A stretch of 64,000 nt of DNA from Paramacrobiotus metropolitanus. Lineage: Eukaryota; Tardigrada; Eutardigrada; Parachela; Macrobiotidae. Where the stretch lies: assembly GCF_019649055.1 (NCBI RefSeq), contig NW_026570463.1:38681-102680 (forward strand), read 5' to 3'. The notes beneath the pieces were generated by a model. The model had not been told where the DNA came from, ran no database searches, and saw nothing but the letters and a program-made list of their open reading frames with translations. The translations under genes and the position numbers were made by a program. Each line of letters begins with the position of its first letter. Position 1 is the stretch's first letter. This document shows positions 1 to 64,000 of the stretch, piece after piece.

Positions 1-621
1 GAGGAGGTGCTTAATCTTGTACACTGTCATAAATTTTATTTGTTTTAATTTTTGTTATTTTTCCCTCTGATTTCTTTGGCTCCGCGTTTCCTTGTGGTGG
101 ATCCAGGCTGATTGGGAAAGATGATCGGCGTCAAAGGTACGTCAATGAAGATGCAGAAGAGATAGGATCTTGCTTCGTGCGCCAAGGTTGAATTTGTAGA
201 TGGCCGATTAGATTTGAATGGTGCAGTGATGCAGTCATCAGAATGCATGGACTCTGCTCTGCGCGTTTAAACATGCTTTAAAGACGCAGTGCAGCGCCGT
301 ACAGGCTTATCAGTCAGGCAGGGCCAATCTTGTTGACGTTCACAAAGTTCCCCTTATCTAATCGGCCATTTATTCATAAATCGTATTTCTTTTTCCTCAA
401 CAACCAAAATTAAAGAATAAACTTTTTTTCGTATAGAATTAATTTTTTTCAATTTTTTTTCTGCATACTTTGCAAGTTGAGTGTTGATTGGCTTCCGAAT
501 CGTTCTAGATGTGTAATTTACCGTAAATTGTGGATTCTTGATTGGGTTCTTTAAATTTAAATTGTATTGTGTTTGGTTGTCGGGAGAGCGTGTGGGTGTT
601 GGAGGGAATTCGTTTGACATA
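1..621. other. Intergenic region upstream of LEPROT
   Basis: No gene recognised. The sequence is AT-rich and short reading frames on both strands show no domain. The last ~100 bases must hold the promoter and 5' leader of the LEPROT gene, but I see no clear TATA or initiator. Confidence 0.5.
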
Positions 622-2485
622 ATGGAGACTCGTTTTTCAGCGTAAGTGAAGTGGGGATGTGGATTCTGGAGTTTTGTGAGTGCAGTGAAGGGGAGGAATT
701 AAATGACGAGGCGCGTGTTGTTTGTTGTGCAGGTTGGTGTGTCTGGCGTTTTGCGGATCGATCGGCCTCATGTTCCTCTTCCTGGCCTGCGCGCTGCCTT
801 CCTACGGGTACATATCCACCGAAAAATATTTCTTTCCATTTACCAATATCAGAACATAAATTTTCCAGTGTATTTTAGTGATTTTTGTTCGTTTTAATTC
901 ACGTGGAGGCGTTTTTTACACTGGCAGTATTTTACGTTGGATTTTCTACGGAATTTTCTGTATCGGTTGATTTTGCATCAGTCTGGCTAAGAACGACGCA
1001 TTTACAACGTAGAATGGTTTCTTGTAATTTTCTTTTTAATTTTTTAACAAGTAGTGCAGAGGAAGTCAGTTTTTGTGGGGAAAATTAAAAAGGAAAACAA
1101 CGGGAATTTTTTAAAATCTTTAAAATTAACATGCGCACTTTACAGACGCAAGTGCAGCCGCCCGGTGCGCTGCCGCACCGGGCGGCTGCACTTGCGTCAG
1201 ACGCGGAAAGTCCTGGAGTTTCCATCATTTGAAATGTTCAGCGTAGAGATTTTCGTGAATCAGAAATTGTGTTACATAGCTAAGTGATTTCCACGGGGAT
1301 ACAAGTTTATCTGAAAGAAATCGCCCGTTTGTGTTAGAAACTATGCGTCTGGAAGCGACGCTAGAGGTTGTCACATTAGTGCTAGTGTTAGTAGGTAATT
1401 TAGGTTATATTTTAATCCATGAATAATTGTTTACCTAACGTAAATGTTTTTTTAAAAAAAAATGAAAATGTTCAGTGTTCAGATTAAATTAAATTTAAAT
1501 TGTTGACTTAAACGGTATTTAAATTTTTTCCCGAAAATGGATGAATTTGTTGCCGTTGCGCAGGGTGTGGTGGCCGTTCTTCGTGGTGTTCTTCTACGTG
1601 TTCGCCCCGGTGCCCATCGCCATCGCCAAGCGCTACGTGGATGGCGGCGCCGGCAGCGGGGGCAGCGTCAATAGCGCCATCGACGTGGCCGTCTTCATCG
1701 TCGCCTGCATCGTCGTGTCCGCCTTCGGGCTGCCCCTTATCCTCGCCCGCGCCGAACAGGTAACTTAATTCTATTTATTTTCAACAAATTTTCTGCAATT
1801 TCCTTGCTCACGCGGCCCACCATTTCGTAATTATTTTCTGATTTATTCTGGAATTGCTTTACGCTTTTCGTGAAAATCGTGACCCCGACCGAAAAAATGT
1901 GGGAAACAGCAAACATGACACGTGAAGACTCTCTGAAATTGTTCTCTGTGGCAAAATAAAAAATAAACTAATTATCTTTTAAAAAATAATTTCAATAAAG
2001 TATGGAAAAATAACTGGTAGTGATAATTTTAAAACAAACGATTAGTGATAATTCTAAAACAAATTATCCACCCGAGAAATTAATAATAAAAAAGGTAAAG
2101 GATAAGAAAATAAGCGAGTATTAAATAATTTCAAACAAACCATTGAATCAAATAAGGAAATTCCGCAGGATATGATTTCTTAAAAATGACACCTTAAAAA
2201 ATAATTCAATAGAGCACGAAAAATAGTGGTATTGAGAAACGAGAATTAAATTGTTTAAAAAATAAACAATGTGATAAAATGAGTGATATTAAATTAAATA
2301 AATTTAAAAAATGGGGAATTTTGTAAAAAATTGAAAGAAATTAAAATATATTAATTTGTGGCTTTTTGCAGATTAAATGGGGCGCCGCCGCCCTGGTGGA
2401 GGCCGGCAACGTGGTCATCTTCCTGACGATGCTGGCGTATTTCCTGGTCTTCTCCAACGAGGACGTCGACTACAGCATGTGGTGA
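622..2485 (+). CDS. LEPROT: LEPROT/Vps55-family endosomal membrane protein (4 exons)
   Basis: Exons are 622-641, 733-807, 1564-1759 and 2372-2485. They join in phase to a 134-residue protein; vertebrate LEPROT is about 131. All introns are GT-AG. The 20-base first exon (METRFSA) was chosen because its phase completes an Ala codon with exon 2 and matches the short N-terminus of the family. Visible family features are the first membrane segment (FCGSIGLMFLFLACALPSYG), the exon 3 pattern WWPFFVVFFYVFAPVPIAIAKR, VVSAFGLPLILARAEQ, and the C-terminal IKWGAAALVEAGN followed by a last membrane helix. The predicted fold is four transmembrane helices. The family (OB-RGRP/Vps55) works in endosomes in cargo sorting and receptor down-regulation. 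ATTAAA at 2733-2738 is a possible poly(A) signal. Degenerate partial copies lie at 7.2-7.9 and 9.8-10.8 kb. Confidence 0.95.
1145..1198. repeat. Perfect 25-bp GC-rich inverted repeat in LEPROT intron 2
   Basis: Arms 1145-1169 and 1174-1198 are exact reverse complements (GACGCAAGTGCAGCCGCCC... on the left) around a four-base loop CTGC. It is a GC island in an otherwise AT-rich intron. On the sense transcript it would form an uninterrupted 25-bp stem. It may be a non-coding RNA precursor, a regulatory hairpin or a recent foldback. Confidence 0.9.
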
Positions 2486-3531
2486 AAGTGACCCGGCCTG
2501 TTGGGGAAATTTTCTCTGTTTTTTCTGTCTATCTGCATCGATCTTCTGCCAAATTATTTTGTTCGGTATTCGCGCAAATTGCGGTTTTGTTGACGAGATG
2601 GATTAGCCGATGATTTCGCTCGAATTGCGGAGCAGCAAGCTGTTTTCTTTGTGATCTGATGGCACAGGAATCATTTCTCTCTCATTTTGGCCTTCGTGTG
2701 TTTTTGTTGTATTTTTTCCCGCGGAACATGACCATTAAATTTTGCACAAACACAAAGGAATAGCATAGGAACACAAATCGTGCTCTGTGTTTTCATTGCG
2801 GAATTTGTCCGATTTGTTACTCATATGGACTGGAAACCAATCAGATTCCTCCTACGAAATCTGGAGGGCAATTACCACAAAAAAAACACTATTTAATTTT
2901 TTGTCGAATTTTCGTAAGAATTGACTACCGATCACGACGTTACGATAAAAAAGGGAAATTAAGAAATATTGGACTAGGTAGTTAACTACATCCGTAACAG
3001 CCATGACGGCCTCTGCTAAGAAAATTATGTTCGGACGAACGGGTTGGCCGATTTTGACGCGGTAAAGTGCGCCAGAATCGTTGCAACGTAGCGGGTGATG
3101 TTGCGCTATTGCCGACCCGATGCGCCTCAAGGGGGGAGCACGACTTTCGAAAAACGAATTGTTGCCATGGGCCTGCAAGTCTCGCCTTCGACCTCGCTCC
3201 AAACCGGTTAACATAAAGTATAGGCACACGAGTTGCACGAGCATTATTTGCACGGCAGATCGGCCCTCTCGGCCTCGGCTCGAAAAATATTAGGAAAAAT
3301 ACCACAGAACTGTACCGTAACAACCGTGACGTTCAAACCTAAAAAAGCAATTGGCTGAACGGGTAGGCAGATTGGCTCAACGGGTAGGCAGATTTTGACG
3401 CGGTCAAAAATGGCACATTTGCATTACAAAATGACATTTGCATTACTACCTGCCCAAATTGCAAACTTTGTTGATATTGTAATCCCGCTAGCCGTTGAAA
3501 CACTAAAAAACATATCGAAAATAAGATGTAA
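2486..3531. other. LEPROT 3' flank with short repeats
   Basis: This stretch holds the likely LEPROT 3' UTR up to about 2760. A copy of a repeat unit (GAATTGACT...GACGTTACGATA...TAGGTAGTTA) at 2919-2998 recurs twice at 7951-8165. A 21-bp direct tandem lies at 3350-3391. A 24-base motif containing GATTTTGACGCGG recurs at about 3039 and 3380. No gene was recognised between 3000 and 3531; open frames there lack domains. Confidence 0.5.
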
Positions 3532-4228
3532 CTACGGACTGGTTGCATTTAACAATTGCAGCGCATCATTCAACAACTTCCCGGACGTCTTCATTTCCTG
3601 TTCCAACTTAGCTTGCTGACGCAGCAGATGTTCCAGAATTCTCATTAAGCGCGCGTTTTTACTTCGTAGAACCGTATTTTCTCCTTCGATTTTGCAGTAA
3701 GCTTCCTTGTAGTCCTTGATTTGGTCGTTACTGACTTCCAAGTCCAACTGAAGTTCTTCCGCACGGAACTGCAACGCACGCTTTTCCGACAGCATCTGCC
3801 GATTGTCTTGAAGAACCGAATATATGGTTTGCTCCAACTCTTCATTTTTCCACGCCAGATTTGCAATGCGGACTCGGCTTTCTTTCTCAACTTCCATTAA
3901 CTGGGCTTGCTGTTAACCGAAATAAAGAAGGTTCAGACACATAACCAGAGCACGAGGTTTTTTCTTTCTCCTCCGTTATCAGTTTGGAAAGTTCCTCAGT
4001 TTGTGCATAGTTAGTTCGAGGACCCAGTGAACCAAACTCAACCATCAGATTATGATGCTTTGCCAGACCTGATCGCAAGTATTCAGCAGGATTTCTGTCA
4101 CCAGTCGGATTCAATTGCCCTACCTCCGCTGATTCCTTTAAAGAAATCACGACGGGAACCTGGTGCGCTACAGGATCAAGTTTTCGAACGTGCGGCGACC
4201 CTTTAAGAGAAATTCTGAGTTGCTCCAT
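3532..4228 (-). CDS. Coiled-coil protein, copy 1 (unrecognised family)
   Basis: Two blocks on the minus strand. The 5' block starts at ATG 4228 (MEQLRISLKGSPHVRKLDP) and runs to about residue 86 (EELSKLITE). The 3' block begins after an acceptor TTAACAG at 3909 (QAQLMEVEKESRVRIANLA) and runs to the stop at 3532. The second block is a clear coiled coil rich in Glu, Lys, Arg, Leu and Gln. The homologous gene at 14.0-14.7 kb has a clean GT donor after the same Glu codon. Here that position reads GAG GAG, so the splice is altered or the gene is decaying. No enzyme domain is visible. The partner copy sits beside transposase-like genes, so this may be an accessory gene of a mobile element or a lineage-specific protein. 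Confidence 0.5.
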
Positions 4229-7057
4229 TTTGGCTGCAAAAAATTGTAAAAATGAAGTTCAAAAAACGCTTATAATCAACAGCAAAAATAGTGAACAATG
4301 AATTCGAAATTCGGTTCTCAGCCCCATTAAAATGACTTATCCCATCTCCATTGGCCCTTCCTTTATTTGGAATTACAATAAATCACATTTATCATGACTA
4401 AGCTTTTCGTCAACGGATCCTCTAAAATTCATAAATTCGTTGAAAAAGGTTCTTTAATAGAAAAGAAAGGACCGCTTTATTCCAACAGGCGGCGTACATC
4501 TAAAACTTTTTTTGAATTATTCTATACAAAATTATTTCTTGTTAGCATTTGTTTGCATGTTATTGCTGGGGCTTTTGTTTTTAGTTTTACACATGTTAAG
4601 TACATGATAAATTTGGTTTTTGAAGTTAAAAGTACTCATGTCCAGTCAGAGCATCAGTTCACGTACTGATAAGCGGTACATAAAATCAGGTAGAAAATTT
4701 AAAATACCCAGTAGTGGAATACAGTGAACACAAAGAGTAGATAAATATCAGTAGATTCAAGCGAATAATGTAGCGGCCTGAAGTAGCATAATTCGCCAAA
4801 ACGTTTTCTTCGTCGTTTGTTCTGCTTTCACTAGTTTTTGCAATCTTCAACTTGGATGTACGCTCATATGTTTCCCTTGACAAAAACTTTACTTCCATAT
4901 CTGCTTGCTTCGATATATCAAATTTTAGTTAAAATACTGTTCACATAATTCGTTATGCTTTTGAAAGCTTTGGTTTTCACCATTAATCCATAATAGTTGT
5001 CGATTATTCGACATCAGATGCGATTTAACGATTATGTGATAGCAGGCAAAATTTGTTACCCAGTGACTAATTAGCACTCACAGTCTTTCTGGCTTCGATT
5101 CACTCTGTATCTGACTTGGTATCCCTTCTGGTACCCACGGACTTGGCGCGGTTATCTGTGAACCACATGAGTGTATAAAGTGTCGCAAGCTAGTATACCG
5201 ATGTGCACACCTCGGCCTATCCTGCTTTTTTCTCAGCCGGCAGGCACCCTCGGCACGGCAGGCTCAATAACATTGTATGCCGCGCTCTCGTTTCTGCCGG
5301 CTCCCCCGCTAATCTGGAACCACGCGGCACCTAACACACTAGCGAACTACGCCCAGACGGCTGCACAACGTTTGCATGGCAGAGGGGTATGTGCTTGGCG
5401 TGGTATATCACTTTTGTCGATACGGTTGCTGCTTCCCGTAGAAGGTCTACTTCGTTGACTGTCGGGTAGGCCGCGGTACAGGCAGAAGAAAAGAAAGCCA
5501 TATGTGTACTCGTACCTGAGTGGGCGATACATTTTCGCCGCCATTGCCTTTGAAACAATGGGCCCATGGGGACCGTCAGCTACCGCTATTATCGAGAAAA
5601 TCGGGAAACGTCTACGTAATCAAACTATAGAGGCCCGCTCTCATAAACTTTTCCGACAGCGACTCTCCCTAGAGATTTAGGGGGGAAATGCGGCTTCAGT
5701 TTTCGGACCAATGGACGGAGTTGAAAAGTTTACTGAGCTCTTTCTGTTGTGATAATAAAATCTTTCACCGTTTGGTTAACTTCTTAATGTTTTTTTAATT
5801 TGTATTCTGCAGTCGACGGCTAATGACCATATAGAGTAAAATATTTGGCATTTGAAACTTTCAAGTTGACTATTCATTCAAACTTTTCGAAATAGTTTTT
5901 AACTTCGAAGCTTTAAGAAATTTTGTACTTTTATTCACACGATCCTGTCAGTGTTTGTGTAAGATGCCTCGTGAAACAATTAAGAAAAAATTCGTGGAAC
6001 TTTAGCCTTACAGGTTTTTTCAGTAATATGGGCAAATGTCTGAGGAATATTGATACCAGCGTGGAATTGAACTGTAGCAGTAAACCTTCCAGCTAAACAG
6101 AATCATTGTCAGACAAAATGAGGTATACAGCGATGTGTAAGAGCTTATGAAGTCTACGCGCTACCAAAATCGCCTTTTATGGCGCATGCAGTAAAAGCGC
6201 AAACAAAGAGGATCGTGGCGGGCAAACCATGTCCTCATTATGCACTCCGGAACTTGCCGTAAATTCCAGACTTCTTTAGTGATCATCCCTTGGATTACGC
6301 TCATCATCCCAACTTAAAAAATGACGATATTGCAAGATTTAAATTTCAAGACGGAAGTTCGTTCACTGTGGGGTAAAGGCTCGTATACTGGTCTGCGGAT
6401 CCGTAAAACAGTTAGGGTTGTTGTCTTTGCGTTTCTTAGTGTCCGCCCACATTCATAAAGCCAAAAACGAATTTCTTCTACGATCTGCGTAACTGCAACA
6501 GAAACTACAGCAAGTCAGCTAACAAAAATATAGCACGAATACAGATTTACCCTGTTTTTGCTTTTTCTGATAATTTTCATGAATAGTTTTCAACAACAAA
6601 ATTGATAAAATTAGTACCTTTTTCCCGATTTTTGCAAGAGCACTGTGAATAGTTGCCGAAGCAGGAGGGTCTTGGAAACCTCTGCTATCAATTCTCCTGG
6701 ATTTGGAATATCAATTTCGTGGCCGTTTTCCATAAAAGCCTCTGCGTCACGAAATGGCCAAAGAGCAGAGTAACATTAGCATGAATACATCAACAAGTTG
6801 GAAAACAATTAACTCTCGGTACTAATGATAAAGTTTTTATTTTGCGTTTTTCTGACATAGATTCCTTTACGTTCACACCGTTTAACTTCTGTTCCTTTGC
6901 CGCTGGCACTTTTTCATTGGTTAGCAAAGTTTCCAATAACTGAATAACAATACCTCTAAGATATTGCACAATGTTTTGGAAAAATTATCTGAGTAATAAA
7001 TAGCTGGGTTGAAGAAGAATAATTTAATTGGGATGAGTGATGAAAATTTCTATGCAG
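4229..7057. other. Stretch without recognised gene
   Basis: Several open frames (for example 4394-4669 + and 5171-5458 +) have no recognisable domain, no splice context that I could join and no homologue elsewhere in the window. I see no repeat array or RNA gene here. Confidence 0.4.
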
Positions 7058-7940
7058 GGATCATTATCGCGCTGCAGTCGGTGATTCTGTTGGATACTGT
7101 CGGGATTGACAATCTGTCGCCGGCCTTCGGGATTTTTTTGGTGGTGCTGGGCGCCGTTGTTGGCCGGACGGCCCACGGCATTAATTGTGGTAGACAGCAA
7201 AGTGATTTTTTCAATACAGGTTTATTTGGAGTAAATCGCCTCTTTGCGTTAGAAACTATGCGCCTAGAAGCAGCGTATTGGTTGTCAAAATTTGTGCTAG
7301 TATTAGAGATTTAAATTTTAAACGTTGATTAAATTTTTTATCTACCGCAAATCTTTTAAAAATTGAAAATTGCCAATTAACATCGTATCTAAATTGTAGA
7401 CTTTAATGATACTTAAATTCGAATTTTATTTCCGTCGTTGGATGAATTTGTTGCGTTACGCAGGGTGTGGTGGCCATTTTTCGTGGTGCCCTTTTATTCT
7501 TTATTCTGAATTTATTTTGTGCTTTTCGTGACTGCGACTGAGAAAATGTGGGAAATAGCAAAAATGACACGGAAAACTCATTGAAAATTGTTCTCCGTGG
7601 CAAATTATAATGAATAAGCTAACTAGTTTTTAAATAAATCTAATAAAGTATGGAAAAATTACCGGAATTGGTTTTAAAAAAATTATCAATAAGAGAAATA
7701 AATCATGAAAGAGACTAAATGTAAAAAAATAATAGAGTAATAAATGAATTCGATCAGAAGATATATTAAATAAGGAAATTTCACTAAATGAAATTTCTCA
7801 AAAATGGATATTGTTCTAAGTGGAAAATAAGTACAAAAGATGCTAAAATCTTTTCTTAATTAAAGCTCGAAAAATAGTGGTACCGAGAAAGAAGAATTAA
7901 ATTGTTTAAAAAATAAACAGTGTGATATTAAAATAAATTT
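7058..7940 (+). pseudogene. Chimeric pseudogene: SLC16 exon 5 copy joined to LEPROT introns and exon 3
   Basis: Bases 7058-7179 are a diverged copy of exon 5 of the SLC16 gene at 28360-28485, including its upstream acceptor context (TATGCAGGGATCATTATCGC). From about 7197 the sequence switches to LEPROT intron 2. It continues through a copy of the start of LEPROT exon 3 (7464 to about 7490), drops the rest of that exon, and then matches LEPROT intron 3 to about 7940. No intact frame remains. The retained introns show a DNA-level duplication and not a processed copy. It continues, after an interruption, at 9840-10840. Confidence 0.88.
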
Positions 7941-7950
7941 AAAAAATCAC

Positions 7951-8165
7951 AGGAATTGACTCAAGATAACGACGTTACGATACAAATGGAAAATTAAGAA
8001 ATATTGGGCTAGGTAGTTACATACAGATACCTAATACTCATAACGGTCCGTAAAAATTTAATTTTCACAGGAATTGACTAAAGATAACGACGTTACGATA
8101 GAAAAGGGAAATTAAGAAATATTGGCTTAGGTAGTTACATACAGATACCTAATACTCATAACGGT
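7951..8165. repeat. Two tandem copies of a ~97-bp unit
   Basis: Units at about 7951-8046 and 8070-8165 share GGAATTGACT...GATAACGACGTTACGATA and GGTAGTTACATACAGATAC. A third, diverged copy lies at 2919-2998 downstream of the real LEPROT gene. The pair marks the point where the duplicated LEPROT segment is interrupted. Confidence 0.85.
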
Positions 8166-9072
8166 CCTCATTCTCATAATCTTACTTATTCAGTTATTCC
8201 TACATTCCTACTCATAATCGGTAAATTATCTGCACCGAACGCGAAGCGCGAGGTGCTAAGTACAATAAGCCTTCGTCAAGCAATAAACGCATCCATAGCA
8301 TTCCGTAGCAGAGTATACGCTTTCCATAGCAGAGCTTGTCTGTCGCCCACGAAGCGCGTGGGTCACGCTTTTCCAATTCCACAAATTTCCCTTTCCATTG
8401 GCAGGGGTATTTCATAGCGTAACTGACGTAAGCGCTGTTTCAAGGACGTCGATAACATGGTTTTCTAATGGTTCTGGAAGCGAGCAATACTTGGTCTTGG
8501 TGCCGTTGGTATACGATTCTACATTATTAATTCCGATTTTAAATTTACATGATTTTGATTTTTTTCATGAGCAGTTATTGAGCACAAACTTTCTTGGTAA
8601 GAATTTCGATAAAAACCGTTTGCTTTTATTCACAAGTTGTGGACCACATCGAAATCTTTTCTGAATGTTTTCCTAAATGTAGGGTTCTGTAATGTTTTTC
8701 CTGAATGTAGTTTCCCAGATTGTCAGTAGATCTCGGGATCGTAGCAATAAACTGGAAAAAGCCAACGTCCAACTTAAACCATCCCCGAAGAGCGCCATCA
8801 GAACTGGGTTTGCTGTGCGCCGTCACTCAGCCGCCATGTCGATTCATAGTTTCACATTCCTAGCGGACAGACGCTCGCGCTCGGTGCAATGATGTGGTTA
8901 ACAACCACCACTAGTACTCATAATGACTGTAAGTAATAATCATGCTTCGCTTCTACCGTTCATCATATTTCAGCTCATAATCATAACTCATACCCGTACC
9001 GATACCACTACTCATACCAATCCTTAGCGTTGCACAACGCGTCTTTTCGGTGACATAAATTATTGGCTGCCA
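8166..9072. other. Non-genic stretch with degenerate CTCATAAT-type repeats
   Basis: Degenerate short repeats of the type ACTCATAATC and CATACC occur at 8150-8220 and 8910-9020. Open frames between them show no domain. Confidence 0.4.
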
Positions 9073-9502
9073 CCCATTTCGCCTGCGGGACATTTCGCCT
9101 AAAGGACATTTCGCCTAAAAGACATTTCGCCTAACAGTTTGATTCGAATCATAAATAACACAAATAAGAAACCTAAGAAAACCTACAAAACTTAGAAAAC
9201 CTAAGAAAACCTAAAAAAACTAAAGAAAACTAAATAAAACTAAAGAAAACCTAAGAAACCTAAGAAACCTAAGAATAACCTAAGAAACCTAAGAATAACC
9301 TAAGGATCATAAATAACACACCTAAGAAACCCTAAGAAACCTAAGAAAACCTAAGAAAACATTAAAATATTAGAAAAAATAATACACCATAACAAAACGC
9401 TTTTGGTGTTAGCGTTATTAATATGATTCGAATTGAATTTATAGGCGCAATGTCCCGTAGGCGAAATGTCCCGTAGGCGAAATGTCCCATAGGCGAAATG
9501 GG
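9073..9502. mobile_element. Non-autonomous inverted-repeat element (GGACATTTCGCC type)
   Basis: The left end starts CCCATTTCGCCTGCGGGAC and repeats GGACATTTCGCCTAA several times. The right end is the reverse complement type (GGCGAAATGTCCCGTA repeated, ending GGCGAAATGGG at 9502). Each terminus is itself a short tandem of ~15-bp units. The interior (9170-9360) is an AT-rich CCTAAGAAA-type array. There is no coding capacity. No clear target-site duplication was seen. It interrupts the duplicated LEPROT segment. A related single-arm array is at 55600-55770. Confidence 0.75.
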
Positions 9503-9839
9503 ATGATACCCATAAATTCATGCCTGGAATCGTATTATGTTATTACTGGAAATCCATAGCATGCTATTACGTTAAAAACATGAAAGAGCTTTATTTTAAA
9601 TGAGTAAATAGATTCGAGGAGAGATGGGCATCGATGCCTAAGAATCTAAAGATTATTCTGCAATCATGATTCACTTGGATACGCACGCTGTGATGCTGGA
9701 ATCACCGAGGTGTGCATCTCGATTCCCCGGGATTCACTGGAATTCACTGACAAAGTTTTTATAAAAAATTACGATTATTCTGCAATTATTCTGCAATTAA
9801 GATTTACTCGGATACGTACGCTGTAATGCTGGATTCACT

Positions 9840-10840
9840 GCGATGAAATAGCAAAAAATCAAAATTGGCACAGAAAACCCACTTAAACTGTTCCCCGTGG
9901 AAAAATTAAATAAACTAGTTAAATCTATTAAAATATAAATTTAATAAGTTATGGAAAATAACTGGCACTGATACTTTTGGAAACAATTATCAACCTGAGA
10001 AATAAGTAGCAAAAGATAAAGGATAAAAAAATAATCGCGTACTAAATAATTTCGAGCAATTGATTGAATTAAATAGTAAAATTCACCAAAATAAAATTTC
10101 TCAAAATTACACCTCAAACCAATTGAAATTGTTCGGTTCGGAAAATGACAGTAAATAAATTAAATAAATTGCTTAAATAAAATTAAACGGATCACGAAAA
10201 AAAGGAGTGTTACTGGTAAACTGAGAAACAACTAAATTATTATAAGTATTCAATTGAAAAATGGTGGTATGGGAAAAATGGGGAACTTCTGATTGTATAA
10301 ATATAACAAGATCGTACAAAAAATTTACTGTGATAAAAAAATTGTTTATCTAAAATTAAATCAAAAATATGAGGAATTTTATAAAAGGAGAAAATTTTAC
10401 CATGTGTTAAATGTTAATTGTTGCAGATTAAATGGGGCGCTGCCGCCATTGTGAGGCCGGCAACGCGGTTTTTTCCCTAACGATGCTGGCGTACGTCCTG
10501 GTCATCTCCAACGAAGATGTCGACTACAGCATTCGATAAAAATACTTAATGAAACTGTTCCCGGTATTGCGTGGATTTTTCCCTGTTTTCAGTTTTTCTA
10601 CATCGATCTTCTGCCGAATTATTATGTTCAGTATTCGCGCAAATGGCTGTTTTGCTGACGGGTTGTATTAGCGGTTCGATTTTCGGTCGAATTGCGAAGC
10701 AGCAAGCTGTTTACTCTGTGATCTGATGGCACAGTAATCAATTCTCTCACATTTGGCCTTCGTGTTTTTTCGTTGTTATTTTCCTGCGAAACATGGCCCT
10801 TCCAGTTGAATTCAGCGCTACAAAATGAACTGGCACTCAA
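9840..10840 (+). pseudogene. LEPROT pseudogene, 3' half (intron 3, exon 4, 3' UTR)
   Basis: From about 9840 the sequence resembles LEPROT intron 3. It is followed by an acceptor and an exon 4 copy at 10427-10539, and then 3' UTR homology to about 10840. Relative to the true exon a base is lost early (CTGGTGGAGGCC has become ATTGTGAGGCC), which destroys the frame. The C-terminal ACGAAGATGTCGACTACAGC region is still readable. It is the second half of the duplicate that begins near 7.2 kb. Confidence 0.9.
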
Positions 10841-11829
10841 TTAGCAACTGAGCTGCTTAATTAGTTTATTGATCTGAATTAGTTAATTTTTGACAAATGG
10901 CGAAACCTTCTTTGCGAAAAATATCCCAGCATATTCTTACAACTAGAAGAGCGGTGCAAAACATTCTGATCCATCGCGCTAATTGTTTCCCTCTTATACG
11001 TGCAATTAGCAACGTACTACGTAGCTTCCCTGTAGAAAATTTAAAGCGACAGTTATTTTGTAAGCACAATATGAGGTTCTTTCAGTCAAAATTCTTGAAG
11101 TATCATTTTCTCTTATTTCTCGCTCCTTATCCCTTCGCTGTTTTTCGAGTCTCCGGTGCCGCTCATGCAAATCGTCCTGCGATAAATGCATTTTCTCGCT
11201 GATGCGTGACTAGTAAGCGTAGCATTCAAACATCGCTCGCATAAGTCCATCGGTATGTGTTGTTATTGGTTATTGCTTATCTCGTTGGACTTGGAACCAA
11301 AAAAATTGTTAAAGCAATACCAGGCTGGGAATCATGAAGCTGGATATGCTTGAGGTCTGCTATTGTCTTGGGACCCCTTGAGTCATAAACCAAGGGATCC
11401 CTTGAAATCGACAATTTCCATTCGTGGTTGGTAGGCCAATGACAAACGGTAAAAGCAGTTCAAATATTGTTTTGGAAATACCAACCAGGCACATTTCCAA
11501 TGAAGTGCAGTGGTTGTGGAATGACTTTGTCACAATCCATATGCTGTATACAGCATATATAATGTAAATGGAATGTTAGCCAATTGGAATACGTGATGCC
11601 TGTATTAGCCCTCCCTCTATCTAGTTCTGAGGTGGGGCTTGTGTTCTTACAGCGCATCAGCCGAAGCTTTCCTATACAGTGAGAAGACCTGCTATGTAAT
11701 ACAGAGCAGGCAGGTTCAGCTAGACTACGCTTATACTATGTGGAAACGGATTTAATTTTGTCCTGTGCAGTACTCGTACGATTTGGAGAAATCAGCACGT
11801 TGACGATTTTTAAAGCTTTACACGGCAGC
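10841..11829. other. Stretch without recognised gene
   Basis: Reading frames at 10897-11202 (+) and 11006-11191 (-) overlap and lack recognisable domains. No RNA gene or array was seen. Confidence 0.4.
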
Positions 11830-12150
11830 GCTAGGGGCGCAGGTGGCGCTCAGGGGAGGCAGAATGAGTTATCACTATAGTTTGGCAGCCCGAAGCGCCC
11901 TCTATCATCTGCCGCTTTGACCAGCTCGACATGTTGAGCCGTTCGCGCTGTTTCTGTCTAAACGGGACTGACTGGAAGAACGAATTATTACTCACATTAT
12001 TATTACCGTGTTGGCAATGCAGTGTCTTCGAGGCTCTATGGCTTACGAATATTACGGATCTTTAGATATTATTGTCTTGTTTTATTAAATGGGTATTACT
12101 AATTAAAATACTTTAATTACTGAAATTAATTATCGCTATAATTACTGAAA

Positions 12151-13404
12151 ATGAATTCCCACCGCCGTTTCACGGCAAATGAGCTGCTGTATCTTATACT
12201 GAGCGACAATGTTCAAGACGATCGCGACGAATTATTGCCACACAGTCTGGATTTCGGTGAAGATTCCAAGTTGCGTCAAAATCTGGATTTGATTAATAAT
12301 CCAGACTCCCAGGACTCAGCAGAATGTGAAGAACCTTCTCAAGCAATCAGATCGGACCACGACAAAGATGGGAACACTCAAGGTAAGCAGCAGCTAAATA
12401 TCGTTTTGCAGTACACTGTATAAGCTCTTTGTAGCGATTTTGTTACTATTCTTAAGAAAACTACTCGACTCAAATTATTACAGTATTACTGCGCATTATG
12501 TTAATTTATTTAAACATCGTTTCCTGCGCTTAGTTAACAGTTCCTGCGTTCACTTCGTAATTGCATTAATTTTTAGCGTCGTCGGAACCCACTGTTGACA
12601 TACCGTCTGACAGCGAGCCACATGCAGAATTATGGAAAGCCATTGCTACGTCAGCTCCGACAGCGCCCATGACACCCAGCACCTCTGTTGTGAAAAGAAG
12701 AGGACCCCTTCCAGAGAAAAATGGGAAGCAAATGAAAGATCTGCGGGAGTCCATAAATGCCTTTTCTTGCGGTTGTGATCCAGGGTGCGTGGCCAAGATT
12801 CTTGTCGACTACTTAGAAATGTTTATGCAGCAAGTTTCCCAGCTCACTCGCCGCAAAAGATGGCTGTTTTTGAAAGGGAAATTAATGGAGTCAACAAGCA
12901 TTTCTGCTGCAAAACGGTGTCTATAAAGCGGAACGGAAGAATTGTCCACTATGCAGTTCCGTGGACAGTACAGCTGGTATTCAGTTGTGTCGCGAAGGGT
13001 TTTTGTTCGTCTTTGGTCTCAAGCAGCAGCTACTTTATGTGATCAAAAACCATCTTTTTTCCGACGGGATCTCGGATAAAGAGCACGGTCTTGTCGGACA
13101 TAAAAGTTCGCACTCTTTGTCTGCTGAGGATACTGAAAGAGTGTCGGCGTTTATTTTGGCTCAATCCGAAGTTTATGGCTTACCAATGATTTTCGTTGAT
13201 AAGCGAACCAGCGCAGTTTGCCCAACCATTTATTTGCCAGCATCCGCAGAAAAGATAAAGGTTTGGCGCGATTATAAAGATAGATGCTTTGCAAGTTCCG
13301 TCCCTGTTCGCCATGTGCAATACACCACGTTCGTGGCTCAGTGTCTAAAGCTTCTTCCGCATGTAAAAGTAGTGAATCTGCGCTCGGACATTTGTTTCAC
13401 CTGA
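12151..13404 (+). pseudogene. Transposase-like gene, copy 1 (frameshifted)
   Basis: Exon 1 is 12151-12382 (MNSHRRFTANELLYLILSD, donor AAG|GTAAGC). Exon 2 begins at 12577 after TTTTTAG, in phase (EPHAELWKAI). Near 12840 and 12950 the coding frame must shift at least twice to reach the long block at 12961-13404. That block has LCREGFLFVFGL, then YGLPMIFVDKR, IYLPASAEK, PVRHVQYTTFV and finally SDICFT, where a TGA stop replaces the expected Cys. This series resembles the N-terminal half of a widespread eukaryotic transposase-like family that I know from animal genomes (patterns such as LP-S---K--VW--Y and MTDLCW-C). The C-terminal DDE-type half is missing. The upstream region 11830-11990 resembles that of copy 2. 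The exact superfamily is not assigned. Confidence 0.6.
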
Positions 13405-13994
13405 GTTGACATTGCTGGCTGATATTTTGCAAACCTTCCTATAGCAAATTAAAAAATAATCGTTGTTGTTTTTGGTATTATTTTTTGCGGTATAGTTACC
13501 GAAAAGCGCCATTGCACATTTGCCGACACTATTCTCATACCGCCACAAACGACGGGAAAACTGAAAAACATGTCCGCACCAGATTGCGTTTTTCAGGAGA
13601 TAGTACTGCCTGGACTGATCAAAAGGCATGCTCAAAAATTCACCTGAAAGACCTTAGAAACGTCACAGTTTCACGATCTCAGATGTTTTTTTTTAAATTC
13701 CGCGGGAAATTATCAATTTCATGAAGAGGGAGCAAAGCAACGAAAATTTCTACGACAGAAGCGGAAAGAAACTGGAATGATTTATTCAATGAGTCTTTAT
13801 CAGAAGCAAGTCAATTTCCTCGCAGTCTTTTTCATATATGCATAACATCCTGCTTAGAATCGTAACACAAAACCATCAGCGTGATACCGATAAATCATTG
13901 CAAACCGAAGTGCGAAATTAAGCTCAATGTATTTTGCTTCCTGCCCGAATGGTTATCTTGGTAAGAACTACAGAAAGCAGAATGAAAAACGTGC
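13405..13994. other. Stretch between transposase-like copy 1 and coiled-coil copy 2
   Basis: Open frames on both strands (13345-13635 -, 13485-13724 +) may be further decayed pieces of the transposase-like gene. I could not match them convincingly. Confidence 0.3.
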
Positions 13995-14719
13995 CTACAG
14001 ATTGGTTGTCAAAAATAATTTTAGGGCATCATCGAGCAACTTTTCAGCCATCTTCACCTTCTGTTCCGTCAATGCTCGCTGACGAAGCAAATTATCTAGC
14101 TTTTGCGTTACGCGCGTGTTTTCCTTTCGGAAAACCGCATTTTTACCTTCAAGTTTGTAGTAAGCTTCCTTGTAATGCCTTATTTGGTCGCTAGCGCCTT
14201 CTAGGTCGAATTGCAGTTCCCCTGCTTGCTCTTTAAATGCATTTTTTTCGGACTGCAGTTACTGTTTGCCTTCCAATAGCAAAGATATGGGTTTGCCTTC
14301 CAGTAGCAAAGATATGGTGTTCTTGCACTCCGCATTTTCGCGGGCCAAATTTTCCATCCGGACTTGCATTTGTTTCGCAGTTTCCACCAATTGGGCATGC
14401 TGTCAATCGAAATATATTAGTTAACACATATCAGGTACGAATGGAGTTTTCTTTTTGTTACCTCCATTATGAGGTTGGACAGTTCCCTGGTTTTTGCGTA
14501 GGCAGTTTGAGGACCCAGCGATCCGAACTCCACCAAGACATCATGGTGCTTTACCAAACCGCATCGCAAGTGCTGGATATGGTTGCTGCCCCCAGTGGTT
14601 TCCAATCGAGCTTCCTGTATTGATTCCTTTAGAAGAACCTTGATGGAAACTTGCTGCGTTAAAGGATCGAATTTCCGTACCTGGGGTGATCCCTTTAGAG
14701 GAATTTTGCGTTTTTCCAT
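13995..14719 (-). pseudogene. Coiled-coil protein, copy 2 (nonsense-interrupted)
   Basis: Exon 1 is 14719 to 14462 (MEKRKIPLKGSPQVRKFDP, ending MEG-type donor GAG|GTAACA). Exon 2 runs from 14399 (acceptor GACAG) to a stop at 13995. It is clearly paralogous to the 3532-4228 gene: KGSP-VRK-DP near the start, VEFGSLGP-T-YA-T-ELS-LI in the middle, and Q-KEAY-K-EG-N-V-R and LL-DAL-L in the coiled coil. A 27-bp in-frame tandem duplication (ISLLLEGK twice) lies at about 14265-14320. It is followed at once by an in-frame TAA (14259-14261), so the product would be truncated in the coiled coil. The gene lies between the two transposase-like copies. Confidence 0.65.
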
Positions 14720-15408
14720 TCTGGTTGCTTGAAATCTTAGAACTTCGATTTGAAAACGTTTCTTGCCGAAACCAAAATACTTAACTTTGGACAGAGAATC
14801 CGAGTTTTCATTTACAACCATCCAACGGTATTCAGCGGTCAAAATCAAAACTGGATTGCGACTAAAATGAATAACAGCGATTAATAAAATCCAAAACAGT
14901 CAAGCAAATGCTGTAGTTGACTCATTGAGATAATTCGTAAGTCGCTTTTCGTTATCTCGTCAGCTCTCATTTAAAAGTGTTTGATAAGTGTTCCTCTCCC
15001 ATTTGCAGCGCTCTTTGCAGAAACCCTAGGTTTACCTTCCGTTGCACGTCAGCTTTAGGGCTGCAGGTGGCGCTCAGGAGGCAAAATAAGTTACTAGTAC
15101 GGTTTCGTAGCTTAAAACGCCTTCCACAATCTCGTGTTTGGTGCACTCTGATATGTTGACCCGTTCGGTGCTATTCGTTTTTAAGACGGACTGGAAATGA
15201 CCACAATGTCCCAATAATATTATACGCAATATCACACAGCTTGGGGATAGGTGCTTATAATACTGCTGAATTCACTTTTGACTTTTATTTTGCGAGCAGT
15301 TTTCTTTTTTATGCATTGCTTAGTGCTTGAACTAAGTATTTAGGACAACTGTTATCATTTATTAATTTATCACTTGACCTTAAAACGAATTTCTTTCGTC
15401 GATTTACT

Positions 15409-16475
15409 GCAGATCAGCTTTTAGAATTAATTCATAATTATCCCGACGCGGAGGATCCTCCTGATATTCTAGCGAAAAGAACAAAAGTGGTGGAAGAGGA
15501 CGAGTTAGGAAGCAAGTAGTAGTCATATTATAATTGGTCAAATTTTCCGTTTGTTTGCATTTCTTGTCCACCTGTATTGTACCTGTTGATTGGCGAATAG
15601 CTATTATCTGTTGCGTAAATAAACTAAACTAAAAAAATAAATAACTTTTCGCTAAAAGCAGCGCAGTTCTAATAATTTTTAACGTTCTTAAGATGAAGCG
15701 GAGTACAATTGTCGCTCATCTGACTGACAACGAACCACATGCTCAGCCATGGAATTCTGTGATCACGCCTGAGGAGTTTTCAGTTCATGCAAAGTCTTCA
15801 AACAAACCGGGCTCTCCTCCTGGAAAGAAAGCTGACAAGGCCAAGATTTTTCGATAAAAAAATCAAGACTTTCCGTGACGCGATGAAGAACGCGTCGAGA
15901 AAATTCCTGTGGACTTTTTGGTAATGTATATGCAGCAGGAGCCGGAATTATAACGACAAGGAAGATATTTATGAAAGGAAAAATATTTGAAACAATAAAT
16001 ATTTCTCGTGCGTTAAACGCGCAGCTGATGGCGATTCGAGAGTTGGAAAAAGAGCACGGCTTAACTCGAAGTTCGGTTTTACGGCGGGTATCGAAAGGTG
16101 TCTTCAAGGGTCACGTTTGTTTTTGGGATCCACGAGAACTTCCAGTATGGTATTTTCTGAATAAAAATAAATTTCTGAATAATGTAAATTCTCACAGAGC
16201 TCGGCCTCAGGGAGAAGAAACGGCACAGTGCTTTATCCGAATGCGGCTTTGAAAGGGTAGAAGCTTTCGTAATGAGCATAGCAGAAGTGTACGGCTTGCC
16301 AATGCCGCTTGTGAAAAACCGGATCAGAAAACGATGCTCGTAGCGAAAAATCCAAGTTAGTGTGATTACAGGGACTCCTAATCCAGTGCGTCAAGTGCAG
16401 TGCTGTATTTTTGTAGAATTATGGTTGAAACATTTACCGAAACAAGACGATTATAAGCCCATGGTCAGATAATTT
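15409..16475 (+). pseudogene. Transposase-like gene, copy 2 (heavily decayed)
   Basis: Islands match copy 1 in order: DQLLELIHNYPDAE at about 15411, NEPHAQPWNSVI at about 15730, DFLVMYMQQEPEL at about 15910, then VEAFVMSIAEVYGLPMP at about 16260, PNPVRQVQCCIFVELWLKHL at about 16385, and ICFTCD at about 16468. Stops and frame changes separate them. The final ICFTC retains the Cys that copy 1 lost. The upstream segment 15050-15190 (GCAGGTGGCGCTCAGG) matches the upstream segment of copy 1, so the whole unit including its promoter region was duplicated. Confidence 0.6.
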
Positions 16476-17320
16476 GTTTTACTTGCGACCTGCTGATTGA
16501 TGTTATCAGATAATTTAAATCAGAATTAATAACAAATAAATTTTCCCGGTTGTTTTAATTAAATTTTCCCAGAGTTATTCTTTACAAATCCTCTTTTTTT
16601 TGTTAACTCTTTTCAAATTGTTTTTGTCACACTACCCGTTGTGAAGCCAGTAAGGAAACAAAACTTAAGGAATATCATGAGCACGTTATACTATACACCG
16701 AGAAAAGAAAATTTTATTGGGAGTGCATTCGCACTGCTCGGGTGTGGTGCAAAAATTACGGAATAATTGTTTTTGACCAAAAAAGCAGCTTGTTTCCTAT
16801 CACTGGCGTGTATACTATTGCTGTTCGCTCTTTTGAATTCGCCTAACTTATAATGTTTACGAAATAACATGAGCTGACAGGGCCTATACACTTCGAAATC
16901 CCTTTATGACTGCTCATTTTTGGCCTTGTCAACGAAGCCCTGCCCGGGTGTTCATTTTCCATTTTTACCAACGCGGAAACATTGGGTCAAAAAGTGGAGG
17001 GTCCTTATACGGTCCTTTCACAATGGGTCAAAAAAACAACGCGGAAACATTGGGTCAAAAAATGGAGGGTCCTTATACAATCTTTAAAAAACGGAGGGTC
17101 CTTATACGGTCCTAACACAGTGATTTCCTTTATATATCGAGACTTTAAGTGAACGCCAACGAGAAGCAGCATTAAAAGTATGACTAGGACAATTGTTTCG
17201 TTTGAATAAAAATAGATACATCATAATATCTAATTTGGCGTTGCTTAAAGACAGTGAGAGGTTCGTCACAGTGGAAGCTCAGTGCGTGCTGGTTTGCCAT
17301 ACCAAGTTCAGTCTGGATCG
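16476..17320. other. Intergenic with small tandem repeat
   Basis: Two copies of an ~43-bp unit (AACGCGGAAACATTGGGTC...GGAGGGTCCTTATAC) lie at about 16969-17013 and 17038-17080, followed by a third partial GGAGGGTCCTTATACGGTCC. Nothing else was recognised. Confidence 0.6.
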
Positions 17321-17734
17321 TGTTACGTACCATGCGGAAGTTGTGTAACGATGAGCGCATAATGACATAATTCTGATATCAGATAGTTATGTAAACTGTT
17401 AACGTGGAATATGTCATCTTTATGATTGATGTGTGTGCATCTTTTATGCTAAGTGCTGCTTAATGGTTTCTTAATGAGCTCTTAACGGGATGAGTGTACT
17501 GACGGATGTCATAGTTAGATCAGCGTCCTAATGTCGTGTTAGTATTTAAGTCTTTTTGCCTGCAGTGCACAAGTTAGTGTGTTGGATTTTCAAGTCTAGA
17601 TCACTCTCTTAGTTCCGCTGTGTACAGACTCCCGGAAGTGCCTATTAAAATGTAGTTAACCTTTTCATGTTGCTTATGCTTACATTGCGCTACCTCCGGT
17701 ATTCAACCAACCCAACGCATTTATAAGCGTAACA
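17321..17734 (+). repeat. 5' LTR of retrotransposon A
   Basis: This is a 414-bp direct repeat with the copy at 20173-20586. It starts TGTTACGTACC and ends AAGCGTAACA, so the ends form the usual TG...CA inverted termini. By eye only one base differs between the two copies (GTAACGATG against GTAACGGTG). This indicates a recent insertion. Orientation is set by the primer-binding site and polypurine tract. Confidence 0.95.
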
Positions 17735-20172
17735 TTTGGCGACCACGATGGGAATACCGTGTCAACCAGGTACGCGTAGTGACCTTAAGCGTAAGTAACA
17801 CTTTTGCAGAACATCTTTTCTTAATGACCTTTTCAGTTTTAGTAAATTTTTCGGTGTTTAGTAAGAGGTGTCGGTGCTAATCGCTCGTAATTATCTGCTC
17901 CTATGTTATAAGATAATTTATTTAATTTTGAAATAATGTTGCGTAGAGGGCACCTTGATTATGTATCGGATGTCAGGAAGGTTGGCAAGTATCCATTTGA
18001 TATGAGCCGAAAAAAATTTTAAAATATTTCTGCGGTGGTTACGTTGTCTTATTACATACAGCGAGGATAGCAAATCGAACGACCAGTGGACCACTTCTGA
18101 TCATATTTAGCGCCTTCCGTTTAAGTCAATCTGAACAGCGAGCGAACCGCATAAGACATATTTGCAAGATATTTGTTTTTGCATTTGTTTTTGTTGTTAT
18201 TTCACTATTGAAACTTCCGATATATTGTTTATTTTAATAACAGTGTAAAGAATACATATAGTGAAATTGTAAATGTCTTCGTTTCTTTTTATTTGTTTAC
18301 GGCATTTCAGGTTGTTTGTGTTAATACTTAATTTTTGTTTCACACTTACGTTATCTTATACTGGCGAACGATATACGACATACTTGGATTCGAAATTCTG
18401 CTGGCGGCATACGTTTCCGTTTTTTATAGTGCGACAGTGGCTTAGCATGCGCGAAAGAAATGCGTCTTCGTCCTATTTTTGGACACCAGTTCGATAACAT
18501 TAATTTTGTGGTTGACGGTTGCATGGGACATGTGGCTATACATTTTATTGCAGGGACAGGGAGTAATACGTACTCCAAAGAACAGCCGAAAGCGCGCTCG
18601 AAGTGCGGTGCATGGCTTGCGTTTTATTAAATAATGTCCTAATGTGGACGTGGACGAGGTGTAATTATGGACACCACTCGTATATTTAATTTGGGCATGG
18701 GTTGTGTTGCACGTTTTAATTATTGATATACAGTAGTTACTGATGCATTCGCTCAAAAATGAGCGCGTCGAGTCTGCACGCGTTTGCAGAAGGGTCCTGC
18801 CCAACACATTAAGTAAAAAGCATTGCAGAAAGGGCAATGTCGATGTTGCAGCGTAATGCAGTGAGTGCAGCAAGCCACGGGGAATTAAGTTTTGTTGTCC
18901 CGTAGAAAAGTCAATAATATTTGGATTAATGCAGCGAAGGAAGTATTTGTAAACAACCCCGAGTCCCCGAACCCCGGAAGAAAGTGATTTAAGGCCCGCT
19001 AAGCCTGGATAAGAAGTTCGTCATGACCTTTTACGTTGTTTGTTGTTGTCTATCCTTTAGTGTGTCTACTGCTGAAAAAGTCATAGCGATTACGGACTTT
19101 GGTAAACCCGGAAAAAGAAAACAAACATTTTGAAGTGCTCCTGAGTGAAAACTCTGGACGAAAACAGCATTTGATCTATCCCTATGGAATCAGGCCTACG
19201 GCCCAATCTAGGAGAAACGTTTTTCAGATCGGATTATAGCAACAGTTGCAGTTTACGAGTCGTCTCTTGCCCCTCGAATCCTTGGAGAACAATACTCTGG
19301 TGATCGACGCCAGCATGTACAGTAAATGTGTGTGGTCTACGGCAGTGTGTGGTCTACGGCATCCGCGAGGAATGTTCTCACCCATGCTCGTGTACTGGTG
19401 CTTACTAATTTTCATAGAAAAGTAACTACTCAGTGCGACTTAGCGAAACAAAAGTACTCCAGGATGATACAACGGTCTGCCTCATCTGGATCACAGAATT
19501 ATTCACAGAACTTTACTGTGATGGGGAAGGAAAAGCTAGCGAGAGCAGTAGTGATGCGCCGGTTCTTTTTGAAGTGGGGAGATTTTGGAACGGTTGAAGC
19601 ATCGTTCCCAAGCAAGCGCTCGCACTGCCAGACCTCGTTAGTGAGCAGAAAGATGAGATTAAGCTGGAGCGCACCGGCGCTGGATTTACAGTGCGACCAT
19701 AAACGATGAAAGTTCCGAAGAGAAAAACAAATGGCCGATGATGTACTGTTGCCGATCATTACACGACTGAACGCACAGACGACGCCGACGCATCTGAAAA
19801 GTATTTCAATGTGCAACTACAGCCAGCCAAAAGTCCAGTTATCAAGAATGTCAAAAGTGCTTTGGAAAAGGAAAACGACAAAAAATTGAACGAAGAGAAG
19901 TTGAACGAGCAATTGCGGCAGGTACCGTAAGCCAATACCGGAAGCCGTCGTGAATTAACGTCCGGCAACCAAAACGGCTTTAAGGAAGGAAGAGTCCGCA
20001 GATGACAACCAGTAAATACGATGCCATATATTCAACCTTCAACATACCACTGCGAGCGGCCAGGCAACATATCATTAATCATGTCAACCCGGGAGGATTT
20101 GCGTGCAGCTATACAGTACATCAGCAAGGACCAAAGAAATGCTGCGCATTTCTTATTCTAAGCGGGAGGAAA
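17735..20172 (+). mobile_element. Internal region of LTR retrotransposon A, no intact gag-pol
   Basis: Just inside the 5' LTR is TGGCGACCACGATGGG (17737-17752), a tRNA-type primer-binding site beginning TGG. Just before the 3' LTR is a purine run AGCGGGAGGAAA (20161-20172), a polypurine tract. The ~2.4 kb between is too short for gag-pol. Its frames are short; the best is a fragment around 19690-20170 with KSALEKENDKKLNEEKLN. No protease, reverse transcriptase, RNase H or integrase motif was seen. This points to a non-autonomous element mobilised by a relative. Confidence 0.85.
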
Positions 20173-20586
20173 TGTTACGTACCATGCGGAAGTTGTGTAA
20201 CGGTGAGCGCATAATGACATAATTCTGATATCAGATAGTTATGTAAACTGTTAACGTGGAATATGTCATCTTTATGATTGATGTGTGTGCATCTTTTATG
20301 CTAAGTGCTGCTTAATGGTTTCTTAATGAGCTCTTAACGGGATGAGTGTACTGACGGATGTCATAGTTAGATCAGCGTCCTAATGTCGTGTTAGTATTTA
20401 AGTCTTTTTGCCTGCAGTGCACAAGTTAGTGTGTTGGATTTTCAAGTCTAGATCACTCTCTTAGTTCCGCTGTGTACAGACTCCCGGAAGTGCCTATTAA
20501 AATGTAGTTAACCTTTTCATGTTGCTTATGCTTACATTGCGCTACCTCCGGTATTCAACCAACCCAACGCATTTATAAGCGTAACA
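20173..20586 (+). repeat. 3' LTR of retrotransposon A
   Basis: 414 bp, near-identical to 17321-17734. Flanking bases outside the two LTRs (ATCG on the left, TTAA on the right) do not match, so no target-site duplication is visible. The element may have recombined, or may have inserted against the neighbouring LTR. Confidence 0.95.
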
Positions 20587-20590
20587 TTAA

Positions 20591-20993
20591 TGTAATGCCA
20601 GTATGAGGACCATGATGTCATGGACCAACGAGATGGACCATTACATAACCTGGACATAATACTTGTGTAACCGTAATGACCTGTCAAAACTATGTATTTT
20701 TACTAATATGAAGTCATTCGAAGTCATAATATGCTGATTGAATACCGGCAGATGCTACAGCATCTGTTGTAATGTTCTCTGTGCTGTATACACTAATGAA
20801 CCTTTAATGTTTCCTTTACATTAAGCTGTCATAACTAATCTGAGAATCACAACTGGATACGCTAGCATTTCTCTTATAAACCAGTGTGCCGGCTGGGTAA
20901 AAACTCACTCTCATTCGACTCACTTTACTAACACACTTTTGAGGATTAAAGCACATTTTATCAGTATTGCACTGCTTATACCGGGATTACATT
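20591..20993 (+). repeat. Second, unrelated LTR-like segment
   Basis: It starts TGTAATGCCAG and ends ACCGGGATTACA, giving TG...CA inverted ends (TGTAATGCC against GGGATTACA), about 403 bp. A TATA-like CTTATAAACCAG lies in the middle third, followed by the kind of 3' part seen in LTR A. It begins four bases after LTR A. No second copy is in the window, so it is either a solo LTR or the 5' end of a truncated element. Confidence 0.6.
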
Positions 20994-21679
20994 ACCCGTG
21001 ACCGTTCGACCTCGGTCATAACAATCGGTTATTTAATCCGTTAAAGAAGAAGCTCGGAAGGAGCGATAACAGCGTTCCCAGGCAATTTATTGAGCTAGCA
21101 AATACGATGCATCATTCTAGCGGGATTACTCATGGCGAATGGGGCTTCATCCTGATGGACGGGAAGCTGTACTTCGGTGACCGCTACTGCACCATCTCTG
21201 GAATTCGGTAATCTCAACATTCAGTATTTTCGAAACCAACAACAGCGGAAAAAAGAATTATCAAGATGAAAAAAGGCAGAAATTCATTCGCGCAAGACGA
21301 TTTCTTCGACATCGTTCATCCAGTGGGATCAACAAGCGATAGAAAGAACTATCTGAAGGATAAAATTCCGGACCACGTTCGCTTGAAGTTCAACAGAGTT
21401 TTAAAAAACATTCTTCCTAGCCGTGTTGTACTTCCCTCAAATCCTTTGTACTTTTTTAGGGATTTTTATGAGATTTTTTTGGTTGTATTTGAATTTAAGG
21501 GGCTGGTCCTCGTTGGCCTTTTCTATAATGTGAAAGTTAAAATTTCACGGTTATCTATACGCCAATTTCTGCGCAGTAATGACGACAGTTTTACGTTATT
21601 TATCATCAGAAATTTCAGGCCCCTCTGGGGCGCGGTGCGTCATTTAAGAAGGGGCAGTCTCGTAAACTTATATATTTAG
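20994..21679 (+). other. Possible internal sequence of the second LTR element
   Basis: Downstream of the LTR a frame reads SVPRQFIELANTMHHSSG and later YFGDRYCTISGIR, then a stop. A separate 137-residue frame starts at 21266 (MKKGRNSFAQDDFFDIVHPV). No known domain was recognised. The position suggests truncated retroelement coding sequence, but this is inference. Confidence 0.3.
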
Positions 21680-22639
21680 CGCTAATTTACTAATTGTGCC
21701 ATATTAAATTTGTTTTATATTAAAAATATTATCATCGTAAGTTTTTCCAAAATATTGCAAAGATTGCCAAAATTTTTAGCAATCTTTGAACACTTTATTC
21801 TCGAAATCGTAGTTTTGGGGGACAGATTCGGTAAGCAATAACTTAAGTATTTTTGGTCAGATTTTGACAATTTTTGAATCAGTTTGTAGAAGAAAGCCGG
21901 TTTTATAAGACAGTGTAAAAAGCCTGGATTCGCTATGTGACTTCAAATCTCGGAAACTTAAGTAGCTGTTCATATTTTCTAGCTTTGATTGAAACCTGTT
22001 TGTCTTGTAATTGGTGAATGTTGCTCTATTGAGAGCATGGGGATGGTCTAAGCAGGTTAGAAGGTTTATTATGCTGATGCACCCTATAGATCAATAATTT
22101 TGATCAAAGGGAATGTTAGTTGACAGCAGTAACTCGCTCTATACAAAAAATGCTTGAACTGGTCATGGACGCATAAGTTATTGGTTTTTGGACTATTTTA
22201 ACTTTGATTCAAAAAACGTTCTCCATTCAAACTATGGTCCTGCATTGGACAAAGAAACCCCAGTTCAGTTCAATTCGTAGTTATGGATTGAATCGGATCG
22301 GAATTTCACTGACTGAAACGGATCGGGACTGAGTATGGAAAAAACCCCCAATTCAGCATGAATTTGAATAATAACTTCTTGCAAACTCCCCTTCAAAAAG
22401 TTTATATACGTTTAAATTAAACCTTATTAAAAGCAATCAAGCGGTCCAAGTAATCAAGTGATGCCATTTCAGCGGTAGTGCCGCGCTTTTATAAGACACA
22501 GGTGTCCCCATGCGAAATCTGGGACACTATGTGCGATGTTTATTTAGGCCGAGTCTGAAGAGTTTCCCCTGCGCAGTGTCCCTTCGTGCGTGAACTGGAA
22601 AGCGAATGTCCAGCGCCACATTCAAGACGCAAGTCTGGC
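21680..22639. other. Stretch without recognised gene
   Basis: AT-rich, with short homopurine and homopyrimidine runs. No coding frame with a domain, no array and no RNA gene was seen. Confidence 0.4.
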
Positions 22640-23162
22640 CGCGCCGTAGTTAAACAGAAAATCGATTTTTTTGAAAAAAAGCTCTACTTTTAATCTAGAG
22701 TGTACCAAAAATCCGATTTCACTCGATTTCGCAGTATATTTTTAAATTGACCACGATTGTTTTGACACGGAATGGCTTAGTTGGCTTAAATTTTAAATTA
22801 GCTATTGAATTTCAAAAACTTTGAAATTCATTTTAAAATTTTAAAACAACATTTTTGCGGTGGTTGCGCGTCAAAACGATTCTTATACCGATGGTCATTT
22901 TCTGGTGAAGTTTGAAAGATATTGAATGATAACCAGACTTTTGGTACACCGAGGCCACTTCAAGATTTTTGCCCTTTCCATTTTTAAATAACTTTGCAAT
23001 AAAACGTTGTGCGCACATACGGTTTTCGATATCGCTTTAACTAGTCTCTCATCTGCGGATAACAACAAAAAAATTTAAAAATAATAATTGTTTGTACGCA
23101 GATAATTGAGTTAGTACAGGCAGACATTGATATGAGGCTATGTACCGGGCCAAATCCCTTAA
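22640..23162. mobile_element. Partial TTAA MITE (same family as 52.3 and 53.6 kb)
   Basis: The right end is TGTACCGGGCCAAATCCC followed by TTAA (23159-23162), the shared terminus of this family. Internal family motifs include GGTTGCGCGTCAAAACGAT and AACCAGACTTTTGGTACAC. The AT-rich imperfectly palindromic middle is near 22800-22850. The left TTAA end is not recognisable. Confidence 0.6.
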
Positions 23163-24142
23163 CGCATTGCTTTGCATAAGCGCGCAGGCTTTACGGCAAC
23201 TTTGACAGTTATCGTCGTGGCTGAAACGGTCTTGCGGACTTGCGCTAAACGTCACGAATTTGGGGAGGAGCAACAGATAACAGCAGTAAAACTTAAGAGC
23301 GAGTGAAAACTTTATCTCCTTAATCTCAGTATGCGATTATATTACTAGTACGTTGTCTACGAGCATGAACATACAATACCTCTAGTCAAAATTTCGCGCT
23401 TGACCACACCCACTGGGCCATTGCCGATGAAAGTTTTTTTTAAGTATACCCTAGGGCCTAGGCCTACTCTCCCTTCAGACAAAAAAACTGCATTTTTCTG
23501 ATAGGCGAACATCTGACCGGGCCCTGGTCCGGTACTGTAAGCCAAAAAAGCCGGTTTTACAATGGCTAGCCGTATACGGCACTGCACGGTCAGTCCCGCC
23601 CTTTTTGTCCTATTAAAGCGTACCGTACTCGTACCGTACGGTCCGTACCCGTAGGACGGTAGGACACGTAGGCAGAAACCGTACGTATCGGGCCGTAGCC
23701 ATACTACACTCAGTACACTGTTTTCGGTCTCAGGCTCAGAATGGGCTGGTGTCACGAGCCGAAGTTGTCAGTCGTGCGCTTTGTATTTATTGGAGCTGAA
23801 GAGCCTCGCCACCGTACACCACACGGGGGATTTTCCATGAACTTGCCCGGGCATCACTACACCGTCCACCCCAGCCGCCCACCACGGCAGTCATTGCACA
23901 ATATTTTGCGAATCTGCCTGGTTTCCTTATCGCAGTACCGACCAGACAGACAGCTGCAGTCTTGCCCAACGGTTAATCATCCATCTGCATGTTGATTCAT
24001 GAATCATCCATCCATCTTGATCAGCAAACATTTCACCATCATCTGACATTTTTAGTTCCTCTCTTGACATAGACCATTTTTTAACGTTGTTGGGGATGTT
24101 GTTATTAATTTAATTGTGCAAAATCTGCAGCACAACGCCACC
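23163..24142. other. Upstream region of the SLC16 gene
   Basis: A run of overlapping CGTAC/GTACG words lies at 23620-23690. No separate gene was recognised. The 3' end holds the SLC16 5' leader, with a strong GCCACCATGG start context at 24137-24146. Confidence 0.45.
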
Positions 24143-27100
24143 ATGGATAGCGGCGAGCGCACCCAGCTGACCCGCCAGATCTTAGCCGAGAATCTCCGCA
24201 CGGTGGACGAGCCGCGCTCTGACGACCCGCTGCTGGAGCAGCGCGGCGGGGGGCCGCGGCCGCGCTACGCCCCGCACCACACCCCGCCCGAGGTGATCCG
24301 CACGGCGTCCCCGCGGGCCGCGAACCCGGGGGTCGCGGGGAGCCCGAAGGAGTCCCCCACCTCGGAGACGGGCACGCGGACGTCGCATGCGCCCGACGGA
24401 GGCTACGGGTGGGTGATCGTCTTCGCCGTCTTCATGATCACCGTCATCCAGGACGGGTTGACGTTCTCCTTTGGCCTGCTGCTCCCGTATTTCAAGGAGG
24501 AGTACGAGGCGACGGACGGGTCGGGCTCGGCGGTGAATAGCATCTTGATGTCGTTTACGTTCTTTCTCGGTAAGGACAAACACTAAACAGGGCGAAATTA
24601 ATTTGCAGCATTCCTGTTATTTTGCTGATTTTTGCTCAGAGGTTCGTCCACGTTTTGTATTTTTTGAATGTTATGAAAATTAATTTGAGCGTCGTGATTC
24701 AGATTGTGTCTAGCGCATTTTCCCCGTGTTTTTATAAGTTTTATTGTACTTGTTTTGCTTATACTGCAAAATATTTTTATTGTAATTTATTTATATAAAA
24801 TTTTATTTCAATTTTAACGTTTATTTTCGTTTTGTTTTGGAGTTTTACCCTATTTTGCTTGTGCTGTATTTTATGCGGTTTATGTTAAATTATTATAAAT
24901 CATTTATGATAAATGACTCTCATTTTCTTTTAACGTGGTGTTCTTTATCGAACCGCTGCATGTCAGGAATTAATTTGAAATTTTATCTCCTGCTACGGAG
25001 AAGTTTGGATGAGTGACTTCACTGACCTAGGACGAAAAATTTCTTTTGATTTTCCATAAAAATTATTTGTAATTTTTTGTTGTGATTGGATGCATCATGC
25101 ATGTAAAGTTAAAGTTAAATCATCTACGATGTTAGATGCAAAGTTAGATCTGTTATTCGGGCCGTTATTCCTGTGCTGGTTTGCGTGTTGTCTGCATGTT
25201 AGCACTGTTTTGCAGCGCCCCTGGCCAGTATCTTATCGGACAAGTTCGGCGTGCGGAAAGTGGCCATGTGCGGCAGCATCATTGCCTTCCTGGGCGCACT
25301 ACTCTCCGTCTTCGCCACGAAAATCTGGCATCTCTGGATCACGTACGGCGGCCTCATCGGTATGTGCGCTGCCTGTGTCGGAAATTATTTTTTATTTCTA
25401 TTATATTTTATTATTCTTATTTTTAAATTAAGAAAGAAGAAAACCTAAGACACCTAAGAAATTATTATTTTTTTTACGAAAATTAATCGATTTTATTTTG
25501 TACAGCATTTTCCTGTGGACTAGTTATCGTCACTAATTTTTTTATATATTAAATTTCTATAAAGAAGAAATCGTTTAGTAGAGGAATTTATGATAAGAAA
25601 ATTTCCGTGTAATAAAAAAATTATTTTACTGTTGAATAATTCCCTGGGTGTTTTTTGTTTATCGAAATTCTGATGAGTGTACTAGTAATCAGTCAGCGCG
25701 AGATACCAATGGTCGGCGTATCGTGCCGTTGCACTACGTTATCGGTTGTTCGTGCACCGATGACCGTTAAGTTATTAACGATGATACATTGATTAGCCGT
25801 CCGTAATTATTACTGCGTAAATTTATTCCAGTTTAGAAAGTGGTTTACTTGTTTTCTGCGTTTGAATTTTATTTTTCAAATGTTAATTTGGGTTTAATAT
25901 TTTTAAAAAAAATTTTAAAAAAATCCAGAAAATGTTAAATGGATTTAGCATTTTTGGAAAATGTCAAATCCAAATGTCCAAGCCGGCCTTCGTAACGAGC
26001 GCCTCATAGTTATTGTATAACTCAAAAAAATAGTAGTGTACGTATCTATAGAACAATGTAAAGGATTTTTTAATTCATTTTGGCGATACAATACAGTCAC
26101 AAATTTCCGATAAAAGTGAAAGATTTGTACGGAATACACAGCTCAGCCGATTACGGAATCGCAAAAATTATTTCGTATACATCGCAAAAATAATTTTAAT
26201 AATTTAGGTTTTCATTTAATTGATGCATGAACGTAGGCATCGGGTTCGGGATGATCTATTTACCGGCCATCGTCACCGCCGCCTCGTGGTTCGAGGAGCG
26301 CCGGGCGACAGCCATGGGGCTGGCGGTGTGCGGGACGGGCGTGGGCGTGGCCATGTTCTCCTTCACCGTGGAGCCGCTGATCGCGCAGTACGGCATGCAG
26401 GGCTTCCTTCTCGTCTTATCGGGCATCGTTCTAAACGTCCTCGTCTTCTCGGCCATGCTGCGCGGCATCCCCCACTCCAGCTACGAGAAGCGCAAGGCGC
26501 AGCGCCGCCGCAGCGGCCGCGGCGGGCGGGACGCCGGCGACGAGGTCCAGATGGAGCCGCTCAACGAGAAAGCCGCACCGGTCAGTTGGTCGGCACATTT
26601 CCAATAGGGAAAAAATTATTTTAAATTTTTTTTTACCTTTTTTACAAATTGTCCCTGAATTTCCAATAGGGAAAGAATTATTTAAAATTGTTTTACCTTT
26701 TTTACAAATTGTTCCTGAACTAGCTGTTATTTTGAAATAAAAAGTCCAAGTTTTCGTATTTTCTTGTGAAATATTTGCATGAAAATTTGGATGATTTTTC
26801 CTAAGAGGGTTTTTTTTAGTAAACATAATTCTAGAATAATTTTTTCACACATTTCGTGAAATATTTTCTGTTTCTAATTTTTAAAAATATGAGAAAATGG
26901 TGAATTCGAGAAAATAACCGCATCAGTATATTTCGGATTTTCATATCTTGCATAACGAATATTTTCACACGTGTACTATTTTTTATTTTTCAAAATTATA
27001 ATTTAAAAAAATATTTTGTAGGTTTTATGCCAGACGAATGGAATAAATGGAATAAAAATTAAACTGAAATAAATACAAGGGCACCTAAATATTTGGAAAT

Positions 27101-29480
27101 ATTTCTCCAAAAAACAATGGTTATTTTCCCGAAGTAGCAGTGTTTTCTCAGTTTCTTCTCCAAATTAAAATTTTGAAAATATTGGCTGACCAATATATAA
27201 AATGAAATACAGATGAATAAAATGGCCATAAAGTATTGAAGGAATTTTCTGTAAAAAAATACGTATTAATTCATTCATTCATTTAATCATGATTAATGGC
27301 GTAAAAATTGACGGAATATGTGGCGATTGTAGGACACTGACACGGCGGCGCCGGCCGCGGGCGGCCGTCTGCCGTTCCTGCGGCAGTGGCAGTACTGGGT
27401 GATGCTGGTGGTGATTCTGCTGTGCGGCTTCAGCGCCTACATCCCCTTCATGTTCCTGGTGTCGCGCGCCCAGCACGACGTGGGCCGGCACGTCAACGGG
27501 CAGGCGCTGACCTACATCACCGGCGGACTGAACGTGGTGGGCCGGCTGTTCTCCGGCTTCCTCTCCGACCGCAAATGGTGCAACCGCGGCGTGTTCTACG
27601 CCAGCTCCTACATCATCTCCGGACTGAGCAGCATCTTCTCCTGGTTGTGCTATAATTTCGAGACGTTCGCCGTGTACGGCGCGGTCTATGGATTTAGCGG
27701 AGGTTAGTGCGAGATACAAGGCATTTTATTGGCAGAATTTTATTTTATTTTATTTGGAAAATAATGTACGAGTATTTTATTAGGGAAATATTATTCTGTT
27801 ATATTTTATTGGGAAAGTAATCAATATTGGGAAAATAATTTATAAGGATAATGATATTTTATTGGGAGAATATTTTATTTTATTATATTTCATTGGGAAA
27901 ATAATTTATAAGGATAATGATATTTTATTGGGAGAATATTTCTATTTATTAAGTATATTTCATTTGGAAAATAATTTATAGGGATGGTGATATATTTTAT
28001 TTAGAGATTATTTTATTATATTTCATTGGGAAAATAATCTGTAATTAGGAAAATAATTTATAAGGATAATAATATTTTATTTGGAGAATTTATTTTATTC
28101 AGAAAATTATCTGCAACTGGGAAAATAATTTATAAGGAAAATAATCTATGATTAAGGACTATTATTTTATTATATTTTATTGCGAAATTATATTCTACTG
28201 GGAAATTGTATATAATATTACATTTTATAGGGAAAATTTTATTTTGTTTGGAAATTTATGCATAATACGCTGATTTTATTTGAGCAGTTATTATTATCAA
28301 AAATACATGTGGAATTAAAATACATTTTGTCGGTGAAATAAGCGAGCTTTTCTGTGCAGGGATCATTATTGCGCTGCAGTCGGTGATTTTGTCGGATATT
28401 GTGGGGATTGACAATTTGTCGCCGGCCTTCGGCATCTCCCTGGTAGTGCTGGGCGCCGCGTCCCTCGCCGGACCGCCCACCGCCGGTAAGATGCGCCTTC
28501 TTTTTTTAAAAAAAAATCCCCGTTTATTTGCAGATTTAATTCCATAAAAATGTTCGATTACTCTCCTGCTGGTATTTTTTTTTTTAATTTTTTAATGTGG
28601 GTTAATGCGTATGTTAATGGAAATCTGTTGCACAGTTCTGTATTTTTATTCAGCTCAGTATCTTATTCAGTTTCTGTTGTAGTTTTAATTTTCCTTCCTG
28701 TCTTCAAAGCGATTTCCTGTGGTTTTTTTTGTATTTTTGTTCTTCCTAAAATTTATTACATGTACAGTAGTGATTTTCTGCAACTGTATGCTATTTTATT
28801 TGAACCCGTTTATTTGATATCTTTTTATTTATTTATTCATTTATCTGTTTTACATGATTTTATTGATGAATATTTGTATTGTATTTATTAATTGTTTATT
28901 CATTTTTAATTGTTACAGCAGTTGGTGTTAAGTTTTTATTTTTGTCATAAATTTTTTTCAGTTTTAGTCATTTTTCTTATAATTTGTATTAATTCCAATA
29001 ATTTTTGTTATAAGTTTTTTTTTAAAAATTGCAGTACTTTTTGTTATAATTTATTTTTAATGCCAATAAATTTTTTTAAAATTCCAATAATTTTTATTAT
29101 AATTTTATAATTTTTATTATAATTTTAAAATTTTTATTATAATTTTTTAAAAATAATTTTTGTTATAGGTTTTTTTTTTAAAAATTGCAGTAAGTTCTGT
29201 TATAATTTATTTTAATGCCAATAAATTTTTTTAAAATTCCAATAATTTTTATTATAATTTTATAATTTTTATTATAGTTTTTTAAAAATAATTTTTGGTA
29301 GGAGCGATCATCGCGGCGCAGGACAACGAGTACAAATGGACGTTCGTGGTGTTCGGCGTGATCGTGCTGATCGGCGGCGTGATCTTCCTGGTCGTGCCGT
29401 TGGGCGATCTGTGCCGGCGTCTGCTCGGGAAGCGCGGCAACAAATACACGCCCCCGCAACCCGGCAGCGTCAGCGCCTGA
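24143..29480 (+). CDS. Monocarboxylate transporter, SLC16 family (MFS), 6 exons
   Basis: Exons are 24143-24569, 25216-25359, 26237-26580, 27333-27702, 28360-28485 and 29302-29480. All have GT-AG introns and all phases agree, giving 529 residues. A ~80-residue Pro- and Ser-rich cytoplasmic N-terminus precedes the SLC16 signature PDGGYGWVI (residues 84-92) at the first membrane helix. Exons 2-3 give APLASILSDKFGVRKVAM and GIGFGMIYLPAIV, typical of MFS helices 2-5. A basic loop (YEKRKAQRRRSGRGG) separates the two halves. Exons 4-5 carry helices 7-11 (RLFSGFLSDR, DNLSPAFGISLVVLGAASLA). Exon 6 has the last helix and a short tail. The family carries lactate, pyruvate or other monocarboxylates, or related substrates such as aromatic amino acids, across the plasma membrane. 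The subtype and substrate cannot be read from this sequence. It converges with Cbl. A decayed copy of exon 5 is at 7058-7179. Confidence 0.94.
26597..26716. repeat. Two-copy tandem repeat in SLC16 intron 3
   Basis: Two units of about 60 bp, each with TTCCAATAGGGAAA and CCTTTTTTACAAATTGT, follow directly after the exon 3 donor. Differences between them are small indels in T and A runs. Confidence 0.8.
27720..28250. repeat. Degenerate AT-rich tandem repeat in SLC16 intron 4
   Basis: Variants of TTTTATTGGGAAAATAATTT and TATAAGGATAATGATA recur many times with irregular spacing through most of intron 4. No coding signal is present. Confidence 0.75.
29008..29301. repeat. Tandem duplication of the 3' end of SLC16 intron 5
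   Basis: Two units of about 130-150 bp share AAAAATTGCAGTA, AATGCCAATAAATTTTTTT and TATAATTTTTATTAT. The first unit ends ATTTTTGTTATAGG and the second ends ATTTTTGGTAGG, the real acceptor. The upstream unit therefore carries a duplicate potential acceptor. Confidence 0.75.
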
Positions 29481-30955
29481 TTTCTGCTCAATTTCCACGC
29501 GGCTAATCAATTACACAACGTTTTTACCGGGTTTTACGCTTGTTTTCTTCGTAGCATTTTTTTTATATATGCGTATGATGTGTTGTTAGCGGTGGCGTTT
29601 GTGCATGCCCGACAAAAGAGTTCCTGGTTTTTGTTTTTTGTTTTTTGCCTCTGATATCGTTTAACGTTGGTTGGGTTTGTTTTTGTTTTTTCGGAGTGAT
29701 TGTGTTGTTTGTTTATTCGTTGGCGCTGTGTTTTTTACCGATTAAAAATTACCAACGCCGAAATCATCCGAAAATAATATTTTTCAGTAAATAAAATTTT
29801 TCATCTAAAAATAATTCTCATAACAACAAATAAATAAACTATAAATGAATAAGAATAATTTTTAATAAGTATTAAATTCTATTTTTCCCCAGTAATAAAT
29901 CGGGGTGAATAGAAATTGTTAATAATTTTTTAAACTAGCAAACTGGATAAGATTGCAAAAGAATATTGGATTTTATTATTCATTGATAAATAATAATAAT
30001 GAAAACTCTGAATAATACTAATACACAAAACTAAACGCAACTAAATGTTTAATACTTCAATTTTTTCAAACCAATGGATTTCCCAGCGTTTCAAAGGCGG
30101 CAGGTTTCGTAGTGCAGTGCCACAAAGTTGTAAACTGGTAATCTGCGACGGCCCGTTAGCTGGCTGCTTAACAGCGTAGTGCAGTAACTCGCCGTAATAA
30201 AATTAGCAAAAATATATTTTTTTTTTATTCTGTACTAACCAGTAACAGTGCAATAGAAAAACTTACCATTTTCCAGTTTTTCACTACATCTTGTTGCGAA
30301 ATTATTTAAAAATTTCAATTGCTATGCGTTGCTCTTTATACGTATACTGTACCTGAATAAACTGTGAATAAATCAACCAGAAACTGATGTGAACTTTATT
30401 AGCGGTATAATTATGACGCCAAATTAATTACAAAATAAACGGAATCGCCGCGCGCGCGTCAGCCAGAGAGAACACTGGAGCATCATCACGAAAAATACGA
30501 AACAAAAAGAAACACGGCGCGTGAAATTAGGAACATCGCGAAAACCAAAGCAATTAATTACAAATCATCCCGAAAAATCCCCCAAAAATCCGTAATAAAT
30601 CGCGCGTACATAGAAAAATACAAAAATAGCAGCCAATAAATCCCGCAATACGAAAATCAATAATTATTCCGAAAAAATCCCGTCGACGTATAATCCACGC
30701 AAACATCCCATTTCGCAACGGAAAATAATAATTCATCATTTTTCAAATTCCCACAGGAATTGGAGGAAAATTCGGATTCCGCAACGAAAACTGGGGAAAA
30801 TTCCAAAGTCGGGAAAAATCCATTCCGCAACGCATAAAAATAGTCATCCCGTTTTTTCCCAACAAAACAAGGCCGCCAAAAATTGTCGTGGACGAAGGCG
30901 ATATCACAACCCGGTCAAAAATGAAGAAAAATCGCGAATAAATCCATCAATCCGG
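29481..30955. other. Convergent intergenic region between SLC16 and Cbl
   Basis: The 3' UTRs of the two convergent genes lie here. AATAAA-type signals occur on both strands but cannot be assigned to a gene with certainty. From about 30540 a sequence rich in AAAATCCC and ATTCCGCAA words runs into the Cbl 3' end. No additional gene was recognised. Confidence 0.5.
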
Positions 30956-31078
30956 TCAAAAATGTGGATAAATCCGCAAATAAATCGGCGAATAAATCCA
31001 CGAATAAATCCGCGAATAATCCGAATAAATCCAGAAACATTCCGAATAAATCCGCGAATAAATCGGAATAAATTCGCA
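30910..31078. repeat. 12-bp AATAAATCCGCG-type minisatellite encoding the Cbl tail
   Basis: Variants of GAATAAATCCGC recur about a dozen times with small indels. On the minus strand they are read in the Cbl frame as [11 protein letters not shown] repeats up to the TGA at 30956. The array continues a little past the stop codon. Confidence 0.85.
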
Positions 31079-34000
31079 CAATTCAGCGCCGCGGCGCCAA
31101 TTTGGGCGAGGGGGCCGGGGACGCCCCGCGCGGGGCACCGGCGGCGCCAGCCCATTGACCACGCCCAGCCGCCGCGCCCCCAGCAGGGGCGAGCTGCCGG
31201 GGGTCCCGGCGGCGCTCCACTCGTCCTCGACGTCCACCAGCGGCCGCTGCGCCCCATTTTCTTCACTTTTACCCCCCGGGGGCGACCCGCCGACACCCCC
31301 CGCGGGGCGGAAGGGCTCCACGACCACCGCCTCCGTGTCCTTGATCTCGGCGCGGCAGAAGGGGCAGGTGGGCGTGGCGGCGGCCGTCTCCGAGTCCTGC
31401 CAGTGCTGCAGACACGCCGTGCACAGGAGATGGCCGCAGGGCTCCAGACGCACGTCCTTGTCGCGTTCGGCGCAGATCTTGCATAACTGGAAGGTGCTGC
31501 CCATCTCGCAGTACAGTTCGTACTGTTCTTGGGTGACGCGGATGTGGTCCTCGGTGTCCGGGCCCATCGCCCACGAGAGGTCCACGTTGACGTGCCGCCC
31601 GTCCGGATACAGGTAACTGCCGGCCCGAGAAACACATTTTACGCTTAAATTTCATCGTGCAAATGTGTAAAAATATTTTAGCTGCGTTTTAACAATTAAT
31701 TTTCTGATTTTTTTAATTTAAATTATTTCATTTCTCAGCGCTCAACCCAATTCAACTCGCGTTTCTTCCCATTACTTCTTAATAATTTTTTTAAAAAAAT
31801 CTTTATTTTAAATATTTATTGTTACATTTATAATTTTAAGCTGTATAATAAAGAATTATTTTAAAAATAATTAAATAAGTTAATTTATTAAAATTCATAT
31901 AAAGCAAACTATTTAAAATTCGTACAATTACCTAATAAAATGGTTATATGGATGAAAGAAGGAAATGAAGAGAATTTGACGATGAGGGAATTTACGTGAA
32001 AACTTGTCCACGTAAATGTATTATCATTTTCCAGAATAATACTACGGACGCGTGTATCTGTATGTACGCTGAAAACTGCCAAGAATAATGGAAGAAAATT
32101 CTTCCGATTACGTACAAGCGTTCGCGGGCGCCGTCGAGGAGCGCCTGGCACAAGGATTTATTCTGCGGGATCGTCTGCAGGATGCTGCCGTCCTGGGTGA
32201 CGTAGCCGATGGCCCACTGCCCGAGGCGGGTGCAGCTCAACCGGAACACGTAACTGCCAATAAATTCATTGAAAATACCGGCAATTTTCTGTGCTTTTAC
32301 AGTTATAACCATCTATTTTCCATTTATTACCTTTCCACGGCAAAAATAAATTTATTCACGTCAAAACCAATTTTTACTTTTTCTGTGCTTGTAAAATCAG
32401 TATTAAAACGTACTAGTTTTTAGCACAGGAAAATGCCATAACAGCACAGATGATTTAATTTGTTAATTTAATTTAATACTTTTCTGTGTTAATTAAATCC
32501 GTTTTAAATTAAATCTAATTAATAAATTAATTTTTTCAAATTAATTTACTTAAATCCGCGCTGACCTGCCGGGTTTGTTGATGAACTGCTGCAGACGCGC
32601 CTTCACCTCGTCATACGTCAGAAACGCCACGTATCCCGGATGCGTGACGGCCAGAATCTGCCAGTTCTTCAGCAGCGTCGGCCACGGCTGGAACAGCCTG
32701 AAAAGCAAAACACCACAACAATAATCTCCCAGATAATCTTCTTTTAATCAAGAAAAAAAACATCACAGCGAGCAGACAGGCAACACCAATCCGTGTGCCA
32801 AAAATCGCTGGTAGTCTGTAAATCTGATGGCGCGCCTGCTCTGACACGCACCGACCACCGGCGCGCATCGCGTCGCCACACGCGACGCCGGCGCTCATCC
32901 GGCCAACACACCGATAATTCCATTCCAGCTGTATTTTCTCAGCGCAATCAAATACTGTTTATTTAAAAATACACGTACCGCAATTTTTAAATCAATTAAA
33001 TTATTTAATTTTTTAAATTATTTTTTCCATTTCGTATTACCATGGTTTTTTTTCTAAGTCAGATTGATTACAATTTAAAATTTTGAATAGCTTCAGTTTT
33101 CACAAACTGCTACAATGCATCGTAATGTTTTAAAAATTTTTTAAAAATGACTTAATGTTTAATATTTCGGTTTTCTAATGTCAGATAGTTTTCTGTGCTA
33201 ACTGAATTAATTTTTCAATTACCATGTTTGTTTTACAACGAAAATAAAGTTATCAATTCATATTAATTCCATTTTTTTTCTGATTATTAAATCCACTTCG
33301 GTATTTTATGAATGATTAAGCGAAATTAAACAAACATTTAAAATAATATTAATTTCCAGCTTATTAAATTCAATTTATATTTATAGTCTTGTCGAAGCCA
33401 AATTAAACATCCGTAAATTGTAATTTCATTTTTCACAAAATACCGTGAAACGTCTGTGTTTTTCAGATGAATTTTCGACCCATACGAAGCCACGAAGCGT
33501 TAAAAAGCCTACCAAATCTGATATGATTAAATTCCAGAAAACAACCATAAAAAACGTTACTAAAATCTAAATAAATCAAAATACTTGTATATAAAATAAC
33601 CCATTAAAAATAGAAAGTAAACTATCAAGTGTATTGCAGTCGGTTGGCCGTGTTTAACAAGATGAAACCCGAGCCGGGGGCTTATGCAATAATGCAACAC
33701 GTATAAAAGCCCGTCCTTCACCTTGCGCGACCGCAACAACGCAACAACAATGGCGTTTTCATGTCGCTTACCGTGTGAAAATGTCGAACTCGAAAATGGA
33801 CACGCAGTCGTTGCCGGTGAGATCGAGGGTGCTCTTCAGCGCCGCGGCCTCCATCGGCGAGGAGATGGGCTGGCGCACGTGCAGTTTAGCCAGGAAGGAC
33901 GTCCACGACACGATGATTCTGCGGCACAACGTCACAAAAATTAAATAAAAATTATTAATGAAAAATAAATAAAAATTCTCTTCCGTCGCGTCTGGAAATT

Positions 34001-36059
34001 CTGTTAACAGTCATTTATAAATAAAGAAAAGTTCCTCCCTTCCGTCGCATCGGGACGCTTCACTAAAATTTCTATTAATCATCGCATTGCGTGAGCTGCC
34101 ACACGAAGCGTTCAAAATAATTTTTAAATAATAATACACAAAATAAATTAAAATACTTTTTCTCGTGCAGCGCCAGGGCGTCTTATTGCAAATTTTTTTA
34201 TTATTCCCGCTTCTAATTACTGTGTTTTATTTTCATTAAAATTTAAACTTTTGTTAACTTGTTAATTGTTATTATTATTAATTTGATAATGATAGTAACA
34301 GTAAGAATATTCCTAATATTTAAGAAAAATTATAAATACGGGGAAAAACCTTCAAAAATCGTCTCTCTCGTCGCGCCGGGACGTTTGCTAAAAGTTCTAT
34401 TAATAATCGGATCAATTACAATTTCCGCCCACTTCTCGCGAACAAACAGGGCTTTGGATAAAATTACATAAGCGAAATGAGCGTGACAAGTGTGGTTTGT
34501 GTCGCTAAAAATCTCTGAGGAGCGATCCCAGCTGTGATCGCTGGGCCCAGGAGAATCGCCGGCTTGTTGCGCTCCACTTCGGCGATACTCGGATGAATTT
34601 CCGAAATTACCCAATAAGGTGGAGTGCATCAGCTGCTGCCGCATCGGGGAGTGCCCAGCGCAAACAATACACTCATTCAGCACACCGAAGAATTAATTTC
34701 GACAAATTATTTCTAAATTCAACTGACTTCAGGTTTCGGGAAAAAATTACCACGTTGTACATAAAAAATATGCTTGGGTGAAAATTCCACAATAACACAA
34801 GTTAAAAAAATTAATTTCATTTAATTTCAAATTTTCAGAGAAAATAATTAATAATAATTTCAATTTGTTAATAATTGCAGTCAATTTCAAATTCAGTTTT
34901 TTCAATTAAAAATCAAAAATTAATTTAACTTAATTTCAGCGCAAATTAATTTCCAATAATAATCGGGAAAATAAGAACACAAAATATTACCCAAGAAAAT
35001 CTCAGTAAAAATACAGTATAACAATAAAATATAGTAAATGATTTAACCTTTCAACTAACAAAGACGGCCAAGTTCTAAAAATTTTTTATCAAATAGCTTT
35101 AACGTCAAAAATTAGAAAGGCAGAAAATATGCTATAAAGATTACTGTAAAAGAACTTCAGCATTCTGATGAATTATTAAAATATAATTATGGCAAATGAA
35201 TGTCAACGAAATTAACTGAGAATTAGCAGAATACGGTGCAGAAATGAAGAACCTGTACGCCACACTGCGTACTGATGCAGTCACAGCACGGAAGACGAGC
35301 AAGTGCGCGTAATTAAATCAACCATAAACACCGTAATTAATCGCAACAAGTGTGGCAATTAGCAGAACACGGCGCGGAAGTGAAAAGCCTGTACGCCACC
35401 CGCACCTGCTGCTACAGTACACATGGAAGCACACCACTTGCGCCGCTAATCTTCTGCCTTAATTTACCGTTGCTGGAATTCTCTCACCTGTCATGGAACG
35501 TCGCTTTCCACCACTCCGCCGCGTCCGCCTTCGTAATGCGGAACGAATCCCCCGCGTACTCCCCGTTGGGATACAGCGCCTTCAGCTCGGCCAGCATATG
35601 CGAGAACACCAGCGACAGCTTATTGAGATTCCGCCGCGCCGCCGATTTCTCCTCGAACATCCCGTCCTTGGCGTCCTTGAACAGTTTAATCGTCTCCTTA
35701 CATTTCCGCGTCAGATTATCCACGAACAGATTGAAATAATCCTCGTCCCGCGCCGTAGGCCGCTCGTCATGCCGCTGGCAGATGAGTTTCAGGTGCTGGA
35801 AGGTGTCGGGGATGATGTCCAGGATAAATGGGGGGCTGTTCTTCAGACGCATCCTGGGTTGTTGGCACAGGGTGACCACTTTGTCCATGAGTTTGCACAC
35901 CTTGTCGGAGGTCCGCCGCTCATTTCCCCCCGTGGTGGGGGGGCCGGAAAGGGCCTCCTGGAGGCGCCCCCAGATGGAGGAGGGGACAGGGGGGGTGGTG
36001 GTGTTGCGCAGCATGGAGGGGGGCGCGTTCAGGCGGCTGCCGTTGTTCAGCGACATCAT
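30956..36059 (-). CDS. Cbl: E3 ubiquitin ligase Cbl (5 exons)
   Basis: Minus-strand exons are 36059-35488, 33918-33772, 32697-32566, 32253-32116 and 31616-30956. Every junction is phase 2, and the product is 549 residues. The N-terminal tyrosine-kinase-binding region is complete. The four-helix bundle in exon 1 includes [19 protein letters not shown]. The EF-hand spans exon 2 into exon 3 (EFDIFTRLFQPW). The SH2-like domain is in exons 3-4 ([35 protein letters not shown]). The linker helix keeps both regulatory tyrosines ([11 protein letters not shown], Tyr362 and Tyr365, equal to human Tyr368 and Tyr371). The RING finger has Cys375, Cys378, Cys390, His392, Cys395, Cys398, Cys414 and Cys417. 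A short Pro- and Gly-rich region follows. There is no UBA domain, as in short Cbl forms. The last ~35 residues are a Tyr/Ile/Ser repeat. Cbl binds phosphotyrosine motifs on activated receptor kinases and ubiquitinates them for endocytic down-regulation. Confidence 0.97.
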
Positions 36060-36289
36060 TTTACGAGGTGATCAGCATGATAAAAAAGAGGAGAGTTTTC
36101 TGGTTGAGTTGATTCCATCCGGAGCGGTGTGTGTGGTGGGAGATGGGAAAGTGTCATTGGGAAGGCGATGGAAGCATGCGTGAGGAATGCTTGGCAGGTG
36201 TAAAAATTATTATTTTTGCGCTCTGACTGGTGAGCTCATTCGTGTCGGTGCGCGTTCAGCGACGATGCGTACGTACTTACTGACAACAC
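36060..36289. other. Cbl upstream region
   Basis: This short segment between the Cbl start codon and the inverted-repeat element at 36290 must contain the 5' leader and proximal promoter. No obvious core element was recognised. Confidence 0.4.
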
Positions 36290-36292
36290 CGC

Positions 36293-36838
36293 GTGCGCGT
36301 TGAGCCGCAACTTCAGCGCCCATGCGTACGAACGACTCGTACGTACGCGGTGCATCACTCGTACGGTACGAGTTCTATGGATACAGTGAAACCTCCAAGA
36401 TACGTACACCTCCGTTCAACAAATTTGGGACGTAACACACCTTTTAAGGTCAGCTGACGTCAGTCATTGCACTTGTACGTACGTTATGGCAGCACGCGGT
36501 GCCTATCCAGTACAGCCTCCTCGTACGTACACTCCCAAGATACGTACACCTCTCACTTAAGTACAAAAAATTCTGTACCGAAACTCTCCGTAGACTATAA
36601 TACTGTACAGGGGGGAACCTCTACGTGACGTACACCTCTACGATGCGTACACGTACACTTTTTCTCTGTTTCGCCTGCCCATTAGGTATGTAGAATAGAA
36701 CTATGTAAGTACTTGTCGCTGTTAACATGGTTCATTTGGGTCATAACACTCGTACCGTACGAGTGATGCACCGCGTACGTACGAGTCGTTCGTACGCATC
36801 GGTGCTGACCAGTGAAGTTGCGGCTCAACGCCCACGCT
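36293..36838. mobile_element. Inverted-repeat element with ~80-bp CGTAC-rich termini
   Basis: The left terminus (36293-36372) and right terminus (36745-36838) are near-perfect reverse complements. They share GTTGAGCCGCAACTTCA, ATGCGTACGAACGACTCGTA and CGGTGCATCACTCGTACGG. The termini contain the nested palindrome ACTCGTACSGTACGAGT. The ~370-bp interior repeats the word GATACGTACACCTC (about 36398, 36537, 36632) and has no coding frame. It lies directly upstream of Cbl and is best read as a non-autonomous DNA element. Confidence 0.8.
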
Positions 36839-37149
36839 GAGATCTAATTAATTTTGTAATTGATCTTTGTGAAATTGATCACCGAAGATTTGCTGTTTGT
36901 GGTTAATGTAATTGATGTTTGTGGAAATTGATCACCGAAGATTTGGTTCAAGGAATTGATATCTGTGAACACACTCTTTGGACCATCGCTGTGATCGAAG
37001 ATTTCGGGGCAAGGCCGCAGCTGCACGCATCCACAGGCGCCAGGACTTTCAGAAAATCCGATTCTAGGATGAATCAGATATCTTGGAAGTCTTGGCACCT
37101 GCGGCATTTAAATCAATGGAAATTCGGTGATGGGACCACGCCAATGACG

Positions 37150-37340
37150 TTGACTGGATGGAGGTGAGCGTGCCGCGGATAATTCTAGACTGCACATGAT
37201 TCTCTTGGCCATGTGAGCTCATATGGCCAGCAGAATCATGTGGGCCGTCAATGAGCAGTTTCCGCCGGTTACGGAGGATGCCCCGGCACAGTTCCAGGCC
37301 AGCTATGCCCGTTGGCGGCGGGTGCACCGGCAGCGGAACC
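37150..37340 (+). pseudogene. C-terminal fragment of an F-box-family paralogue
   Basis: A frame reads MEVSVPRIILDC, then hits a stop and changes frame to MASRIMWAVNEQFPPVTEDA, followed by YARWRRV. These match in order the C-terminus of the gene at 54532-55234 (LHVTIPRLLLRC, MTSRFMHALNDNFPSVTAEM, QARWVRT). The rest of the gene is missing or unrecognisable. It is a decayed partial copy. Confidence 0.6.
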
Positions 37341-37726
37341 TGTCGTCTGCAGTGGGACATCTGCAGTGGGACACATTTAAGTGTTGTTGTTATAAGAAAA
37401 CTTAATTCAAGTAAAAAGACACTGACTGACAAGCCTGCATGTAACATGGTGTAAATTTTATTTTTTCAAATCGGTTTAGCTGGTAAATTTTAGACGAGAT
37501 CTAGAAAAAACATATTTTAACATGGTTACGAAAACGGATAATCGCTGCCGCAGGTTTCGGAAATAGTATCTTATAATAATAATAAAAAAATGAATGCCAT
37601 TGCCATGAAATGTATACGGTGAAATGTTAGGCTGTGAAATGCCGCGCTGCGAAATGTCGGTAGTAATATATACAGATACCTAAAGGCGTAGTATTGCACA
37701 TTTACCTACATACATCTTTTACTCGT

Positions 37727-37780
37727 ATATCAACCATACTGGCTTTCCCTTTTACAAGAGAAAGACAGTATCGTTGATAT
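37727..37780. repeat. Short imperfect hairpin (21-bp arms)
   Basis: Arms 37727-37747 (ATATCAACCATACTGGCTTT...) and 37760-37780 are reverse complements with two mismatches around a 12-base loop. The size and imperfection resemble a small pre-miRNA-like stem, but there is no independent evidence of transcription. Just upstream GAAATG words recur four times (37605-37665). Confidence 0.6.
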
Positions 37781-37911
37781 ATTATTATATGGTGTTAAAT
37801 TTAGCACCGTTCTGCGACCATGCGATTATCATTCCGTGTTGCATGCTGTTCATCATTATTATCGTTACTTAAAGTGTCATAATGGCGTATTCTTATCAGC
37901 ATCATCTAAAC

Positions 37912-38199
37912 TCTAGCGTACATCACATACCCCTTGATCACCGACTCGGCTTCGTCGTTGGACGCCAAACGAGCCGCATTACCCCTCCCCCGGAATAACT
38001 TGCACCCGGTATGCGGTATGATCTGACCATGCCGGTACCTCAGCAGCCGCACACCGATCTCCGCACCGCCGTGGCGCTCCACCGTCGGTCTCCGCTCCGG
38101 CAAGTAGCGCTGGCGCTGGCCGAGGCACCCAGATCCACGCACCCACCACCTGCAAACGCATCGTGCTTTTTGGCGCTTGGACCTTGACACTGAAATACG
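37912..38199 (-). other. Candidate terminal exon of an unrecognised gene
   Basis: After an acceptor TATTTCAG, a minus-strand frame runs from 38199 through LPERRPTVERHGGAEIGVRL to MYARV and a stop near 37912. It is GC-rich against its surroundings and has a clean acceptor. A second frame is open for the first ~150 bases, so the reading frame is uncertain. No domain was recognised. The exon at 39626-39793 could be its upstream partner. Confidence 0.3.
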
Positions 38200-39625
38200 T
38201 CCCTACCTAGATCTCCATTTCAAGATGAAACTAATCATGGACCATGGTCAAACGATAAGAGGTGGAATCAAATGTACATTGGATCCCAGTGGATTTGTTA
38301 CACCACATCTATGCTGGCCCGGCATTGAAGAAAATACATCATTAACCAATTATTGTTACTATAATTCGGCAATCGATATAGAATGTGCCCTTTAATAAAC
38401 AGCTACTGAGAGACAGCAGTTCTGCCAGCACATGGGCGAAATTTGGACAGCATCTGCACGAGTCAGCACGACTGAAGTGCATTAATGGCACATGTCTTAA
38501 AATTTGGCAGTTTAAACTGTAAAATGGAAATTCCGGCTGGAAAACGCTGCTGTCTATAAACGTTCTTCTCAAACCTGTTTTTACTGACATCTGCACACTT
38601 CGAATGTTTCTTGTTCTTGACGCTTAAATACTATATGACCAGGCTTGTGAGTGCCTCGAGGATTTGTCTGCTCATTGAATATTTAACTGAAATAAACGCA
38701 GACTGTGGTCCGGAAAAGTTACGGACGATGTAGGTTTGATCTCACTATGGCTACTTACAGCTACTGATCCTTGTGTACAAATTCTTATTTAGAATACAGT
38801 TAATAGAATTTGGAATAAGAAAGCCGAACATTCTTCCAAATGTCCTTGTCTATACTCTATACCGGTAAATCACCGGAAGTAAAGGGTTTGTCGCTTGTCA
38901 GTCAGGTAATGCATAAGTTGAAGTGGGTATTTATTTTTTATTGTATTTTACCAGCGATTAATGGCCAGTGCTTTCTTCCCCTGCTTTCCAGTTTCAGTAA
39001 CACCGTTCGCCTCTTCGGCTGCCTTTGGCAGTGACGCAAGGAACTGGCACTACTGTGGTCTGTGGTGTACTGTTGCTAAGCAGACCGATTAGGAAGCTGT
39101 GTTGTAAATGCAATGTTTGCAGTTAGTATGATTCTGGCGAGCTGGCGTACTGTACAAGTCTTGTTAATTATTAAAGTGTATTACTTCAATACTGTTACAC
39201 GATAATAATTTATGGCAGAGCTAAGTAATTATTAAAGGCCACGGCACAGCTAGCCCGGCCGGTATGCTGATACATGTATATGATAATATGCGTTAAAGGT
39301 AACGAAGAGGAAAGGCAAAGCGAGGCAGGGAAATGTTATTAGGAAAGAAATCAGACAGAAGTATAAAGTGTATTGGCGGAAGTGGTGCTGAATGAATGCA
39401 TGTCCGCATTAGAAGTGAAGAACAGCATTATTGGCAGGCAAACGAGTAGAAAAAAATAATATCAGGTAGCACGAGTGAGCATATCGCTCAAATGAAGCAG
39501 TAAACAGAAGCAACATCATAAATGTGAATCAGAGCCGTTGCTTAATTATCTATATAAAAATCATTATGTGACAATACATTACAACTACTTTGTACGGAAA
39601 TGCCATTGCCAGCACGCATCCTTAC
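38200..39625. other. Stretch without recognised gene
   Basis: Short frames only. If the flanking minus-strand exons belong together this would be their intron. Confidence 0.35.
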
Positions 39626-39793
39626 CTGCAAGATCACTTCGTCTGGGGCGGATACTGGCGTCCCCATCACGCTCCGCAGCCGTGTGCAGCGGAATGCGCC
39701 GTGCTCGTCGGATATCCCCGGCCGGGGCCAGCAAGCGGCACAGCTTCCTCCATTTACAGCCGACTCCTCCGGTGCATTCACTGCTGCCACCAC
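39626..39793 (-). other. Candidate first exon of an unrecognised gene
   Basis: Minus-strand ATG at 39793 in good context (ACCATGG), an open frame MVAAVNAPEESAVNGG to SAPDEVILQ, and a strong donor CAG|GTAAGG at 39625-39624. It is GC-rich. The opposite strand is also partly open, so coding status is uncertain. Confidence 0.3.
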
Positions 39794-41449
39794 GGTTCAG
39801 ACAGCGGCCGTGGGACGTGAACCGATGGTCAGCCACTGCGCTGCTGCTCTCGGGAAGAGTGCGGGAATAACCCGGTACGGTCAGTCAGTTTACTCAAGCA
39901 CAGTTCTCAATTTCACGACGGCAACTGGCTGGAATGTTTCGCAGTTCAGTGAAACACATCTCTGTAACCGTCAACTTGTGTACATATTACAGTATTATAG
40001 TAATTTATATAGCAGGAAAAACATAAACGAGTCAGCCTCGTTGCGTGCAGTCAGTCTAGAGCAAATGCAACGTGGCAAGATGGTCTCAGTTCGTTTTTTA
40101 TGAGCTGGGCGTGGCGACGCCGCTGTTGGGCTGCGATAGGGATAACGGCGTCCGATACAGGTGGGTGTGGTGGAAATGATTGGCTTATTTGGCTGTAAAG
40201 TAAGAAGTTGTAATAGTGAAAAGCAGTGAAAACTTGGTCCTGCCTGACTCGTCAACTTTAAGCATCAGCTGTACAGAGAACCAATGAATGCTCTTACAAA
40301 AGCATTACTTCTATATATATATGCAGCATAGGATTGTGACCGGTTTTTGAAAACGTGTAGTATAAAATATACGGTGGACCGCAGTAAGTAAAAGTATAAG
40401 TAAAGAATTTCGGCGCGGAAAGGCGGCTTCTGTTTAGCAACTGTAGGTTGTTCTAAAGAGCTGATCTAGAAGAATCAGCTGTACCGGGTGGCTGAACAAA
40501 AGGGCGGTCTGTTTTTCCAGAGTGCGCTGGGTCCGTCCGATGCCTGACCGACATCGTCTTAGTTTCATTCGAAAAAGCAATGTTTTCAGCATATGAAACT
40601 TAAAATTAAACCAACAATAAGCAAAGGTGTGACTTTTTTATGATTTGGTTTGGAAAACTAGGTGCGTTTAACGGTTGGCCAGGAAACGAAAATTCGATTT
40701 TACCCCTTTTTAAAACAAAAAACTGCTACTGTTCAGTTAAGGACATTCACGTAGCTCACGTTACTATTTCGGATAGAGGGGTTGTTTGTAGTTGTTTTGC
40801 TGTTGGGAATAGGAAGATTCTAGCAACTTTGTTTGGCCAATATAGGGAATAACTGAAAGTCCGCACGATAATTGTCGTGAAATCCGCAAGCAGAGTTTTC
40901 GAAGGCAAATTTCTGACCAGTGTTTTAAAAGCTTGTATGGTTCAATCTTATTTCTGCAACGACAAGGTGTAAGCTACATATAAAATCAAAACCGGCATCT
41001 TTGGCTGCAACCTGTCATCCAGCCGAAAATTTCAACCAAAACTGCCTAAACAAATCAAATAAAAGATCGGCATTTTTTGGGAAAGTCAAAAAGTGTATTG
41101 GCGAATAACTCGTCCACCGCATGCGCCAGGTCCAAAACATTTTTACTAATGAAAACAGATGTAATTTTCTACACAAAACACTAAAAGTGCCGGGTCAGGC
41201 GCGACACCTTCCCCAAGCTACACATCGTCCATTTCGTCCATTCGTCACGGCACATGCGGACGCTGGGCTTGCAAAACTTCAGCGGCCTTCGTCAGCGGTT
41301 TCGATTCCCGACTGGCAGCGGGCCGCGCACAGGAACTAGAAGACAGGTTCCTTCCAGGGAATTAAATCAAAAATAAGTCGGATAAGCAAATTTGCCCGGC
41401 AACTGTGTGCGCGCATCATTTCAATCGACCGCTCATTGTGACCATTTGT
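39794..41449. other. Stretch without recognised gene
   Basis: A short TA run lies at 40313-40322. A 70-residue frame at 40640-40852 has no domain. No RNA gene or array was seen. Confidence 0.4.
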
Positions 41450-41890
41450 GTACAATACAGATACTTACCACCACTCGTTCGTTACGGACCCATCCAGCGA
41501 GCGGTGCGCAATGATTGTTTTCAGTAGGTCGGTCACCTACTCGCCTACCGGCCTCTGCACGCGAGAATAGTGGTACTTACTTACTTCGGCCACTCACTAT
41601 ATGCAATTCCAGCAGCGGTAGCTGAGTTACTCGGTCGTTACAACTCGGTTTGATTACCCACTCACTCGATGACCTACCAGGCTCTGTGCACATGACAATA
41701 CATAGTTACTTCCAGTAGTGGTAGCGCAGTTACTCGTTCGTCACCACTTGTTTGGTCACTCACTCACCTTAGTCACCTAGCGAGGTCTGTGCACTGTAGA
41801 GTAGCGGTAGTGCGGTAACTCACCCACGTAACGGGCTAGTAATTTATCACTCAGTTTGAATTGTAGGGTAACTCGCTCATCCAAACACCG
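41450..41890. repeat. Degenerate tandem repeat, ~90-110 bp period
   Basis: About four units share the order GTAGYG..GTTACTCG-TCGT, then CACTCACTC, then CCTA---GGTCTGTGCAC. Examples start near 41610 (AGCAGCGGTAGCTGAGTTAC), 41713 (AGTAGTGGTAGCGCAGTTAC) and 41802 (AGTAGCGGTAGTGCGGTAAC). The copies are well diverged, so the array is old. No coding frame spans it. Confidence 0.75.
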
Positions 41891-42914
41891 TAGCACCCTA
41901 GTGACCGTAGTCTCAAAATGAATATCTGGCTTTTAGGAATGATAGTTGTTTTATGAAGCACTTTTTATTTTTTCTAAACTGGCGCATCCTTTGTAGTAAC
42001 TGGCTTTCTTTAGTTTTTAGAAAAATTTTAACCTTTTAATTTGTTGATCTAAGTAGGTACGAGTTTAAAATTCCTGATTTTTTGCTTCATGCAACCGGAC
42101 TCTGATTTCTCGTCTCCCTGGAATTTGGTACTTTGAACATACAGTCCATTGTAGCACCACCGCATCCCTGGGGCGCTTCCGCTGCATGCTGGTAGATGGC
42201 TAAATTTGCTCCTTACTAACAGGAAGCCGATGCCAGAAGCCAAGGTGAACTAGCAATTCAGTGGCGCACAAAGTCCCAAAACACCATTCCCTAACAGGAG
42301 GCACCTTCCGATTCCATCGTTCATGGTTTACTGGAACACTAAGGAATGAGGATCGACTAGAAGCCGGCACGCCCATACTCATTTATGATCTCCATCAAGG
42401 CTATATGTTCGTAACATGTTCGCGTACGAAATCCATAGAGAATCTTTGGTATGAGAAGACACTTCAACAAATACAAGCTGTAATGCGCTGGGGTCTTCTT
42501 TAGTTAGCGTAGGAGATTCTGCCGCTGCAATATTTCATTTTGCAAGAGCCCAGTACACGCTGTCGCTGTCAGCGGGCGCCCAACAAGATATTACCCCAGC
42601 CTTGGAAAGGGAAATCACCGGCCAGCCATATATTACTAGAATATACACTTTGCACTTGCTCAAGTTAAGACACAGTTAAGTTCTGAGCGTTCTAAACCCC
42701 ATGTCGAAGCCACGTGCGATGATCAGCCCAATCGCGGCAGTCTCTTTTCTGAGCACCCGGTTAGTGTCACCGAATCCCACAATCCATCGGCAATGTCAAT
42801 AACTACTAACCTTTAATAAGTATCATGGTAGGAGTACAAACTATGCACCAGAACAAAACAGCATTTACAAAAGAAACACTTCCTCTATGCTGTCCTGATC
42901 GCGGACCGTACCCA
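41891..42914. other. Stretch without recognised gene
   Basis: Frames on both strands at 42049-42503 overlap each other and show no domain or convincing splice structure. Confidence 0.35.
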
Positions 42915-43430
42915 TTACACAAATCGCGTTTCCCCGTTGTATTTGCATAGATATTTGCTGTTTAAAAAAACTTTTTCGCCCGAAATTCTTTTGGCCGACT
43001 CGAAAAACTCTTTCGCCCGCTTTGCAATGTCGTAGGCCAGATCGGAAAGAAAATTACCAGACGTGACCGTGTGAAAAGCCTGCCTCCCGGCTTTGTATGT
43101 TCTAATGGCTTTGATCAATCGCGGAAGCCACCTGTACAGCATTCTGAGAACGTCAAGCGCCGGAAGTAGAAATGTAACTCTAGTTGTCACAATGCGTGAT
43201 TCACGGCTAGGAGACGGTACTGTAAGACTTTATCCCGTTGCCTGGTTTTCCAAGTACGATGCATAGGCGTCAGTAGTAATCGATTTGTTGTTATAGCTGT
43301 TTCTCTGCTTTTGCGTTGTCGGTTTGACCTTAGTAACATCGCTGTTGCCAGAGCTGAAAGTCGTCCTGATATTAATTGCCGGCAGTACACTGGTTTTCCA
43401 CTGGGAGATTCCGCCGGCACTCTCATACAA
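42915..43430 (-). pseudogene. Unrecognised reading frame with one internal stop
   Basis: A minus-strand frame opens at 43430 (MYESAGGISQWKTSVLPAIN). It meets TAA at 43232-43230 and stays open in the same frame for another ~100 codons, ending at 42915 (FFESAKRISGEKVFLNS). Continuous frame on both sides of a single stop suggests a recently disabled gene or retroelement piece. No domain was recognised. Confidence 0.3.
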
Positions 43431-43553
43431 CGGAATCCTGGTGCCTCTTCACCCGTGGTGGCACAATCTTCCCCGGATTGAAGAAGGAACGGAATTACGG
43501 CTGCAACAGCACGAAGAACATTACAGCTGTCGAACAGATATTACAAGTCTGAG

Positions 43554-43723
43554 CAGGGCGCAATCCGAGAAACCGAGAACGGCTGAAAAAGGCGCCGATG
43601 GGGGAATGGAATCCCGGCTACGCCGTTAGATCCGCGTAGACAGTACCACTGCACCACGGCGCAATTCGTTGAAATCCTTTGAAAGATTTTGTCGCTGTAC
43701 GTGAGCCGCTTCTCGCTTCACAC
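43554..43723 (-). mobile_element. tRNA-like SINE, copy A
   Basis: The tRNA-like core on the minus strand (43591-43663) has an A box (TGGTGCAGTGG) and a slightly mutated B box. The flanking sequence on both sides (CCGAGAAACCGAGAACGGC on one side; GTACGTGAGCCGCTTCTC on the other) is shared with copy B at 52829-53000. A dispersed element is therefore more likely than a tRNA gene. Confidence 0.7.
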
Positions 43724-45072
43724 AAAGCACAGTTAACACACTCCAACGGCAGCCACTTCCGCCACAAAGCCTTCCTTCCGCCGATGGAGAACGTCACGGT
43801 CCGATACAGCTACCCGTGACGTCCTGCAGCGGCGGATCGAAGACCTGCGGTCAGGGACTGCGAGGTCCGCTGCCATTTCCATTTCCGGTAACTGTTTGTA
43901 CAAGCCAGATTCATAATGGACTGCGTAGGTACACCGAAAAATACAAATTCAGGGGTTACGCCAAGTGTGTAGTGCAGTGGCTGTCCCTTTCAGCGCCAAC
44001 ATGGCACTACCTGTATCTTTACGCGATCAACTGGGGATCCGGCTTGTACAGAGGATAGCGCTCCCCGTACGGTATGTTCTGGATCTGTCTGCAGCTATAT
44101 TATTATGTTTACTTAGAAATATGCAGGGAATTATGATAAGGGCGTCTCTTGTTGGATGGTTTGGACGTTTTTACGTAACGCGCCCATTCCACTGACTTTT
44201 GTTTTGATGGCACACCGACAATTCGCTGGCCAGTGTGGCCACTATCCGTCAGACCGACGAACCAATGACCCAACGGTTTGTTGAAACGACAATTGCTGAA
44301 TGACATTAATTTTGGTGAACACCGATACCTTGCGACATTTTGCCGGCTTAAGAAAACCAAGAAACCTGAAACTAAAGAACCATAAGAGACCGGACAAAAC
44401 ACAGCAGGAAGTTAAGAAAATTCGAAAACCGACGTATCAAATTGAAAAGCATGTTGTCAGTCAACAATGTAACCGAAAAGCGAATCGTCGGTCAACCATT
44501 TGTCGGTCAGCGACTGGTAAATTTCAGCAATATTTCCACCGTATCCCGCAGAAGCTTCTACGTATCTTTCTTATATTCTGCTCAACAGCGTTGGGTTTAT
44601 CCTAATGTACGTCGAGTCTCTTCCAAGTATCCAAATAACTGTCTTAGGTTTCCTAGTAGGATACATTCGGGATGCATAAAGGGTGTTGCAGAGATACAGT
44701 GAGATGCGGCAGTGATTGAAAAACCTAGAAAATCTGGAGGGCACATTATGGATACGCAAAGCATGCTGTAAACATATGCCGGGAAATCTTCAATATGTAC
44801 TAACCATGCCATAGGGGATTTACTGATTGACGTTTTTAACATATTTACGTGAATTTTCAGTTGCTCATTTTTAGGTGGGGGATAGCGAAGAGCTGCGGTT
44901 AACCCAATACATAAGATTAATGTGGGACAGTCCGACATTCAAAAACGTTTTTTTGCGGTGGGTTTTTTGAAAAAACCACTGCAGAATGTTAGAAAATCAT
45001 ACGGTGACAGACGTTCTAAATTCTAATTCTGGTGATACGGCGAAATTCGCTTGAAGGCCGAAAACGAAGGAA
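43724..45072. other. Stretch without recognised gene
   Basis: Overlapping short frames on both strands, none with a domain. A small hairpin (GCGGTGGGTTTTTT facing GAAAAAACCACTGC) is at about 44955-44983. Confidence 0.35.
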
Positions 45073-45615
45073 TTGGATTGGAAAGTTTATAGAAGTCAGA
45101 AACTGCACTTCGAACTAGTCCGCTTCTCTGAAGAAGGTTTCAAATTTGTCTGGTTTAAGGGTGACATACTCAGCCGTTGGGACAATGATAAAACTATCGG
45201 GAATGTACCATTATTCAATATTATCGCTGATCAAAACCAAAGCCTACATCTGTGATAGTGACTTTTTTCCCTGGCGTTTTTTATACTGTACCTATCCAAA
45301 AATACCTTGCTGGGCTGAAAGTAGCAGTCTGGATCCGTTAGAGTGGGCGCCGGTTGTTGGATTCCGGATTGCGAATGTGTGCAATCTGAATTATACGAAC
45401 TGCAGTCAGTGAAATGCGAGGTGCGTTGCGGATGAGTGAAGAACCATGGTGGATAGTTTCCTCGATATGGCAGTTCATCCATCGGATGCGGTAATCGGAG
45501 CAGTGTTTATGATTATTGGATTTGTGGTTTCAGGAAGAAAGATACTCGAAATTAGAAGTGGCGTCGCCGATCAACTTCAACGGCAGCTAAAATTTAATCG
45601 TTAAAAGACCCACGC
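45073..45615 (+). other. Possible decayed receptor-like reading frames (unrecognised)
   Basis: A frame at 45073-45255 (KLHFELVRFSEEGFKFVWF) is followed by a shifted frame ending VCNLNYTNCSQ near 45412. A third reads MAVHPSDAVIGAVFMIIGF with a hydrophobic segment, ending near 45604. They could be pieces of one membrane protein broken by frameshifts. The first faintly recalls the beta-strand region of Cys-loop receptors, but this is too weak to name. Confidence 0.2.
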
Positions 45616-46926
45616 ATAGGCTTCATCTGCTAAACCAAGTTCCAACGGTCGCACCAGATAAGTACAAATTCAGCTGGTTCAGTGAACTGCTGAACTGTGT
45701 CACAAAGGATAATTTTGCGGTGTTTGCTGATTTAATTTTGATTATAGTTATATTTATATTTCAAGGCTGTAGTGAAATTTGTCTCTTTTTCTGTACCACT
45801 AGTGATATTTCGGAACGCTGTTTCGGTCACACTGAAGTGTATGTCAAATGCAGCATTGTTTATTTGCTGTTTGGGCCATATAAAAATGTCTCTGCGCTCT
45901 GTAATAGGTAGATTTAGAGCGCAAAACGAAGGCGTTCTCACAAAGACGCACCCGGAAGTGAGTATATAAAACAGATAATGTCATATATTATCGTTTACTA
46001 CGGCCGCCGTGACCTTTGCATATATGAGATGGCTATTTTCTGGTACTTGTTTAAGCGGTTGTACTCGTACCTTCGTTTTGTTAGATATTATATTACCAAT
46101 ATAATATACACTCATAATGTGTCATCTACTTGTAAACTATGACTATTAGAAGCTTTGAGCAGAAAACACCATAACCATACCGTAGCCATCACTTATCGTG
46201 TTGCTGGAACGACCGCCATCGAGGTGGCAGTGCACAAAATACTCAACGGAGGCGCATAGCTGACTTGGGTCCCTTCTGATTTAATTTATTCTCTCGCACT
46301 GCGTGATTCGATATCTTTCCAAAAAATTAAATTTACATTCAAAAATGTTTTCTGTATTTAAAAATTGTATATGTGGTGCACGTAAATTGGGCAGGTGTTA
46401 AGGGGAGCCTTTGAAAGTCGATCACCATACGACGCGTTTATATGGTATCCGCACTTACCATACGCTCGCACTTAACCAGACAGTATGGTTAAGTGTATGG
46501 CTATGGTTAAGTGGAGCAGTTGCTCAAAGCTTCTATTGTCCTACTAACTAATTTATGAGTGTACGGTGCACCAAGGTCACCAATCCCCTTGTTTATCAGA
46601 TGTTTAGGTGCAGCAACTTACTAATGTCATGAATGTACCGCGTGGTATATAAGCAACCAGCTTGTATAATGTTGAACAACAGAACTGACACCAGTGTGTG
46701 CGATACTTCCGGTTTCTGTCCCGTGACTATAATAATCTCATAATATAAATTCTAACATGTTTAGTACTATGGCATCTTTTATCAACATTTATGTTCTCTG
46801 TAGAAACTGAAACGCAGTTTGCCGCATCACACACTGTAATAACGATACAAAAAGGTCAACGCAAAAATCAGATTTCAAAGCTTATTAGCGTCCGCTTGAA
46901 GGTGTCTCTTGTCAGCTGAAGCCCAT
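45616..46926. other. Stretch without recognised gene
   Basis: Short frames only. Around 46440-46515 the words TATGGTTAAGTG and CCATAC recur in both orientations, a small imperfect inverted-repeat cluster. Confidence 0.35.
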
Positions 46927-48657
46927 TCATTTGTCCGATCGTAATTTCGGCTTTTCGGAGTGCTGCGTGGCTCCGTGCCGTCGCTTGCCGGACGCGCTGC
47001 GGAAGACCGGCGGTCGGCCCCGTTTACGCTTCCCGGGAACGGCAAAAACGTCTCCCGGATCCGCTAGTGAAGGCCGATTGCGTTCCGAGACGACCGGGTT
47101 CGGCGCTGTGGCCGGCGAGGTCGTGGAGCCGCTAGAACGCCGGGCCGGAGCGAATTTGTTGGAAATAACCGCGAGAGGGAGCTGAGCGTTGTGGTTATGT
47201 GGATCAGTCGAAAGGGCGACCGACGTTTCCGCGTCCAGTTCGACGCATTCGACCGAGGGGAAGCCGGACGCTGTGTCATGCAGAGCGGCCGTCGGGTCCG
47301 TGTCGATTTCGACATGCTCGCCGATCGTTTCGACCGGGAAGTCGGGTGCGGATGATTGCGACGAATCTGCATCGTGCGGGGCGGACGCGAACTCTGCTGT
47401 GACATCATCAACTGACACGCCATCCCTAGAAACAAAAATAATTTTAGCCTCAGCCTAAACAAAGTTTATGACATCTTTCCGCGGCCGCTTTGCATTGCGG
47501 CAACCTGCCGTTACTTTTAACTACCGGCACTCGGCTACAACATTCGTGTGACAGTTCTGTGATACATATATAATTGGCCACGTTGGTAAAAAAAGTAATA
47601 CTATAGCATTTAAACGATCCTTCTTTAAGCAGACAGAATAATCACCAAATTCGAACTGCACTGATTTGACTCCTTACTCTTTAGCAGCGTCGACTTCGGG
47701 AACCGCGGCGACAGTGAGAATCGCAGCGTCTACGTCCGAAACACTGCCACGCAGCCCGGAATCCGCGTCCGCAACCTAAAAACGTTGAAAATGAAGCGTT
47801 CAACAGATTCTACGATGCTGTGCGCAAACGATCCCTCACCTGTGACTGCTCCACAAGAATCGGGATGTCGGCAAGGAGCCCGCGGATCTTCCCGTAGAAC
47901 TGTACGAGCTGGGCGTTGCGTGTCGCCAGCTCCTCACCACGGCGCGTCTCCTCAGTTAAGCGTGCCTCCAAATCCTGCAGGCGCAGCTGCTGGTCTTCAA
48001 TTAGCCGGTTCTTCGTGCCGATCACATTCTGCAGATTGGTGACCGTGGTCTGCAGTTGTGCGAGGTCATGGTCGCGGTCCGCTAACTGTTTCTGCAGCGA
48101 ACGGATGGCCACTGCAAAATACCGGCATCCAGTTAACTAGTTGTGCAAGTGTGAAACTTAAGAAAGCTAAGAAACCTAAGCAAACCACGAATGGTCGAGT
48201 AAAACGCTATCCAAAACCAATACTCACTTCGGGCGTCCTGCTTGTCCTGTGTCCACTTAGCCTTGAAGCGCATATATGCCTATTGGGAAATACCGGAAGA
48301 TTGCAACCTGTCGGCAACGAAAGACCGTACTGCGGAGCCTCACCTTGTCCAACGCTTCCATGACATTATCGTGTTCTTCGCTCTCGAACTGTCCTAAACG
48401 AAAATTATCATCAATTACTGGCGTCATCGGTATGAAGCTCGCTTGAGTTGATTTCGGTTTTGGTTGACTTGCAGTCAGAGCAGGTAGGCCCATGTCAGCT
48501 AGAGTGACATTCTTGCTCCGGTAAACGCCGTAAACGCGGTACCTTGTTCGGCTGGGCGCTGCAGCAATGATCCGTAAGAGTTTACGCTGGTTATACAGTC
48601 CTTGCTCGCCATCCCAGATTTCCACTGTGCAGTGCGACGGTTTGGAATCCTGACCGA
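46927..48657 (-). CDS. Coiled-coil protein with C-terminal AT-hook (5 exons, 5' end open)
   Basis: Minus-strand exons are 48657-48344, 48279-48228, 48111-47840, 47775-47678 and 47425-46927. All have GT-AG introns and all phases agree, giving about 410 residues. Exon 1 reads SKPSHCTVEIWDGEQG, RTRYRVYGVYRSKN and a short Ser/Pro linker. Exons 1-3 then form a ~110-residue coiled coil (MAIRSLQKQLADRDHDL... LEARLTEETRRGEEL). The last two exons encode an acidic, low-complexity region and a basic end with the AT-hook KRKRGRPP, so nuclear DNA binding is likely. The family is unrecognised. A 19-base start exon at 49636-49618 (MARAAL, donor C|GTAAGT) would fit in phase, but this is only a candidate; ATG 48754 read straight through is the alternative. 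It has a structure similar to, but no clear homology with, the coiled-coil genes at 3.5 and 14 kb. Confidence 0.7.
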
Positions 48658-49630
48658 CTGCCAATAAGAGACAAGGCTCAGTTTTTGTGGTGTTGTTATT
48701 TATGCACATATTTATGCAGGTTATGTAATTGTGCAGAATGACCTTTAACTGCAATTTAATTGAATTTTTTACTTTGACTAACGTAGTGTAATGGCAGTCG
48801 TTTATAACGCCGCTTTCCTTAAAGCATGCTATGTACCTTTGCGATAGAAATTACGGGTCAAGCTTGTGCTTTGTATCGGACCGGGAAATTCCGTGCTCGA
48901 CAGAAAATTTTAATACGGCGGATGCGCTCGTAAGCAGTACTTTGTCGACATCAGCGTAGGAAGAAGTGAAGTGAAATTCGAAAAACCATGCCGTATTGAA
49001 GGGATTAGAAAAATTACGGTTATTTGGTTGCTGCTTACCGTTGCCGAATGCTGTACCTCTTTTCGCTCCCAAGAAGTATCTTCGGTATCCAGTGCAACCA
49101 GCAGAAATTTTAACTTCTGCTCCAAAAGATCGATTAACTATAAAAATGCTGCGTAGCGTAAACCTTCATTCGAGAGTTTACAAGCAAAAAACCTCGTTCA
49201 AACGCGCTTCGGAATTATAAAACTGCAGAAAATGATTACAGTACGGAAATACTAACGAGAACACGCATACGCAGGCGCCGCTGAAGCAACCGAGGTCACG
49301 GATCAGGATCCGGGCATTTATACTGAGAAATGCCGCTTTTCCTCCATCCTTTTGGGTATCTGCTGAAACTGAGTACAACGTAAAGTACCATTGCGTGTGA
49401 CAGAACAGGATACGAGATGAACAGAGGATGAATTCTAGACGAACTATTCACCGAAGAAAAGGTGAGCCGTATATGTTAAGAAATATTAAATTGCCGAGAT
49501 TATATACTGCGTTCTGAGCGCGAAGTACAACCTGTTCCTTCGGCAGCGAAAACGCAACGGTGTACCGGCCGTGCCGAACGTTTGAAAATAAAATTCCGTC
49601 TCCGATTCGGCACTTACGCAGCGCAGCACG
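48658..49630. other. Upstream region of the AT-hook gene
   Basis: This may hold 5' exons of the minus-strand gene: 49636-49618, or a block 49125-49039 with a strong GTAAGC donor whose phase does not fit. No independent gene was recognised. Confidence 0.35.
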
Positions 49631-49700
49631 CGCCATGGTGCAGTGGTACTGCCTAGGCGGATCTTACGACGTCGACGGGCACTGGTTCCCCCATCAGGGC
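49631..49700 (+). mobile_element. tRNA-like SINE fragment, copy C
   Basis: It matches the 5' two thirds of copies A and B (CATGGTGCAGTGGTACTGCC with an intact A box, then GGCGGATCTTACGACGT). The B-box region is degraded (CACTGGTTCCCCC). It overlaps the candidate start exon of the AT-hook gene on the opposite strand. Confidence 0.6.
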
Positions 49701-50971
49701 ATTTTCGGACGCTTCTCGGTTTCCCCAGGATGGCTCCTGCTCAGATGTTGAAAGCCATATAAAATACGAGTTACTGACATTCCACGGTAAGAAAGACTTT
49801 GTAATTGTAACATGATAAATGTGGGTGAGCTAATTAGGGAACGGGAAAAGGTCACGACCAGACCGACCGGCAGCGCATGTGAAGTAGCTTTATTAGGAAA
49901 GTATCGGTAGATGGAGAGTCAGTAAAACAGTAAGCAAAGGAATATGTAGCATACTGATTAGTACTGTTGGCATAATTTTCAGAGGAAATCCAATGTGCAT
50001 CTGCACGGTTTGCATTTTTTGTGATAACCGTGTCCGCAATGTTCTAAATATGGCCCCGCGCAAAAGTACAAGAAAATTAGCAACACAGGTAAGTGGAAGA
50101 AAATGACCGATAACAGAGATCCCGAAGCGGTTCTCCAGGTGGTAAGCAGACGACCATGGCGCTCTTTTGGAGCGCGCCGACCCGCACAGACCTTCCCGAA
50201 CGGCTGCAAACCGGCGCACGATGGAGGAAAAAACCTGTATTCAGTTAACGAATTGAAGTTGGGGACCGATCATGTTTTTTCCGAGCTCGTGACTGTACCT
50301 CGAGACGAAGAAGGTGGAGAACGAATAGAGCGGTTGCGTATGCATTTACAATTTTACATACTGCGTAGCACAATCTCACGATTGTTTGACGGCAGGTTCC
50401 GAAATAATCTTTGTCGCGCTATTATTCTTCTACATAAGAAAGTAGCCTTTGGTGAAGATAGTGTATAAATAAGAGCGGAAGCCCAGAAATAGTAACTACG
50501 GCATATGTCGTAACTACGCTGTGGTACCGGTCGTCCGATTGCTTTTTCCTTTACAATCAATCGCCATATGTGACGCTGGGCCCTGCTGGCGGCATAATGA
50601 CTGCGCTTGAATATTTTTTGAATCGGCAGTTTGAGATCAAGTCATAATAATAAGAGCCTGCTCCGTTAAGCAATCATCCACCCAAACACTACTTTTCGAA
50701 CTTTCGTGATTTTCCCAATAATGCAGCGACATCTAGCGTTAATACACCAAAAAATGACCGCCGTAAATTTTGCCCACCCAAATTTTTTTTGCCTTCTTGA
50801 TGCGACCCAAGGGTTTCGTCAGCTTTTTTCACCCGGGCGAAAACAAATCGCAGTGATGAATTTGTTCGCGATGTCAGGGCAGAAGGCTCTGCACTCAGGA
50901 CATCCGCCCCATCCGCCGTCTACCTGGTTGTCTCAAGCTCAAGCACAAATATCTTGATCTCAGCCAACAAC
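49701..50971. other. Stretch upstream of the F-box gene
   Basis: The frame at 50103-50468 (MTDNRDPEAVLQVVSRRPWR) might be an upstream exon of the F-box gene but could not be joined. Nothing else was recognised. Confidence 0.3.
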
Positions 50972-51047
50972 GGCGATGGCACAGTGGCTGTGCTACGTGG
51001 ATCACACTCGGTAGCCAGCGGTTCGATTCCGCTCCGTCGCCATTTTT
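50972..51047 (+). ncRNA. tRNA-like gene or SINE, copy D (best preserved)
   Basis: The acceptor stem GGCGATG pairs with CGTCGCC (one G-T). The D arm is GCAC/GTGC with loop AGTGGCT, and the T arm is AGCGG/CCGCT with loop TTCGATT. Both internal Pol III promoter boxes fit consensus (A box TGGCACAGTGG, B box GGTTCGATTCC). A five-T terminator follows at 51043-51047. The anticodon arm is not canonical: CTAC/GTAG encloses a second short stem GTG/CAC with loop GATCA, so no anticodon can be assigned. Its terminator T-run also forms the pyrimidine tract of the acceptor at 51050. Confidence 0.55.
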
Positions 51048-51825
51048 CAGAATTTCCTCAACAGGAAATTCTTTCGGACGGGCCGCTGCGTTTCCGACCG
51101 GTCGTCATGCTGGCCCGCTTGGGAGGGTGTGGATACTGTGACCTGTTTTACATCCGCACCGACGTCTCACGGACATCCGTAGCGCCTGCGCAAGTGGTTG
51201 ACAAAGGGCAAATTTCCAGCCACCTGCCGCCCAGCGGACCGCCGTTGCTGGAGCGCCGCAGCGGGCTACTGTATACCAAACACTGTATTCCTTTTATCCG
51301 GGCCATTGCGGTTCTGAGCGATGCCTCGGACAAATTTCGGATTATTAAGCATGTTGACGACGCTCTTCGCGATCAACTGGATATGGCGCTTCTGCGGAGC
51401 TGCTGTCGATTTCACCTGCGCATTTAACCGGATGGCTGCATTTTTGTGGTGCTGGGCCTCTCCACGGACCAGGCCACGGCGGAATGGACGGCGGCTACAC
51501 TGTCCGCCATGCTGGAGAAGCACTTAGACACCCGGGCGGACCTGCCCCCTATCGGCCATCGCACATGCTGGCAACCAGCAATTATGCCGTGTGAGGAAGG
51601 TTAGTATCGTGTTTATCCAACCCAAAAACATGCAGATCGGATCGAGCAGTGCATTTCTTACAACGACAGAGATTAAGTCAGAGCTGTGTCCCCACACAAG
51701 GTACATAAATTTCGCCAACTGCAGTGCACTGGCTTCGGTAATCTAGCAAAGTACAATTATAGCCGAAGCCGAAGAACGAGCAGGTTAATTCAGTGAAATT
51801 TCGCGACCTCAACGGCCTCCGGGGT

Positions 51826-52086
51826 TTAAATACAAAATTTGAAGGAGATCGGTACATAATGAGACTCTTGTACACGAATGCATTTGAACTTTTCGGAATT
51901 TTCTTGCAGCCATAACTCCCGAACCTGCTGTTGCGCGCACCAACGGTTCTCACGCCAATGTATACAAATCATCTGGCTACAGAACGGCATAAAACAAAAC
52001 AGAAATGTGTTTGGGAGTACGAGAACGTGAAAGTTTTCGTACATGTACACGAATTTGGTACACATGTACCGGGCCACTTCCCTTAA
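51826..52086. mobile_element. Half copy of the TTAA MITE in F-box intron 1
   Basis: Only the right arm is present. It reads from GGTACATAATGAGACTCTTG through GTTGCGCGCACCAACGG to TGTACCGGGCCACTTCCC and TTAA (52083-52086). It is collinear with the right arm of the element at 53569-54280. Confidence 0.75.
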
Positions 52087-52264
52087 GTCGCGAAGGTTTC
52101 GGCCCGCATAATCTTCGGCCGGCCGTTGAGCCATCGTCCAAGAACACAACTTGAATAAGAAAATTTATTGAACCCAACGATCCTGTAGAGAGCCTCTGTA
52201 GCTATATGATGGCTGTCCGTTTCTGGTGGACAGGTTTCTCCGGATGTTTATCTAGAGCAAGAGC

Positions 52265-53131
52265 TTAAGGAAAACGGCTCGGTACATGGTGTCAAATATG
52301 GGATATATACACTAAAGCTTTCACTGTCTCGCACTCCGAATCACTTTTTGGTAATATTTTCTGTCATTCTAAAGCTTAAATGATTTGCGTACATTGTTCT
52401 GAAATCCGCTTGCGCGCGCAACATCCGGTTGCCTAGATATGGTGTACTAAAATGGGCGAAAATTATGAATGCATTGTTGTGTACCAAAGTCTGGTTATTA
52501 CCCGATTTTCTTAAAACTTTGCTGTAAAAGACTCATGGCCATAAAGCCGAAATTGAACAATATCAGATTCAAAGCATTTGTTTTCCGATTCTAGAAGAAT
52601 TTCAGAAAATTTAGAATTATTTTAACACTATGAGAAAGTGCTGTGAACCTGATATTCGTTCACTTTCGACTTTACGGCCATGTGTCTTCTGCAGTGAAGA
52701 GTACAAGAATATCGGGTAATAACCAGACTTTTGGTACACAATGATGCGTAAAAACTTTTCTCCCATTTTAGTACGGCATATCTCGGCAACCGGATGTTGC
52801 GCGCGCAAATGGATTTCACAGTCTAAGCAGGCGCAATCCGAGGGAAACCGAGAAACGGCTGAAAAAGGCGCCGATGGGGAATCGAACCCCGGCTACGTCG
52901 TTAGATCCGCGTAGGCAGTACCACTGCACCACGGCACAATACGTTGAAATCCTTTAAAAGACTTTATCGCTGTACGTGAGCCGCTTCTCCGCTCACAACA
53001 GGAATGTATGCAAATCATTTAGCCTTAGAACGACATAAAGTATTACAAAAAAGTGATTCGGAGTGCGCGAAATCGAAAATTTAGTGTATGTATCCCATTT
53101 TTGACGCTATGTACCGGGCCATTTTCCTTAA
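52265..53131. mobile_element. Complete TTAA-flanked MITE with SINE insertion
   Basis: The left end is TTAA (52265-52268) then GGAAAACGGCTCGGTACAT. The right end is ATGTACCGGGCCATTTTCC then TTAA (53128-53131). The ends are inverted repeats that extend inward for ~250 bp (for example GCGCGCAACATCCGGTTGCC on the left against GCAACCGGATGTTGCGCGC on the right). TTAA target duplication is the hallmark of piggyBac-type elements. The family is internally non-coding. The right arm is split at about 52829-53000 by tRNA-like SINE copy B. Confidence 0.85.
52829..53000 (-). mobile_element. tRNA-like SINE, copy B, inserted in the MITE
   Basis: The core is 52867-52937 on the minus strand. It has A box TGGTGCAGTGG and B box GGTTCGATTCC, both perfect, an acceptor-like stem, and an anticodon-position stem CTACG/CGTAG with an oversized loop around GGATCTAACG. 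Flanks match copy A at 43554-43723 on both sides. Since it interrupts the MITE arm, it inserted after the MITE. Confidence 0.75.
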
Positions 53132-53472
53132 CACTTACACGCCGTACGTCTCGTTCAATGTCCATGGGGTTACAAATTGTGAATACAAAACATCACATCA
53201 CGTGTACTGGTTTCAGTGACTCTTTTTGTAGATGTCGCCGTTGATGCTCTGCATGTGACGGCCCACATCGGTGACCTGCCGCCGTTGATCATGGGAGAGA
53301 TCTTCGCTCCCCTAGATTTGCACTCACAGATGAAGGCAAAACGGTAAGTAAAGCACATACATGTATTTTCCATTCACATACATGTAAATACATACATGTA
53401 TAAATAGGTACATATTGCATATCTTAAATTTGCGCTCATCAGATTTCTTGTACAAGTCTCAAAACAGTTCTG

Positions 53473-54376
53473 AAACTCATCCCCGGTTAGCAGCCCCACT
53501 GAATACAAAAACAACACCTCGAGGAGGACAAAGTGCATGGAAAATATGTGTTAGTTGTTAACTGGTTATTAAGGGATTTGGCCCGGTATATAGCAGTAAT
53601 AGCACAGAATTCGTGTACATTGACGGGAACTTTCGCTGTCGCGCACTCCCAAACACTTTTTTGCATTGCTTTATGAGATTTTGTAGCCAATGAATTTGCA
53701 TTCGTAGGCGTGAAATCCGTTTAATTTCGCGCGCGACATCCGGTTGCGGCGTTATGAGGTTAACAAAATTCCAAAAAGTTTGAATGCATTCTGCAGGTGT
53801 ACCAAAAGTTTCATTATGGACCGATCCCTTTCAAATTTTGCATGTAAATGCATTTAAGCATGAAGATTGTTTTGGTGCGGATCCAGACTTCTACGATTTT
53901 TTTCAAATTTCAAAATGAATTTCGAAAATTTTAAAATTCATTTTAAAATTTGAAAAACATGCTAGAACAGTGAATCGGTGCCAAAACGATCTTCGTGGTT
54001 AAGTGCATTTAAGGGCAAAATTGTAATGGGAGCGGTCCATAATGAGACTTTTGGTACATCCGAATGCATTTAAACTTTCTGGAATTTTGTTACTCTCATA
54101 ACTCTGCAACCGGATTTTACGCGCGCAAACGGAGTTTACAACTACGTATACAATTCTTTTGGCTGAAACATCTCATAAAGCGATGCAAAAAGGTGTTTGG
54201 GAGTACGCGACAGCGAAAGTTCCCGTCAATGTACACGAATTCTGTGCTATTACTGCTATATACCGGGCCAAATCCCTTAATAACCAGTTAACAACTAACA
54301 CATATTTTCCATGCACTTTGTCCTCCTCGAGGTGTTGTTTTTGTATTCAGTGGGGCTGCTAACCGGGGATGAGTTT
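53473..54376. mobile_element. ~0.9-kb palindrome: TTAA MITE plus inverted flanks, in F-box intron 2
   Basis: The core element 53569-54280 is bounded by TTAA on both sides (53569-53572 GGGATTTGGCCCGGTATA; TATACCGGGCCAAATCCC 54277-54280). Its two halves are ~85-90% inverted repeats around an AT-rich centre at about 53925. The palindrome extends ~96 bp beyond each TTAA: 53473-53568 and 54281-54376 are nearly identical in inverted orientation (CATCCCCGGTTAGCAGCCCC / GGGGCTGCTAACCGGGGATG). A further terminus GTACCGGACCAAATCCC-TTAA follows at 54377-54397. This suggests a MITE nested in another MITE of the same family. Confidence 0.85.
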
Positions 54377-55234
54377 GTACCGGACCAAATCCCTTAATGC
54401 CAAAGCATCACTGGTTGTCGATCCCAGTGCACGAGCATATCATTATCCAGCGTGCTTTGTAAACACCAGCCCAAAGATCACACCCAGGTGACCAAAGATC
54501 GCCACTTTAGTACGCGCTCATTGTTTTACAGGGTGTGTGCATTATGGCTGACGCTGCTGAACAGTCCCGGAATGACGGATCACATCACTATTTCTCTGGA
54601 AAGCTGCTGGCGCCTGCAAACGGACAGCGATAACTGCTTCAAAGTGGCATCCTTGCTCAGTCGCTCAATCCGTTCATCCACAATCAGCCTCACGGTGTTG
54701 CGAGTCGTTCCTGAAGGCCACTGCGTACTTTTACGCGCACTGTTAGCCGCCATGCAGATTAAACTGCCCTTGATAGTACTCAAAGACCACGTTATACACA
54801 TCCCGGGAAGCATAGTGGGACAGCCGGAATCGCGCTTGATGCATCCGACAATGTGTACTATGGCCTTCTTGGAACGCGCTTGCGATTGTATCGTACTGCA
54901 CAACTGCACAGTAGGCGGCGACCTTTTCGGCAACGTGATGTACGAAATCTTTCTGCTGCGTCCCTTTCCCGGATTGCCAGACCGTCGTCTGCCCGTACAC
55001 GAACAGCCGTTCATGGAAGAACGCACAGAAGAACTGCACGCCCTGGCCATCGACCAGCTGCACGTCACCATTCCGCGGCTTCTTCTACGCTGTAACGACG
55101 GCCGACGGTGCATGACAAGCCGTTTCATGCACGCCCTCAACGACAACTTCCCGTCGGTCACCGCGGAGATGCTAGCCAAGGTCAAGGCTGTGCAGGCGCG
55201 CTGGGTGCGGACGCTGGTTTATCCGGATAATTAG

Positions 55235-55589
55235 CATGCCATTCGCAACTATCTGGTTTTGTAAGCATGCTAATTGTACCTATCAGAATATCATTCAATA
55301 GAATTATGTAATCAGCCACACAGCCCCATGTCAGCTATTTTAAGATACAGCCGGGCGTAAAAAAGATCATTAGCTACAAAGAGAACCGAGAGCATATCAG
55401 TTAGTTCTATATCTGGTCATAAGTGGATAAGATCTGAATCGACAGATTTTCAGTCTTCTCTGCATCTCTTGTTATGTCGCGTTAATGTTGCTAATAGTGA
55501 TGTAAGGCTATGAAACTTTGTAAATTTTCTTAATTTGGATGTTTATCCGATTGTGGCTATATAAACGCCCGCACACGGACAAGTGGTAG
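55235..55589. other. Downstream flank of the F-box gene
   Basis: Likely 3' UTR and intergenic sequence. Nothing else was recognised. Confidence 0.4.
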
Positions 55590-55599
55590 TGTGACTTTA

Positions 55600-55770
55600 C
55601 GCCGTTGGACAATTCGTCGCAGGACATCCAGACGCGAGGACATTTCGCGTTCGGACTTTTCGTCGCGCGGACATCTCGTTTTGGGAAATGTTGTTTTGAG
55701 GACATTTCGTCACGAGGAAATTTCGTTTTGGGAAATTTGGTTTTGGGACAATCTGGCGCAAAACTCTCAC
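55600..55770. repeat. GGACATTTCG-type degenerate tandem array
   Basis: About eight variants of GAGGACATTTCGTCRCG or GGGAAATTTCGTTTTG follow one another. They resemble one terminus of the element at 9073-9502 but are more diverged and have no inverted partner nearby. Confidence 0.65.
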
Positions 55771-56510
55771 AACGATAATATCGCTATTAATATCTTTATT
55801 ACAAGCGCAAATACAGCACTTATAATGCTAATAATTACAATAACCAAACCGCCGTCTTAGTTAAATTTTATTTACTCATTTAAATCATTATTGCGAACAA
55901 ATTTACAATATCCCTCCAATAAGATCGAAAATTATGTGCTTTACTATATTTAGAATCAGGGTACGGCTTCGTTCAGCTGCGGTTAATCTACCTACAACCG
56001 TGTAACATTCAAGATAACCATCGTTATTTTTTTGAGTTATTTTTTATGTTTTTGCAAAAAATTGTAGCTAATCTCCACTGCTAACAATTGTAAAACGATC
56101 AATGTCAGATATGACACAGAAGCAGATGGAAAATGGGGCAAATAGCCTTTATTGTGATAACAATAAAGTAACAACACAAAAACCAACAGAAAACCCGATA
56201 GGGAAAAGCTGCGGAAAAAGTAGCTGCAAGCGCGCTCGTGAGAATCGTGATAATGATTCAGCGTGCTGCAGCTATGCAACAGCTGATGCCGCAAAGCATG
56301 GAATCGCTCGTAGGCGCTGGGCTACGCCCCCAAGAGTGCTGCGATGCGCTGATTGGTCAGCGAGACAAAGTAAACGCTGAGTAAGCAGCGTAGTAGCGCG
56401 GCACCAATGGCGTTGCCATGTGCGGGCGGGCGATAGAGCAAGCCACAAGAGGTGTCTACCGCCTCGAGTGAGCGGTCTCTAACATGCCTCTGGCCGGGAG
56501 TGGGAGCTCC
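55771..56510. other. Transition into the GGACC-rich domain
   Basis: AT-rich up to about 56200, then rising GC. A frame at 56102-56380 (+) has no domain. Confidence 0.35.
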
Positions 56511-57456
56511 TGCGAGCACCTTCCGACTCTGCCCCTGGCCAACCCGGTAGGGTGCTCGCGGTGCAGTGCACCGAACGGCCGAAATCCGGAGTGCACTCTG
56601 GTTGCTGGGGGTTCCAGTGTGGTCGAAGGCTTGCTTTGGTCGAACGGGTAAAAAATAAAGTGTATAAGGCTCAAGTAAAGTAAAGATCAAAGTTAGAGAT
56701 CCCAAAGCCAATTCGTTTGGTTATTTGGCTAAATAAAAACATCAATTTCTCTGGTTAATAAGTCTAGAAAAACCAGGTATGGTTAAAAAACTAGACGCAA
56801 AATGGCTTATTCCGACTAGGTTTACCACAGGGCAGGGTCTGTCCACACGGGTCCTAGTCAACGGTCCGCTTTATCCGGTAGGATTGAACTGGTCCTGTAA
56901 ATCCGGGGCAACGGTTCCCAGAGATGTCCACAGGGGTGCAGTGAAGTAAATCCAGCGGAGTGTTATATGGAAGGTACTGTTGCTTTCGCAAGGACAAGTT
57001 GTCCCCTTCCTGGTTCAGTATGGTGGACCAAGCCCGGTAGGGCGGTCCATGAGGGCCAATGAGTAAGGCCTCTGGGCAGGAGTGGTACTCCAATGACCAA
57101 AATGGTATTCTGGACCGATTCCTTTTGGATGGCCCACATGGGTCTCTAACTTGGACCGGTTTGGTCGTGCATGCCGGTTTGGTCATGCACCTCGGTCCAA
57201 AAATTTCAAAGTTCGAGTGTACTCCGGTTGGGACATGCATCTCGGGCCAAAATCTTCTAAGTCCAGGAGAGCCACAGTGGAAAAATTTCTAAGTCCGAGG
57301 ACCAAAGTGGTGTGATGGACCAAACCCGTTGGGGCGGCCCAAACTTGGTCTCTGACATGCCCTGAGCCGGGATACGAGGTTCCACTGTGATGTGGCTCGC
57401 CTCTGGCTGGTGCAGGACTTGGGAGTCCTGTATAACAGGCTTTGGCTCTCCGATGT

Positions 57457-57782
57457 GGACTTAGTCGTTTTTTTAATGAGCCACGTCGTTGGACGGGCCA
57501 AAGGACTTAGTCGATTTTTGGATGGGCCACGTCGTTGGACGGGCCAAAGGACTTAGTCGATTTTTGGATGGGCCACGTCGTTGGACGGGCCAAAAGACTT
57601 AGTCGATTTTACGATGGACCATGTCGTTGGACGGGCCAAAGGGACTTAGACGATTTTTGGATGGGCCACGTCGTTGGACGGGCCAAAAGGGCTTAGTCGA
57701 TTTTTCAACGGTCCAAGGCAAATGGCGGGCAAAATTTACTTAGTCGTTTTGTCGACGGTCCAAGGTTGATGGCGGGCCAAAG
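57457..57782. repeat. 46-47-bp minisatellite, ~7 units
   Basis: Units begin GGACTTAGTCGATTTTTGG and continue ATGGGCCACGTCGTTGGACG-GGCCAAA. Units 2 and 3 are almost identical. The last two units diverge (GACGGTCCAAGG, ATGGCGGGCCAAA). The array opens directly from sequence carrying the hairpin family. Confidence 0.95.
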
Positions 57783-58149
57783 TTGCAGACTTGTTAAGTC
57801 TGGTCCGTCTCACTGGCCGTGGGCCATCAGTTAAGTACCATGTCAGATATGTCGGATTTGTTTCCCTGAGACCGTGGCCATAACAAAATTAAGTGGCTTC
57901 TGACGAAAACATCAGATTGGCCGGGCCAAACTCCAAAAAATTAAGTTGCGGGCGCCGGTAGGCGTTCACCACAAAGGAGTTGGTCTGCTGACTAGGAACA
58001 TCCTCGTTTGGCCGCTGGGCGGTGCGTCTTTTTGATGTGCCTCTGGGCGATCCATGGTGAGGATGTTGGACGTGGAATGCAAAGTGGGTGTACCACAACT
58101 TCTATGTGGCTCCCGGACTCACTTGTCCCAGTTGCGTGGTATGGCAACT

Positions 58150-58330
58150 AATCTCGGGAGCCGCATGTGGTCCGTTGGACACACAGCGGGCCTGGTCCAA
58201 CTTCTATGGGCCAGGACTTTGCCATGGCTTGTCGCAACTTTTTTGCGGGCCAGGCTGATCCATGGCTTGTCGCAACTTCTATGCGGGCTCTATGCGGGCC
58301 GTCGCCGCCTTCTGGGCGCTGGATCCTTTC
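58150..58330. repeat. ~55-bp imperfect direct repeats
   Basis: The words CCATGGCTTGTCGCAACTT and TTCTATGCGGGCC or TTTTTGCGGGCCAGG alternate three times. This is a short diverged array in the same domain. Confidence 0.6.
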
Positions 58331-58606
58331 CATGCCGGTGAACCGGGCCTTGTGCCAAGTTCGGTCCGGTGGACTCCGTCGAATGGTCTGTGATGGTCGA
58401 GCCAAATTCATGGTCCCAGCCGCTAAGCCAGAGCCTATCCGGGGAATCCGGTTAAGATCCAGGGATTAAGGTCCGGTAAGGTAGACGATACATGGCTGTA
58501 AGCCACGTTTGTTGGGCGAGGGTAACAACCGCTGGATTGTACCCATTATGGTGGTCAAGTTCCGTTTCAGCATTATGGTCGGAGTAAAGCTGGATAAGCC
58601 ATTGGC

Positions 58607-59356
58607 TCAATCCAGGCGGCGCAGCGTCGTAGCTGCTTCTGACATCAGGGCCAAAAATCGTCTAAGGCAGTCTTGCAATTCGCGCCCGGTTGTTTCCAAC
58701 TCGTCCGCCAAAATACGCGGTTCCTGTATCCAGTTCTGGACACCGGCATCCGTTCTATCGTGGATAGACCGTGGGCGTTGAGCGTGTACTGAGCGCTGCT
58801 CGTGACGATTCCAGCGTTGGCCATTATTTAGGCGGTGAGTGGCGCGGTTTGTTTTCCCAGGTCGCGAGGAGTGCACTGGTAAAGCTGACGGCTGAGCCGC
58901 CACGGTAGTGGTTGCTATCAGTGTGCCGTGATGTTGGGACAACACCGTGGGTGCGGGTTCCTGAAGTCCGTGCTGGGCCAGGTAAGGCTGTGACGGGCCG
59001 TTTGGCTGAGCTGTCCCGGTAGAGACAGCCGCTGATGGGACGTATGGCTGTGTTGCCGACGCAAACAGAATTCCTCCCAGGAAAGCCTCCCGTAGAAAGG
59101 CAAGAAGGTCCATCTTCCTGCCCAGATCGTTGTCTTCATTTTGGCAGATGGTTTCGACCACCTGTTTGTACACGGCCGGATTGCCTCGTTTGATTTCGTT
59201 GGCCAAAGCTATGCCGATGGCGTTTTCGTCACCGTCGTGTGGCACTGCTTCAGCAATGAAACATGAATAGCACGGAAGCCGCCTTTCTTGATACGGGCTG
59301 TTGCTGACGCATGATTCACATTCCGGGTTAAACGCTTGCTTCGGTGTCTTTGCCAT
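58607..59356 (-). CDS. Unrecognised 249-residue protein with CxxC pairs
   Basis: The ORF starts at ATG 59356, a few bases after CCACAGAAC, a possible splice acceptor. The N-terminus has CESC and, 13 residues later, CYSC (residues ~13-32), which could bind zinc. A helical segment follows (AIGIALANEIKRGNPAVYKQ, KMDLLAFLREAF). The middle is Pro-, Ser- and Gln-rich, and a helical C-terminus ends ETTGRELQDCLRRFLALMSE. There is no known domain. The layout (Cys pairs, helical head, low-complexity middle, helical tail) is that of a DNA-binding, adaptor or gag-like protein, but no function can be given. It lies just downstream of the low-complexity frame at 59519-61245. Confidence 0.5.
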   Translation of the reverse strand: MAKTPKQAFNPECESCVSNSPYQERRLPCYSCFIAEAVPHDGDENAIGIALANEIKRGNPAVYKQVVETICQNEDNDLGRKMDLLAFLREAFLGGILFASATQPYVPSAAVSTGTAQPNGPSQPYLAQHGLQEPAPTVLSQHHGTLIATTTVAAQPSALPVHSSRPGKTNRATHRLNNGQRWNRHEQRSVHAQRPRSIHDRTDAGVQNWIQEPRILADELETTGRELQDCLRRFLALMSEAATTLRRLD

Positions 59357-59518
59357 GTTCTGTGGTTAAAGCCCGAAGTCATGGTTAAATTTGCTTCGCG
59401 AACTGGTCCCTATGTTTTTACAATGCTATCAGTTTACGTCCTATGATTTAAATGTTATTTGTTAACTAGGCTTTTCTTGCCCGGTGAATTATTTCGGGGT
59501 CACCCCCTAGACCTCTGG
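59357..59518. other. Spacer between the two minus-strand reading frames
   Basis: Includes CTTTAACCACAG immediately before the 58607-59356 frame. This could be a 3' splice site on the minus strand. Confidence 0.4.
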
Positions 59519-61245
59519 TTAAAACCGTCGGTCAGGAATCTTCTTTGACCCGGATTCTTTGGATTGGGATCTAAAAGTAATCTGGTCTGGACTTGACTCT
59601 TTGTCGGATTCAGTGTATTGCTCCGTTGGGAGAACCGCCGTATCTGGGCCACCTTGAAGATTCTGTCGGGCCTCCGTTGGAGCCACCGACGATGCAATCT
59701 GAGGTGATGTTCGAATCAAGGGTCCTGGTTCGAGTGGTATTTTTGGCAGGGAAGCCGTTCGTACTGGTCTTTTCGTTTTCTTGTGTTCCATTCTTCTGAG
59801 TTGTTCTTGCCGAGGGGCGGCGGAGGCTATTATCATTCTGGGTGGAAGAGGGCAGCTAATGGTCCTCTTTGTTTCCCAATTCCTCCGATCGACGTAATCA
59901 GGAATTTCGGCACTCGGTAAACCCGGGTTGTCACCAAGTGGAACATCCAAAGTAACTAAAGAGGCTCCCGGAGCCACGATAGTGGTTTACGGTGCCGGTC
60001 CAACGTAGTTGGCCGGTTTGGTTAAAGGCAGGGCCTTAGGTGCGCGTCCTGTGGTTTTTAAGACCGATCCAGGCAGCTCAGGGGGTCCAGCCGGCACCGT
60101 GGGTGCGGTTGGTCCGGATGATGTACATGCTTGATCAGGTACCGGCCTAGGTTGCTGGCCGGATGGACTTAGCTTTTCAGTCGCCAAGGTTGCGTTGGTT
60201 TGTCCGCCGAGTGCTGCTCTTTTGGGTCCGGCCGGGCTTGTTGTTTTTACTGGACTCGTCTCGCTAGGGAGGTCCAGTGATGATTCGAGCAAATCGTTCA
60301 CAATGCCCGAGATGTCAAGATGGGTTGAGGTACAAGTTGGACCGTCGATCCCGTCCTTTATTTGCATTAGTTCGTCCATCCACTCCTCCAATGGATCAGC
60401 CGTAGGCTGGGGATTCGTAAGTGGGATGCATGATTGTGCATGTCCTTGGACACCAGTTAGTGGTTCCGTAACTGGACTTGAGTTGGGTTGGACTGGTAAG
60501 GGAACGGTGACCGCTGGCTCCATCGAAGAAGTTGTTGGGGCTTTGTCCTGCGGAAAGGCCAAATGAATTTTTGATGTTGTAGCGAACGTTGGTGCTACCG
60601 GAAGATCTGGTTTGGCTGCTGTCCGCGGTTCTGTCGGCGTCCTGCGTGTGGAGGAACCGTGTGCCGATGCCGTTGTAACAGACGGTTGGGCCGCTACTGG
60701 CAGCAGTGCCGTTGACACTGTATTCGTTGGTCGCGCCGTAAGGCCAGCCAGGTGGGTCGGCCTCGGTGCTGGTGACGGGTTTGGTGCTGGGTAAGGTTCA
60801 CTGGTCCTGGTAGGTACGGTGTCTGGTAACCGTATGGTGGTGGATAGCCGTATGGTGGGTACCAAAACCACGGTAGTGGCTGGTATTGCCAGTACGGATT
60901 CTGGTACGGGGTCATCCATGAACTGTGCTGGGGCGTTAGTCCAGGCATCATTGGTGGTCCATATGGCGTCACTGGAACGTTCTGTCCAGGTGCCGCACTT
61001 TGTGTCTGGATTCCTGATGGCGTCCGCACCGTAGGTGGGACTGATGGCCATCCCGGTCCAGAGCTGTGCGATAGAGACGTTGCTGCTAGATCGCTGGGCA
61101 GATTTGGTGGCTGGTTGAATGCTTGTAGCGTGGATGATGACGCTGTCCGTGGTATGGGATTCGATCCGGGTCTTAAGTCCGATCTGCTGTGCAGATGTGT
61201 CCGGTTACCTTGGTTAGATCCGCTGGATGGTTGTTTTCTTTCCAT
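59519..61245 (-). pseudogene. Long Pro/Thr/Ser-rich reading frame, one frameshift and one stop
   Basis: It starts at ATG 61245 (MERKQPSSGSNQGNRTH), again just after CCACAGAAC. It passes a Tyr/Pro-rich region (PPYGYPPPYGYQTPYLPGP) and shifts frame near 60800. It then stays open through a Thr/Pro-rich stretch and a helical acidic segment (EEWMDELMQIKDGID, VNDLLESSLDLPS) to a stop at 59989-59987. The same frame then continues to 59519 (PGASLVTLDVPLGDN ... KKIPDRRF). No enzymatic domain was seen. It may be a disabled gene, a gag-like frame, or a gene with an intron removing the frameshift. Confidence 0.4.
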
Positions 61246-61532
61246 CGTTCTGTGGTCGGGGAAGACAGTAAGGAGGTGTTAGAATTCTACTAACAACTGT
61301 ACGCCAAAATCCGTAGATAACTTTAAATGTTCACTACGGCTATTGCTAAGCTGATGGCGATTTGCGATTTTAGTCATGGCTTGGTGTTAATGGCTCGGGC
61401 TTGCTATTTGGACCGGCCAAGTTTTGGCCGTTCAATGTCCATCCACAACCGTAAGTTCTGGTCCCTAGAGCTTTTGACGACAAGCTGGGCGCAGGGCAAG
61501 GGTTGCTGAAGACCACGGACGTCCATGTTATG
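61246..61532. other. Spacer in the GGACC-rich domain
   Basis: No gene recognised. On the minus strand it is the immediate upstream region of the 61245 frame. Confidence 0.4.
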
Positions 61533-61707
61533 AACTTCCTGGTTTGGACTTCCTGGTTTGGACTTCCTAGTTTGTACTTCCGGGTCCGCACTTCCTGGTT
61601 TGGACTTCCGGATTCGGTCTTCCGGGTTAGGACTTACTGGTTTGGACTTCCTGATTTGGACTTCCTGGTTTGGAATTTCTGAATTGGACTTCCGGGTCCG
61701 GACTTGG
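61533..61707. repeat. 14-bp minisatellite GACTTCCTGGTTTG, ~12 units
   Basis: Near-perfect units GGACTTCCTGGTTT alternate with variants CTTCCGGGTCCG and CTTCCGGATTCG. Similar single units recur at about 62690-62715. Confidence 0.95.
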
Positions 61708-61899
61708 ATTTTCGGATTGTGGAGGACCGGTCCCGTTAGGGTGGTCCATATCCTTCCAAGTGACCAAGCTTCTTGAAGCCGTCTTAGCTTTATGGCTCTT
61801 GGTCGTTCAGGTAGGAGTGGTGCTCCTGGGTGGATCCGCCCTTGGACGGTCCAAGTTCCATTTGTCCAAGTGCGCCACTGCAGGGTATGTGCCTGGCGG

Positions 61900-62060
61900 A
61901 GCCAATGTAGTTAGCGGGTCAGTGTTATTGGCGAGCCAACGTTGATGACTGGTCAGTGTTGTTTGGTGGGCCAATGTTGTTGATGGCTGGCTAATGCTGT
62001 TGGCGGTCCAATGTTATGAGCGGGCCAATGTTGTAAACCCGTAGGGCCAACATTAAGATG
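61900..62060. repeat. GGGCCAATGTT-type degenerate repeats
   Basis: GAGCCAACGTTG, GGGCCAATGTTGTTGATGG, GTCCAATGTTATGAG and GGGCCAATGTTGTAAAC follow at ~30-bp spacing. Confidence 0.75.
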
Positions 62061-62249
62061 AGCCTATGATACAAGCTCCTAAGCGCAACCATGATGCGCG
62101 TCCATGTTAATTCATGGTGGACCAGTCCCGTTGGGGCGGTCTCTGGGTGAGCTCTGAGCTGGTGCGGTGCTCCTGCTTGCGCGTACTGGTCCGGTTGGGA
62201 CTGTCCAATTCCAGGGTATTAAGACGCACCAGTGCTATGCTGAAAATGT

Positions 62250-62380
62250 TTGGGCGCGCCAACGTAACTTCTATACATGGCGGGCCAATGGTGAAGGTAA
62301 TAAGGCGCGCCAAGGTATATGGCGGGCCAACGTTAACGATATTAAGGCGAGCCAAAGTATATGGCGGGCCAATATTGAAA
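62250..62380. repeat. ~45-bp repeats GGCGCGCCAA...TATGGCGGGCCAA
   Basis: Three units: GGGCGCGCCAACGT to ATGGCGGGCCAATGG, AAGGCGCGCCAAGG to ATGGCGGGCCAACG, and AAGGCGAGCCAAAG to ATGGCGGGCCAATA. Confidence 0.8.
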
Positions 62381-64000
62381 ACTCGTAGAATCCATTCTGG
62401 TCCGTGTATAAGGCCGTTGGCCTCCAGTAGGCGCGTTGCTTGCGCAATTTCCCTGAGACTTCAGCCATGAAGTAAACGGTGGTCGGAGCCCTGTAGTGGC
62501 CCGAACCCAACAGGTGGCTGGTTCTCACGAGACCATCGGATTGGCCAGGACTTCGTGGTTTGGACCTACCCGTAGGGCGGTCCAAAGCACGTCCAGGATC
62601 GATGTTCCAGGTCCAGGTGCCCTTCAATGACTTTTAGATCGTGAAGGCAAGTGCTGGTGATTGGACGTCCAAGATGTGGGCGTCTGGGTTGGAACTTCCG
62701 GGTTGGACTTTCGGGTACGGACCATCTCATTTGGACCGACCCGTGGGGTGGTCCGAAGTCCGTCCGGATAGGTCCGAAATTTTACGACTCGTTGAGTCGA
62801 TTTAGAGATCATCTTACCGGCGGTTTGCCGAAAGAGAGCTTCAAAGACGGTCCTACGTTTAAGGATCCGTCTGGCAGGCCTAGGTTATAGGTGCCAAGTT
62901 CAGTTAGCGGGCCCGGTGAGTCTGCTTGAAACTTTCTCTCTGCGCCGGCTGGACGCGAGAGAACATGAACGGTCGAGGTCCAACTGGTTACCAGGTCTGG
63001 TCCAGTTGGAGGATGATTCATCTGGTTCAGGTGGGGACGTTTCTGGTCCACAGAGTTTATTTGAGCCTGTGGGGCTCATTGTTTTCAGGTTCGGGTGCCG
63101 TTCTGGTCCGAACACATTGTTGCTGGTCCTTCGGTTTCAGGCTGGTCCTTCTGACCATGTTTGGCGACTGGTCCTTCTGACCCGGTTTGGTTTGAAGCCG
63201 CCAGTAAGGTTTGGATTTCCAGTAAATTCCGCGTTCTTGATTCACAGGTTCTCAGACCGCGGGTAAGTTCCAATTGCCTCTCGAACGGATCAGCCCATGC
63301 CTCCAACGATCCCAAAAGTCCTTACCAGCTACAGGACAAGTCGACCCTGTGCCTGGTAACGATTCCTTTTGGATGAGCTGCTCATTGCTAGGCACCCGGC
63401 TCCGTTGGGCCGGTGCCTCTGGTATCGGGATAGCGTTTGCTATCCCGTGCGACAGTGCTTCTGCGGTGTGGCAACACTGGTTTTCGGTGTCTCGGACTCC
63501 CGTTGCTGTGTCGAGGGGCGGGCTATCCTCGCAGGTTGTGGGCTTGGATGTCGGGTGATCAATCCGGTTTATCCGAGCTTTATAGCCTGCACTGCCCGAT
63601 GCCTCTGGTCGAGGGATAAACTGCAGCACCGCTATGGATGGTCTTGGAGTCTGGTGAGTGGAACCTTCTGCCACTATGTTGGTCGAGAGGATGCATTTCT
63701 GCAGAGGCTCTACATGACCGTTGGTCTGTAGAGGGTCGTAAACTATGCTACGTGTCACTGGACGGGTAGCTAATCCGTCAAGTTCACACGTTCACAATAT
63801 TTCACTGAGGCGGCGGTGGTTGCTGCTAAAGTTGGGTCATTTTCCCTGGGCCCGTGGGGAAAGTTGACTTGGTCCGCGTCCTTAGCGGACGATCCACCTG
63901 GATTTCTACCGATGGATCCCTCCGTACCCTTGACGGGACGTCCATCCGTTGTACATACGGTGTACATACGGTGGCCGTTTCAGGACACGTTCTTGCATCC
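62381..64000. other. GGTCC-rich sequence without recognised gene
   Basis: It contains hairpin copies at 62559, 62731 and 63390 but no frame with a domain. Long frames on both strands at 63252-63758 overlap each other and are likely compositional. A short direct repeat TACATACGGTG lies at 63953-63974. Confidence 0.4.

Follow-up and report, generated by a model that had tools for sequence, protein, structure and literature searches.

At one end of the window, as the whole 64,000-nucleotide stretch of Paramacrobiotus metropolitanus DNA analysed here is called (contig NW_026570463.1, positions 38,681 to 102,680), lies a group of hairpins that share a loop core while their outer stems differ, and the question is what these hairpins belong to and what they could do. 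The initial annotation described them as a dispersed repeat confined to a domain of about 7 kb and fitting no known type. They are not free-standing repeats, however, but parts of a larger element: judging from sequence, a giant Ty3/Gypsy LTR retrotransposon lies antisense on the + strand, and the 7-kb domain is its 3′ part. The supposed confinement holds on one side, where a covariance model found no match in window positions 1–56101 at E up to 10, but not on the other, where similarity to other copies extends past about 63420 to the contig end; the element is truncated there, and its 5′ part lies beyond. Likewise, no known type fits as far as the hairpins are concerned, with no Rfam match in the window and nine family loci at gathering scores and none in 56102–64000 at E up to 1, but the carrier element is of a known kind. 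A Cbl gene identifies the host as an animal; a COX1 search gave no match.

As shown in Table 1, a single LTR is present in the window, and window positions 56102–56486 match both ends of the copies C46 and C1, whose paired LTRs are 98.7% and 99.2% identical, respectively (391 columns). In both copies the 5′ LTR is directly followed by TGGTAGCAG, which presumably resembles an initiator tRNA-Met primer binding site; TACA, a possible target-site duplication, is found on both sides of C46, no duplication is evident at C1, and a polypurine tract was not identified. The related 24-kb copy C1 encodes reverse transcriptase (RT), RNase H, and integrase in Gypsy order (Pfam RVT_1, 8.1e-25; RT_RNaseH, 4.3e-33; rve, 3.9e-15). 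A CX2CX4HX4C zinc knuckle is present in its gag region and also in C46, while the gag region and the frames after integrase gave no convincing Pfam family match. RT, RNase H, and integrase gave no tblastn match (1e-4) in window 56102–64000 or in C46; copies in which these domains were not detected retain the hairpins and gag-related sequence with the CX2CX4HX4C knuckle, and the closest relatives of the window element seem to be non-autonomous. For the upstream part of the window's open stretches, the C46 counterpart is similar to a C1 frame after integrase (ORF3a match in L001).

Table 1. Features of the retrotransposon in the window, with scores from model R1, the loop-class descriptor and folding.
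Feature	Position	Strand	Evidence
LTR (3′ LTR in sense), TGT...ACA	56103..56484	-	boundaries from copy ends and window sequence
3′ untranslated region with hairpins and tandem repeats	56485..58571	-	76–91% shared with other copies
Core hairpin left by a ~75-nt deletion, neighbouring tandem cores missing	56538..56555	-	R1 17.5 bits
TGGACC-G-CCC-TACC-GGG-CTT-GGTCCA	57024..57049	-	R1 38.6 bits; fold z -3.68
Variant, inner TCC/GGA, loop AAAA (outside loop class)	57111..57136	-	R1 14.7 bits, E 0.039
TGGGCC-G-CCC-CAAC-GGG-TTT-GGTCCA	57316..57341	-	R1 35.1 bits; fold z -2.28
Open stretches in sense, at most 405 aa, no Pfam family	58607..61278	-	
TACCA-gc-CAC-tacc-GTG-gttt-TGGTA, within open stretches	60860..60885	-	loop-class descriptor
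GGACC-A-CCC-TAAC-GGG-ACC-GGTCC	61723..61748	-	R1 34.1 bits; fold z -2.14
AATGTTG-g-CCC-tac-GGG-ttta-CAACATT	62027..62054	-	loop-class descriptor; fold z -1.80
GACC-G-CCC-CAAC-GGG-ACT-GGTC	62120..62141	-	R1 22.2 bits
TTTGGACC-g-CCC-tac-GGG-ta-GGTCCAAA (triloop)	62559..62586	-	loop-class descriptor; fold z -4.30
GGACC-a-CCC-cac-GGG-tc-GGTCC (triloop)	62732..62755	-	loop-class descriptor and R1
TCCAACTGG-a-CCA-gacc-TGG-taa-CCAGTTGGA, inner and outer stems changed	62979..63010	-	fold z -3.31
AGGCACC/GGTGCCT hairpin of the initial annotation, loop AAC	63390..63418	-	fold z -2.50; R1 only 7.8 bits
CTCTACA-g-ACC-aac-GGT-ca-TGTAGAG	63708..63733	-	loop-class descriptor; fold z -3.39

Hairpins with the previously named core and with pairing outer stems were recovered on one strand, at or near the places where they had been reported. 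The count of at least eight elements sharing that core stands in a looser sense only: the exact core CCCGNTNGGG occurs six times on the + strand of the element and never on the other strand, one of the six copies, at 56194 within the LTR, is without an outer stem, and the remaining elements counted are near-variants, namely the triloops at 62559 and 62732 and the changed inner stem at 62979. The hairpin at 62982–63007 scores 23.1 bits with R1 but is itself a row of that model. Another of the reported stems, GCGAGCACC/GGTGCTCGC, was rejected as a family stem, being a deletion product of the window copy: among 39 aligned 3′ regions, its 5′ arm adjoins the core in the window only (the stretch is missing from L011), the 56538 site of most other copies contains as many as three tandem cores, two of them with their own stems, and the window copy has lost about 75 nt there. 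As for the core itself, it is found outside the element family too, another repeat being one example.

In the sense strand, the unit consists of a variable outer stem, 0–1 nt, a 3-bp inner stem, the loop, the second inner arm, 2–3 nt, and the second outer arm, where the loop is NA(A/C)C (NAMC) or NAC and is mostly closed by C-G. Across 47 family sequences, 252 cores lie in sense and none in antisense. When these are collapsed to 133 distinct cores, a set unpicked for pairing, 72% pair at the 1x3 register and at most 2% off its diagonal, compared with 37% at that register when arms are swapped between sites; most sampled cores therefore have paired stems. Of the 133, the 97 sites with at least 4 of 6 Watson–Crick outer pairs were described further; the 5′ unpaired nucleotide is G at 62 of them and A at the other 35, and three nucleotides are unpaired on the 3′ side. 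From one site to another the inner and outer stems are wholly different, but the loop, the strand, and the register do not change. The GGACC/GGTCC form occurs at 136 genome sites versus 0 for the reversed control; eight extra elements were hand-picked from 100 places listed, clusters first.

That the stems differ yet pair, with covariation beyond chance, was borne out both by the unpicked cores and by an alignment of 49 distinct hairpins, in which the covariation score is 0.345 versus 0.085 when shuffled; pairing persists in 45 cells with changes on both sides, versus 7.9 expected from shuffles. The rows of this alignment (A1) were picked for pairing; it comprises 48 of 52 listed hairpins and one window hairpin, with L045:5163, L010:1041, L021:1055, and L030:444 left out. 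Single compensated changes are also seen between relatives, but their counts in orthologs were rejected as evidence specific to the class, as pairing holds for 23 of 31 both-side changes in orthologous hairpins of the class and for 12 of 17 where the hairpin has a different loop, which is no different. Several other measures were discarded as well. Decayed outer stems do not prefer G-T (8) over A-C (9), and this comparison gave no signal as to the folded strand; the mean regional fold z of the 3′ region is elevated over host but is similar in sense (-1.33) and antisense (-1.24) and is thus no evidence of strand; and conservation of hairpins (0.92–0.98) against flanks (0.84–0.98) is uninformative because the 39 copies are too alike.

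The shared loop can be followed with a loop-class descriptor that permits any stems and was defined only after part of the data had been seen. In nine stretches, with related copies counted apart, it gave 61 sense entries (55 non-overlapping) and no antisense entry, and dinucleotide shuffles did not reproduce such loop-sharing hairpins (means of 0–0.20 per stretch). For the window element (7,514 nt, LTR excluded), there are eight shared-loop hairpins in sense and none in antisense, with a shuffle mean of 0.13 (15 shuffles); the C68 stretches L053 and L054, fetched after the class had been defined, hold seven in sense and none in antisense. The hairpins are densest in the 3′ region of the element and are also present upstream of it, where the loop class accounts for 10 of 18 sense hairpins in C1 and 8 of 16 in C68, both 24-kb-type copies, versus 0 of 13 and 0 of 25 in antisense; 40 upstream shuffles gave a mean of 0.35 (maximum 1) for C1 and 0.25 (maximum 2) for C68. 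The positions of several upstream hairpins are not shared by C1 and C68, and one upstream hairpin, L004:6500, folds weakly (fold z -0.66). The C30 pieces hold four sense and two antisense sites, some perhaps outside the element. In three sister Gypsy stretches of similar GC, sampled from 63 sister integrase matches, the loop class was found in 0 of 5 sense hairpins. Meanwhile, raw hairpin number was rejected as evidence: counting internal-loop hairpins with any loop gives 18 entries at 15 places for the window element, where shuffles average 5.2 and reach at most 9 (40 shuffles), but the same count in two 7.9-kb host stretches gives 12 and 28. Because host stretches give similar counts, it is the loop, the strand, and the register that are distinctive. 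The CCC-4-GGG form with at least five outer pairs gives two entries in the window element versus three across 40 shuffles combined.

A kept loop and a kept asymmetric internal loop on freely varying stems would suit recognition by one RNA-binding protein. It is tentatively proposed, at slightly less than even confidence, that the hairpins are protein-binding sites at the RNA level which act like dispersed packaging signals and are probably read by Gag, a reading whose probability rests on strand, register, and loop. If the RNA folds accordingly in cells, the element's Gag would read many hairpins together and so select and condense a very long RNA for packaging, and relatives that lack pol but carry hairpins would be packaged in trans. 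It is possible, though somewhat more doubtful, that this amounts to a dispersed packaging code, in which tens of loop-defined hairpins are spread over a 24-kb RNA including its coding sequence, positions turn over without turnover of the motif, the element's own Gag does the reading, and non-autonomous relatives share in trans.

The same loop-and-register anatomy suits any specific RNA binder, and a host RNA-binding protein could use the hairpins as a multi-site transport element to export, localise, or stabilise the unspliced element RNA. The peak of hairpin density in the 3′ region agrees with this, as RNA transport and stability signals are often located there. However, the three sister Gypsy stretches of the same host lack the class, which therefore looks like something private to this family, and upstream and coding sites would be unnecessary for simple export, so a host binder is considered unlikely. 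A reading without any function, in which duplication and template switching multiplied a short palindromic unit within the element, in GC-rich, A/C-rich sequence that forms hairpins easily, draws on the tandem repeats of the 3′ region, the partly common hairpin flanks within arrays, hairpin counts that do not exceed those of host stretches, and ortholog covariation that does not set the class apart. Spreading of a unit does not readily account for the persistence of loop, strand, and register across sites with wholly different stems, dinucleotide shuffles fail to produce the class, and sister elements of similar GC are without it; this reading is accordingly given a small probability.

Smaller still is the probability that the sites act at the DNA level, as palindromes bound as duplex or extruded as cruciforms that mark or regulate the integrated element. 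The stems are indeed palindromic on DNA, decaying copies lack a G-U preference, and folding energies are similar on both strands; but a DNA palindrome would need neither the asymmetry of 0–1 versus 2–3 nt nor a loop on one strand, and the stem sequences vary widely. That the hairpins control how the several open frames of the long RNA are translated or processed is the least probable explanation. A cluster at about 61723–63010 does lie between longer open stretches of the window element, but the sites are densest in the 3′ region by the LTR, the long sense frames listed for C1 lie upstream of that region, and upstream positions turn over between relatives.

Under the packaging reading, the hairpins bear on how packaging of a 24-kb RNA would work. 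A repeated, loop-defined hairpin would provide a short target for mutation and a bait with which to capture its binding protein, and other giant elements could be searched for this class of motif. Unlike its carrier, the hairpin system is without a description that could be found: among the matches listed for literature on retrotransposon packaging, stem-loops, hairpins, and transport, with few subscription journals covered, no such hairpin family is reported.

Among known elements, Retand of plants is similar in having non-autonomous members and, from pol to the 3′ LTR, a long region that contains tandem repeats, whereas it differs in its antisense TRP28 frames; its main text uses none of the terms hairpin, inverted, and secondary structure (PMC11963269). 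The giant Gypsy-like LTR retrotransposons include planarian Burro and plant Ogre (PMC6431247). The present element resembles them in being of Gypsy type, in a size of 20–30 kb, and in its extra coding sequence, and resembles Burro in its zinc-knuckle Gag; it differs in that its extra frames after integrase have no convincing Pfam match, Burro being compared by description only. In the available text of PMC6431247, "hairpin" is mentioned twice, both times about Helitrons. Yeast Ty3 is likewise compared by description only, as an element with a Gypsy/Ty3-type genomic RNA. The choice of RNA for packaging by LTR retrotransposons is, in the available text of PMC11381356, not precisely defined even in Ty3, where packaging requires both UTRs and POL and its sites likewise lack a precise definition, and a loop-sharing hairpin family is not mentioned there.

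Dispersed RNA packaging signals have been reported for single-stranded RNA viruses and hepatitis B virus (PMC6281560, PMC7612645, PMC5431903, as far as available), and such signals are many stem-loops of one RNA with a common loop motif, the MS2 motif being a loop (x)xYA with an unpaired (bulged) A in the 5′ arm of the stem (PMC6281560). The MS2 coat-protein operator type is not matched here, given the loop NAMC/NAC, an unpaired 5′ nucleotide that is more often G than A (62 and 35 of 97 sites), and the three unpaired 3′ nucleotides. The present hairpins differ from the virus signals in being carried by an LTR retrotransposon, in having a loop that is neither (x)xYA nor RGAG, and in that binding by a capsid protein is for them a prediction; they are like them in that many differing stem-loops with a short shared loop motif are distributed over one RNA on the sense strand. 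If the proposed reading is true, the idea of dispersed packaging signals would extend from viruses to transposable elements.

As shown in the table below, the window runs to the end of its contig. From position 56103 onward it holds a transposable element in minus orientation. The segment at 56102–56486 is similar to the two ends of each of two other copies, one of 13.3 kb on contig C46 (L001, L002) and one of 24 kb on contig C1 (L004, L006), and is therefore identified as an LTR; the LTR pairs are 98.7% (C46) and 99.2% (C1) identical over 391 columns, which suggests that both insertions are recent. The C1 copy has the Gypsy order of reverse transcriptase, RNase H and integrase, and a CX2CX4HX4C knuckle was found in its gag region. 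The nearest relatives of the window copy, on C27, C46 and C78 (90–91% identity across 5.4 kb), seem to be non-autonomous; tblastn at 1e-4 found none of the three C1 enzyme domains in either the window part or C46, and gag-related sequence is retained in C46. Among 116 integrase matches scored genome-wide of 1344 candidates, 53 belong to this family (at least 75% identity) and 63 to sister Gypsy lineages (58–64%). Cbl exons in the window identify the host as an animal.

Features of the window and of related stretches (L-numbers are fetched stretches; sister stretches are from other Gypsy lineages of the same genome)
Feature	Position	Strand	Remarks
Window	C243:38681–102680		Contig end is the last base of the window; the genome spans 170 Mb
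Cbl-type E3 ubiquitin ligase exons (Cbl_N, RING)	window 30959–31651, 35487–36071	minus	Cbl_N at 35487–36071; best match of 30959–31651 is CBL-B
Inverted pair in host sequence	window 53473–53855 / 54001–54376		88.5% identity, 383 columns
Three 46-nt repeats near element edge	window 55622–55745
Seven tandem 46–47-nt units, 3' region	window 57457–57782		Rich in GGGCCA and GGACGGGCCA
About eleven degenerate 14-nt tandem units	window 61517–61716		CTTCCTGGTTTGGA type; unit length not divisible by 3, hence the same 14-residue repeat in all frames
Open stretches after integrase, C1 copy (~9 kb)	L005 7874 to L004 7117		No convincing Pfam match; weak protein similarity to post-integrase frames of three sister stretches
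Separate dispersed repeat on C1, C2 (example places)	C1:1244216–1244249, C2:2779567–2780152		Contains CCCTAACGGG (GTCACTCGTTCCCTAACGGGCTTTTTACACTGAA) without the stem of this family

On the minus strand, which is the sense strand of the element, the common hairpin unit consists of an outer stem, one purine, CCC, a tetraloop, GGG, three nucleotides and the closing outer stem. Where the outer stems pair well (97 distinct sites), the 5' purine is G at 62 sites and A at 35, and every loop reads NAAC or NACC; cores in 47 family sequences number 252 in sense and none in antisense. Among 133 distinct sites, 72% form at least 4/5 Watson–Crick pairs in the register with one unpaired nucleotide on the 5' side and three on the 3' side, and no more than 2% do so at any offset away from this diagonal. 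When outer arms are exchanged between sites, 37% still pair, because the GGACC/GGTCC stem is common to most of them. The strict pattern with this stem occurs at 136 sites in the genome and at none in the reversed control; eight of eight inspected places, hand-picked from the list, proved to be parts of related elements that also match the LTR. Core number varies among copies, with eight in a row on C3 (spacing 50–132 nt) and seven on C68.

The exact core CCCGNTNGGG that the initial annotation took as shared is present six times in the element, all on the plus strand and none on the other, but the LTR occurrence lacks an outer stem. The proposed stem GCGAGCACC/GGTGCTCGC did not hold up: among 39 aligned 3' regions, its 5' arm adjoins a core in that of the window and in no other, and the window is short of about 75 nt at this site compared with other copies; in most of the other 3' regions the site has as many as three cores in tandem, of which two carry individual stems (CTGGC/GCCAG, ATCCG/CGGAT). 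The remaining stems it named are real. Other hairpins were also observed: the junction of the 46–47-nt units in C1 and C46 forms TGGCC-c-GTC-caac-GAC-gt-GGCCA, and by eye the 3' regions of L045, L046 and L047 show a second kind without internal loop, such as CAGGAG-CACCA-CTCCTG or GCAGGA...TCCCGC with a repeated A-C mismatch.

That outer stems differ yet still pair, as first claimed, was borne out. In an alignment of 49 rows (48 of 52 collected hairpins and one window hairpin), 94.8% of cells are paired versus 80.8% after shuffling, 45 versus 7.9 differ in both partners and still pair, and the covariation score is 0.345 versus 0.085, falling to 0.05–0.07 when the partner is shifted by one column; these rows were preselected for pairing, so the register test on the 133 sites is fairer. 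Orthologous compensated changes include TAGACC/GGTCTA (C68, C3) versus TGGACC/GGTCCA (C29) and, inside an open frame, GTTTG/CAAAC (C1) versus GTTCG/CGAAC (C68, C29, C30).

Sites with different stems were found to have the same loop. With a descriptor of at least five outer Watson–Crick pairs, three inner pairs and a 3' side with more unpaired bases than the 5' side, nine family stretches gave 61 sense entries with NAMC or NAC loops (55 non-overlapping; related copies counted separately) and no antisense ones, against shuffle means of 0 to 0.20 per stretch. An all-offset scan of 66 kb gave 138 sense registers, 0 antisense and 19 in five shuffles combined, with 103 sense registers for other loops; a single helix yields several registers. 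Upstream of the 3' region, the class makes up 10/18 sense hairpins in C1 and 8/16 in C68, versus 0/13 and 0/25 antisense and maxima of 1 and 2 in 40 shuffles, and a C-G pair closes the loop in 16 of these 18 loop-class hairpins. The class was defined from data already examined; among stretches fetched afterwards, L053 and L054 (C68) gave 7 sense and 0 antisense, and L055 and L056 (C30) gave 4 and 2, part of L056 possibly lying outside the element since family proteins had no match in it. Several upstream hairpins stand at different places in C1 and C68; hairpin position turns over while the class persists.

Outside the family, 75.9 kb taken as host had two loop-class hairpins, both strands counted together. 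Three sister stretches (7.5 kb from integrase downstream, GC 54–56%), which may omit part of their own 3' regions, had the class in 0/5 sense hairpins and three registers in the all-offset scan. The covariance model had no match in window 1–56101 at E up to 10, and in the sister stretches it reached no better than E 1.1.

Since the stems are free and the loop and internal loop are kept, in sense only and across untranslated and coding sequence, one protein may read many sites on one RNA. Copies without detected pol retain the hairpins and gag-related sequence, as is expected for signals needed in cis. Packaging, with the hairpins read by Gag, is the favoured reading from these sequence patterns, although its probability is put somewhat short of even; binding of a host factor serving RNA export or localisation is considered rather unlikely, and translation control very improbable.

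That the hairpins have no function is judged improbable. Internal-loop hairpins of any loop give 18 entries in the element of the window, spread over 15 places, versus 5.2 in shuffles, but two host stretches of similar length gave 12 and 28, so number alone is not distinctive; nor do compensated changes set the class apart, because both-side changes in orthologous rows pair in 23/31 and those of other-loop hairpins in 12/17. Sites acting at the DNA level are held to be slightly less probable still. Predicted single-hairpin folds, as drawn, have z of −1.8 to −4.3 for eight window hairpins, −3.17 for L045:2922 and −0.66 for L004:6500. Single-copy decay shows no G-T preference (G-T 8, A-C 9) and regional folding no strand specificity; the case for an RNA-level reading therefore depends on loop and register being confined to one strand.

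The element itself belongs to a known kind; giant Gypsy elements are reported from planarians and plants (PMC6431247), and Retand has a long region with tandem repeats between pol and the 3' LTR (PMC11963269). For Ty3, packaging is reported to require both UTRs and POL, the sites not being precisely defined (PMC11381356). The hairpins matched no Rfam family, in agreement with the initial view that no known repeat type fits, and a literature search of titles and abstract openings found no comparable hairpin family in LTR retrotransposons. By description, they resemble the dispersed packaging signals of MS2 and other viruses, which are described as having free stems, a shared motif and many sites per RNA; those of MS2 also have an A left unpaired 5' of the loop (PMC6281560). 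What seems new is the occurrence of packaging-signal-like hairpins, with a putative function, in a new class of carrier.
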